From Ignavibacterium sp. (GTDB taxonomy: Bacteria > Zixibacteria > MSB-5A5 > GN15 > PGXB01), in the NCBI GenBank assembly GCA_020724775.1, contig DYGG01000028.1, forward strand, positions 1 through 42,565: 42,565 bases of DNA. The letters are read 5' to 3'. The notes below the pieces were generated by a model. It worked only from the letters and a program-made list of their open reading frames with translations. It had not been told where the DNA came from and ran no database searches. The position numbers and the translations under genes were made by a program. The first letter of the stretch is position 1; every line of letters begins with the position of its first letter. This document shows positions 1-42,565 of the stretch, one piece after another.

Positions 1-532
1 CGGACGTTTTGTTGGCGGAGATGGAGTGCGAGCCGGTCGAGAGGAAGCTCTCTTTAATTGTCACCAAAGAAGAATTGGAGGTGGTGATGGTGGCAATATT
101 GGCTTTGCTGCCATCAAGAAGTTTCTTTGTACCGAACTGGGTATTGGCGGCAATGCGGTCGATGGTCTTAATGGCATTGTCGATTTCGGCCTGGTCGGCA
201 GCCAACTGATTGGCATCATTGAAGCCTTCGTTGGCGGCGTGGATGGCCAGTTCTCTCATGGAGATCAAGAGGTTGTTCAGTTCGGTGAGGGCGCCTTCAG
301 CGGTCTGAATCATGTTGATTGACCCCTCGGAGTTGTCAATAGCACGATTCAAGCCGGCAATCTGAGCGCGGAACTGCTCGGAAATAACCAGACCGGCCGG
401 ATTGTCGGCGGCGCGGTTAATCCGGTAACCGGACGACAGTTTTTCCATAGTCTTGGAAAGGCTGGAAGTCGTCAGCACCAGGTTACGGTGAGCATTTATT
501 GCGGCAATGTTGTTGTTGATGCGGAGTGACAT
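1..532 (-). CDS. fliC: Flagellin, N-terminal part (runs off the left edge)
   Basis: Major filament subunit, exported by the flagellar type III system and polymerised outside the cell. The frame is open to the window edge, so 177 codons of the N-terminal half are visible. It begins MSLRINNNIAAINAHRN and continues with the D0/D1 signatures LSSGYRINRAADNPAGL and an AEGALTELNNLL-type heptad region, the standard flagellin N-terminus. The ATG at 530-532 is set by a strong AAGGAGGA ribosome-binding site (541-548) 8 bases upstream. The hypervariable centre and C-terminal D0 helix are missing. It has its own sigma-28-like promoter and a structured leader (separate entries). It follows the glycosyltransferase gene on the same strand. 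Identity is very secure; whether it is the only flagellin cannot be seen. Confidence 0.96.
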   Translation of the reverse strand, partial: MSLRINNNIAAINAHRNLVLTTSSLSKTMEKLSSGYRINRAADNPAGLVISEQFRAQIAGLNRAIDNSEGSINMIQTAEGALTELNNLLISMRELAIHAANEGFNDANQLAADQAEIDNAIKTIDRIAANTQFGTKKLLDGSKANIATITTSNSSLVTIKESFLSTGSHSISANKTS

Positions 533-540
533 CTGTCATT

Positions 541-575
541 TCCTCCTTGAATTGTTCAGAGGGTATCCTTACCCT
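541..575 (-). promoter_or_regulatory. Putative CsrA-binding leader of fliC (hairpin plus SD site)
   Basis: On the minus strand the leader contains a 6-bp perfect stem (AGGGTA / TACCCT, 560-575) closing the tetraloop AGGA. Twelve bases downstream lies the Shine-Dalgarno AAGGAGGA (541-548). The core GTAAGGATAC resembles the CsrA consensus, in which GGA is presented in a hairpin loop. One structured GGA site upstream and one overlapping the ribosome-binding site is the known arrangement of the Bacillus hag leader repressed by CsrA. Three more GGA triplets occur further upstream in the leader. Binding is inferred; the hairpin is directly visible. Confidence 0.6.
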
Positions 576-715
576 GCACACAATGTTCGGTCCTCAGTCG
601 GGACCACATCCGATGTCACCATTCCTATTGCAGCGAAAGTGATTTTTTTGTTATGCACCTCCCCTTGATTGCATTAAAGTTTAAGCCTGATAAAGGCACA
701 TTTTCATGATAGATT

Positions 716-742
716 TAATCGGCAGAAGTGGTCAAAACTTAA
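716..742 (-). promoter_or_regulatory. Sigma-28 (FliA) type promoter of fliC
   Basis: Reading the minus strand, TTAAGTTT is followed by GCCGATTA, with exactly 15 bases between TTAA and GCCG. The FliA consensus is TAAA-N15-GCCGATAA (extended TAAAGTTT), so the -35 has one mismatch over eight bases and the -10 one. Transcription would start near 708 and give a leader of about 175 bases that includes the GGA hairpin. The position upstream of flagellin is the classic one for sigma-28. Confidence 0.7.
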
Positions 743-790
743 GCCGGGTGACTAAAATGGACAATTTTAACGTGGATAAACAGTAGTAGA

Positions 791-3436
791 TTAAGCGGGT
801 GTGCCGACGGCGTGGATTTGCCGGAGACGCTCTCGGGCCGGCTGGAAATCAGGATTGAGTTTAAGTACCTGGTTGTAACCTATTGCGGCAGAATCGATAT
901 GTCCCAAATTGAAGTAGCATTCCGAGATACCATAGAGCCCTTCAACGGAACCAGGATTAAATTTGAGATATTTCTCATAAAGCGGGATGGCGTCACCGAA
1001 TCGACCGGCTTTGACGGCGAGGGCGGCGGTGGCTAACTGGATTTCATGGTCGTCGGGCGCTGCTTTCAGATATGTTTCAAAAAGGGAGAAGGCTTCATCC
1101 AGTTTCGCCGTTTTCATTTTGACCAGACCGAGATTGCGGTAGGCAACGGCAAGATTGGCGCCGGTGGCAAGCGCCTTCTGATAGTATTCTTCCGCCTTTT
1201 CGAGGTCGTTGAGTCGGTAATAGCAGTTGGCGATATCGTTTAGCACTTCCGGCTCGGCCGGTCCGATTTCGAGCAGCCTCTCGTAGGAATCTAAGGCGGT
1301 AGCGTAGTCCTGGGCATCAAAAGCCGCTTTGGCTTGCAGTTTCAATCCGGTCGGATAATTGGGGACAAGGGAATTTAGTTTTTTGAAAGCCGCCAGGGCG
1401 ACATCGACCCTACCGCAGTTGGCAAAGAAACAGCCGGCGCGTTCGAAGACCTCGGGATTGTCGGCACTGCTCTGCAGCGCCTGGCCATAATATTCAACCG
1501 CTTTAGTTTGGTCATTGACACCGACATAAGCCTCGCCCAGATAGACTTTAGCCAGGGCGGAATCGGGGTGCCATTGAAGTTCCTGCCGGGCGAAATCTAA
1601 CGCCACCGACAATTGATTGCTGTGAAGAGCAATACGGGCGAGGCGCAGAAAGGTGTCGAGGTAGCGACCATATTCTGATGCCACTTTGAGATAATATTTG
1701 AAGGCTTCTTCCCTATTGCCTTCCGCCTGAGCAATCAAGCCCAAGCCGTAATGAGCGATATGGCGGGCGCGCAGGTAGAGCAGAATCAGGTTCGATGTTT
1801 CCTTCGATTCATCATATTGCGCCTGCAATTCGAGATATTTCTCGAAATATTTGCGGGCATCGGCGAAACGGCGCATATGAGTATAGAGATGCCCGAGCGA
1901 CATAACGGCATCAAGGTAATCGCTTCTTATAGCCAGCGCCGAATGACAGAGTTTTTCCGCCTCTTCGTAATTCTTTAAACAGAGATGGGTGGTAATCAGT
2001 TGATGCAGCGACATAAGATGCACGTGAACATACTTTTCGACACCGACGGTCATGGCGACCGCCAGTGAGGCATGTTTGATAATCAGGTCGCATGTTTCCT
2101 TATCGAGGTTTATGCCGGTCCCGCGCAAGAGTTGGGCATAATTGAAATGGGGATAGGGGTCATCGGGGTTGGCGGCAATCTGCTGCTCGAGAAGGGAGCG
2201 CGACCGGGCGAGTTTCTGTTTCATTCTTTCGGGGGACAGACTATAGCCATAATGCTTGAGCCGGACACCAACGCGGAGAGCCGCTTCATCAGGAGCATAT
2301 TTCAACTGGTTATGGACGATGCCATCATAATAAAAGCCGGCGTCACGGCGATAAAGTCGGTATGAGGGGAGAAATGAGGTCACATCGCCGGTCTCCCGGT
2401 TGACGTTATAGACATTGATAGAGACCAAGCGGAACTGGTTTTGCGCCATAACCTGGCGAATGAGGGGAATATCTTCGGCGACAAATTCTTCGTCGGCGTC
2501 GATTATAAAAATCCACTCTTTGGTTGCTTGAGCCAGAGAAAAATTGCGGGCTTTGGAGAAATCACCCTCCCATGCCTGATGAAATACTTTTGCCCCGTAA
2601 GACTGAGCGATTTCGACGGTGCGGTCGGTGGAGCCGGTATCGACCACGATGATCTCATCGACCCAACTGCGGATTGATTCCAGGCAATTAGGGAGAAATT
2701 CCTCCTCGTTTTTGACAATCATGCAGGCCGAGACGGTAGCGCGATTTTCCAGAGATTTCTTAAGAAGTCGCAACTCCTGTACCTGGGAGCATTTCTGCAG
2801 TCCGGCTTTTATGACACTGTCGGCCTCGGTAAACTTGCGCGCTCGAATGTAGAGATTTGCCAGGTTGACATAGGGATGGTGGTAAGAAGGAGCAAGTTCC
2901 ATCGCCTTACGAAAGGCGGATTCGGCTTCCACTAAGTCATCCAGAGCCTGCAGGGCGGTTCCGAGGTAGTTATGAATAAGATACTCATCGGGGGCGCTCC
3001 AGGTTGATTGTTGTCCGCGGCGGGGGAGTTCCAGATAGGCGTGGGCATGGCGAACGCATTTTCCGTAATCGCGGAGGGTCACATAAATATAAGCCAGGAC
3101 AAAGTGAAAATCGGGATGGTCGGGAGCCAATTGGAGACCCCGGAGCGCATTTTGTTCTGATTCGACAAAGCGCCCACGGTGAGCAAGAAGATATGAACCG
3201 AGACGACAGTATTCTACCTGCCATTCTCCCGGTTCCGCATTGCCGTCCATTTCGCTCCAGATATTATAGGCGGCGTCAAATTCCTTTTCATGATAGAGAC
3301 TGACCGCGTCCATGAGACGGGAGGTGATATCGGACGTCGAATCACTCTTGGCACTAACGGTTTTTCGGCCGGAGGAACGACGGGCATTCTTCCCAGCCGG
3401 GGGCCGCGAACGGTTCTTTTTCTTTGCGGCGGTCAT
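791..3436 (-). CDS. TPR - family 2 glycosyltransferase - TPR protein
   Basis: An 881-aa protein with three parts. A basic, disordered start is followed by TPR-like helices to about residue 230. A GT-A family 2 glycosyltransferase begins at ACMIVKNEE (about 237), has VVDTGSTD (264-271) and the metal/nucleotide-sugar motif DADEE (313-317). From about residue 430 to the end there are many further TPR units. No signal peptide or membrane segment is seen, so it is probably cytoplasmic. Its ATG lies one base after the fliW stop, so the two are likely translationally coupled, and fliC follows downstream. Context suggests it glycosylates flagellin or another filament protein, as TPR-fused GT2 enzymes do in some systems. 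Substrate and sugar are unknown. Fold assignment is secure; role is inference. Confidence 0.85.
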   Translation of the reverse strand: MTAAKKKNRSRPPAGKNARRSSGRKTVSAKSDSTSDITSRLMDAVSLYHEKEFDAAYNIWSEMDGNAEPGEWQVEYCRLGSYLLAHRGRFVESEQNALRGLQLAPDHPDFHFVLAYIYVTLRDYGKCVRHAHAYLELPRRGQQSTWSAPDEYLIHNYLGTALQALDDLVEAESAFRKAMELAPSYHHPYVNLANLYIRARKFTEADSVIKAGLQKCSQVQELRLLKKSLENRATVSACMIVKNEEEFLPNCLESIRSWVDEIIVVDTGSTDRTVEIAQSYGAKVFHQAWEGDFSKARNFSLAQATKEWIFIIDADEEFVAEDIPLIRQVMAQNQFRLVSINVYNVNRETGDVTSFLPSYRLYRRDAGFYYDGIVHNQLKYAPDEAALRVGVRLKHYGYSLSPERMKQKLARSRSLLEQQIAANPDDPYPHFNYAQLLRGTGINLDKETCDLIIKHASLAVAMTVGVEKYVHVHLMSLHQLITTHLCLKNYEEAEKLCHSALAIRSDYLDAVMSLGHLYTHMRRFADARKYFEKYLELQAQYDESKETSNLILLYLRARHIAHYGLGLIAQAEGNREEAFKYYLKVASEYGRYLDTFLRLARIALHSNQLSVALDFARQELQWHPDSALAKVYLGEAYVGVNDQTKAVEYYGQALQSSADNPEVFERAGCFFANCGRVDVALAAFKKLNSLVPNYPTGLKLQAKAAFDAQDYATALDSYERLLEIGPAEPEVLNDIANCYYRLNDLEKAEEYYQKALATGANLAVAYRNLGLVKMKTAKLDEAFSLFETYLKAAPDDHEIQLATAALAVKAGRFGDAIPLYEKYLKFNPGSVEGLYGISECYFNLGHIDSAAIGYNQVLKLNPDFQPARERLRQIHAVGTPA

Positions 3437-3437
3437 C

Positions 3438-3923
3438 TTAAACGGTTACCGGCGTTTCCTGCTCCAGTCTCGTTTCTGATTCGATTTCATCGCGCTCGGT
3501 CTGACCGAGGATAAAATGCTTGACGCGATAATCGGAATTGACCAGAATCATCTGCTTAGCCAGGCGAGTTTCGGTGTTGATAAGAATCGGACCCTGAAGA
3601 TTGGCGGTCATGTTTCTCGGGTCAGTCGGAATGGTGACGATGACATAAGTCTCGACGGCGCGGACGTCGGAAACCTTGAGTTCCTCAATCTCCTTGGGAT
3701 TAACTTCGATCCGATAATCGGGATAGAAGAAAAGGGGATTGACGACGATGAAGGCGACCGAGGGGTCCTCGACGGACTGATACCAGAGGAACGGTTCGCT
3801 GTCTTCCCGCTCGATAATGCAATAGCGGGTTAGTTGTTCGAAACCGAGAATCGGTTTCGGCATGCTGATGATTTTATCCTCGGGGATTTCGAGAGTTCCG
3901 AACCTGAGTGATGTGATTTTCAT
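3438..3923 (-). CDS. fliW: Flagellar assembly factor FliW
   Basis: 161 aa, the usual FliW length. Typical family features are visible: RFGTLEIPEDKIISMPKPILGFE at the start (a LGFE turn near residue 28), PFLWYQSVEDPSVAFIVVNP in the middle, and TANLQGPILIN near residue 110. FliW binds free flagellin and also CsrA. When flagellin is exported, FliW is released to antagonise CsrA and so allows flagellin translation. The gene lies between flgL and the glycosyltransferase gene, with csrA two genes upstream, so the whole FliW-CsrA-flagellin switch is local. The tail after about residue 135 is acidic. Very confident. Confidence 0.96.
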   Translation of the reverse strand: MKITSLRFGTLEIPEDKIISMPKPILGFEQLTRYCIIEREDSEPFLWYQSVEDPSVAFIVVNPLFFYPDYRIEVNPKEIEELKVSDVRAVETYVIVTIPTDPRNMTANLQGPILINTETRLAKQMILVNSDYRVKHFILGQTERDEIESETRLEQETPVTV

Positions 3924-3948
3924 CGGAAAAACCTTTATCTTAAATTCC

Positions 3949-5877
3949 CTATTTCAAAAAATCCAATAAAGACGGCTGAATGATTTTGGCGGAAGCGATT
4001 AAAGCCGCCTGGTATGCATTTTCTTTCATTGAGAGGTCGCTGATGGTTTTGGTGAGGTCGGCATCCTCGACTTCGCTCAGCAGAGCGGTAAAGTTGTTTT
4101 CCAGTTGCGCGAGCCGGACGTTGGTGGTTTCGAGTCGTTTCACCTTGGCGCCGACGTAGGCGCGGTTTTCCAGAAGGAGTTGCATACCATCGTTCAGATT
4201 ATCGATAAGCGCGCCGGTGACTTCGCGGTCGTTGGTCTGGAGCGCGCGCACCAGAACAAGCATGGAGCCGAGCAGGTCAGAGGAGCCGAAAATGCCGAAT
4301 TGGTGGGCGGTGCGGCCGCCATCAAGTTCCTCTATAATGAAAGTGCTGTTATTGTCATTGGGGACGATCTGAATTCCGGTCTGGGCGGGATTGATGGATG
4401 CGGTCATATCGATGCCGGTGGCATTGAGAGCATTGATTAAGTCGCCGACTGTACTATAGGCGGAGTTGGCAAAATCAAAATAAGCCATGGCGCGCCCTTT
4501 GGTAATTTTGACCTGACCCAAATCGAAGCCCAAGCCGTTATTAAGAAGACTCAGAGGAGTATTCATGGTAAGACGGGCATCCAGAGACTGTCCACTCAGT
4601 GAAATAAATGACGACCCGAGCAGACCGAGGTCAGACGCGGTTGTTTCGCCGACGGAAGACTCGGCGACGGTGAAATCGAGACGGGGAGCGAGGTCGGTAC
4701 CGGAGAGAACGGGGTCGATGGCGCCGACAATGCCGAGGTCGGCGGCAAGACGACTGACGGTGGAGACATCATCTATGCGCAGTCCCAGCGGAACGGCGTT
4801 GGAATCGGTAATATCGATGCCGGTGCCGGCGGCGTTGAGCGCAGCGGTGACATTATTGACACCCTGCGCGGCCAGGGTCGCATTAATGGTGTTGAGAACA
4901 TCGTTGATATTGGAGGCTCCTGAAAGGTCAATTTCGACATAGATGGAATTGTCGCCGGTATGCACGGCTATTTTGCCGGAAGACATATCGACACCACTGC
5001 CCTGATTCAAATTGGAGAGCAGTGTTCCGCCCGAAACCAGGCCGTTAGGCACGGATACCCAGCGGAGATTGTTCCCCTCCAGACCGAAATCGGCGGTGAG
5101 ATTGGTTATGCCGCCGGCTGTCAGTTGAGAATTAATCTGGGTGACGATATCATTGAGGGTTACGGCGGCGCTGACATCAACGGTGACCTGAATGCCGAGG
5201 TTGTTGTCGGTAACGGTAAAGGTTCCCGGGGCCTGGTCAATGCTGCTGCCGAGATGCAGGTCGGCAAGGAGGGTTGCTGTATCTACCCCAACCTTAAGAT
5301 TGGCATCTTCGCCCAGGACGGAGAGACGCCGGAAGAGAAGGTCGGAGCCGGACATATTGATGCTCATTTTGGTGGTCGCTTCGACCTCGACCTGGAAGAT
5401 TCCCTGGTCTCCGACATATTCAACACCGTTGGAAGATGTTACCAGCGGTTTGGTCTGGGTTCGAAAACCGGAAAAAATGTAGCGTTCTTCAAGTTGCGTA
5501 TTGGCCAGGTCAACCATCTGACGGAACAGGGATTCGACTTCCGTGGCGGCGCCGGTTCGGGCGGTGGCATCGTAGGTGTCGTTAGAGAGAGCGACGGCGA
5601 TTTCGTAGGCGGAAGAAACGGCGTCTTTCATATCGCCCATCAGAGTGTCGTAGGTGGAGAGCACGGTCAGGCCGGAGGAGGTGTTCTTCTTGAATTGGGC
5701 TATTTCGGTCAGGACCTTGCGGTATGACAGGTCTTTCTGGGTGCCGATAGGGTCATCGGAAGGAGTATTGATTCTTCGCCCGGTCGAAAGCATGCTCTGC
5801 AGGCGCATGAAACCGGAGAGAGAACGGTTCAGGTTATAGATAACCTGGTCGTTTATCATTTTAGATGTGACTCTCAT
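3949..5877 (-). CDS. flgL: Hook-filament junction protein FlgL, enlarged
   Basis: Hook-associated protein 3, which joins hook to filament. The start MRVTSKMINDQVIYNLN and the 'STGRRINTPSDDP' segment (about 31-43) are FlgL/flagellin D0-D1 signatures. The C-terminal helix ends YQAALIASAKIIQPSLLDFLK, also typical. At 642 aa it is about twice the common 300-400 aa length. The extra central part (about 200-535) contains three related units of the form xLLxxLxxGxGI/VD...G...V...DIVTQIN, which resemble the flagellin-hook-IN repeats usual in FliD and some flagellins. The start at 5877 follows a GGGA and is fixed by the conserved N-terminus. csrA ends 45 bases upstream. Identity is firm; the function of the insert is unknown. 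Confidence 0.93.
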   Translation of the reverse strand: MRVTSKMINDQVIYNLNRSLSGFMRLQSMLSTGRRINTPSDDPIGTQKDLSYRKVLTEIAQFKKNTSSGLTVLSTYDTLMGDMKDAVSSAYEIAVALSNDTYDATARTGAATEVESLFRQMVDLANTQLEERYIFSGFRTQTKPLVTSSNGVEYVGDQGIFQVEVEATTKMSINMSGSDLLFRRLSVLGEDANLKVGVDTATLLADLHLGSSIDQAPGTFTVTDNNLGIQVTVDVSAAVTLNDIVTQINSQLTAGGITNLTADFGLEGNNLRWVSVPNGLVSGGTLLSNLNQGSGVDMSSGKIAVHTGDNSIYVEIDLSGASNINDVLNTINATLAAQGVNNVTAALNAAGTGIDITDSNAVPLGLRIDDVSTVSRLAADLGIVGAIDPVLSGTDLAPRLDFTVAESSVGETTASDLGLLGSSFISLSGQSLDARLTMNTPLSLLNNGLGFDLGQVKITKGRAMAYFDFANSAYSTVGDLINALNATGIDMTASINPAQTGIQIVPNDNNSTFIIEELDGGRTAHQFGIFGSSDLLGSMLVLVRALQTNDREVTGALIDNLNDGMQLLLENRAYVGAKVKRLETTNVRLAQLENNFTALLSEVEDADLTKTISDLSMKENAYQAALIASAKIIQPSLLDFLK

Positions 5878-5922
5878 AGGCGTCCCAAATCTTAAGGGCA
5901 GTTATCCGCCGTGGCGGAAGAC

Positions 5923-6246
5923 TTATTCTCCTTTTTTCTCATCCAGAGGCGGTTTAGGATGCGATTTCTTGTACTTGATATCCGGAGTTTTCTTCTTTTT
6001 GCGGGAGTCGCCGGATATCTTATCTTTCAGCAGTTTCACCACCGTAGCCAAATCCTGTTTGACAGATTTTGCCGCCTTGCGGTTTTCCTGCTGGATTTTC
6101 ACGTATATTTCTTCGCGGTGGACGACCACTCGCGGAGGCGCATCGATTCCGATTCGCACCTGGCGGCCAAAGACCCCCAGGACTGTAACCTTAATATCAT
6201 CTCCAATGGTTATGGACTCCCCTAACTTCCTTGTCAGAATTAACAA
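5923..6246 (-). CDS. csrA: Carbon storage regulator CsrA with long lysine-rich tail
   Basis: RNA-binding translational regulator that recognises GGA in hairpin loops. The first ~60 residues are canonical: [24 protein letters not shown], then [18 protein letters not shown] (Arg near 44 is the usual RNA-contact residue). The start codon is TTG (6244-6246), shown by the invariant LILTRK that follows and by GGAGGG at 6251-6256, four bases upstream. The protein is 107 aa against the usual 60-80, with a tail rich in Lys and Pro. In Firmicutes a C-terminal CsrA extension is the FliW contact, so the tail may serve that here. It sits between flgK and flgL. Very confident. Confidence 0.96.
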
Positions 6247-6289
6247 AATACCCTCCGTGGTCAGTTAGTGTTCAGGACATCATCCTCAA

Positions 6290-7684
6290 TTAATTTCCAA
6301 CCAATCCCATATCCTGGATGACAGTCACCAGGGCTTCATCCATGGTCGTAATTACCCTGGCGGCGGCATCAAAGGCATGCTGGAATTTTATCATCTGCGC
6401 CATCTCTTCATCAAGCGAGACACCCTGCACAGCCTGGCGCGCGTTTTCGATTTGATTTAAGAGCAATTCGAAATTTTCTTTTAAGCCCTGGGCTTTTGAC
6501 GAATCGATACCGAGTTCGCCAATCAGCGAATTATAGAACTCGCTTAAGGTGGCGGTGCCGCGACTCAGCACCTGGGAATAGCGCAGGTCGGCGATAGCCA
6601 GGGCGTTGAGATTGTCGCCTACTTCCCCACCCTGAGAAGCGGCGATTTTATTTACGTTGTTGGCGATACTGAAATTGATAGCAATGGTGGCGGCGCCGTT
6701 TTTCAGCGGGTCAAAGAAGTTAAGCCCGGTGGAGCCATCCAGTCCAAACCCAGTCTGATGCAAACCGTTTACCTGGGCAATAAGCGCCTGCGCCATTTCG
6801 TCAAGTTTCGCCATGTAATCCGGGAGAATCCGGTCGCGGGTTTCTACCATTCCCAGCAGTTCCCCGTTGAGATTTTTTATTTCTTTAGTTGTCCCGGCCC
6901 AGACGATAGCGCTGGCAGTAGATTCGCCTGCCACTGTTTTGCGGGTTCCGATTTTGAAGGAAGTGACGCCATCAACTATTGCCAGCGAGCCGATATAGAC
7001 GGTGGTGGTATTATTCTTCTGCTCTACGGAATTGACGTCAACATATTGTGACAGTTCATCGATGATAAGGTCGCGTTTGTCGCGCAGGTCATTGGCTTTT
7101 TGTCCCCCCAGTTCGGCGCGGGCGATCTGCTGATTCAAGGAGGCGATTTCCTCAGCGAGGTCATTGACTTTCTGGACCGTCATGACGACGTCATTGTCAA
7201 CGCTCTTGGACAGGTCGGACATCTGCCGGTACAGGCGATTGAATCCGCTGGTGAGAAGATTAGAATGCTCCACCAGGGCGGTGCGAGCCGCCATTGATTC
7301 CGGATTATTAGCCAAGTCAGACCAGGAGGTCCAGAACTGGTCAAGCAGGTCGCTCAGAGAATCTTTATTGGGTTCGGTAAAAATCGATTCAATCTGGGTC
7401 AGAGTTTTTTCCATCGAGGTCCACTGTCCCAAGGCTTTGTTATTTTCGCGGAACTGGCGGTTCAGAAAGAGGTCGCGTATCTGGACGATATCGACCGCCT
7501 TGACGCCGGTGCCGACCAGACCGGAGGGATGTTTCTGAGGGTGGGTCGTGGTGGTATTGACCCGCTGCCGGGTGTAACCGGGAGTATTGACGTTTGAGAT
7601 GTTATGCCCGACTGTGTTCAGGGACAACTGATGCGTCGAAAGCGCCCTTTTCCCCATCTCCAAGCCATCGAATAAACCGGCCAT
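6290..7684 (-). CDS. flgK: Hook-associated protein 1, FlgK
   Basis: 464 aa, near the shorter end for the family. The N-terminus carries the rod/hook/HAP signature LSLNTVGHNISNVNTPGYTRQRV (residues 20-42), and the C-terminus has the matching D0 helix with MIKFQHAFDAAARVITTMDEAL. FlgK forms the first junction ring between hook and filament and is exported through the flagellar type III system. Its ATG overlaps the stop of flgN by one base (TGATG), consistent with coupling to its own chaperone. csrA follows 43 bases downstream. No oddities seen beyond modest length. Confidence 0.96.
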   Translation of the reverse strand: MAGLFDGLEMGKRALSTHQLSLNTVGHNISNVNTPGYTRQRVNTTTTHPQKHPSGLVGTGVKAVDIVQIRDLFLNRQFRENNKALGQWTSMEKTLTQIESIFTEPNKDSLSDLLDQFWTSWSDLANNPESMAARTALVEHSNLLTSGFNRLYRQMSDLSKSVDNDVVMTVQKVNDLAEEIASLNQQIARAELGGQKANDLRDKRDLIIDELSQYVDVNSVEQKNNTTTVYIGSLAIVDGVTSFKIGTRKTVAGESTASAIVWAGTTKEIKNLNGELLGMVETRDRILPDYMAKLDEMAQALIAQVNGLHQTGFGLDGSTGLNFFDPLKNGAATIAINFSIANNVNKIAASQGGEVGDNLNALAIADLRYSQVLSRGTATLSEFYNSLIGELGIDSSKAQGLKENFELLLNQIENARQAVQGVSLDEEMAQMIKFQHAFDAAARVITTMDEALVTVIQDMGLVGN

Positions 7685-8208
7685 CAGGCTCTCCTGTCCA
7701 ATGTTAAACTGGTCTGTGTCGCCGACGGTTTGCCGTCATTGACATAACTTTTATCATTGGCGCTCAAGCGCGCCAGAAGTTCCATCGTCTTCATGATATT
7801 TTCGCGGGAATGGTTGATAAGCATCTCATTCTGTGAATTTATTTTCGCGATTTTCTGCTGGAAGTCCAGAAGGGTATGGCGAAGTTTGCCGAGAGTCTCG
7901 GCTTGCCCCGAGGATACCGCTTGCATCAGTTTGGTGATGGTCAGATTTTCGCGACTTCCCATATCGGCCGAAATATTCCTTATCAGTTCTTCCCTCTTCT
8001 TTGCGGCCAGGTTGGCTTCGACGACTTTCTCTCGAAGTTGCTCGGTGGCGGCGTTCAACTCGTTGAGGTCATTTTTTACCAGGGCCGCCTGTTGCCTGGC
8101 GCTCAGAGTCAGGAATGTTTCAAATAGGGACGCTTCCCTCTTTAAGATTTCAATCAACTGTTGCACCAGTTCAGAAATTGAACTTCCTGTCATAAAATCT
8201 TTCGGCAT
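7684..8208 (-). CDS. flgN: FlgN-type export chaperone for FlgK/FlgL
   Basis: 174 aa, almost entirely helical and coiled-coil, with the FlgN-like pattern LVQQLIEILKREASLFETFL (about 14-33) followed by alternating LxxAALVKNDLNELNAATEQLREKV. FlgN binds the C-termini of FlgK and FlgL in the cytoplasm and hands them to the export gate. Position directly upstream of flgK, with a one-base overlap, supports the call because sequence conservation in this family is low. The C-terminal 25 residues look disordered. flgJ ends 27 bases upstream. Confidence 0.85.
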   Translation of the reverse strand: MPKDFMTGSSISELVQQLIEILKREASLFETFLTLSARQQAALVKNDLNELNAATEQLREKVVEANLAAKKREELIRNISADMGSRENLTITKLMQAVSSGQAETLGKLRHTLLDFQQKIAKINSQNEMLINHSRENIMKTMELLARLSANDKSYVNDGKPSATQTSLTLDRRA

Positions 8209-8235
8209 TTGGCGAAATTCCTTTAGCGCATCTAT

Positions 8236-9258
8236 TTATTGCGCCGGTTCCTGTATAGATCGCAGACTCTTCATAATTTTGTCGACATAGTTTTTGGTCT
8301 CGCGGTATGGCGGGATTCCCCCATATTTTTTTACTGTGGCCGGTCCGGCATTGTATGCGGCAAGCGCCTTTTTGAGGTCGCCGAACGTATCCAGGAGAAT
8401 TCTAAGGTATCGCGCCCCTCCCTCGACATTTTCTTCAGGATTTAAGGAGTCCTTAACACCCATCTCAGCCGCGGTGGAATCAATCAACTGCATTAACCCT
8501 TTGGCTCCGGCCGGTGAGACCGCTTGGGGGTCGCCGCCCGATTCGGCTTCGATGACAGCGGAAAGAAGTTGCGGGTCGAGTTGGTATTTGGCGGAGGTGC
8601 GGGTAATCAGTTCGCCGAACCGACCCATGATTTCATCATCAGCGGCTGAAATTGCCGCTTCTTTGGGACGCAGCGATTTAATGCCATTCGATGGCGAGGA
8701 TGCCTGTATCGGCCTTGAACTGTTGATGAAAAGAGCCGGGGCGGCGGTGTCGGTTGTTTTCGCCGGCAGCGGCGACGTGGCCGACTCGGATAAATTTGTC
8801 AGCGGAGGTTCGGCAGTGAGAGAAATCGGCTCAAGTTTAACAAATGGCGGCACCGGTATGCTTTGCTTGACCGGAAAAGGTGGCGCCTCGGTTGGCGGTT
8901 TGGCTGTTTCCGGGGAGGCGTGACTCCGTTCCAGAGTTTTTTCGAGATTGCGATAAAGAATTGCGGCGAGACTTCGGTCGCCGTTGCCGGAGATTTTCTT
9001 TGCCAGTTCTTCATCAAATATCTGGGTGAAGATATCTTTCCCCATACCTCCTCCCAGACCGAGCGCCGATTCATTGGCGGCTTTGGGAATGCTGCTTCTC
9101 ATCGCTTTTAGAACATGGTACAAGAAGAGCGACTCCAGTTCTTTGGCGGTTTCGAGCAGTTTTTTCTTTTCCGTTTCAAGATTGGTACCTTTTTTAAGGG
9201 GCGTGGGGCTTTGGGGAGAAGCCTTCGGGAGTTGAAATGTGGGGGCGCCGATACGCAT
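8236..9258 (-). CDS. flgJ: FlgJ-like rod-binding protein fused to a lytic transglycosylase
   Basis: 340 aa. Residues about 30-110 match the FlgJ rod-binding domain (AKELESLFLYHVLKAMRSSIP, then GKDIFTQIFDEELAKKIS). A Pro/Ala/Ser-rich linker (about 118-200) leads to a family 23 SLT domain from about 210 (LLSAVIEAESGGDPQAVS with the catalytic Glu in the ES motif, GAKGLMQL, AAYNAGP). It would hold the growing rod and cut peptidoglycan for it. In enteric FlgJ the enzyme part is a GH73-type glucosaminidase, so the catalytic domain here is of a different family. There is no signal peptide, in line with export through the flagellar apparatus. It starts one base after flgI ends. Confidence 0.92.
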   Translation of the reverse strand: MRIGAPTFQLPKASPQSPTPLKKGTNLETEKKKLLETAKELESLFLYHVLKAMRSSIPKAANESALGLGGGMGKDIFTQIFDEELAKKISGNGDRSLAAILYRNLEKTLERSHASPETAKPPTEAPPFPVKQSIPVPPFVKLEPISLTAEPPLTNLSESATSPLPAKTTDTAAPALFINSSRPIQASSPSNGIKSLRPKEAAISAADDEIMGRFGELITRTSAKYQLDPQLLSAVIEAESGGDPQAVSPAGAKGLMQLIDSTAAEMGVKDSLNPEENVEGGARYLRILLDTFGDLKKALAAYNAGPATVKKYGGIPPYRETKNYVDKIMKSLRSIQEPAQ

Positions 9259-9259
9259 A

Positions 9260-10393
9260 TTAGATAATCACCAGTTCCGCGCGCAAAGCGCCGGCCTGGC
9301 GCAGGGCTTCAAAAATTGCAATGATATCGCGCGGGGCGGCGCCGATTTTGTTTAGAGCCGAAGCCACGTCGGCAAGCGACACCGTTTCTTCCATATGTAT
9401 GACACGCGCTTTTTCGTTATCGACTGATATCTGATACTCAGGGACAACCACGGTTTCGCCGCGGGAGAAGGGCTCCGGCTGCGAGATGACCGGCATTGAT
9501 TTAATATTGACCGTGATATTGCCGTGCGCAATGGCGACCGGCGCAATGCTCACATGGGAACCGGCGACAATGGTTCCGGTTCGTTCATTGATGACGACCC
9601 GCGCCACCTGGTCGGGCTCGATCATCATGGCGCCGATATCGGCGATGAAGCGCGCCCGTTCATTGCGATATGAAAGGGAGTCCGGGACAATTATTCTGAT
9701 TATCGCGGGATTATCGACAAAGGCGACGGTGCCGTATTTGGCGTTGATCATATGGGCAATCCTTGCGGCGGTGGAATAATCAGGAGTCTGAAGCGACAGG
9801 GCGATTTCATTGGTTGCCGCCTGGCTTTCGACCGGTCGCTGGACGGTTCCGCCGCTGGGAACGCGGCCGACAAGGGTATAGTTGTTGATAATTTTATTGC
9901 CGTCTTCCACCTGCACATTGAAACCGCCGATGGAGACCGGTCCCTGGGCGACGGCGAAGACTTCACCGTTTGATGATGCCAGTTGGGTGAAAAGAAGCAT
10001 CCCCCCCTGAAGAGAGGTGGCATCACCGAGGGAGGAGACGGTGACATCGATTTTGTCGCCGACCTGATTATTAGAACTGAGTTTGGCAGTGACAATGACG
10101 GCGGCGACGTTTTTTATTTTGAGTTTGTCCGGTTCGACGGTGAGTCCGAGGCGCTGCATCATATTGGCGAGCGATTGCACAGTGAACTGGGTTCCCTTGC
10201 TGTCGCCGGTGCCATCGAGACCGATGACGAGGCCGTACCCCATGAGGTCGAATTCGTTTTCACCATGAATGCGGGTGATATCTTTGATGCGCGCCGCCGC
10301 TTCGCTGTCGGGCGGAAAAAGTTGGAAGGTCAAGAGCAACAAAGGGAGTATCAGCGACGGCAATGAGATTCTGAGGCAGTATATCTTTCCCAT
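9260..10393 (-). CDS. flgI: Flagellar P-ring protein FlgI
   Basis: 377 aa, the family's normal length. A hydrophobic N-terminal signal peptide ends about SEA-A, then the mature start ARIKDITRIHGENEFDLMGYGLVIGLDGTGD is nearly diagnostic. Later blocks such as VVINERTGTIVAGSHVSIAPVAIAHGNITV and the C-terminal ALNKIGAAPRDIIAIFEALRQAGAL also fit. FlgI forms the periplasmic bushing around the rod and needs FlgA, encoded two genes upstream. It lies 8 bases after flgH. Its presence shows a diderm cell with a peptidoglycan layer. Confidence 0.97.
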   Translation of the reverse strand: MGKIYCLRISLPSLILPLLLLTFQLFPPDSEAAARIKDITRIHGENEFDLMGYGLVIGLDGTGDSKGTQFTVQSLANMMQRLGLTVEPDKLKIKNVAAVIVTAKLSSNNQVGDKIDVTVSSLGDATSLQGGMLLFTQLASSNGEVFAVAQGPVSIGGFNVQVEDGNKIINNYTLVGRVPSGGTVQRPVESQAATNEIALSLQTPDYSTAARIAHMINAKYGTVAFVDNPAIIRIIVPDSLSYRNERARFIADIGAMMIEPDQVARVVINERTGTIVAGSHVSIAPVAIAHGNITVNIKSMPVISQPEPFSRGETVVVPEYQISVDNEKARVIHMEETVSLADVASALNKIGAAPRDIIAIFEALRQAGALRAELVII

Positions 10394-10401
10394 AGCAACT
10401 C

Positions 10402-10989
10402 CTAAAAGAGCCAGTTGAAGAAGCGGGCGATGAGCCCCGGACGGCTGGCGTTATTGGTGGCGCCGCGACCGGTGTAGTTGATTTCGGCATCAGCGATCAG
10501 ATAGGAATCGACGCTGTTGTCGGGTTTGATATCTTTCTGCCGGACGACGCCGGTAAGGGTCATGGTTTCTTTATCTTTAGAAATGCCGACGGTGCGGCTT
10601 CCCTTGACGACCAGGTCGCCGTTGTCTTTGACACTGATGACGGTTACGGACATTTTTGCCCGCAGCGATTGCTGACGGAGGTTCTCCCCTTTGCCGTCAT
10701 AGGAGTTGCTGTGCTCCCCGGAGGCGCCAAAGAGGGGAATAAAATCAAGCGACCCGATACCGGGTCCCCCCTCGGTGGAATAGGAGCCGTTTTTTTCGGT
10801 TTTGGTTTCGGCCTGACTGCTGGCGTTGGAGGCTTCATATATTAAGACAGTCAGTACGTCACCGACCCGGTTGGCTTTGATATCGGTATAAAGAGAATTG
10901 GCTCTTCCGAAATCGCCGGACCAGACCCGAAGTCCGAAGGGCAGGAGCAGTAAGATTAGAATGAAGAAGAGAATTTTCCTGATATTCAT
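10402..10989 (-). CDS. flgH: Flagellar L-ring protein FlgH, without a lipobox cysteine
   Basis: 195 aa. The mature part shows FlgH signatures: SLYTDIKANRVGDVLTVLIYE (about 32-52), MSVTVISVKDNGDLVVKGSRTV and a terminal GLIARFFNWLF. It forms the outer-membrane ring of the basal body. The N-terminal hydrophobic segment is a clear signal sequence, yet no Cys occurs anywhere in the protein, so the usual lipoprotein anchor (LxxC) is absent. Either the ring is non-lipidated here or the start is elsewhere, though no upstream Cys alternative is evident. Spacing to flgA is 7 bases. Confidence 0.93.
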   Translation of the reverse strand: MNIRKILFFILILLLLPFGLRVWSGDFGRANSLYTDIKANRVGDVLTVLIYEASNASSQAETKTEKNGSYSTEGGPGIGSLDFIPLFGASGEHSNSYDGKGENLRQQSLRAKMSVTVISVKDNGDLVVKGSRTVGISKDKETMTLTGVVRQKDIKPDNSVDSYLIADAEINYTGRGATNNASRPGLIARFFNWLF

Positions 10990-10996
10990 AAATTCC

Positions 10997-11689
10997 TCAG
11001 AGTTGGGCGAGCGCCACAGAATTGGAATCGATGACGACGCACTTGATTATTTTTCCTGTTTGTTTGCTGCGAACTTTGATAGTATCGCCGATATGGCCTT
11101 TGCTGAGAGCCACGCCGATTACAGAGACCGACAGCGCTCCTGAATTGTATTTGATTTGAATCTCCTGCCCCGGTTTGATATCGGGGATATCTTCGAGCAT
11201 GTTTTCAAGTAAGACCTGCCCGATATTAATGTTGCGGAGGGCGGCCTTGTTTTTTAGAGAGGCAAAAGAAGCAAGCGGTTTTTCGGTCAGGGATGTCACA
11301 TTTTGTTTCTGCAGAGCAAACTGCTCGGGGGCGAGGGCTTCTCCCCGCTTTAAGCGGCAGACGGCGGTTAGGACCTCGGCGAAATAAGAGATTCTTACAC
11401 GAGCCTGACATCTGCCGACAGGCGCGTTCTCATTGAAATATTCAATCAGGAGCGGTATTGAACCGCGCGGCGGAGCCTCGGAAAGTGCCGTGATTTTCAG
11501 ACTGTCGTAACGACCGAGATTGACCGGCGGTGAGAAGCGGTCGAGTTCGATTACGGTCTTAGCGGAATCGAGTTGATATCGTGACTGGATAAAAGTGACA
11601 ATACTCTTCTCGATGTCGGGCTCGGCGACGACATTCAAGGCCATGAAAAGCAGAAGCAGGAGTGATAGATAAATCCATTTATCTTTCAT
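10997..11689 (-). CDS. flgA: P-ring assembly chaperone FlgA
   Basis: 230 aa, with a signal peptide (cleavage likely after VVA near residue 22), so periplasmic. The C-terminal half has the SAF/FlgA pattern: RLKRGEALAPEQF, then NINIGQVLLENMLEDIPDIKPGQEI, VIGVALSKGHIGDTIKVRSKQTGKII. FlgA helps FlgI form the P ring. The flgA-flgH-flgI order after flgG is a common operon arrangement in diderms. The N-terminal half is poorly conserved, as is usual. Confidence 0.93.
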   Translation of the reverse strand: MKDKWIYLSLLLLLFMALNVVAEPDIEKSIVTFIQSRYQLDSAKTVIELDRFSPPVNLGRYDSLKITALSEAPPRGSIPLLIEYFNENAPVGRCQARVRISYFAEVLTAVCRLKRGEALAPEQFALQKQNVTSLTEKPLASFASLKNKAALRNINIGQVLLENMLEDIPDIKPGQEIQIKYNSGALSVSVIGVALSKGHIGDTIKVRSKQTGKIIKCVVIDSNSVALAQL

Positions 11690-11702
11690 TAAAAAGCAGG
11701 TC

Positions 11703-12491
11703 CTATCGTTTCAGGTTATTGACTATTTGAGTCATATCCTCGCTGGTCTGGATAACTTTGGAGTTAATTTCATAAGCGCGCTGGGCGACTATCATATTGA
11801 CCATTTCATCGACGACATCGACATTGGAGAGTTCGAGGTATCCCTGGTCAATCTTCCCCAATCCATCCTGAGTCGGCTCCCCGATGATGGGACTTCCCGA
11901 TGCGGAGGTGGGATTATATAGATTGTGACCGACGGCAGCCAACCCGGCCGGATTGATAAAGCGCGCCAGTTCAATGCGACCGATAGACTGCGGTTCGTCA
12001 TTTCCGACCAGAAGCACCGAAACGTCGCCGTCAATACTGACCGCAACAGAGGTGGCATCTTCCGGAATGGTTATCTCGGGAAAGAGAAAGAAGCCGTCGG
12101 AAGTAACGACTCGCCCTTCGGCTGACGCTTTAAAGGCGCCGTCTCGAGTGTAACTGATGGTGCCATCGGGCATCTGAATCTGGAAGAAGCCGTCGCCGGA
12201 GATTGCCATGTCAAGGGGGTTTCCGGTCATCTGCAGATTGCCGACTGAGAATTCGCGGACGGTAGCGACAGCGCGGGTGCCGTAACCGATATCCAGACCG
12301 GTCGGTGCGGCGGTGCCGATAGCGGTAGCAGTACCGGCTTTGCGGAAGTTCTGGTACAGAACGTCCTGAAATTCAATCTTGCTTTTCTTGAAGCCGGTGG
12401 TATTGACGTTGGAAAGATTGTTGGCGATGTTATCGACATTCATCTGTTGCGCCACCATTCCGGAGGCGGCGGTTCGCATGGCTTTTATCAT
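11703..12491 (-). CDS. flgG: Distal rod protein FlgG
   Basis: 262 aa, exactly the usual FlgG size. It begins MIKAMRTAASGMVAQQMNVDNIANNLSNVNTTGFKKSK, the rod-protein signature, and ends LSNVDVVDEMVNMIVAQRAYEINSKVIQTSEDM. The central body includes the LDIGYGTR and ISGDGFFQIQMPDG blocks typical of FlgG. It forms the part of the rod that crosses the P and L rings. flgF lies 23 bases upstream and flgA 13 bases downstream. Confidence 0.97.
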   Translation of the reverse strand: MIKAMRTAASGMVAQQMNVDNIANNLSNVNTTGFKKSKIEFQDVLYQNFRKAGTATAIGTAAPTGLDIGYGTRAVATVREFSVGNLQMTGNPLDMAISGDGFFQIQMPDGTISYTRDGAFKASAEGRVVTSDGFFLFPEITIPEDATSVAVSIDGDVSVLLVGNDEPQSIGRIELARFINPAGLAAVGHNLYNPTSASGSPIIGEPTQDGLGKIDQGYLELSNVDVVDEMVNMIVAQRAYEINSKVIQTSEDMTQIVNNLKR

Positions 12492-12514
12492 AAATTCACC
12501 TCACTGATTTCAGA

Positions 12515-13246
12515 TCATCGCACCCGGCCGACGTTATCGATTAGTTTTTCAAGGGTTTCATCCTGCGTTTTCAGAGCCTGGGCGTCGGCTTCATAGTTTC
12601 TGAAGGAGATAATCATGCTGACCATTTCTTTTATGGCATTGACATTGGAGGCTTCGAGATACCCCTGCCGAACGGCATAGTTGAGCGCGGCGAGCGGCTC
12701 GATATCATCGGGAGTAACGAATTCGTTGTCGCCGATTTTTTTCAAGATTTGACGGTCGGGAACGGTCACGATTCGCAGGGTACCGATAGGTGTGCCGTTA
12801 ATTTCGACCTGTCCGGATTCGGCCACCGATAGAGCGCCATCACCAACCGCGATCGGTCCTCCGTCACTTAAGAGACGATGGCCATCGCCATTGACCAGGA
12901 AGCCGGCCGGATTGACGCTGAAAATGCCGGAACGGGTCAGGGCAGCCTCGCCGGCATCGGTCTCGACGACAAAGAAGCCGTCACCTTCAATTGCCAGATT
13001 GAGAGGGTTGTCGGTCTTTTCAAGAGTGCCGGCTTCAAATTCGGTATAGACCTGGTCAATCATGGGCGTCTCCCAGTCCGATTTTCGGGGCACCTGTTGA
13101 GCCTGAGCACGGGAGAGTTCTCGGGTAAATAACAGGTCACGCTTGAAACCGGGCGAGGAGGCGTTGGCCAGGTTGTTGGCAGTGATTTCCTGCATTTTTA
13201 CCCTGGGCACCATTGCCGAGGCAGAACGATACAAACCTTTTATCAT
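12515..13246 (-). CDS. flgF: Proximal rod protein FlgF
   Basis: 243 aa. The N-terminus (ITANNLANASSPGFKRDLLF) and C-terminus (LEASNVNAIKEMVSMIISFRNYEADAQALKTQDETL) carry rod-protein D0 signatures, and IEGDGFFVVET is the conserved middle block. It is shorter and more divergent than the FlgG encoded next, which together with gene order marks it as FlgF. It is the first gene of the late block and starts about 16 bases after the predicted start of a sigma-54 promoter; GGAGAA at 13255-13260 is the likely ribosome-binding site. Confidence 0.94.
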   Translation of the reverse strand: MIKGLYRSASAMVPRVKMQEITANNLANASSPGFKRDLLFTRELSRAQAQQVPRKSDWETPMIDQVYTEFEAGTLEKTDNPLNLAIEGDGFFVVETDAGEAALTRSGIFSVNPAGFLVNGDGHRLLSDGGPIAVGDGALSVAESGQVEINGTPIGTLRIVTVPDRQILKKIGDNEFVTPDDIEPLAALNYAVRQGYLEASNVNAIKEMVSMIISFRNYEADAQALKTQDETLEKLIDNVGRVR

Positions 13247-13272
13247 GACGTTTTTTCTCCGGTGTACTTGGA

Positions 13273-13288
13273 TGCAACCGCTGTGCCG
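13273..13288 (-). promoter_or_regulatory. Sigma-54 type promoter for the flgF block
   Basis: On the minus strand CGGCACAGCGGTTGCA fits the sigma-54 consensus TGGCAC-N5-TTGCA with one mismatch, and has the invariant GG-N10-GC spacing (GG at 13286-13287, GC at 13274-13275). The start of transcription would fall near 13262, immediately before the ribosome-binding site of flgF. A sigma-54 activator gene of the FlrC type lies in the same window (23488-24840). Confidence 0.75.
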
Positions 13289-13537
13289 CCGCGAGCCTAT
13301 CCAATGGCACGATTTGTATAATATTGCGTAGCAGAAGATTGCGACAGATTGATAAAGTAATAGATTTATTGTGGAGATTTTGGAAACGTGAATTAATGGA
13401 AAAACTTTCCGTATTGGAAGGCGATTAGTTCCAAGGTTGTTGTTCGGAAAGTATTCCAGTTGTGATTTCGGTCGAGGCGGAAGAGATTTGAAATTATGCA
13501 GTATAATTCATAGGTATAGGGGCTTTCCAGAATTCAC

Positions 13538-13566
13538 TTGATTGTCGCCGTGAGGCTGATTATATT
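13538..13566 (+). promoter_or_regulatory. Sigma-70 type promoter for the cohesin-like gene
   Basis: TTGATT (13538-13543) and TATATT (13561-13566) are separated by 17 bases, with two mismatches at -35 and one at -10. It would give a leader of about 110 bases before the ATG at 13684. It is a pattern match only. Confidence 0.5.
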
Positions 13567-13683
13567 GGCATATAACCGTTTACTGCCGAAATGCCGGTCT
13601 GTTCATTGTCCATGGAAAAAGTTATGCCTCTCGCACCTTATTTGCTCTATCAGGAGAAGGAAATCAGAGCAGGAAAATAATTT

Positions 13684-14955
13684 ATGAAGAGCATAGGTCT
13701 TATTTTGATTCTTTCGCTGACTGTTGCCGGCGCCGCTCAGGCTGACCCCGGAACTCCGGATACGTTGCGGATAGACTCTGTGAGTGTAGTCCCGAGGAGC
13801 GTGGCGTCGTTGCCGGTTTATTTCTACAACGATGAGGTGCTGAGTGCGGTGGAACTGGTATTCAAGTATAGTACCACTTATCTCAGTTTCGATTCCGTAT
13901 CGCTGACCGGAGGGCGCCTGGATTATATTCCCGACGGCAGTGTCTATATAGTTGAGCAGGACAGTGTAGTCGATATCGCTATAGTCGATAATCTCGGCTG
14001 GATTCCCCGCGGAAACGGACTTTTCGGCAATCTTTTTTTCTCGGTATTTGATTCGGCGGCGAACCAGACCTTTGTAATTGATTCATCGCAGCGAGTTCTG
14101 GGCGGGATGGTTATATTTCGCACTGTCTTTGTTGACAGTTTATCGATGACAAGTTTTGTTCCGCAGTTCGTAGCGGGGAAGATAGCGGTCGGAGCCCTGC
14201 CGCCGAATAACGACTCAGTCTGGGTGGACAGTGTGACGGCGGCGCCGGGACAGAAGGTTGCGGTAAATATTTACGGTTTCAATCAGGAGGAACTGGTTCA
14301 GGTCCGTCTGGCGCTGGTGTATTCTTCCCCCAGCCTTACTTTTGACACCGTCATATTCGATAATTCCCGCGGACTGACGGCATCGAGCCGGGTGGTCAAC
14401 TCCAGCGCGCAGGAGCGACAGATTCTAATTGATTTGAGTTACACGTTACTGGTTCCGTTGCCTCCGGACTCGGGCTTACTGGCAACCGTTCTGTTCGATG
14501 TTGCGCCGACGGCTCCGGACGAACTGGTCATAATAGACAGCGTCAGTTACCTCGGTCTGCAGGGATTAGAATTTGTGCCGAGCAGCGGGGCTCCTTTTGG
14601 ACCGTATTTTCATCGCGGCTATGTGGAAATCAAGGCGAGTACTGATATCAAGACGGAGGAGCAACGGATTTTGCCGCAGGATTTTGCTCTGCGCCAGAAT
14701 GCTCCCAATCCGTTCAACCCCTCAACAACTATAAAGTTTGAACTGCCGAAAGCAACCGAAGTTCGGCTTGATGTTTACAACATTCTGGGGCAGAAGATCA
14801 GAACACTGGTTGACCGGCATATGCCGGCCGGAATTTATAGAGTAACTTTTGACGGAAGAGGTGATGACGACCAGCCGCTTGCTTCCGGCATCTATTTATA
14901 TCGCCTCAAGGCGGGCGAATTTGCCGACAGCAGGGTCATGGTAATGGTAAAGTAA
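13684..14955 (+). CDS. Secreted cohesin-like protein with type IX-style C-terminal sorting domain
   Basis: 423 aa. A signal peptide (first ~20 residues, ending AQA) is followed by two beta-rich units of about 150 residues each (about 25-175 and 180-315). They have the cohesin-like pattern of a start (VSVVPRSVASLPVYFYN; VTAAPGQKVAVNIYGFN), a V-x-L-x-x-x-Y-S segment and a closing G-LFGNLFF / GLLATVLFDV block. Residues about 335-423 form the FlgD-Ig-like/T9SS type A domain: FALRQNAPNPFNPSTTIKF, VYNILGQKIRTLV, PAGIYRVTFDG, ASGIYLYRLKAG. It is likely exported by Sec and then sorted to the surface by a type IX-like machine, but no such genes are in the window. It is on the opposite strand to all flagellar genes and divides them. 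A cellulosome role is not implied; similar modules are common in secreted FCB proteins. Confidence 0.8.
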   Translation: MKSIGLILILSLTVAGAAQADPGTPDTLRIDSVSVVPRSVASLPVYFYNDEVLSAVELVFKYSTTYLSFDSVSLTGGRLDYIPDGSVYIVEQDSVVDIAIVDNLGWIPRGNGLFGNLFFSVFDSAANQTFVIDSSQRVLGGMVIFRTVFVDSLSMTSFVPQFVAGKIAVGALPPNNDSVWVDSVTAAPGQKVAVNIYGFNQEELVQVRLALVYSSPSLTFDTVIFDNSRGLTASSRVVNSSAQERQILIDLSYTLLVPLPPDSGLLATVLFDVAPTAPDELVIIDSVSYLGLQGLEFVPSSGAPFGPYFHRGYVEIKASTDIKTEEQRILPQDFALRQNAPNPFNPSTTIKFELPKATEVRLDVYNILGQKIRTLVDRHMPAGIYRVTFDGRGDDDQPLASGIYLYRLKAGEFADSRVMVMVK

Positions 14956-14977
14956 CTTTTTGCGAGCACAGATTCAT

Positions 14978-15451
14978 TCATCCCCAGGGCTCCCGTGTTG
15001 AACGGGAGCCTTTATTTTGGAGGAATAATTTGGCGGCGATATCGTCCTGCTCTTTTTGCATTATTCTTTCGTTGTGGGCCATATAGTTATTTCGCCGTCG
15101 TTCTTTGAGTTTTTCGAAAATTTTCTTCTGTTTGGTGGCTTCGACCAATTCCAGCCGTTTTCTCTCGCGGTCGGCGATAAATGCTTTGAGAATTTCCCGT
15201 CCCGTAAGTTCGTTCATTTTCAGTTTTCCCAGGTAGCGGGAACATACCAGAAGGTGCCCTGCGTTCAGCCGCCCGGTCAGAGACTCTCGTTGACTTTCCT
15301 GCGTTTCAAATCTCTTATGGGCAATCTGGCGGAGTTGTTCTTCCTGGGCGAAGACTTTTTGAGCGGCAAATGCCAGAGATTTCTGTTTATCTTTTTCCTG
15401 ATGTTCTTTAAGCCGCAGAAGCGGCTCCAGCCGGAACTTGAACTTTTTCAT
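14978..15451 (-). CDS. fliJ: Flagellar export protein FliJ
   Basis: 157 aa, a long charged coiled coil. The start MKKFKFRLEPLLRLKEHQEKDKQ is characteristic of FliJ. FliJ sits in the centre of the FliI ATPase ring and couples it to the export gate. The start lies 44 bases inside the 3' end of fliI, and the order fliH-fliI-fliJ is standard. The last ~10 residues (GSRSTREPWG) are encoded by the terminator hairpin of the converging gene, so the C-terminus may be a recent extension and not part of the fold. Confidence 0.9.
   Translation of the reverse strand: MKKFKFRLEPLLRLKEHQEKDKQKSLAFAAQKVFAQEEQLRQIAHKRFETQESQRESLTGRLNAGHLLVCSRYLGKLKMNELTGREILKAFIADRERKRLELVEATKQKKIFEKLKERRRNNYMAHNERIMQKEQDDIAAKLFLQNKGSRSTREPWG
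14988..15018 (+). terminator. Rho-independent terminator of the cohesin-like gene
   Basis: A 9-bp perfect stem (GGCTCCCGT / ACGGGAGCC, 14988-15010) with a GTTGA loop is followed by TTTATTTT. It lies 33 bases after the stop at 14955. It also sits inside the 3' end of fliJ on the other strand, where there is no T tract, so it should act only on the plus strand. Confidence 0.8.
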
Positions 15452-16787
15452 GGGTGTTTTTTCTGCTTTCGGCCGGCGTGAAGATGGCGTTCAGGTCGCT
15501 CAGGGCCGACTCAAACGGGCACAATTCCGTTATTCCCTGCCGGAAGAAACGGTTGATATCATCTATTTTGGATATGGCGTAATCGATGCGAGGCGAGGAG
15601 CCTTTCACATAGGCTCCGATATTGATAAGGTCTTCCGATTCCCGGTAGGTGGCTACAATTTCACGGACTTTGGCAGCCAGGGTCTGATGCTCCGGAGAGG
15701 TGACATCGAGCATAAGTCGGCTGATGGAATCAAGAAGGTCGACGGCCGGATATTGATTCAAAGATGCCAGACGTCTCGACAGCGAAACATGACCATCGAG
15801 TATGGAGCGAACGGCATCGGAGATGGGCTCGTTGAAATCGTCACCTTCGACAAGGACGGTGTACAGTCCGGTGATGGAGCCTTTATCGTTATTGCCCGCT
15901 CTCTCAAGTAATCGCGGGAGAAGGGCGAAAACGGAGGGGGTAAATCCTTTGGTAGCGGGTGGTTCTCCGACGGCCAGACCAATTTCGCGCTGGGCGATAG
16001 CAATGCGAGTAACAGAATCCATCAGCAACATGACATTCCTGCCCTGGTCGCGAAAATATTCGGCGATGGCGCTGGCGACATATGCCCCTTTTATTCTGAT
16101 CAGCGAGGGCTGGTCGGAGGTCACCACGATGACCACGGACCGTTTCAATCCTTCTTCACCCAGGTCTTTTTCAATAAATTCACGGACCTCTCTCCCCCGT
16201 TCCCCGACCAGGGCAATGACATTGATGTCGGCAGAGGAGCCGCGGGCAATCATGCCGAGCAGGACTGACTTACCGACGCCGGAGCCGGCGAAGATGCCCA
16301 TTCTTTGTCCCTGACCGCATGCTGCCATGATGTCAATCGCTTTTATGCCGGTCCATACGGGACCGGTGATTAGTTTTCTTTTGAGAGCCGGAATGGGAGC
16401 GCTTTCGACTACGCGGGTTTTGGTGCAGAGTAAAGGACCTTTGTCGTCGATCGGTTGTCCCAAGCCGCCAAGAATTCTTCCAATCAGTTCTTCTCCAACC
16501 GGCACCCGGAGTTGTTCGCCGGTGGAGACAACAATCGAACCGGGAGTGATGCCGCTGATGGAACCCAGCGGCATGAGCAGAATTCGGTTGTCGCGAAAAC
16601 CGACTACCTCGGCTTTGATTTTTTCACCCGATTCCGGGTTTTCGATACGACAGAGGTCGCCGACGGAGACGGCCGGTCCGACTGATTCTACCACCAGCCC
16701 GACCACCTGCGCAACGCGGCCTGATTGCTTGATGGCGCTAAGACGGTCGATACGACCGGAGTAAAGATGGTATGGGACAGGTTTCAC
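15408..16787 (-). CDS. fliI: Flagellar export ATPase FliI
   Basis: 459 aa, standard length. The Walker A motif is AGSGVGKS (167-174), followed by VIALVGERGREVREF and the Walker B region NVMLLMDSVTR; the QREIGLAVGEPPATKGFTPSVF block is typical of FliI/SctN. It energises type III export of rod, hook and filament proteins. Its ATG overlaps the fliH stop by four bases (ATGA), so translation is coupled. The last ~15 residues (VQVPAGAASAA) overlap the fliJ start region and look non-conserved. Confidence 0.97.
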   Translation of the reverse strand: MKPVPYHLYSGRIDRLSAIKQSGRVAQVVGLVVESVGPAVSVGDLCRIENPESGEKIKAEVVGFRDNRILLMPLGSISGITPGSIVVSTGEQLRVPVGEELIGRILGGLGQPIDDKGPLLCTKTRVVESAPIPALKRKLITGPVWTGIKAIDIMAACGQGQRMGIFAGSGVGKSVLLGMIARGSSADINVIALVGERGREVREFIEKDLGEEGLKRSVVIVVTSDQPSLIRIKGAYVASAIAEYFRDQGRNVMLLMDSVTRIAIAQREIGLAVGEPPATKGFTPSVFALLPRLLERAGNNDKGSITGLYTVLVEGDDFNEPISDAVRSILDGHVSLSRRLASLNQYPAVDLLDSISRLMLDVTSPEHQTLAAKVREIVATYRESEDLINIGAYVKGSSPRIDYAISKIDDINRFFRQGITELCPFESALSDLNAIFTPAESRKNTHEKVQVPAGAASAA

Positions 16788-17485
16788 GACGCGCCTTCGA
16801 CTTCATTCATCGCTTCGGTGATAATTTCGAGTTGGGAATCGACGCGGGCGTCAACATCGCCGGTCGGCGTTTCGATAAAGCAGCCGCCACAGCGAACGCG
16901 GCTGTCGGCTTCGATAACAATATCTTTGATGACGGTGGAATCTCCCTTGAAACGGTCGAGTTGTTGCTCTATATGCGGGAGATGGTCGGGGTGGACTTTG
17001 ACCTTTATTTTGGTTTTGTCGGTAAGTTTCTTTATAGTTCCGGCGATAATTTCGGCAGTTATATCGGGGTCGATGCGGGCGGCATCAAAAGTTACTTTGC
17101 GGGCGATTTGCAGTACCAATTCCAGTATTTTGCGGCGGGCATCTTCATACAGTAATTCGCGCTGGAGGACGGCATCGGTAATCAGACTGGAGAAGTTGGC
17201 GACAACTTTGCGCGCCTCCTTCTGTCCTTCGGTGAGACCATTCTTGTACCCCTCTTCAAACCCTTTCTGCCGCTGTTGTTCGGCATCACGGCGCATCCGT
17301 TCTTCAATTTTGAAAATCTCTTGAATCGGGATAAGTTTTCGCCCTTCAATGGAAGTGGTAACCTGGATATCGGGGAACCGGGAGGCGAGTTGTTTTTCGG
17401 CTATGCAGTCGGCTTCAATATCCGCCCGGTATTCTCCGATAATAACTCGTTCGTCGGTGACGGTATATTGCAGGAGTTTAGACAA
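16784..17485 (-). CDS. fliH: Flagellar assembly protein FliH (TTG start)
   Basis: 233 aa from the chosen start. The centre is a long helical coiled coil with a KGFEEGYKNGLTEGQKEAR repeat (G-xxx-G-type), and the C-terminal half (VLQIARKVTFDAARIDPDITAEII, then VKVHPDHLPHIEQQL and VRCGGCFIETPTGDVDARVDSQLE) is the conserved FliH/YscL domain. FliH tethers FliI to the C ring. A longer ATG frame reaches 17560 but would overlap fliG by 83 bases. The TTG at 17483-17485 has a full AAGGAGG six bases upstream inside the end of fliG, giving MSKLLQYTVTDERVI, so it is preferred. Confidence 0.88.
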   Translation of the reverse strand: MSKLLQYTVTDERVIIGEYRADIEADCIAEKQLASRFPDIQVTTSIEGRKLIPIQEIFKIEERMRRDAEQQRQKGFEEGYKNGLTEGQKEARKVVANFSSLITDAVLQRELLYEDARRKILELVLQIARKVTFDAARIDPDITAEIIAGTIKKLTDKTKIKVKVHPDHLPHIEQQLDRFKGDSTVIKDIVIEADSRVRCGGCFIETPTGDVDARVDSQLEIITEAMNEVEGAS

Positions 17486-18488
17486 TGATATCCTCCTTGC
17501 CGCCGCGACCGGAGACGACAATCTGGCCGTCTTCTTCAAGTTTGCGGACCGCCTCGACAATGCGCTGCTGGGCGGCTTCGACGTCGGAAAGACGCATCGG
17601 TCCCATAAACTCCATCTCTTCTTTTATCATCACCGCCACACGTTCGGAAACATTGGCATAAATCTTCGATTTGACCTCCTCGGAGGCGGCTTTGAGAGCG
17701 ATGGAAAGGTCTTTGGTTTCGACTTCTTTGAGCAGCCGCTGGACGGAGCGGTCATCAAGCAGAACGATATCGTCGAAGACAAACATCATATTCTTGATTT
17801 CAGCGGCAAGGTCGGGATTATCGGCTTCGAGGGACTGGAGGATATTTTTCTCGGCGGCGCTGTCAATGACGTTGAGAATCTCGGCCATGGTTTTGGCGCC
17901 CCCGGAGACGGAAAGGTCGCCTTCGGCGGAGGCATCGAAATGCCCCTCCAATGTCGATTCAATCTCTTTGAGAATATCGGGTGAGATTTTCTCCATGGTG
18001 GCGATGCGGAGGGCGACTTCGGCCTGCAACTCTGACGGTAATTCCGAAAGTACCGCCGCCGCCTGCTGGGCGGTCAGTTGTGACAGGATGAGCGCAATTG
18101 TTTGCGGATGTTCGTTCTGGATGAACCCGACCAGTTGACGGGAATCGATATTTTTGAGAAGGTTGAAGCCGGAAGTTTTGAAGGATGATTCCAGACGTGA
18201 AATTATGATAGACGCCTTCTCTTTTCCGACAGCCTTTTCCAGTATTTCGCGGGCAAAATCGACACCGCCCTGTGAGATATACTGACGCGCCATGAAAATC
18301 TGGTAACAGTCACTGATGACCTTCTCTTCAACGGCCGGCGGGACATCACGCAGGTTGGCGATTTCGACAGTTAGTTTCTCCATATCGGTTTCGGAAAGGC
18401 TTTTCATGACCAGCGCGGAGACTTCGGTGCCAAATGCCACCAGGGCAATGGCTGCTTTTTGCAAGGGATTGAGTTGCTCGTATTCCAT
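17478..18488 (-). CDS. fliG: Motor switch protein FliG
   Basis: 336 aa, typical. The N-terminal part begins LNPLQKAAIALVAFGTEVSALVMKSL, the middle domain contains the EHPQTIALILSQL motif (about 130-142), and the C-terminal torque helix region has DDIVLLDDRSVQRLLKEVETKDLSIALKAA. FliG couples MotA to the MS ring and, in the switch complex, sets rotation direction. It lies between fliF and fliH, with 11 bases to fliF. Confidence 0.97.
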   Translation of the reverse strand: MEYEQLNPLQKAAIALVAFGTEVSALVMKSLSETDMEKLTVEIANLRDVPPAVEEKVISDCYQIFMARQYISQGGVDFAREILEKAVGKEKASIIISRLESSFKTSGFNLLKNIDSRQLVGFIQNEHPQTIALILSQLTAQQAAAVLSELPSELQAEVALRIATMEKISPDILKEIESTLEGHFDASAEGDLSVSGGAKTMAEILNVIDSAAEKNILQSLEADNPDLAAEIKNMMFVFDDIVLLDDRSVQRLLKEVETKDLSIALKAASEEVKSKIYANVSERVAVMIKEEMEFMGPMRLSDVEAAQQRIVEAVRKLEEDGQIVVSGRGGKEDIIV

Positions 18489-18499
18489 AAAATCCCGCC

Positions 18500-20071
18500 T
18501 TATTCTATCATCATGGTCTTAATGACTTTGGCAATCTCTTCGGGACGTCCCTTGGCGGCGGCCTGCATCTGGTCAATCAAGCGTGGACGCCGGTTCTCCG
18601 GAACGATTGGCGGCACCGCGTTCTGCTCCTCGCCAGGCATGCCTTCATAGGAGCCGATACCCTGCCCCGAGCGAGTCGGCAAAGCCGGAGGAAGGATTCT
18701 TCCCAGGGAGCCAAAAAATTTCTTAAGCATCTTGCGCAAATAGAGGAATGCCAGAACAGCAAGAATGACTAACAAGACTTTCTTGCCGATATCGTAATAA
18801 AATTCCTGCTGAATCACCTGGTCGATTTTCTGCTGCTCGAATTCCATAGAGGTGCGGTCAAACGCCAGATTGACTACTTCTATCTGGTCGTTGCGCTGGT
18901 TATCGAATCCTACGGCGTTTCTCACCAGGGCGGCAATCCGGTTGATTTCTTCCTGGCTGCGCGGCTCATAAGCCGGCTCGGCCGCGCCGCCGCCGGCGGC
19001 ATCGGCTCTGCGATAGATGCCGTCAACCAAAACCGCCACGGATAGACGTTTGATATTGCCGACAGAATTTATGATATGTTCTACCGTCTTGTTGATTTCA
19101 TAATTGGTAACGGCGGTTTCCACCTTGTTATCGTCACGGGTTTCGCTGCTATCCTCTCCCTTATCCGAAGATGTTTTCGTTTCTTCGGTTTTTTCCTCGC
19201 TGCGGACAACGGCGGAATTGGGGTCGTATATTTCCGAGGTTTTTTCCATCTGCTGGAAATCAAGTTCGGCGGTAACGCGGACAATTGATTTTCCCTGCCC
19301 AATGACGCCATCGAGCATGCTCTGGGCTTTCTTTTCCAGGTATTGCTCCACATTTTTGCGGACATCAAGTTGTGAGGCGCTCATTCCTGCCAGCGGGTCG
19401 GAGCCGGTCTGCGAGGACAGAAGTTCTCCGTTATAATCAATGATAGAGATATTTTGCGGCTTTAGACCTTCCACAGAACAGGCGACAAGATGGGTGATGC
19501 CGGCAAGTTGCGATTTGGAGAGCCCGCCGGGGGTGCGGAGTTTCAACACTATTGATGCCGTCGCTTCCTGCTTGTCGGCTTTAAAGAGGCGGTCTTTGGG
19601 CATGACAATATGCACCCGCGCCGCCTGCACATCGGCAAGTTGCATAATGGTGCGGGTCAGTTCTCCTTCGAGCGCTCTCCGGAAGTTGAGATTCTGCAGG
19701 AATTCGGTCATACCGAGATTGGATTTGTCAAATATGGAATAGCCGATATTCCCGGAGCGGGGAATTCCCTCTGATGCCAGAGTGATGCGGGTTTTGTAGA
19801 CGTCGCCGGAAGGGACCAGAATGGTGGTGCCGCCGTCTTCTAATTTGTAAGGGACTTTCTGCTCGGTAAGTTGGCTGACAATTTCGCCGGCTTCGGCCGG
19901 TTCCAGATTCGAATAGAGTATGGAGTAATTGACGGTTTTGACCCAGTTGCCGACGACGGCAATACCGACAATGAGACCGGCGATGACCGCCACGAGAACG
20001 ACCGCCTGCCCGGGCGACATCGCCTTCAGGACGGCGGAGATATTGCGGAAGAGTTGTTTAAAGTAATCCAT
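18500..20071 (-). CDS. fliF: MS-ring protein FliF
   Basis: 523 aa with two membrane spans (about 22-42 and about 435-455) around a large periplasmic part. The periplasmic ring-building motif region SNLEPAEAGEIVSQLTEQKVPYKLEDGGTTILVP is clear near residue 54, and PGGLSKSQLAGITHLVACSVEGLKPQNISIID is another FliF signature. The C-terminal tail (EEIAKVIKTMMIE) binds FliG. It houses the export gate and is the first structure built. The 60-base leader holds a GGA-loop hairpin (separate entry). Confidence 0.97.
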   Translation of the reverse strand: MDYFKQLFRNISAVLKAMSPGQAVVLVAVIAGLIVGIAVVGNWVKTVNYSILYSNLEPAEAGEIVSQLTEQKVPYKLEDGGTTILVPSGDVYKTRITLASEGIPRSGNIGYSIFDKSNLGMTEFLQNLNFRRALEGELTRTIMQLADVQAARVHIVMPKDRLFKADKQEATASIVLKLRTPGGLSKSQLAGITHLVACSVEGLKPQNISIIDYNGELLSSQTGSDPLAGMSASQLDVRKNVEQYLEKKAQSMLDGVIGQGKSIVRVTAELDFQQMEKTSEIYDPNSAVVRSEEKTEETKTSSDKGEDSSETRDDNKVETAVTNYEINKTVEHIINSVGNIKRLSVAVLVDGIYRRADAAGGGAAEPAYEPRSQEEINRIAALVRNAVGFDNQRNDQIEVVNLAFDRTSMEFEQQKIDQVIQQEFYYDIGKKVLLVILAVLAFLYLRKMLKKFFGSLGRILPPALPTRSGQGIGSYEGMPGEEQNAVPPIVPENRRPRLIDQMQAAAKGRPEEIAKVIKTMMIE

Positions 20072-20090
20072 GCCAATTCCTATTTATCGA

Positions 20091-20114
20091 CTGACACCAA
20101 TCCTATGGTATCAG
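20091..20114 (-). promoter_or_regulatory. GGA-loop hairpin in the fliF leader (candidate CsrA site)
   Basis: Minus-strand CTGATACC and GGTGTCAG can form an 8-bp stem with one U-G pair, closing the 8-base loop ATAGGATT, which exposes GGA. A second GGA lies in the ribosome-binding site (20078-20081), 19 bases from the hairpin to the ATG. There is no T tract, so it is not a terminator. It repeats the architecture seen in the fliC leader. Function is inferred. Confidence 0.4.
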
Positions 20115-20131
20115 AAAAAATATTGAATTTC

Positions 20132-20434
20132 TTAGATAGGCATCTGTATGAGCGATTGATATGCATCGACCAATCGATTTCTAATCTCCAGTAACAGGTT
20201 CATTGTTATACCGGCTTCTTCGACGGCAATCATCACCTGATGCAAATCAGCGGCTTCGCCGGTGGCGGCCAGTTGTTGCGCCTGGGCCGCTTCGCTTTGA
20301 AAATTATTGACTGAACCGATCATCTGTTCCAGAAGTTCGATGAAATGAGCCCCGTCGGCTTTCTCCGCCCCGGCCGGGGGTTGTCCCTGGAAGGACGGAA
20401 TAAGGCGGGTGATTTGATTGACAGGGGCGCTCAT
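20132..20434 (-). CDS. fliE: Rod adaptor protein FliE
   Basis: 100 aa, the usual size. The second half has the family pattern VNNFQSEAAQAQQLAATGEAADLHQVMIAVEEAGITMNLLLEIRNRLVDAYQSL, ending in the conserved IRNRLVDAYQSLIQMPI. FliE links the MS ring to the proximal rod and is the first type III substrate. Its start overlaps the stop of the 107-aa gene by four bases, and fliF follows 60 bases downstream. Confidence 0.95.
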   Translation of the reverse strand: MSAPVNQITRLIPSFQGQPPAGAEKADGAHFIELLEQMIGSVNNFQSEAAQAQQLAATGEAADLHQVMIAVEEAGITMNLLLEIRNRLVDAYQSLIQMPI

Positions 20435-20754
20435 AACTTGACGTCAACCACCTTTCCGAGATGTTCGGACTTCTGAACGGCTTTCTGTCCATAATGCTCA
20501 TCTCCGAGTCCGGCCAGGCGGAATTTTTCAAATATCAGTTCCAGCGCCTGACGTTCTTCCGGGGTCAGCATATCGGCGAACTTCCCGTGCTGGAGTTGCA
20601 CGGCCAGTTTGGACGATATGCTGTTTTCCTGCCCGGGAATTAGGACGCGGTCAGCCGCTTTAGCCGCCGCATTCTCTCCCGGGGTCGGAATTCGCGTTTG
20701 GTTTTCGGTTACTGTCTGCCGGTAAGCGTTAATTCCTATGGAATTGATTTTCAT
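20431..20754 (-). CDS. Unrecognised 107-aa protein in the flgC-fliE gap
   Basis: I do not recognise this gene. It encodes a soluble, mostly helical protein with a polar, probably flexible first half (MKINSIGINAYRQTVTENQ...), a central MLTPEERQALELIFEKFRLAG helix (about 62-82) and a final strand-like LGKVVDVKL. No signal peptide, membrane span or cysteine is present. It is 18 bases after flgC and overlaps fliE by four bases (ATGA), so it is an integral operon member; the usual order is flgB-flgC-fliE. It could be a rod-export chaperone, a secreted rod-associated factor or a regulator. The start MKIN with short polar leader is loosely like FlgM, but the C-terminal FlgM helix pattern is not visible. 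Confidence 0.75.
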   Translation of the reverse strand: MKINSIGINAYRQTVTENQTRIPTPGENAAAKAADRVLIPGQENSISSKLAVQLQHGKFADMLTPEERQALELIFEKFRLAGLGDEHYGQKAVQKSEHLGKVVDVKL

Positions 20755-20772
20755 TTCAATAATTCCTTTCTC

Positions 20773-21267
20773 TTATATCGACAGCGCGTTTTTTGCCATT
20801 TCTTTTGCGGCCAGGACGGCGGTGGTGTTCGCCTCGTAGGCGCGCGAAGCGGAAATCATATCTACCATCTCGTTTATGATTTCAATATCGGGGACCTTTA
20901 CAAACCCTTTCTCATCGGCGTCAGGATGACCGGGGTCATGAACCAGTCGATAAGATGACGCTGGGTCTTCGACTTCTTTTCCTTCGGCCCGGGCGACTTC
21001 AATCGTTTCCTGCCGGCTTCGAACGGTTCCGCCGAGGTGCCCCACGTCGGTGCGGGCAAGTTCTGTTCGAGATTTGCTGATCATATTTTTGAAAGGGACG
21101 GCTTCTTCGGCGGCGGCGACCATCACCCGCCGGCGACGATAGGGACCTCCCTTGTCGGTGCGGGTGGTATCAACATTGGCGATATTCTGAGAGACGACAT
21201 CCATTTTCTGCCGCTGGAGCGTCATTCCGGTTGCCGAAATTTCTATCGAGTTAAACAGTCCTGACAT
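20773..21267 (-). CDS. flgC: Proximal rod protein FlgC
   Basis: 164 aa. N-terminal ISATGMTLQRQKMDVVSQNIANVDTTRTDKGGPYRRR is the FlgC signature, and the C-terminus NEMVDMISASRAYEANTTAVLAAKEMAKNALSI is complete. YRLVHDPGHPDADEKGFVKVPDIEI is another FlgC block. It forms the proximal rod with FlgB and FlgF and is exported by the type III system. It lies 7 bases after flgB. Confidence 0.97.
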   Translation of the reverse strand: MSGLFNSIEISATGMTLQRQKMDVVSQNIANVDTTRTDKGGPYRRRRVMVAAAEEAVPFKNMISKSRTELARTDVGHLGGTVRSRQETIEVARAEGKEVEDPASSYRLVHDPGHPDADEKGFVKVPDIEIINEMVDMISASRAYEANTTAVLAAKEMAKNALSI

Positions 21268-21274
21268 AATATCC

Positions 21275-21691
21275 TCACTTGCTCTTAATAGCGTTTCTTA
21301 AGCCTTCGAATTTTTTGGCGAGCAGGGTCGTTCCAATGCTGAAGTAGAGTTGATTGGTGGCGAGATTAGCGACTTCCTTATCAGCGTTGACATTATTAAT
21401 GCCGTTTCCCTCCCGAGACTGATTGACTTCGATTTCGGGGGCTTGGTCCTTATGTTTGCCGACCGGAATATGCGACGGGTGAGTCAGAATTCCGGCGACA
21501 TGGCGTCGGTTATCGATGGCGTTCTTCAGGGCGGCATGGAAATCGATATCTTTGCTCTGGTATTGCGGTGTGGAGATATTGGCAATATTTCCGGCAATCA
21601 GTTTATGGCGAAGGGAGGCCATATCCAGAAATTTCTGCAGGATGGGGATACCGCTTTTGTCGAAGACCGCTTTTTTAATTAAATCAGACAT
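21275..21691 (-). CDS. flgB: Proximal rod protein FlgB
   Basis: 138 aa, normal length. It has the FlgB pattern LRHKLIAGNIANISTPQYQSKDIDFHAALKNAI (about 27-60) and ends with the D0 helix YFSIGTTLLAKKFEGLRNAIKSK. It is the first gene of the early block, which continues flgC, the 107-aa gene, fliE, fliF and onwards. A sigma-54 promoter lies just upstream, leaving a leader of only about 11 bases with a weak ribosome-binding site (GGCGGA). Confidence 0.96.
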   Translation of the reverse strand: MSDLIKKAVFDKSGIPILQKFLDMASLRHKLIAGNIANISTPQYQSKDIDFHAALKNAIDNRRHVAGILTHPSHIPVGKHKDQAPEIEVNQSREGNGINNVNADKEVANLATNQLYFSIGTTLLAKKFEGLRNAIKSK

Positions 21692-21712
21692 ACCATTATC
21701 CGCCGAGATTTG

Positions 21713-21728
21713 AGCAAGGGGTATGCCA
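21713..21728 (-). promoter_or_regulatory. Sigma-54 type promoter for the flgB block
   Basis: On the minus strand TGGCATACCCCTTGCT matches TGGCAC-N5-TTGCA/T with a single mismatch and the exact GG-N10-GC spacing (GG 21726-21727, GC 21714-21715). Predicted start of transcription is about 12 bases downstream, near 21702, and flgB begins at 21691. It is the best sigma-54 match in the window. Confidence 0.8.
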
Positions 21729-21845
21729 AAGTATTCGGGTCAGCGCAAGTTGTTAAATGACTGTATCTTGAAAGTATCAGTCAATTACCGGACGGATAGA
21801 ATGATGGAAGATGTTTCCAGATATCTAAGAAAGATTTTCCGGAAA

Positions 21846-22583
21846 TCAGGTCTTGGGGGTGTACAGGTCGGAGGTCGGTTCGGTGGCTGACATTTCCATG
21901 GTTAGAACGACAATATCGACTCGCCGGTTCTTTGAGCGACCCTCATCGGTATCATTGGAAACCATGGGTCGAAATTCTCCGTAGCCGAGGGCAGAAATCC
22001 GGTCGGATTGAACGCCGTGTGTTTCGACAAGATAGCGCACCACTTCGGTGGCGCGCGCCGATGAGAGTTCCCAGTTGGAAGGGAAACGGACGGTATTGAT
22101 CGGTTTGTTGTCGGTATGCCCTTCAATGCGGATATGGTTCGGGATAGTTCCTATGTCTTTCGCCACTAAATCGAGGGTCTGCCTGGCGCGCGGCTCCAGT
22201 TCGGCGGAGCCTTCACGAAACAGCGCCGATTCCATAATATGAATGACCAGACCGCGCTCAGTCATCTCGGTGCTAATCATCTTTTCATTGCCCGACTTGA
22301 GGACGCTCTCTTCAATTTTCTGCCCGAGAGATTTGAGATGCCCGATTTCGAGAACGCCCTGACCGGGCATGGCGCCAACCTCATTGCCTTTCTTGATGGC
22401 GATACTTCCGCCCTTCAGGACGCCGGCGAGCGCCTCCTGCATTTTGCCGAACCGCTTGGCATCGACTTTCGACATGGAATACATGACAATGAAGAAAGCC
22501 AGAAGCAGGGTAATCAGGTCGGCGTAGGTGAGCAGCCACCGCTCCAGGTTCTCATGCTCATCATGCTTTCTGCGGCGAGGCAT
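21846..22583 (-). CDS. motB: Flagellar stator protein MotB
   Basis: 245 aa. One N-terminal membrane span contains the proton-binding Asp (WLLTYADLITLLLAFF, Asp22). The C-terminal OmpA-like peptidoglycan-binding domain has IRIEGHTDNKPI and SSARATEVVRYLVETHGVQSDRISALGYGEFRP, then NRRVDIVV. Together with MotA it forms the ion-driven stator. The Asp context does not by itself decide H+ versus Na+. It starts 5 bases after motA and is probably co-transcribed with it. Confidence 0.97.
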   Translation of the reverse strand: MPRRRKHDEHENLERWLLTYADLITLLLAFFIVMYSMSKVDAKRFGKMQEALAGVLKGGSIAIKKGNEVGAMPGQGVLEIGHLKSLGQKIEESVLKSGNEKMISTEMTERGLVIHIMESALFREGSAELEPRARQTLDLVAKDIGTIPNHIRIEGHTDNKPINTVRFPSNWELSSARATEVVRYLVETHGVQSDRISALGYGEFRPMVSNDTDEGRSKNRRVDIVVLTMEMSATEPTSDLYTPKT

Positions 22584-22588
22584 AGAGA

Positions 22589-23368
22589 CTATTCCTCTCC
22601 GCCGCGCATCCAGGGAGCGATAAAGGAGAGAAGTTTCGTTTTGACGACGCGCGGGTTGTCGCCCGATTGTATTGAAATAACCCCCTCCATAATGAGGTCG
22701 AGGGTCGCCAGTTCTTCTTCGTGGCGCATTTTCAGTTTGTCGCTGATGGGAAGGTAGCAGAGGTTCGCCAGTCCGACACCCCAGAGCGTAGCGATGAAGG
22801 CGCTGGCGATGGCTTCGGCCATCCGGTCGGCGTTGGCGGTGTTGCTCAAAGTATGAATTAGACCGAGAACGGTCCCGAGAATGCCGAGGGTGGGAGAGAA
22901 ACCGCCCATCTTCTGGAAAAAGAGAATTCCCTTCTTGTGGCGGTCTTCGATATAAGCGATTTCGGTTTCCAATATAGTTTTCAAGACGGTGATTTCTGAG
23001 CCGTCAATGACAAGTTGGATGGCTTTGCGGAAGAAAGGGTCTTTGATACTACGGAGGTCATTTTCCAAGCCGAGGATTCCTTCGCGACGGGCCTTTTCCG
23101 ACATTTTCACGAGAGTGTCGATGGTTCTAAGCGGGTCAACCGGCCGGGTAAAGAAAGCCAGTTTCAGAAAACTGGGGACATTGGCGAGGGTTCTGATGGA
23201 GGTGGAAATGGTGGAGGCGCCGATAGTTCCGCCTATTACAATAAGCATGGCTGGACCCTGAATAATTGCACCGAGGTGTCCCCCTTCGAGAATAAACGAT
23301 ACAATGACTGCGCCTAAGCCTATAATAAGGCCGCCAATAGTTGCTATATCCATAATATTCCTGCTCAT
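22589..23368 (-). CDS. motA: Flagellar stator protein MotA
   Basis: 259 aa with four membrane spans (about 7-22, 33-50, 150-172, 183-202). The region TLGILGTVLGLIHTL and the following span are the MotA/TolQ/ExbB core, and LENDLRSIKDPFFRKAIQLVIDGSE is the cytoplasmic loop that faces FliG. It is paired with motB. A likely sigma-28 promoter lies 50 bases upstream, which would place the stator in the late gene class. Confidence 0.96.
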   Translation of the reverse strand: MSRNIMDIATIGGLIIGLGAVIVSFILEGGHLGAIIQGPAMLIVIGGTIGASTISTSIRTLANVPSFLKLAFFTRPVDPLRTIDTLVKMSEKARREGILGLENDLRSIKDPFFRKAIQLVIDGSEITVLKTILETEIAYIEDRHKKGILFFQKMGGFSPTLGILGTVLGLIHTLSNTANADRMAEAIASAFIATLWGVGLANLCYLPISDKLKMRHEEELATLDLIMEGVISIQSGDNPRVVKTKLLSFIAPWMRGGEE

Positions 23369-23417
23369 AGAGATGGATGCTTTCCGGGCGGAACAGCATT
23401 CACCCCAATCAGTAGAG

Positions 23418-23444
23418 ATATCGGCAATTACGGAGATTTTTGAA
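23418..23444 (-). promoter_or_regulatory. Sigma-28 type promoter for motAB
   Basis: Minus-strand TTCA is followed after exactly 15 bases by GCCGATAT. The -10 part matches the FliA consensus GCCGATAA at seven of eight positions; the -35 part is weak (two of four). It sits in the 119-base gap before motA and would give a leader of about 40 bases. Confidence 0.5.
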
Positions 23445-23487
23445 CCGCCGGCAGACAGATTATTGGCAAATATCAGGAAATCTCAGG

Positions 23488-24840
23488 TCAGTCCGTGTCC
23501 TGGATATTGTATTCCGCCAGTTTGTTACGGATAGTGCGGGGGGTGACATTCAGCGCTTCGGCCGCTTTGGTTTTATTTCCATCGAAGCGCTCGAGGGTTT
23601 TCAAGATAAGAAATTTTTCACCCTCCGCCAGAGTCATACCGGCGCTGAACTGGGGGATTTCATCGGCCAGTTTCCCCAGCGCCAGGTCGCCGGGAAAATC
23701 GGTAATTTTCAAAATCTTTGCTGAATTGGTGACGACGGCCCGCTCAATGTAGTTCTCCAGTTCACGCACATTGCCGGGCCAGTGGTATTTCATAAAGAGA
23801 TGCAGAACGGAATCCTCAACAGCCTCGACTTTTTTCCGGTTTTCCTCATTGTATTTCTGAATGAAATGGTTGACCAGTAGGGGGATATCTTCCAATCTTT
23901 CTCGCAGCGGCACGAGATGAATATTTATTACATTGAGGCGGTAGAAGAGGTCCTCGCGAAACTGTTTCTGCCGAATTTCTTCTTTCAGGTTTCGATTGGA
24001 GGTGGCAATGATACGAACGTCAACTTCAATCGGGAGACTGGAGCCGACTCGCTCGAAGACTCTCTCCTGCAGAACACGGAGGAGTTTGGATTGCAGGTTA
24101 ATCGGCATTTCGGAAATTTCATCGAGCAGCAAGGTGCCGTTATTAGCCATTTCGAACCGTCCTTTATGCTGGCGAACGGCGCCGGTAAAGGCCCCTTTTT
24201 CGTAGCCGAACAATTCCGCTTCCACCAGATTTTCGGGCAGGGCGGCGCAGTTGAGAGTGACAAACGGTTTTTCACGGCGGCAGGAGGCATAATGAACGGC
24301 GCGGGCGACCAACTCTTTGCCGGTTCCGGATTCGCCGGTGATCAGCACGGTAGAGCGGGCATCCGCGGTAGTTTCAATCAGGTCGTAAACTTCTTTCATT
24401 TTGGGAGATTTGCCGACAATGTTCTGATAACGAGCGGCCAGGTCGGAGCGGAGCCGTTTATTTTCGGCGCGCAAATGAACCAGTTCGGTAACTTTCCGCA
24501 TGAGCAGTTCAATGGAATCGGGAGAAATCGGCTTGGTCAGGTAATCGTAGGCGCCCAGTTTCATCGCTTTGACGGCGCTTTCGATGGTGCCGTAGGCGGT
24601 AATCATTACCACCAACTGGTCGGTTCTCTGCTCTCTTAACCGCTGCAACAACTCCAGCCCATCCATCTCCTTCATTTTTATATCGGAGAAGACAACGTCG
24701 TACTCTTTCTCTTCAAACATTTCAAAGGCTTCCTCGCCGGAGGATGCGGAACTGACCAGGAAGCCGGCCCGGGTGAGTGTCTCGGTGAGGAAATCGTTCA
24801 CCAGACGGTCATCATCAACGATTAAAACACTCAGTTTCAT
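23488..24840 (-). CDS. NtrC-family sigma-54 response regulator (FlrC/FleR-like)
   Basis: 450 aa in three parts. The receiver domain has DDD at 9-11 and phospho-acceptor Asp53. The AAA+ domain has Walker A GESGTGKE (169-176), the sigma-54 contact loop GAFTGA (216-221) and Walker B GTLLLDE (235-241). A Fis-type helix-turn-helix ends the protein (AAEALNVTPRTIRNKLAEY). It should activate sigma-54 promoters after phosphorylation by the kinase whose gene overlaps it by four bases. Two sigma-54 sites before flgB and flgF and the motAB neighbours make a flagellar role likely, as with FlrC, FleR and FlgR. It could also or instead act on the PEP-CTERM genes. Confidence 0.93.
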   Translation of the reverse strand: MKLSVLIVDDDRLVNDFLTETLTRAGFLVSSASSGEEAFEMFEEKEYDVVFSDIKMKEMDGLELLQRLREQRTDQLVVMITAYGTIESAVKAMKLGAYDYLTKPISPDSIELLMRKVTELVHLRAENKRLRSDLAARYQNIVGKSPKMKEVYDLIETTADARSTVLITGESGTGKELVARAVHYASCRREKPFVTLNCAALPENLVEAELFGYEKGAFTGAVRQHKGRFEMANNGTLLLDEISEMPINLQSKLLRVLQERVFERVGSSLPIEVDVRIIATSNRNLKEEIRQKQFREDLFYRLNVINIHLVPLRERLEDIPLLVNHFIQKYNEENRKKVEAVEDSVLHLFMKYHWPGNVRELENYIERAVVTNSAKILKITDFPGDLALGKLADEIPQFSAGMTLAEGEKFLILKTLERFDGNKTKAAEALNVTPRTIRNKLAEYNIQDTD

Positions 24841-26153
24841 CTTTGAACCTCCTGATTGAGCGGAAGCAAAATGGAAAAGGTTGTTCCGTGACCGGGTCGG
24901 GAGGAGGCTTGAATCTCTCCCCCGTGCGCCTTGATAATTTTCCAGGCGATTGAAAGTCCCAGGCCGGTGCCGTTAGTCTTGGTCGAGTAAAAAGGTGAGA
25001 ATATTTTCGAGAGATCAGATTTGGGGATGCCACGGCCGAAGTCATCTACGGCTATCAGTAGATAATCGTCCTGGGGAATGGTCTCCTCCGATTTTTCGGC
25101 CAGGTGTGCCGCCTCAGAAGAATTGAAGACGGCGCAGCGAATGGTAATCGAAGGATTGTCGGGATTTGCCTCGATACCGTTTTTGGCGAGATTGTATAGC
25201 GCCTGACGGAAGAGATGAGGGTCAATCAGCAGACGTTTTCCTTCGGTGTCGCCCCGATTGAGATGAATATTGACTTTTTGTCCCTGCAGAGAATATTCTT
25301 CAATAATGCCGGAGATGACCATTTCCAGAAATTCTTTCAGGTCAACCGGCACTTTGCTGATTTCTTCCCGTCGGGCAAAAACCAGCAAGGTTTCGATGGT
25401 GCGGTTGATGTTGTTGACGCCGGCGACAATTTTCTCGGCCATAGATAACTTATCGGGCTGTGCCTGAAGGTCGCGGGCAAGCAGGGCGGCAAAACCGCCA
25501 ATGGCCACCAGGGGATTGCGGACCTCATGGGCGATCGATGCCGCCATCTCCCCCAGCCCGGCAAGGACGCGCGTCCGTGACAGTTCCTCTTCCATCCTTT
25601 TGATATTGGTAATATCCTGGAAAATTTCCACAGCACCGATGACGGCGCCGGATTCATCACTGAGGACAGAAGTAGAGGTAAGAAGGGTGACGGACCGCCC
25701 GTCGCAGGTCTTAATTTTCTTTTCGGCATTGAGGCAGGTTTGCCCTCCGGCGGCGGCAGTTTCCGCAGAGTAATCGTTTCCGTCCACGATTTCAAAGAGC
25801 GCTTGGTAGGAGAGCGGTTTTTCAAGAGGGAGATTCTTTTGGAGACCCAGAATCTTCTGTGCCGCCGGATTGATATGGGTAATTTCGCCCTTTTGGTTTA
25901 CAGCCATGATGCCTGAGTTCAGCGAGGTCAGGATGCGACTTAAGAATTCGCTGACGATACGGTTATCGGAAATAGCCTTTTGCAGCGCCAGGTTGACTTC
26001 CTGCAGCCGGGCGCTCTGCTCTTCATAGGTTTCCCTGAGCGAAAGATACTGCCGCTGAATCTGATTGATGATATTGTTAAAAGAGGAATAGGTTTCGGCA
26101 AAGCGACCTATGTCATCGGTAATTTCGACCGGGGCAGTTTCTTTTTCTTCCAT
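24837..26153 (-). CDS. PAS sensor histidine kinase (FlrB/FleS-like), soluble
   Basis: 438 aa from the chosen start. A helical N-terminus with coiled coil (LRETYEEQSARLQEVNLALQ) leads into a PAS domain (SGIMAVNQKGEITHINPAAQKILG), a HisKA dimer helix with phospho-acceptor His about 209 (SIAHEVRNPL) and an HATPase domain (NGTGLGLSIAWKIIKAHGGEI). No membrane spans are seen, as in FlrB and FleS. A longer frame starts from TTG at 26198, but ATG at 26151-26153 has CAGGAG five bases upstream and is preferred. The stop overlaps the ATG of the response regulator (ATGA), so the pair is cotranslated. Confidence 0.9.
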   Translation of the reverse strand: MEEKETAPVEITDDIGRFAETYSSFNNIINQIQRQYLSLRETYEEQSARLQEVNLALQKAISDNRIVSEFLSRILTSLNSGIMAVNQKGEITHINPAAQKILGLQKNLPLEKPLSYQALFEIVDGNDYSAETAAAGGQTCLNAEKKIKTCDGRSVTLLTSTSVLSDESGAVIGAVEIFQDITNIKRMEEELSRTRVLAGLGEMAASIAHEVRNPLVAIGGFAALLARDLQAQPDKLSMAEKIVAGVNNINRTIETLLVFARREEISKVPVDLKEFLEMVISGIIEEYSLQGQKVNIHLNRGDTEGKRLLIDPHLFRQALYNLAKNGIEANPDNPSITIRCAVFNSSEAAHLAEKSEETIPQDDYLLIAVDDFGRGIPKSDLSKIFSPFYSTKTNGTGLGLSIAWKIIKAHGGEIQASSRPGHGTTFSILLPLNQEVQR

Positions 26154-26257
26154 CACAACTCCTGTGTGACGGAAATTAATCGAGAATAAGGATGACAAGC
26201 AACAAAAAATTAAAGGTGGGAGAATCCTACAGGTGGGATGAATTTAAGCAGATTTTT

Positions 26258-26698
26258 TCAGATATTTTCGGGATAGGTACGGAAATTTATGTCCACGGCG
26301 CGCGGCTCTTCGACCCCTTTTTTGCCGGAAGCGATTTGCTCCAGCCGCTTGAACAGTTTGTTTATATTAAACGGTTTTACAAAATAATCCTCCACCCGCA
26401 GTCGAATCCCCTCGATGGCGGTTTCGACGCTGGGGAAACCGGTCATCAGGACCACCGGCATAGACGGATAGAGGTCGCGCAGTTTGCGAATAAACTCCAG
26501 ACCATCCATTTCCGGCATTTTGATATCGACCAGAGCGACATCATAAGAGCGGGATTTGAGAATTTCGAGGCTTTTGCTTCCTGATTCCGCTACCGTGACC
26601 TGCCAGTTTTTTTCGGCAAAGAAATCGTAGAGCAAATCGCGGATGAGAAGTTCGTCATCGATGATGATTATACTGCGACGGTCCTTGCTATCAGCCAT
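26258..26698 (-). CDS. Stand-alone CheY-like receiver protein
   Basis: 146 aa from the chosen ATG at 26698. IIIIDDE carries the acidic pair (14-15), Asp58 in VDIKMPEMDG is the phospho-acceptor, and VVLMTGFPS and YFVKPF supply the conserved Thr and Lys. There is no output domain. A longer frame to 26830 would extend into the preceding gene's 3' end and its 44 added residues look non-native; GGGGGAAG precedes the chosen start. It sits between the STAS fusion gene and the histidine kinase, so it may carry phosphate between the partner-switch module and the kinase, or be a second target. Confidence 0.92.
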   Translation of the reverse strand: MADSKDRRSIIIIDDELLIRDLLYDFFAEKNWQVTVAESGSKSLEILKSRSYDVALVDIKMPEMDGLEFIRKLRDLYPSMPVVLMTGFPSVETAIEGIRLRVEDYFVKPFNINKLFKRLEQIASGKKGVEEPRAVDINFRTYPENI

Positions 26699-26726
26699 TT
26701 GGTCTTCCCCCTTCCTGAACGGTCGT

Positions 26727-27527
26727 TCAGCCGTTGACAACCAGGGTATAGGAATTGATGGCTTCCTGCTCGGTCGCAAAAATCTCGAAGATATGCGAGA
26801 GTTGGGTAATATCGAAGATTTCGCGGACATAGTCAGCCATATCGGAGAGGGTCAGGCGGCCGCGATGGATTCGAATCTCTTTCATGATAGAAACCAGAGC
26901 GCCCAGCCCGGAGCTGTTGACGAATTCGACATTTCGCAAGTTGAGATGAATGGCGTTTCTTCCGCCGGCAAGAATGCTCTTGATTTCTTCTTTTAATTTG
27001 TTGCCGCTTCCGAGGTCGAGTCGTCCCGAGAGGCTGAGAACCACGACATTTCCTTCGTCTTTCTTCGATGTATCCATATTTTCCTCCATTTTGTCTTTTT
27101 TAGGCTGTCTATTTGAATCCGGCACGGCGGCGAAAAACATCGAGATGACCGTGCCGCCGGTATTCGGCGATTTTCTCAATTCGAAGCGGTCGGCGATTGA
27201 TTTCATCAGTCCCATCCCGCGTCCGCTTTCGGCCTGAAGGTCATCAAACCGTTCCGAGCTTCCAGGGGTGTCAAAGCCGACACCTTCATCAATTATATCG
27301 GCAGTGATGCCGCTATCATTAACGGTAATATTGACAAAGACATATTTATCGGAATTGAATTGATTGCCATGCACCAGGGCGTTTGTAAACGCTTCGGAAA
27401 TAGCCAGAAGTATGCGGAACATCCGTTTCGACTCGAAACCGGCGGTTTGCAGCGTTCTTTTGGCATCTTCATACGCCACTCCTTCCGATTCGAGCAGAGA
27501 ACGATATTTGAATTTGAATTCTTTCAT
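26727..27527 (-). CDS. Anti-sigma-factor kinase fused to a STAS antagonist (RsbW-RsbV-like)
   Basis: 266 aa. Residues 1-135 are a GHKL serine kinase of the SpoIIAB/RsbW type: N-box EAFTNALVHGN (45-55), G1 DEGVGFD (80-86), G2 GRGMGL (102-107). A 15-residue lysine-rich linker leads to a STAS domain (about 158-262) with the NSSGLG motif (204-209), where Ser205 is the expected phosphosite. In classic partner switching these are two separate proteins, kinase and its substrate; here they share one chain. An internal ATG after a strong ribosome-binding site could also yield free STAS (separate entry). The start overlaps the phosphatase gene stop by four bases. The target sigma factor is not in the window. 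Confidence 0.9.
   Translation of the reverse strand: MKEFKFKYRSLLESEGVAYEDAKRTLQTAGFESKRMFRILLAISEAFTNALVHGNQFNSDKYVFVNITVNDSGITADIIDEGVGFDTPGSSERFDDLQAESGRGMGLMKSIADRFELRKSPNTGGTVISMFFAAVPDSNRQPKKDKMEENMDTSKKDEGNVVVLSLSGRLDLGSGNKLKEEIKSILAGGRNAIHLNLRNVEFVNSSGLGALVSIMKEIRIHRGRLTLSDMADYVREIFDITQLSHIFEIFATEQEAINSYTLVVNG
27075..27087 (-). promoter_or_regulatory. Internal ribosome-binding site and ATG for a free STAS protein
   Basis: Inside the fusion gene, in the linker, minus-strand GGAGG (27083-27087) lies five bases before an in-frame ATG (27075-27077; residue 151 of the fusion). Translation from it would give a 116-aa STAS protein, the normal size of SpoIIAA/RsbV. The sequence signal is strong; use in the cell is inferred. 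Confidence 0.5.
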
Positions 27528-28825
27528 GCCCCCTCCGGCAAAATGCGCAGTTTCAATATGGTGAAATCATCGCGGGAATCAGCCGAGGCGCCTTCCGTAA
27601 ACCGGTCCACCCAGTTTTTGACCCGCTCGCAGAAGCGGGCGGCGGGAAGTTCCTTTTCTGTCATAAATACCTGTTTCACTTTTTCGACACCGAACATTCT
27701 TCCTTTAATATCGGTCGCTTCCGTCAAACCATCAGTGAAAGCAAAAAACCGGTCACCGTGGTGTAATTCCAGTTCCCCCTCGATATAAGCGGTTCCGGGA
27801 AACTGCCCGACAAAGGTCCCCCCCATGCTCAGTTCGGAAACCTGACGTCGCGAGGCATCCCAGTAGAGCGGCGGAAGGTGACCGGCGTTGCAATAGGTCA
27901 CTTTCTTCTGACTAAGGCTGAAGCGGCCTATGAAAAGCGTTACAAACATATCGTGTGAGCGGATAATGCCGTCACTTAGAACATTGTTGAGAATGAACAT
28001 CAGTTGAGAAGGGCTGATGTCGGGCGACTCGGTCAATTTGGTGCGGATAATAGCGGTAGTGGCAGCCATTACCATGGCGGCGGGAATCCCTTTATTGGAG
28101 ACATCACCGATGATCATCAGGAAGTTGTCGTCATCGGGAGTAATTATATCATAGAAGTCACCGCCGACAAACCGGGCGGGAAAATAGAGAGCGCCGAGGT
28201 CAACCCCTTTGATTTTGATTTCGCAGTCGGGAAGAATTGTCTCCTGCACCTGACGGGCAATGCCCAGTTCCTGCTCCAGTTTTTGCTTCTGCAGCGATTC
28301 CTCAACAAGGAGCGAATTCTCGATAGCGACCGCGGCGTAATTAATGACAATTTCAAGACTTTCGCGGTCTTCCTCGGTGAAATTTTCGCCGGTGGTCTTG
28401 TTGATGATAACTATCGTGCCGTGGCATCGGGCGCGCGACTTAATCGGGAGAGCCAAGACTGAATTTACGTTGGGGCCAAGTTCAAGCGATTTATCGGATT
28501 TGTTCATCACCGCTGAAACCTGCCGGGTAAAGCAGTAAGTGGCAATATCGATATCGTTTTCGTACTTGATGTTTTTGACAAGACCCACCTCCACACCCCA
28601 GGTGATTTTGGGAACCAGTTCCTCCCCTTCGGCTAACTGGATTAAACCGACCTCTCCTTCCACAGTCCGGATAGACATCTCCATAACGACCGACAGAATG
28701 GTCTCCATATCGAGGATGGAGGTAATCAATGCCCCCATTGTGGCAAGGTCGCGCAGTTTTAGCCAGGTTGCCGACAGGCGGCCTTCCAGTTCAAAGATTC
28801 GGTTGTCATTGACAGATAATTCCAC
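27524..28825 (-). CDS. GAF-domain PP2C phosphatase (RsbU/SpoIIE-like)
   Basis: 433 aa. A GAF domain (about 35-175) and a linker helix precede a PPM/SpoIIE phosphatase domain with metal-binding GGDFYD (221-226), GDVSNKG (240-246), CNAGHLPPL and DGLTEATD. It would dephosphorylate the STAS partner encoded by the next gene and so release the target of the anti-sigma kinase. The GAF domain may sense a ligand or a partner. The start is GTG at 28823-28825 with no clear ribosome-binding site. Minus-strand TCAA-N15-GCCGAATA (28833-28859) just upstream is a weak sigma-28-like match that would leave almost no leader. Confidence 0.92.
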   Translation of the reverse strand: MELSVNDNRIFELEGRLSATWLKLRDLATMGALITSILDMETILSVVMEMSIRTVEGEVGLIQLAEGEELVPKITWGVEVGLVKNIKYENDIDIATYCFTRQVSAVMNKSDKSLELGPNVNSVLALPIKSRARCHGTIVIINKTTGENFTEEDRESLEIVINYAAVAIENSLLVEESLQKQKLEQELGIARQVQETILPDCEIKIKGVDLGALYFPARFVGGDFYDIITPDDDNFLMIIGDVSNKGIPAAMVMAATTAIIRTKLTESPDISPSQLMFILNNVLSDGIIRSHDMFVTLFIGRFSLSQKKVTYCNAGHLPPLYWDASRRQVSELSMGGTFVGQFPGTAYIEGELELHHGDRFFAFTDGLTEATDIKGRMFGVEKVKQVFMTEKELPAARFCERVKNWVDRFTEGASADSRDDFTILKLRILPEGA

Positions 28826-29286
28826 AATTGGATATTCGGCATTTCTATATTTAACTTGAAGAATGAAAACCGAATGGAATTCATGGCTGCCTGTCGGTTA
28901 TCAGTGGCAGACACTGCACCGGCTCGATATTCAGTATGCAGAGCGATGCAGGAAATCTAATAATTTTTGCCTGGGGGGATACTTGGCGAGTGCGTCGAGC
29001 ACAGATTCTTTAGATTATGACTTTGCATAAATGGCAACTGGAAGGTCAAAAATAATCTTTCTGATGATTTTAGCCGGTTAAGACAGACATCAGTAAGTTA
29101 TTGATATAAAATACGATAACATGGCTTAGGAAGGCCGGTTATTTGTTTATATTAAGAGGGGAAAGAAAGTATACAAAAAATGGGTGATTTTGATTAGTAC
29201 GGTCAACCCTATGACGAAAAAAGGTATGTTTTTTGCTTATTTTCGATTCAAATATATTCGAGAATTAACCTGTTTAAGAGAGAAAT
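28826..29286. other. Divergent intergenic region before the phosphatase and PEP-CTERM genes
   Basis: 461 bases separate two divergent genes. The left end has only a weak sigma-28-like match for the phosphatase gene. The right end has a sigma-54-like site (29222-29237) for the PEP-CTERM gene. A small 5-bp hairpin (CAGTG/CACTG, 28902-28916) and AT-rich stretches are seen between them. No coding frame or RNA gene is apparent. Confidence 0.5.
29222..29237 (+). promoter_or_regulatory. Sigma-54-like site before the first PEP-CTERM gene
   Basis: AGGTATGTTTTTTGCT has GG-N10-GC spacing (GG 29223-29224, GC 29235-29236) and a full TTGCT -12 element, but a poor -24 element (GGTAT against GGCAC). The GC lies 51 bases before the ATG at 29287. 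It is a weak match on its own; a comparable site precedes the other PEP-CTERM gene at a similar distance. Confidence 0.4.
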
Positions 29287-29949
29287 ATGAATAAGAGAAT
29301 CCTACTTACTTTCCTGACGATGGTGATACTTTCAAGTCCGGCTTTTGCCGTTCCGACCTTGCAGGTTTTTGTGGCGGGCGGCACATATGATACTGAAACC
29401 GAGACCTGGGTTGTTTCTTCGAGCACATTTGACCTGTATATCATCTCCGCGAACGAGGCTCTCAGTGATGTCATGGTCAGTATGGCGCTCAATCTGCCGG
29501 AGTCAACCGACCCAAACGGCTCTGTTAGTGTTGATGTTAATAGCGACACCTACGGCAGCTGGACCTACGGTACCCCTTATCTTCTACCTCCTCATGATAT
29601 CTATCCAGCGTGGTATTCCGAGTTTAATGCCGGTGATTTTGGATTGGTTGGCGGCGTAGGCAACACCAACGACGGGGAGTTCTACGACCCCTCGACCATG
29701 GGATATCTGGCTAATTCGAACACTCTGGGCGAGTACAAGCGTTTCAGTATTGCCCTCTCGGGCGCTGATTTCAGCCATTTTGACGCTTATTTCTATTTTC
29801 AGAATCAGCAACAGAAAACCAGGATAAAATTTGCTCCTTTCTCTCACGATGGTGAATCTCACGGAGTCGTTCCGGAACCGGGAACGTTGACTCTACTGGG
29901 ACTTGGCGGGCTGGGGATGGGGCTGGTGAGACGGCTTCGCAAGAAGTAA
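29287..29949 (+). CDS. PEP-CTERM surface protein (choice-of-anchor N-like)
   Basis: 220 aa. A signal peptide (cleavage after AFA, about residue 21) precedes a beta-rich body and a complete PEP-CTERM tail: VVPEPGT (from about 194), a hydrophobic stretch LTLLGLGGLGMG, and basic end RRLRKK. Such tails are recognised by exosortase in the inner membrane and the protein is moved to the surface or extracellular matrix. The body resembles the 'choice-of-anchor N' group by its FDLYIISANEALSDV and YLLPPHDIYPAWYSEF-type segments, though I rate this only moderately. It is monocistronic with its own terminator. Exosortase is not in the window. Confidence 0.85.
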   Translation: MNKRILLTFLTMVILSSPAFAVPTLQVFVAGGTYDTETETWVVSSSTFDLYIISANEALSDVMVSMALNLPESTDPNGSVSVDVNSDTYGSWTYGTPYLLPPHDIYPAWYSEFNAGDFGLVGGVGNTNDGEFYDPSTMGYLANSNTLGEYKRFSIALSGADFSHFDAYFYFQNQQQKTRIKFAPFSHDGESHGVVPEPGTLTLLGLGGLGMGLVRRLRKK

Positions 29950-29972
29950 TCGTAATTCCTGATGAAATTACC

Positions 29973-30002
29973 ACGGGAGACAGTTGACTGTCTCCCGTTT
30001 TT
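29973..30002 (+). terminator. Rho-independent terminator after the first PEP-CTERM gene
   Basis: An 11-bp perfect stem (ACGGGAGACAG / CTGTCTCCCGT) closes a TTGA loop and is followed by TTTTT starting at 29998. It lies 23 bases after the stop. Confidence 0.92.
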
Positions 30003-30331
30003 GCTTGATCAAAACATCTGTTAGCCCCTTCATAGAACTGCAGAGAATTGAACGTATAGATACTTGATTCTGCAAATAAATTCCGCCTGACAGGACGTCA
30101 TTACCTTTCCATCAATTTTCAACCGGAAGAAACCGCTATTGTTTGCTGCAATTCTATTTGCTTCCGACCATACTTTGCGCAAGGATTGAACAATATATTG
30201 TCACAGAGGCTTCTTCTTCAGTTGGAATCTTCCATATCCAATCCCTTTGGACATCGAAGATGTTGAGTCAGTGAATCTTACATTTTCAATGCTTTATCTG
30301 TCAGGCGGCTGCGGTCATCCAAAGAAATAAG

Positions 30332-30347
30332 GGGCATAATTTCTGCT
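30332..30347 (+). promoter_or_regulatory. Sigma-54-like site before the second PEP-CTERM gene
   Basis: GGGCATAATTTCTGCT matches TGGCAC-N5-TTGCT with three mismatches and the required GG-N10-GC spacing (GG 30333-30334, GC 30345-30346). The GC lies 44 bases before the ATG. Paired with the similar site at 29222-29237, it suggests shared sigma-54 control. Confidence 0.45.
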
Positions 30348-30389
30348 TCATTCCCTACTGAAGTAACATCTTAGTTCGAGCAGGATTAT

Positions 30390-30725
30390 ATGAAAGTTAG
30401 AGCATTTATCATTATCGCATTAGTTCTGGGAGTCTGTTCAATATCCCTGGCAGGTCCCCTGAATCATACTACGTATAAAGGGAATAATGCCGGGTATTCC
30501 TTGATTGGGACAGTTGGGACCGGCGACTATGCGTCGTATAGCGATGAGGGCAGCAGTAAGTTGGAGGGGAAACTGATTCTTCAGGACGTTGCCCCCACCT
30601 CGCCGGGCGACAATGACTCCAGCCCTGACGGACCCGCCCCGGTACCGGAGCCGACCACTTTGACACTTCTGGGTCTTGGTTCGCTTGGTCTTGGCTGGTT
30701 GAGGCGCAGGAGCGCCAAGCCTTAA
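30390..30725 (+). CDS. Small PEP-CTERM protein
   Basis: 111 aa. A signal peptide (ending SLA, about residue 21) precedes a short Gly/Ser/Asp-rich body of about 65 residues and a PEP-CTERM tail: VPEPTTLTLLGLGSLGLGWLRRR. The body is too short and polar for an enzyme and looks like a small matrix or cell-surface polypeptide. CAGGA precedes the ATG. It ends 11 bases before the converging der gene, with only a weak bulged hairpin between (about 30721-30741). Confidence 0.82.
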   Translation: MKVRAFIIIALVLGVCSISLAGPLNHTTYKGNNAGYSLIGTVGTGDYASYSDEGSSKLEGKLILQDVAPTSPGDNDSSPDGPAPVPEPTTLTLLGLGSLGLGWLRRRSAKP

Positions 30726-30736
30726 CGGCAAGCCGG

Positions 30737-32050
30737 TTAATTTCGTCGCCGCAGAGCGAACTTCAGCGGAGTTCCCTCAAAATCATATCTCTGCCGTATC
30801 TGATTTTCAATAAAGCGAAGATAGTTTTTCTTCAATAGTTCAGGGTGATTACAGAAGAGTTGGAAGGTTGGAGGACGGACTCCGACCTGAAGTCCATAAT
30901 ATATTTTGATATATTTCCCATGGACAGAGGCCGGTGGCTGTTTCTGAATGATTTCTTCGAGGAGGCTGTTGAATTCAGCGGTGGCTATCTGGCGATTCCA
31001 GTTTTCAAAAACCGTGTCGGCGCTTTCGAGCGCCCGGGTGACTCTGAGTCCGGTAAGTGAAGAGATAAAAACGACCGGAATATAGGCGAGAGTCGCGATG
31101 GCGTTTTTAATGCTGAGCGTAATCTGGTCGGCGGTCTTTGAATCTTTTTCGACCAGGTCCCATTTGTTAACCACCAGAACCATTGCCCGCTGGGCTTCGA
31201 CGGCATCGGTTAGAATCTGAATATCTTGAGCAAGGAATCCCTGGGAGGCATCAAGCAGAAGCAACGCCACATGGCTGTTTTCGATAGCCCGCAGTGTCCG
31301 CAGGGTGGTGTAATATTCGAGATTGTCGCTCACTCGCGCCCGTTTGCGGAGTCCCGCGGTATCGGTGAGGATATATTTCTTGCCGGAAAACTCAAAAGGA
31401 GTATCGACCGCGTCGCGGGTGGTGCCGGGCAGAGGAGAAACGATGGCCCGCTCGGCGCCGAGGAGTCGATTGACAAAGGATGATTTTCCGACATTGGGGC
31501 GCCCGATAACGGCCAGGCGCAAAGGCTCATCTTCGGCTTCCGCAGGAGATTCGGAGGGGAGCAAGGCGACGATCTCATCCAGAGCTTCGCCGATACCTCT
31601 GCCCCCGGTTGCCGATATCGGCAACGGTTCGCCCAGTCCCAATTTCAGGAACTGGAATCGTTCCGATTCCTGCAGGGCGCTGTCGGCCTTATTGGCAAGA
31701 AGCAGAACCTTGCGTCCGGAGCGATGCAGGCTGTCGGCAATGCGGGCATCGATTGAGTCCACACCGGTCTGGGCATCGACGACAAGCAGAATCAAGTCGG
31801 CCTGCTCGATGGCGATTTCGGCCTGCGAGAGAATCAATCTTTCCATTTCGAGTTTGGCGCCGGGGAGCATGCCGCCGGTGTCAACAAGATAGAAAGTTCT
31901 CCCCTGCCACTCGCAGGCGGCGTAATTGCGGTCGCGGGTTATCCCGGGGCGGTCATCAACTATGGCGATTTTTTTGCGCAGGAAACGGTTAAAAAGAGAT
32001 GATTTGCCGACATTGGGCCGCCCGATGATGGCAACTATCGGGAGGCTCAA
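30737..32050 (-). CDS. der: Ribosome-assembly GTPase Der (EngA)
   Basis: 437 aa with two tandem GTPase domains: GRPNVGKS at 10-17 and 183-190, DTGG and DTAG G3 motifs, NKAD and NKWD G4 motifs, and a C-terminal KH-like domain. It acts in late 50S subunit maturation and is essential in most bacteria. It starts four bases inside the 3' end of the DUF512 gene (ATGA overlap). Gene pairing of DUF512 with der is widespread. Confidence 0.97.
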
Positions 32051-33327
32051 ACAAGAGCCTCGCAGATAGAGTCAACAATGCTGTATTTCCCTACCAGAAC
32101 TTTCATATTCACCTTACTCCTCAAATCATCCAACGACAGATTATCCAGAAAGAGGGACTCTTTATTTAAGCAATTTGGAGGCAGAAGAGCAACATCATAA
32201 TTTCCCTCAAATTTCTTCAGAGACTGGCAGAGGTCACCGCCGGTGAGGAGTCCGCTGACGGTGACCGTCTCCCCCCAGAAATCGTTTTTTACCGCCTGCA
32301 GGTCAATCCTGAAAGCGAAGTCCTTGAGTTTTAGAACGATTTCGCGGTTGAGAATTTCGAAGGCTGATTCGCCGGTCAACATAACGATTCTCTTTTCACG
32401 AGACTGATTCGGCAAACGGCGTTTGCGGCGGTTGAAATCGGTGAGGGTGTGGCGAATCATGCCGACCCCGTTTTCAAATTGCGCCATCTCTTCGTACTCG
32501 CTGATGGAGGGGAAGGGTTTCCCGGCAAGGATATAGAACTCATCGGCGACAAAGACAAAACGGGTATGAAGTTTCTTCAGAAATTCTTTCTGGCGACCGT
32601 GAACATAATTGACGATCTCAGCGGATTCATCGCGACGGTATGTCCGCAGTGAAGGCAGTTTCTCCCGGTATTTGGTCAAGCCGACCGGGACGACTGCGAG
32701 AGTCATCACTCCCGGATATATCTGGCTCAGGTCATCTATAGTCCTCTCCAGGTAGGGACCGTCATTAAATCCGGGGGACAAAACGACCTGCGTATGGAAT
32801 TTTATGCCGCTGGCGATGAGAAATTTCAGTTGCGGGAGGAGGGAAGGGAGTTTTTCGTTCTGGAAAATGCATCGTCGCAGTTGGTCATCAGTGACATGCA
32901 CCGAGACATATAGGGGCGACAAGCGTTGCTCAACAATTCTCCGGATATCGTCATCGGAGAGGTTGGACAGAGTGATAAAATTGCCGTGTGTGAAAGAGAG
33001 CCGGTAATCATCGTCTTTTATATAAAGAGCGCGGCGCATTCCCCGCGGCTGCTGGTGGACAAAGCAGAAGGGGCATTTGTTCTTGCAAATCATCACCGGG
33101 TCGTCTTCGAAACTGAGGCCGAGGTCGGAGGCATCATGATTACGGAAATGAAAGTTAAGCCTTTCCCCTTGCGTATCTTCAAATTCGAGACGGACGTGGT
33201 CGTCAGAGATACGGTAGTGAAAGTCAATAATATCGCGGACAGATTCGCCGTTGACATGGATAAGGGAATAACCGGGACGAACTTTGCCGAAAAGCGGGGA
33301 TGCGGGGTCAACAGCCGATATTTTCAT
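32047..33327 (-). CDS. DUF512 radical-SAM-type protein with PDZ-like start
   Basis: 426 aa from the chosen start. The N-terminus ([30 protein letters not shown]) is a PDZ-like domain. Cys81, Cys85 and Cys88 form a C-xxx-C-xx-C cluster (CKNKCPFC) as in radical SAM enzymes, followed by [17 protein letters not shown]. The C-terminal part is the DUF512 region. The reaction is unknown; the family is usually next to der and is thought to be linked to ribosome function. A longer frame starting at 33369 runs through the tRNA gene and its first 14 residues (MTSWVRLPSPAFFI) are translated tRNA, so ATG at 33327 is used. That ATG has no ribosome-binding site. Confidence 0.88.
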
Positions 33328-33336
33328 AATAAAAAA

Positions 33337-33408
33337 AGCGGGCGATGGGAGTCGAACCCACGACGTCAAGCTTGGGAAGCTTGCATTCTACCGCTGAATT
33401 ACGCCCGC
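33337..33408 (-). tRNA. tRNA-Gly (anticodon CCC)
   Basis: The minus strand folds as a cloverleaf: acceptor GCGGGCG/CGCCCGC, D arm ATTC-AGCGGTA-GAAT, anticodon stem CAAGC/GCTTG with loop TTCCCAA (anticodon CCC), variable loop ACGTC, and T arm GTGGG-TTCGACT-CCCAT. The discriminator base is U, as usual for tRNA-Gly. CCA is not encoded. It reads GGG codons. The DUF512 ATG lies only 9 bases past its 3' end. Confidence 0.95.
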
Positions 33409-33424
33409 GTACAAACGCGGTTAA

Positions 33425-33453
33425 AATCTACTCCGGATTCTACTATAAGTCAA
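33425..33453 (-). promoter_or_regulatory. Sigma-70 promoter for tRNA-Gly (and the DUF512-der pair)
   Basis: On the minus strand TTGACT (33448-33453) and TAGATT (33425-33430) are 17 bases apart, a good sigma-70 match. It lies just upstream of the tRNA and just after the menA-like gene ends. A 5-bp hairpin (CCGCG/CGCGG, 33405-33420) covers the tRNA 5' junction. Confidence 0.65.
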
Positions 33454-33463
33454 GCCCTTTGTC

Positions 33464-34384
33464 TTAGCCTTTGAGCAACGCCCCGGTGATGCAGCCAATA
33501 GAGATTAGCAGGCCGACGAGGGCGTGAATTTGAATTGTGCGGGCCTGAGCCGGGACAATATCGGGCACTTTTTCCATGTTACGGGCGAAATGCTTCACGG
33601 TTTTCAGCGCCAGCGGGAAAGTAAGAAGCGCCAGCAGAGCAAACGGCGTAAGATATCCGGTTGCGACGGCAACAATCAGGAGGGCATAATTGCCGAAAAT
33701 CAGAAAATAATACCCCGCCGCCGCTTTTTTCCTGCCCCAGGCTACGACCAGATGATTCTTGCCGACTGATTTATCTGCATCGTAGTCGGGGTACTCGTTG
33801 ATATAAAGAATCGCCGTTATGAGGAAGCCGATTGGAAAAGAAGCCAGGAAAGAGGAAAGGCTGAAGTAACCGGTCTGGACGTAGTAGGCTCCCATGACCG
33901 GCAGAATGCCGAAATTGATGAGAATCATCAGTTCGCCGAAGCCGTTATAGGAGAAAGCGAATTTCCCAGCCGTATAGAAATAGCCGCCGATAAAACCGGC
34001 CACCGCCAGAATCAGCACCCAGTAGCCGGGGGTTTGAGTTGTAAGGTAGATTCCGGCGCCTAATGCCAGCCCATAGAAGAACAGCGCTGCAGTCAGCACT
34101 CCCGTCGGGGAAACCAGTTTATTCTGAATAACGCGACTGCCGCCGGAAAACGGGGTGAAATTTTTGTTGGCTTCGTCATCGCCGGTCTTATGGTCATAAT
34201 AATCATTAGCCAGGTTTGCCCCGGCATGAGCGAATATCCCCCCCAGCAGGGTAATAAAGAACAGTCCCCAGTGAAACTCTCCGGTCTCATAAAAGGCCAG
34301 CGTGGCGCCGATTAGTATCGGCATGATTATGCCGGTAAAGAAGGGGGCGCGAATAGCGATTATCCATTTCTTGACAGGGTTCAT
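33464..34384 (-). CDS. menA: UbiA-family prenyltransferase, MenA-like
   Basis: 306 aa with about eight hydrophobic segments. The first Mg-diphosphate motif is NDYYD (60-64), followed by the KTGDDEANK stretch, and the second is NEYPDYDADKSVGKN near residue 198-212. MenA attaches a polyprenyl chain to 1,4-dihydroxy-2-naphthoate in menaquinone synthesis. The second motif pattern and the TPFSGGSRVIQNKLVSP block favour MenA over UbiA or heme A synthase, but no other men genes are here. It is 66 bases after tatC. Confidence 0.82.
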   Translation of the reverse strand: MNPVKKWIIAIRAPFFTGIIMPILIGATLAFYETGEFHWGLFFITLLGGIFAHAGANLANDYYDHKTGDDEANKNFTPFSGGSRVIQNKLVSPTGVLTAALFFYGLALGAGIYLTTQTPGYWVLILAVAGFIGGYFYTAGKFAFSYNGFGELMILINFGILPVMGAYYVQTGYFSLSSFLASFPIGFLITAILYINEYPDYDADKSVGKNHLVVAWGRKKAAAGYYFLIFGNYALLIVAVATGYLTPFALLALLTFPLALKTVKHFARNMEKVPDIVPAQARTIQIHALVGLLISIGCITGALLKG

Positions 34385-34450
34385 CCTTTATATCCTCCAA
34401 TGAGCATTTGTCAAACTAATTATACGCATATTATCTCGAGAAGCGGAAAT

Positions 34451-35212
34451 CTAAGTTTGCGGCTCTCTTTTCTTGCCGGTAAACTTTATAATCATGATGG
34501 TCAGTTCATAGAGGAAATAAAGCGGCACCGCCAGGAGAAGTTGGGTGAAGATGTCCGGGGTTGGTGTCAGGACCGCCGCCACTACCAGAATAATCACCAC
34601 CGCATAGGGGCGTCCTTTAGCCAGGGTCCGGTCGGAGAGAAGACCGATTTTTCCGAAAAAGTACCCTATCACGGGAAGTTGAAAAGAGAGTCCAAAGGCA
34701 AGAATCATCATACCGGTGAAGGAGATGTAACTGTTGACGGTAATAATCGGTATCATCTCCCCTTCGCCGTAACCTACAAGGAATTTAATGGCAAAGGGCA
34801 AGACGAGATAGAAACAGAAGGATGCCCCAATAAGAAAGAGCATAGTGGAGCTGAAGACGAGCGGCAGGATGACTTTCTTTTCTTTGGCATAAAGTCCGGG
34901 GGCGATAAATTTCCATAGTTGATAAAGCACAATCGGGGATGCCCCCATTATTCCGGTATAGAAGGCGATTTTGAGATAGGCATAAAAGGAGCCGGTTATT
35001 TCGGTAAAATGAAGTTTGATATCCCCCAAGGGATAGATGATAAATTTGTATATTTCTTCGGCAAATATGAAAGCGACCACGGCCGCCACGGTAACGGCGA
35101 CAACCGACGTAATCAGACGCCAGCGGAGTTCCTCGATATGCTCCAGAAAGGGCATATCCCCCCCTTTTTTGCGCGGCGGGGCGGTATCATCGATATCGGG
35201 GCTTTTTTCCAT
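34451..35212 (-). CDS. tatC: Twin-arginine translocase subunit TatC
   Basis: 253 aa with six predicted membrane spans. The start MPFLEHIEELRWRLITS (from about residue 20) is the conserved cytoplasmic region that contacts Tat signal peptides; IAPGLYAKEKKVILP and FSSTMLFLIGASFCFYLVLPFAIKF are TatC-typical. The first ~18 residues (MEKSPDIDDTAPPRKKGG) are an extra polar leader, so the true start may be the internal ATG. tatA/B is not in the window. It lies between nrdR and the menA-like gene. Confidence 0.95.
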   Translation of the reverse strand: MEKSPDIDDTAPPRKKGGDMPFLEHIEELRWRLITSVVAVTVAAVVAFIFAEEIYKFIIYPLGDIKLHFTEITGSFYAYLKIAFYTGIMGASPIVLYQLWKFIAPGLYAKEKKVILPLVFSSTMLFLIGASFCFYLVLPFAIKFLVGYGEGEMIPIITVNSYISFTGMMILAFGLSFQLPVIGYFFGKIGLLSDRTLAKGRPYAVVIILVVAAVLTPTPDIFTQLLLAVPLYFLYELTIMIIKFTGKKREPQT

Positions 35213-35277
35213 GTCAGGGCGGAATTAAGAGAAAAAATCGGGGGAGGTCAATTGAATTCTATTGGCGGCCGGAGGGG

Positions 35278-35727
35278 TTATCCGAGCAGTTTTTTGAGTT
35301 CTTCGAAGAATTCCGCCTTATCCTGGAATTTTCGATAAACCGAGGCAAAGCGGACATAGGCGACTTCATCGACTTCTTTCAATTTCTCCATCACCATCTC
35401 CCCTATGAATTTGCTGGTGACTTCGCTTTTGGAGAGTTCCTGCAGGCGGGCTTCGATTTCATCGACAATCGCTTCAATCTTTTTGCCGGAAACGGGGCGT
35501 TTGTTGCATGCCAGTTTGATGCCATGAATCAATTTCTGGCGGTCAAACGGCTCCCGGCGGTCATCCGACTTGATGACGGTTAATGCCACGTTTTCGATAT
35601 ATTCGTAGGTAGTGAAGCGCTCTTTGCAGTTGAGACATTCCCGTCGTCGCCGCACCGCTCGACCATCCTGAGCGGCGCGGGAATCAACCACTTTGTCCTC
35701 CTCATGTCCGCAGAAGGGGCATTTCAT
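35278..35727 (-). CDS. nrdR: Transcriptional repressor NrdR
   Basis: 149 aa, typical. Zinc-ribbon cysteines are at [11 protein letters not shown] and CLNCKERF, followed by the ATP-cone domain ([30 protein letters not shown]). NrdR represses ribonucleotide reductase genes in response to ATP/dATP. It overlaps the dCMP deaminase gene by four bases, which keeps two nucleotide-pool genes together. Confidence 0.97.
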
Positions 35728-36224
35728 AGGGGTGTATCCTCAATTACAGGAGACGATTTCGCGAGGACCAGATGATGCACTTCGACCCCGGCTTCATCCA
35801 GCATCTGGCGGGAAAGGTCATCGGGGTACCCTTCGGTAATATAGATTTCCCTTATGCCGGCGTTAATGAGCATTTTGGCGCAGAGGATACAGGGGAAGGT
35901 GGTCGAATAGAGGATACTTCCCTCGATAGAAATCCCCGAGGTTGCGGCCTGGATGATGGCGTTCTGTTCGGCGTGGATAGCGCGACAGAGTTCGTGACGT
36001 TGTCCCGAAGGTATCCCCAGTTCTTCACGCAGGCAGCCGATATCGAGGCAATGTTTCAGTCCCGAGGGGGAGCCGTTATATCCGGTGGCGAGGACTTTTT
36101 TGCTTTTGACAATGACAGCGCCGACCTGCCGCCGCAGGCAGGTGGAGCGGGTGGCGGCCAGCATCGCAATCCGCATAAAATATTCGTTCCAGGAGGGACG
36201 ATGATAGTTTTGATTCTGGCTCAT
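35724..36224 (-). CDS. dCMP deaminase (ComEB-type)
   Basis: 166 aa. The zinc deaminase motif HAEQNAI has zinc His84 and catalytic Glu86; the second zinc site is PCILC (about 110-114). The early C[10 protein letters not shown] block and [12 protein letters not shown] are dCMP-deaminase features. It converts dCMP to dUMP for thymidylate synthesis. It stands directly upstream of nrdR with overlap. Confidence 0.94.
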
Positions 36225-36248
36225 GGCGCCGTAATGTACAAGTAATTT

Positions 36249-37046
36249 CTATTCCGGCGCAATCAAAATTTTGGCGCCCTTTTCGTAGTCGATATCAAAC
36301 TTTTCGGCGGCGGAGGCTTCGCGTACTCCGATTTCCAGGTAGCCGGCGGAGTTGATATAAGCGAGCGCTTTGCCTTCCGCCAGATCGCCAAAGGTGCCGC
36401 TGAGAGGGCCTATCTTGGTGCGATTGAGATAGACTGTGAAACGTCTTAAGGGAAGGTCGGACTCCCTGATGGAACTGACCAGATTGCCGAATTTATCGAT
36501 ATAAATCAATTCACCGATTACTTTATTCCCGATTTTCTTGACTAAGAAACTTTCCGACCAAGTGGGATGGCGCACCGACGTGCCCAGTTCCTGCGGAATA
36601 ATGCCGAGCGAGAGGTAAGCCGCGGCCGGCGCGAATATATCGCGACCGTGGAATGTTCGGGAGACAATTTTCAGGTGATATTTCTTCTTGTTTAATTGAT
36701 AGACTCCGACTATCTCGGTCGGGTCGAGAAAACTGAAGAGTCCGTTATCCGGTCCGATGAAAAAGTGATTGAGGGTCTCAATGAGAAGGGGGCGACGTTC
36801 GATTCCGACCCCGGGGTCAACCACCGCCAGATGAATGGCGCCGGAGGGAAAATATCGGTAAGAGGATTCCAGAACATAAGCGGCGGCTTTGATTCCGAAG
36901 GAGGGGATATCGTGGGTAATGTCAATGGTCACTGATGCCGGATTAATGCCGGCAATGACCGCTTTCATCAAGGCGACATAGTTATCCTGCCATCCGAAAT
37001 CGGAGGTCAGGGTGATAATGGGTCGCTCCGTTCTTACAACCGCCAC
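36249..37046 (-). CDS. SAM hydroxide adenosyltransferase (DUF62 family)
   Basis: 265 aa. ITLTSDFGWQDNYVALMKAVI at the start, HLAVVDPGVG near residue 73-82 and FIGPDNGLFSF are hallmarks of the family that cleaves S-adenosylmethionine with hydroxide to give adenosine and methionine. The related fluorinase and chlorinase have extra insertions not seen here. It overlaps the PPC gene by 13 bases, so it belongs to the same small operon. Cellular role is uncertain. Confidence 0.9.
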   Translation of the reverse strand: MAVVRTERPIITLTSDFGWQDNYVALMKAVIAGINPASVTIDITHDIPSFGIKAAAYVLESSYRYFPSGAIHLAVVDPGVGIERRPLLIETLNHFFIGPDNGLFSFLDPTEIVGVYQLNKKKYHLKIVSRTFHGRDIFAPAAAYLSLGIIPQELGTSVRHPTWSESFLVKKIGNKVIGELIYIDKFGNLVSSIRESDLPLRRFTVYLNRTKIGPLSGTFGDLAEGKALAYINSAGYLEIGVREASAAEKFDIDYEKGAKILIAPE

Positions 37047-37459
37047 TGATTATAGCCGATTTTGGGGTCTCTTCCCCGGACGAGTTTTTCGCTGAATACC
37101 CGCATATAAATTTCCAGGGTGACCAGCACGTTGCCGTTGAATAAATGTCCGGTGTAAGTCTGCATAACGCTGTCAGCCACGGTTACATGGCAATGAATAA
37201 ACGGCTCATCGGTATCCTCGCGAAAGGCCACATTGCCGGTGAGGTTGCCGACGTCAAGGGTATCCTTAAAGACCCGTGTCATATAACTGTTGTCGGGAAT
37301 GTTGTAGAAACCGATAGTGGCCTGTCCCAGAGCGCCCATCCCGGTCAAAAAAGCGGCCTGAATCTTATGCTCCTTGACAAAACTCTCCAGTGAACTTATG
37401 ACTTCATCACCTTCATCGAGACGAATCAGGTAGCCACCTTCAACCTTACGAAAATTCAT
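37034..37459 (-). CDS. PPC (DUF296) domain protein
   Basis: 141 aa, one PPC/DUF296 domain and no AT-hook. Typical segments are GDEVISSLESFVKEHKIQAAFLTGMGALGQATIGFY and PFIHCHVTVADS with the conserved HxH pair, then TGHLFNGNVLVTLEIYM. The family forms trimers and binds metal at the histidines; its bacterial role is poorly known. It overlaps cutA by one base (TAATG). Confidence 0.9.
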   Translation of the reverse strand: MNFRKVEGGYLIRLDEGDEVISSLESFVKEHKIQAAFLTGMGALGQATIGFYNIPDNSYMTRVFKDTLDVGNLTGNVAFREDTDEPFIHCHVTVADSVMQTYTGHLFNGNVLVTLEIYMRVFSEKLVRGRDPKIGYNQWRL

Positions 37460-37773
37460 TATTTGGTTTCCTCGTCGAGCCAGTCAAGGTAATCGGGATT
37501 ACCTTCAGCGATATTCAAAGAGACCACCTCGGGAATATCATAAGAATGATTCTCTTTGACGTATTTAATAAGATTTTCCACCTTCTTGGTGGCGGTCTTG
37601 ATGACTAAAAGCGCTTCGTCATCGGAGGTAATCTTCCCTTTCCAGCGATAAATAGAGCGGACGGTATCGACAATATTGACGCAGGCGGCGAGCCTGTTCT
37701 CAACTATCTCGGTAGCCAGAGCCCGGGCTTTGTCGCGCTGCACCGTTACAAAGACAACTCTAAAGGCGGACAT
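37459..37773 (-). CDS. cutA: CutA1 divalent-ion tolerance protein
   Basis: 104 aa. The pattern VFVTVQRDKARALATEIVENRLAACVNIVDTVRSIYRWKGKI, then DEALLVIKTATKKVENLIKYVKENHSYDIPEVVSLNI, is CutA1. It is a small trimeric PII-like protein, originally linked to copper tolerance; its precise job is unsettled. It lies 14 bases after the thiamine-binding-like gene. Confidence 0.95.
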   Translation of the reverse strand: MSAFRVVFVTVQRDKARALATEIVENRLAACVNIVDTVRSIYRWKGKITSDDEALLVIKTATKKVENLIKYVKENHSYDIPEVVSLNIAEGNPDYLDWLDEETK

Positions 37774-37787
37774 ATATTCACCTCCAT

Positions 37788-38093
37788 CTAAGATTTGAGT
37801 TTTTTTCCAAGTCTTTTTTCCAGAGAGCGAACCTTTCCGGTCAGACGGTTCCTTGCCCCTTTGCGGTCATCCATTGTGAGAACCATATAAATACGATTGT
37901 TCGACTTCCGCAGTCTCAAGCGGCAGCGGTTTATGAGGGGCATAATCTCGTCCCATTCCCCTTCGATGACGGTGGACATCGACGAGGTTCTATAGGGCAG
38001 TCCCGATTTGTCGATGAGGTCGATGATTTTGGCGACCTCAGAGGAAGCCGATTCTTTTTTCCCGACCGGAAACATTGAAAACTGTATCAGCAT
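37788..38093 (-). CDS. Thiamine-binding-like protein (MTH1187/YkoF family)
   Basis: 101 aa. FSMFPVGKKESASSEVAKIIDLIDKSGLPYRTSSMSTVIEGEWDEIMPLINRCR is the MTH1187/DUF77 pattern (compact ferredoxin-like fold). Members bind thiamine or related ligands, and the exact ligand here is not determined. It is the first gene of a small operon with cutA and the PPC gene. Confidence 0.9.
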   Translation of the reverse strand: MLIQFSMFPVGKKESASSEVAKIIDLIDKSGLPYRTSSMSTVIEGEWDEIMPLINRCRLRLRKSNNRIYMVLTMDDRKGARNRLTGKVRSLEKRLGKKLKS

Positions 38094-38162
38094 ATCACAA
38101 TTTCATTGAGAGAGTTTACTTCAAGAGATAAATTTATTCAAAAATCCTCTCATAATGCAATA

Positions 38163-38192
38163 ATAAAAAACCGGCGGTTGTCAGTCGCCGGT
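38163..38192 (-). terminator. Rho-independent terminator after glyA
   Basis: On the minus strand ACCGGCG / CGCCGGT form a 7-bp stem (38170-38192) with a 9-base loop, followed by TTTTTT (38165-38170). It lies 37 bases downstream of the glyA stop. The plus-strand tail (ATTTATTT) is weaker. Confidence 0.85.
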
Positions 38193-38228
38193 ATTTATTT
38201 ATCGGACAGATATCGCCGGAAATCAAGG

Positions 38229-39476
38229 CTAATCTTTCCGCTGCGAATAGAGGGGAAATTTCTCGCAGAGGGATTTCACTTCCCCAGCAATCCCTTTGAG
38301 CAGTTCCTCGTTGTCGAGATTTTTGATAACGCGGTCTATGAAGCCGGCGATAATTTTCATCTCCGATAGTCCCATTCCCCGAGTGGTGATAGCGGGTGTC
38401 CCGATACGGATGCCGGAAGTAACAAACGGTTTCTGGGGGTCAAAAGGAACGGTATTTTTGTTGACTGTAATACCGGCGCTGTCGAGCGCCTTTTCAACTT
38501 TCTTGCCGGTTAAGCCGATTTCAATGAATGAGACCAGCATCAGGTGAGTATCAGTGCCTCCGGAGACAATATGGTACCCCCTGGATTTAAGTTCCTGAGC
38601 CAGCACGGCGGCATTCTCGACAATTCTCTTTTGGTACGCTATGAAGTCGTCACTGAGGGCTTCTTTCAGGGCGACCGCCTTGGCGGCGATGATATGCATC
38701 AAGGGTCCCCCTTGAATGCCCGGCATAACGGTGCGGTCGAGGTCGGCGGCATACTTTTCCTGGCACATCACCATGCCGCCGCGGGGACCGCGGAGGGTTT
38801 TATGGGTGGTGGTGGTGACAAAATCGGCGTAGGGAATCGGTGACGGGTGCAAACCGGTGGCGACCAGCCCGGCGATATGGGCGATATCGACCATGAGGAA
38901 TGCCCCGCAGGCGTCACAGGCATCGCGGAATCTCTTGAAGTCAAGAAAGCGGGGGTAAGCCGAGGCGCCGGCGACAATCATTTTCGGTTTAATCTCTTTC
39001 GCCTGGGCGACCAGTTTATCGTAGTCGATGACTTCAGTATCTTTTTCCACCTGATAGGAAAAGAACTTGAATAGTTTGCCGGAGAAATTAATCGGGTGGC
39101 CATGGGTCAGATGGCCGCCGTGGGAGAGGTCAAGGCCCATCACTTTGTCACCCGGCTCCAGGACGGTGAAATAGACGGCCATATTTGCCTGTGAGCCGGA
39201 ATGGGGTTGGACATTGACATGCTCGCACCCGAAGAGTTGCCGGGCGCGCTCGCGGGCAAGATTCTCGGCAATGTCCACAAACTCGCAACCGCCGTAATAC
39301 CGCTTGCCGGGGTATCCTTCAGCGTACTTGTTGGTCATGACGCCGCCGGCCGCCTCCAGAACTGCTTCTGAAACGAAATTTTCCGATGCGATTAATTCCA
39401 ATTTGTCGGACTCCCGGTTTACTTCGCCGACAATGGCATTGTAGATTTCCGGGTCGGTCTGTTTTAGATATGACAT
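38229..39476 (-). CDS. glyA: Serine hydroxymethyltransferase
   Basis: 415 aa. The active-site block [14 protein letters not shown] holds the PLP lysine, and [30 protein letters not shown] and [10 protein letters not shown] are family-typical. It converts serine and tetrahydrofolate to glycine and methylene-tetrahydrofolate. It lies 16 bases after rpiB at the end of the ilvE-rpiB-glyA operon and is followed by a strong terminator. Confidence 0.98.
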
Positions 39477-39492
39477 TTCAGCACCTATCTTC

Positions 39493-39933
39493 TCACTTTC
39501 TCTCGAGGTCCTCTATCTTCTGTAATCTTCTAATATGGCGCCCCCCTTCGAATGCGGTTTCCAGCCAGGTTTTGACAATATCCTCCAATTCGGCTTCGGA
39601 AGTGTATTTCTGCGAAAGGGTGAGCAGATTGGAATCGTTATGGAAGCGGGCGTAATATGCCATATCTTTGTTAAGAGCGAGAGTCGCCCGAATCCCCTTG
39701 ACCTTGTTGGCAGCGATAGACATTCCATTGCCGGTCCAGCAGACTGCGACTCCCCTGTCGGTCTCACCCTGCGCCACGGACTGGGCCACCTTGATGCCAA
39801 AATCGGGGTAATCGACCGAGCCTTTGCTGTCAGTTCCGAAATCGACAACGGTATGCCCCAATTTCTGAAGGATTTTTTTTACTTTCTCCTTCAATTCATA
39901 TCCGGCATGATCGGAGCCGAGAGCGATTTTCAT
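39493..39933 (-). CDS. rpiB: Ribose 5-phosphate isomerase B
   Basis: 146 aa. [15 protein letters not shown] and [37 protein letters not shown] are RpiB motifs; the usual CGTG loop is CWTGNG here, with the active-site Cys kept. It interconverts ribose and ribulose 5-phosphate. RpiB next to glyA is a common pairing. One base separates it from ilvE. Confidence 0.95.
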
Positions 39934-39934
39934 A

Positions 39935-40888
39935 TTACCTTTTGGCGGCTGCGGCAGTCTTCTTAGCGGGGATAAAAGTCAGCCAGCCGTATTTGTCTTC
40001 GGCTCGTCCTTCCAGAATGTCGAAGAATCGTATCTGCAATTTTTCGGTAATCGGTCCGCGGCGGCCACTTCCGATAATGATGCCGTCAATTTCGGCTATC
40101 GGCGTTATCTCGGCGGCGGAGCCGGTGAAAAAGACTTCATCGGCGATATAGAGCGCCTCACGGGGAATATTTTCTTCGATTACTTTGATACCCATATCTT
40201 CGGCGAGACGAATCACGGAGCGGCGGGTGATGCCGGGAAGAATCGATGCGGAGAATGGCGGCGTAACCAGAACGCCGTTTCGGACGATAAAGATATTTTC
40301 GCCGGAGCCTTCCGAGACATTTCCATAAATATCGAGGGCGATTCCTTCGACACAGCCGCGGGCGAGCGCCTCCATCTTGATAAGAGCGCCATTCATATAG
40401 TTGGCGCCCGCTTTTGCCATCATCGGAGTAGTGTTCGGGGCGTTTCGATTCCAGGAGGAGACGCAGACTTTGACACCCTGCTCCAGCGCTTCCGGACCGA
40501 GATATTTTCCCCAGTTCCATGCGGCGATGGCGACATCGACCGGGCAGGTCAGCGGGTTGACGCCAAGAGAATCGTAGCCGCGGAACACCACGGGACGGAT
40601 GTAACATTCTTCCAGATTATTGATGGCAATCAGTTCCAGGATGGCATCGAAAATTTGCTGCTTAGTAAAGGGGATATCCATCCGGTAAACTTTGCAGGAG
40701 TTCCAGAGGCGGTCGACATGTTCTTGCAGACGGAAACAGGCGGGACCTTTGGGGGTTTTGTAGCACCTCTGCCCTTCGAAGAGCGATGAGCCATAATGAA
40801 CAACATGAGACAACACATGGATTTTGGCATCATCCCATTTCACGAATTTTCCGTTCATCCAGATATATTCCACTTTGTTGAAAGGCAT
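39935..40888 (-). CDS. ilvE: Branched-chain amino acid aminotransferase
   Basis: 317 aa, fold type IV PLP enzyme. The start has [38 protein letters not shown], then [26 protein letters not shown], with the PLP lysine in the KAGANY-type region, and [16 protein letters not shown]. It performs the last step of Leu, Ile and Val synthesis. It has a strong AGGAGG start signal and a sigma-70 promoter and leads the ilvE-rpiB-glyA operon. Confidence 0.95.
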
Positions 40889-40930
40889 GGTTCCTCCTGA
40901 AATTGGAAAGGATTAATATCTCATGGCAAA

Positions 40931-40959
40931 AATATAGAAAAAAATCAGGAGGAATTCAA
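40931..40959 (-). promoter_or_regulatory. Sigma-70 promoter for ilvE-rpiB-glyA
   Basis: Minus-strand TTGAAT (40954-40959) and TATATT (40931-40936) are 17 bases apart. The leader would be about 35 bases before the ATG at 40888. Confidence 0.6.
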
Positions 40960-41034
40960 CCTAAATGATAGGCAAAGCGGATAGGCTTTGTGAAATATTT
41001 CGCAAGCGCTTTATCCGAAGTGAGGTGTTGGACT

Positions 41035-41412
41035 CTACCCGTTAATCAGAGTTTCAATAATCTCGCTGAAGGGAGGCGAGATATAGATAATCTTATAACC
41101 GGCCGAGTAGAATTCAGGATTGATATCTTTCTCCGACCAGACACAGCGGGCCTCAACCGTTATTTTTTGCACGCCCTGGACCTCTTTGGGAAGGTCGATT
41201 CGGAAACTGTAGATTTCATCCCTGTTGACTTCAATTGGACCCAGAGTTTTCATACCTTCCAGAGTCAAATCAATCAGATGCCCTATCGATTTGCTGGTCT
41301 TGACGTCGAAGACTTCAAAATAACTTCGCTCGTATTTATGCCCCGGACGGAAGAAGTATGATGTTCTCCAGCGGGCTAATTTTCTCTTTTCTTTGCTTAA
41401 GACCTTTTCCAT
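41035..41412 (-). CDS. PilZ-like domain protein
   Basis: 125 aa, beta-rich and soluble. RKLAR (residues 10-14) fits the RxxxR part of the PilZ c-di-GMP site, and DLTLEG (about 48-53) fits DxSxxG with Thr for Ser. VEARCVWSEKDINPEFYSAGYKI near the end is the typical closing strand pair. It may bind c-di-GMP and influence motility or surface attachment, but its neighbours do not say which. The match is by motif only. Confidence 0.72.
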   Translation of the reverse strand: MEKVLSKEKRKLARWRTSYFFRPGHKYERSYFEVFDVKTSKSIGHLIDLTLEGMKTLGPIEVNRDEIYSFRIDLPKEVQGVQKITVEARCVWSEKDINPEFYSAGYKIIYISPPFSEIIETLING

Positions 41413-41504
41413 CGTCGTTCACCGAGATAGAACTAATGCCACCCTGCCCCGATGACTCGGCTCCTTTATTTAAGGTCAATTCAGATCGGGCAATAGCGAT
41501 GGTC

Positions 41505-41531
41505 AGAAAACGCCGTCGTTTTGCCGGCGTT
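41505..41531 (-). terminator. Probable terminator after the zinc-ribbon gene
   Basis: Minus-strand AACGCCG / CGGCGTT make a 7-bp stem (41509-41531) with a 9-base loop, followed by a short TTTTC. It lies 17 bases after the stop of the zinc-ribbon gene. Confidence 0.5.
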
Positions 41532-41548
41532 GTCTTTTGCCCTGTCGA

Positions 41549-41851
41549 TTACTTTGTCAGTTCAATACCGCAGCCGGGACAATGTTTTGGATTAAGTCTG
41601 TGCCAGAGAAGTTTGCGACATCCGGGGCAGCGCCACTGGGAGAGAGTGTATGCCAATCCTCCCAGAGTTAGAATCGCGGCCGCGATATAAGCATATTCGA
41701 TATCCATGTACTTGCCGGGCAGGACGCCGACTGACTGGGCATATCCAACGGCAACCAGCAGGAAGAAGATGGAAAACATAATCCGGAACTGACGAACACG
41801 TCGGCTTCTCGATTCGGCGAAAGCCTGAACAGGGTCAAATACTTCGTTCAT
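41549..41851 (-). CDS. Small membrane protein with C-terminal zinc ribbon
   Basis: 100 aa. Two hydrophobic helices (about 24-40 and 53-69) are followed by a CPGC...CPGC zinc-ribbon (CPGCRKLLW and CPGCGIELTK). I do not recognise a specific family. Both termini are probably cytoplasmic and the ribbon may bind zinc or a partner protein. The gene is transcribed alone. Confidence 0.75.
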   Translation of the reverse strand: MNEVFDPVQAFAESRSRRVRQFRIMFSIFFLLVAVGYAQSVGVLPGKYMDIEYAYIAAAILTLGGLAYTLSQWRCPGCRKLLWHRLNPKHCPGCGIELTK

Positions 41852-42201
41852 AAAGACCTTCCTTTCGGCCTTTTGGGGCCAACATAGATAATGCGTGCTC
41901 TTTATATGATTTTCAAACCCAGGATGCTTGGTATTAAGCTATATCGGTTGTACTATTAGGAGGCTTGATTGGGAGGAGCCATCTTTTCGGCTTGCTGTAT
42001 GAAAATTGTACTATGCGGCGGGAGGGCGGTGACAGGCGCTGTCACAACGATTTAAGGACAGGAGTGCGATAGTGGGAACCGCCTTTCCCTCAACGGGTTC
42101 GGGCGGTTGGCCCGGGAGGAAGGTCTGAATGTTTTTGGGATTACCTCGGTTAATCAGAGGGAGAGCGGGCAGATGAGGAGAGGCTGCCCGCGCACAAAAT
42201 G

Positions 42202-42247
42202 GCGGCAGGTCACACCCCCGACAGGAGTCGGGGGCAAGACCTGCCGC
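42202..42247. repeat. Nested palindrome of 10 + 8 base pairs
   Basis: Outer arms GCGGCAGGTC (42202-42211) and GACCTGCCGC (42238-42247) pair perfectly. Inside them CCCCCGAC (42215-42222) and GTCGGGGG (42227-42234) also pair perfectly around an AGGA loop, with symmetric 3-base internal loops. There is no T tract, so it is not a typical terminator. A partial arm, GACCTGCGGC, recurs at the window edge (42554-42563). Confidence 0.8.
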
Positions 42248-42301
42248 AACGGTAGCGGGGAAGCCGAGCGGCTCCTCGCAATGACGCGGGAATAACAGAG
42301 T

Positions 42302-42353
42302 GTCAAAACCGCCGCTCGTGACACGCAGTGGACACCGGACTCAGGGGAATGAC
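42302..42353. repeat. GTCAAAAC repeat, copy 1
   Basis: About 50 bases beginning GTCAAAACCGCCGCTCGT and ending GGGGAATGAC. It aligns with copy 2 through the shared GTCAAAACC-CCGCTCGT start, a shared TGGACA in the middle and a G-rich end. Confidence 0.7.
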
Positions 42354-42390
42354 TTACGGTGCGTCATTGCCATATCAAGCCACTCTCTGG

Positions 42391-42432
42391 ATTCCCGCTC
42401 CCCGCTTTCGCGAGGACAAGTTTCGCGGGAAT
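42391..42432. repeat. ATTCCCGC...GCGGGAAT inverted repeat
   Basis: 8-base inverted arms 26 bases apart, with a degenerate inner CGCTTTCGCG/TTTCGCGG core. It resembles the widespread ATTCCCGC-GCGGGAAT dispersed hairpin family found in many bacteria. Confidence 0.6.
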
Positions 42433-42501
42433 GACAGCAGAGAGAGCAGGCACTCTCACTGCGACAGGCGAAGTCAATTAGTCTTAGGAACTACCTTGGC
42501 T

Positions 42502-42556
42502 GTCAAAACCCCCGCTCGTCACGCGCGATGGACAAGTGGTTCGGGGGGATTTTGAC
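42502..42556. repeat. GTCAAAAC repeat, copy 2
   Basis: About 55 bases, GTCAAAACCCCCGCTCGT to GGGGGGATTTTGAC. Its ends are inverted copies of one another (GTCAAAA at 42502-42508 and TTTTGAC at 42550-42556), so it can fold into an imperfect hairpin. It is similar to copy 1, about 150 bases to the left. Confidence 0.7.
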
Positions 42557-42565
42557 CTGCGGCGC

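Follow-up and report, generated by a model that had tools for sequence, protein, structure and literature searches.

The window, by which we mean the whole 42,565-nucleotide stretch of DNA analysed, carries at one end a flagellin gene with GGA triplets both in a hairpin loop and in the ribosome-binding site of its leader, and genes for FliW and CsrA lie nearby. The question raised by this locus is whether CsrA targets the leader in the manner for which flaA of Campylobacter jejuni (PMC4894983) and hag of Bacillus subtilis (PMC8523840, PMC7652899) are the experimental precedents. The nearest relatives of the window belong to Candidatus Zixiibacteriota, and 80 fliC relatives were found. The genome is diderm, as had been proposed from the sequence alone, since genes for the P-ring protein FlgI and the L-ring protein FlgH are present.

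The flagellin leader and its putative regulators

The features of the fliC leader and of the two regulatory genes are as follows.

1..532, minus strand: fliC, N-terminal part of flagellin, cut by the contig end (Pfam Flagellin_N, E 1e-36)
541..549, minus strand: ribosome-binding site CAAGGAGGA, predicted second core CsrA-type site, kept in relatives
560..575, minus strand: hairpin AGGGTA-AGGA-TACCCT, 6 bp stem, GGA in the loop
589..605, minus strand: small spacer hairpin GGTCC-CGACTGA-GGACC, loop without GGA
606..616, minus strand: SELEX-like element ACATCGGATGT, close to the CsrA SELEX consensus RUACARGGAUGU
621..628, minus strand: further GGA site ATAGGAAT, with ATAGGA invariant in the 8 closest leaders
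656..666, minus strand: 5'-proximal AAGGGGAGGTG element (GGAGG); GGAGG recurs in relatives, role uncertain
716..742, minus strand: sigma-28-like promoter TTAAG-N14-GCCGATTA, 10/12 consensus positions, the start site itself being a prediction
3438..3923, minus strand: fliW, predicted CsrA antagonist (Pfam FliW, E 6e-41; PDB 5DMB chain A, E 7e-26)
5923..6246, minus strand: csrA, 107 aa with a C-terminal extension, R44, I51 and N55 in the translation

The start codon of fliC is the ATG at 532-530 on the minus strand, and the gene runs off the window. The sequence-only reading had described the AGGA-loop hairpin, a GGA in the ribosome-binding site and a sigma-28-like start; the hairpin is exact on the minus strand, the GGA lies within CAAGGAGGA, and the promoter occupies the same place in most of the 70 Zixibacteria fliC leaders compared below. 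Three further upstream GGA triplets had been claimed, but four were counted, at -61, -79, -93 and -130 from the ATG, the one at -61 sitting within a small predicted stem. The proposed two-site, hag-like layout holds for the two core sites but understates the leader, in which three or more GGA sites are conserved and a GGAGG is present towards the 5' end. Where the window has the spacer hairpin, close relatives have small stems of different sequence. Inspection by eye revealed no upstream ORF at the 5' GGAGG of the window leader, and the leader has no family in Rfam.

The proximity of csrA and fliW to fliC, a few kb, is as originally stated. No second csrA was found in the genome (3.07 Mb), and the CsrA of the window aligns beyond the core with PDB 5DMB chain D, the C-terminally extended Geobacillus CsrA in complex with FliW. 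In C. jejuni, V51 and N55 of CsrA were shown to bind FliW, and isoleucine is common at position 51 (PMC7829508). What a homeostasis switch requires of CsrA is present in the window, namely the RNA-binding core with R44 and a C-terminal extension with I51 and N55, and so is a flagellin leader with one GGA in a hairpin loop and another in the ribosome-binding site. Among 97 Zixibacteria genomes, FliW was found in 88 and CsrA in 94.

Two minor observations concern the neighbouring genes. The csrA ribosome-binding site CCACGGAGGGT (window 6247-6260) is present in nearly all relatives inspected, and csrA may control itself. Between fliW and fliC (791-3436) lies a gene for a glycosyltransferase family 2 protein with many TPR repeats, which possibly acts on flagellin.

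Conservation of the fliC hairpin and of further GGA sites

Taken by itself, the hairpin of the window stands out only moderately (dinucleotide shuffles give p = 0.013), and the leader as a whole has ordinary stability (z = -0.13), so that a comparison across relatives was needed. The conservation set consisted of 70 Zixibacteria fliC leaders, window included; the genomes are related, nearly all relatives are metagenome assemblies, many of them incomplete, and start codons were called by script. A GGA-loop hairpin with p < 0.05 against dinucleotide shuffles, which leave the kinship among leaders in place, was found at the same place in 44 of the 70, counts that do not represent independent events. 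At a fixed threshold (weight 9 or 12, chosen after the first fliC leaders had been seen), 55/70 fliC leaders had such a hairpin against 18/163 non-flagellin gene starts from the same loci (Fisher p about 6e-24, for related genomes and not for 70 independent cases).

Conservation of the stem and of the loop GGA in relatives, the check on which the original proposal was to stand or fall, was run on these leaders, and the proposal withstood it. Over the 70 sequences, all five stem pairs covary, with changes on both sides, and 79.1% of the stem cells are paired as compared with 63.9 ± 1.4% in shuffles. Pairing and covariation score exceeded those of all 500 shuffles and of the slid controls; sliding the partner by one column lowered pairing to 48 or 53%. 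A cleaner subset of 38 leaders gave 84.2% against 73.7%. The stems themselves differ strongly between groups (GGGTA/TACCC, GCGAGC/GTTTCGC, GTCGGGC/GCCTGAC, CAAACA/TGTTTG). RNAalifold predicted no structure on the plain alignment because the loops differ in length; pairs were therefore counted for a structure specified beforehand.

In the loop, the GGA is kept. The canonical CsrA hexaloop ANGGAN, with three or more closing pairs, is present in 37/70 leaders (shuffled mean 0.55, maximum 3), and GGA is the commonest of all 64 triplets in the loops of such hairpins. The distance from hairpin to start codon is nearly fixed, and CAAGGAGGA is kept at the ribosome-binding site in 69/70. A good GGA-loop hairpin is missing in about 15 of the 70 leaders; in L008, L016, L018 and L021 the stem is kept and the loop reads AGGGTA or AAGGTA, without GGA. 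The recurrence of the hairpin is decisive through this comparison, not through the window leader alone. It might be objected that a purine-rich leader could form such a hairpin by chance, for which the modest p value and ordinary fold stability in the window speak; covariation and recurrence across genomes contradict this explanation, which we hold to be scarcely credible.

The leaders contain more GGA sites than the two core ones. GGA is the most over-represented triplet in them (397 against 245 expected), and its permutation GAG is under-represented. A SELEX-like element, ACAUNGGANGU, matches at least 4/6 flank bases in 49/70 leaders (shuffled mean 3.9, maximum 12), the CsrA SELEX consensus being RUACARGGAUGU (PMC7652899). 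The element, ACATNGGANGT, is most often found between -73 and -93 and precedes the hairpin by about 40 nt. Farther upstream, at -180..-95, a 5'-proximal GGAGG is present in 47/70 leaders (shuffled mean 8.2, maximum 16). ATAGGA, GACAT-N-GGA and TTCAAGGAGGAA do not vary among the eight closest leaders. Three leaders (L044, L054 and L059) keep the hairpin and have lost one G from the GGA of the SELEX-like element, which is CACATTGACGTG or CACATTGAAGTG there.

These GGA sites could also be read as a ribosome standby or strong-initiation element of a highly expressed gene, in which the loop GGA mimics a Shine-Dalgarno sequence and CsrA plays no part. The fliC ribosome-binding site is indeed a near-perfect Shine-Dalgarno sequence, whose GGA is an ordinary part of it, and AAGGAGGTG, the element towards the 5' end, is complementary to the 16S tail. 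What makes this reading unlikely is that the loops, varying as AGGA, CGGA, TGGA and GGGA, keep GGA rather than AGGAGG, that both the ANGGAN hexaloop and the ACAUNGGANGU element are characteristic of CsrA sites, and that csrA and fliW lie in the same block as fliC. A short, stable hairpin close to the start of a gene can shield its mRNA, and this general property is the argument for regarding the hairpin as an attenuator, a terminator remnant or a 5' RNA-stability element. Neither a GGA loop nor a nearly fixed distance to the start is needed for an attenuator or stability role, and we consider this explanation very improbable. A terminator reading of the fliC hairpin and of the fliF hairpin described below was ruled out, as no U-run follows either. 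Judged on sequence features, the window fliC leader very probably belongs to the CsrA targets of the hag/flaA kind, and the brake on flagellum assembly that Bacillus and Campylobacter possess very probably operates in this distant phylum too.

The specificity of the element was examined with a covariance model (R1) comprising the hairpin and the ribosome-binding site, which was searched over 97 whole Zixibacteria genomes. All hits above 27 bits were at flagellin starts (compared by eye), one match (G002) being near the end of a contig that also carries fliW and csrA; some genomes with hits also supplied the model, and the search shows specificity more than sensitivity. The window leader, itself in the model, scored 48.6 bits and the next best match in the window 11.8. 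A flagellin paralogue on another contig of the same genome (G000:C50) is without a fliC-type leader. This short paralogue (L112 and L113; G000:C50 and G055:C169) has a sigma-54-like promoter, and its ribosome-binding site, CAGGGAGG, is looped out by a TTTTGC/GCAAAA stem, for which no common pattern was seen among the relatives read.

The hairpin recurs with unrelated stems in Planctomycetota, where 17/39 leaders have it with p < 0.05 and 17/39 have an ANGGAN hexaloop (shuffled mean 0.34). A hairpin with p < 0.05 was present in 15/33 genomes with FliW (the L073 leader replacing one whose start had been mis-called) as against 0/5 genomes with CsrA and without FliW, a difference with a one-sided Fisher p = 0.067 in which the five genomes without FliW may be close relatives; a link of the leader sites to the presence of FliW is at most suggested. 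Planctomycetes, like many other phyla, had already been listed as having FliW (PMC4682653). Six Planctomycetota genomes (G187, G202, G132, G231, G255 and G217) combine flagellin with 4 to 9 CsrA copies, and a FliW match is absent in 5/6 of them.

A second conserved element at fliF

An element that the sequence-only reading had not seen surfaced upstream of fliF when other genes were used as controls. Its features in the window are given here.

18500..20071, minus strand: fliF, MS-ring protein (Pfam YscJ_FliF, E 1.5e-66)
20078..20083, minus strand: fliF ribosome-binding site ATAGGA; A, T, G, G, A of ATAGGA invariant in 30 leaders
20091..20114, minus strand: hairpin CTGATACCA-TAGGAT-TGGTGTCAG between fliE and fliF, with covariation among relatives

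A GGA-loop hairpin at weight >=9 was present in 28/30 Zixibacteria fliF leaders, window included. The two fliF leaders of family f3 are without it, and the element looks specific to families f1 and f2. In 18 leaders that could be placed in one register, changes on both sides were seen for 6/7 pairs. Pairing there amounts to 86.5% of the stem cells, compared with 73.4 ± 2.3% for shuffled sequences and no more than 44% for slid partners. Among the eight leaders of the group to which the window belongs, the same covariation is present in weaker form. In a scan of fliF and 42 other genes of the cluster in up to 21 relatives, fliF alone stood out, with 16/20 leaders at weight 9 and 14/20 at weight 12. 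The other genes with at least 10 leaders were low, the highest at weight 9 being flgL (9/22), which fell to 2/22 at weight 12. The ANGGAN hexaloop occurs in 19/30 fliF leaders as compared with 20/540 other leaders of the cluster. The fliF loops are mostly ATGGAT, which is not Shine-Dalgarno-like and is a further argument against a standby element that mimics the ribosome-binding site. The element type is thus found beyond fliC: fliF carries a second conserved one.

A second model (R2), built from 18 fliF leaders of family f2, was searched over 97 genomes and gave at most one match per genome, 27 in all, every one in f2. Nine of these hits were in genomes outside the model, eight at fliF starts and one at a fliP start. 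Seven of the eight new fliF hits have an uninterrupted GGA-loop stem of at least 6 pairs; in L348 the stem is interrupted. In the window, which is not in the model, the best match is the fliF leader, at 18.4 bits with a weak E of 0.063, followed by a match of 10.7 bits. The hit at the FliP-like start (named by eye; L352, G023:C108:560-871) consists of the hairpin GACAACATGGATGTTGTC followed by an AATAGGA ribosome-binding site. It is a single fliP leader, found by the fliF model, and fliP is a possible third target. No clear element was seen in Planctomycetota fliF leaders, of which 8/26 had a hairpin at weight 9 and 2/26 at weight 12, with uncertain start calls.

CsrA pull-downs in C. jejuni enrich fliF mRNA about 6 to 8 fold (PMC4894983); this enrichment is listed under the ORF and not under a leader hairpin. 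In the Zixibacteria lineage of the window, CsrA probably acts on fliF as well. That the FliW-CsrA switch of Zixibacteria gates both ends of assembly, the fliF ring and the fliC filament, is a view towards which we lean slightly. If it is correct, unexported flagellin would stop its own synthesis as well as the start of new basal bodies, and the switch, provided that the fliF element is bound by CsrA, would control the number of flagella and not the filament protein only.

Known flagellin switches and the proposed mechanism

The window shares with B. subtilis FliW, a C-terminally extended CsrA with N55 and a flagellin gene (PMC7829508), and the hag leader likewise combines an upstream core site with a second that lies on the ribosome-binding site (PMC8523840, PMC7652899). 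In contrast to hag, the window leader is longer and has at least three conserved GGA sites in addition to the 5' GGAGG, and it comes from a diderm phylum with a second conserved element at fliF. The flaA leader of C. jejuni also combines a GGA-loop stem upstream with a GGA at the ribosome-binding site, and its stems are supported by compensatory changes (PMC4894983). Unlike that of the window, it is 45 nt long and has the ribosome-binding site in a second stem-loop. In Clostridioides difficile fliC, the predicted BS1, TGACAAGGATGT, is nearly identical to TGACATCGGATGT of the window, and BS2 is CTAAGGAGGG (PMC8523840); the window has an extra GGA-loop hairpin between the two sites found in the C. 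difficile leader.

By analogy with the work on B. subtilis and C. jejuni, from which we infer binding, repression and partner switching between FliW and flagellin, the following mechanism can be envisaged. The sigma-28 promoter would make a fliC leader of roughly 180 nt, in which CsrA dimers would bind the GGA in the ACAUCGGAUGU element and the AGGA hairpin loop. CsrA bound upstream would be brought to the GGA of the fliC ribosome-binding site and block ribosomes there. Binding of FliW to CsrA through the I51/N55 helix would lift the block; unexported flagellin, by binding FliW, would shut off flagellin translation until export is possible. The same CsrA acting on fliF would make the building of new basal bodies depend on this signal too.

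Systems of this kind are already known; what is new is the multi-site leader in Zixibacteria, the fact that it recurs in Planctomycetota, and the element at fliF. No paper on both Zixibacteria and CsrA was found in the open-access literature. These results suggest that CsrA has long and widely served, together with FliW, to control flagellin, with one RNA layout and unrelated stems in Zixibacteria and Planctomycetota.

Nine Zixibacteria genomes (L114-L122, i.e. G005, G006, G007, G071, G072, G074, G075, G076 and G092) keep fliW and csrA, and no Flagellin_N gene was found in them. A FliF search in six of these genomes gave a match in G071 and none in G005, G006, G007, G076 and G092. These nine genomes suggest a role for FliW-CsrA without flagella. 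In G071 and G072, flgM-like and flgN-like genes are located beside fliW and csrA.
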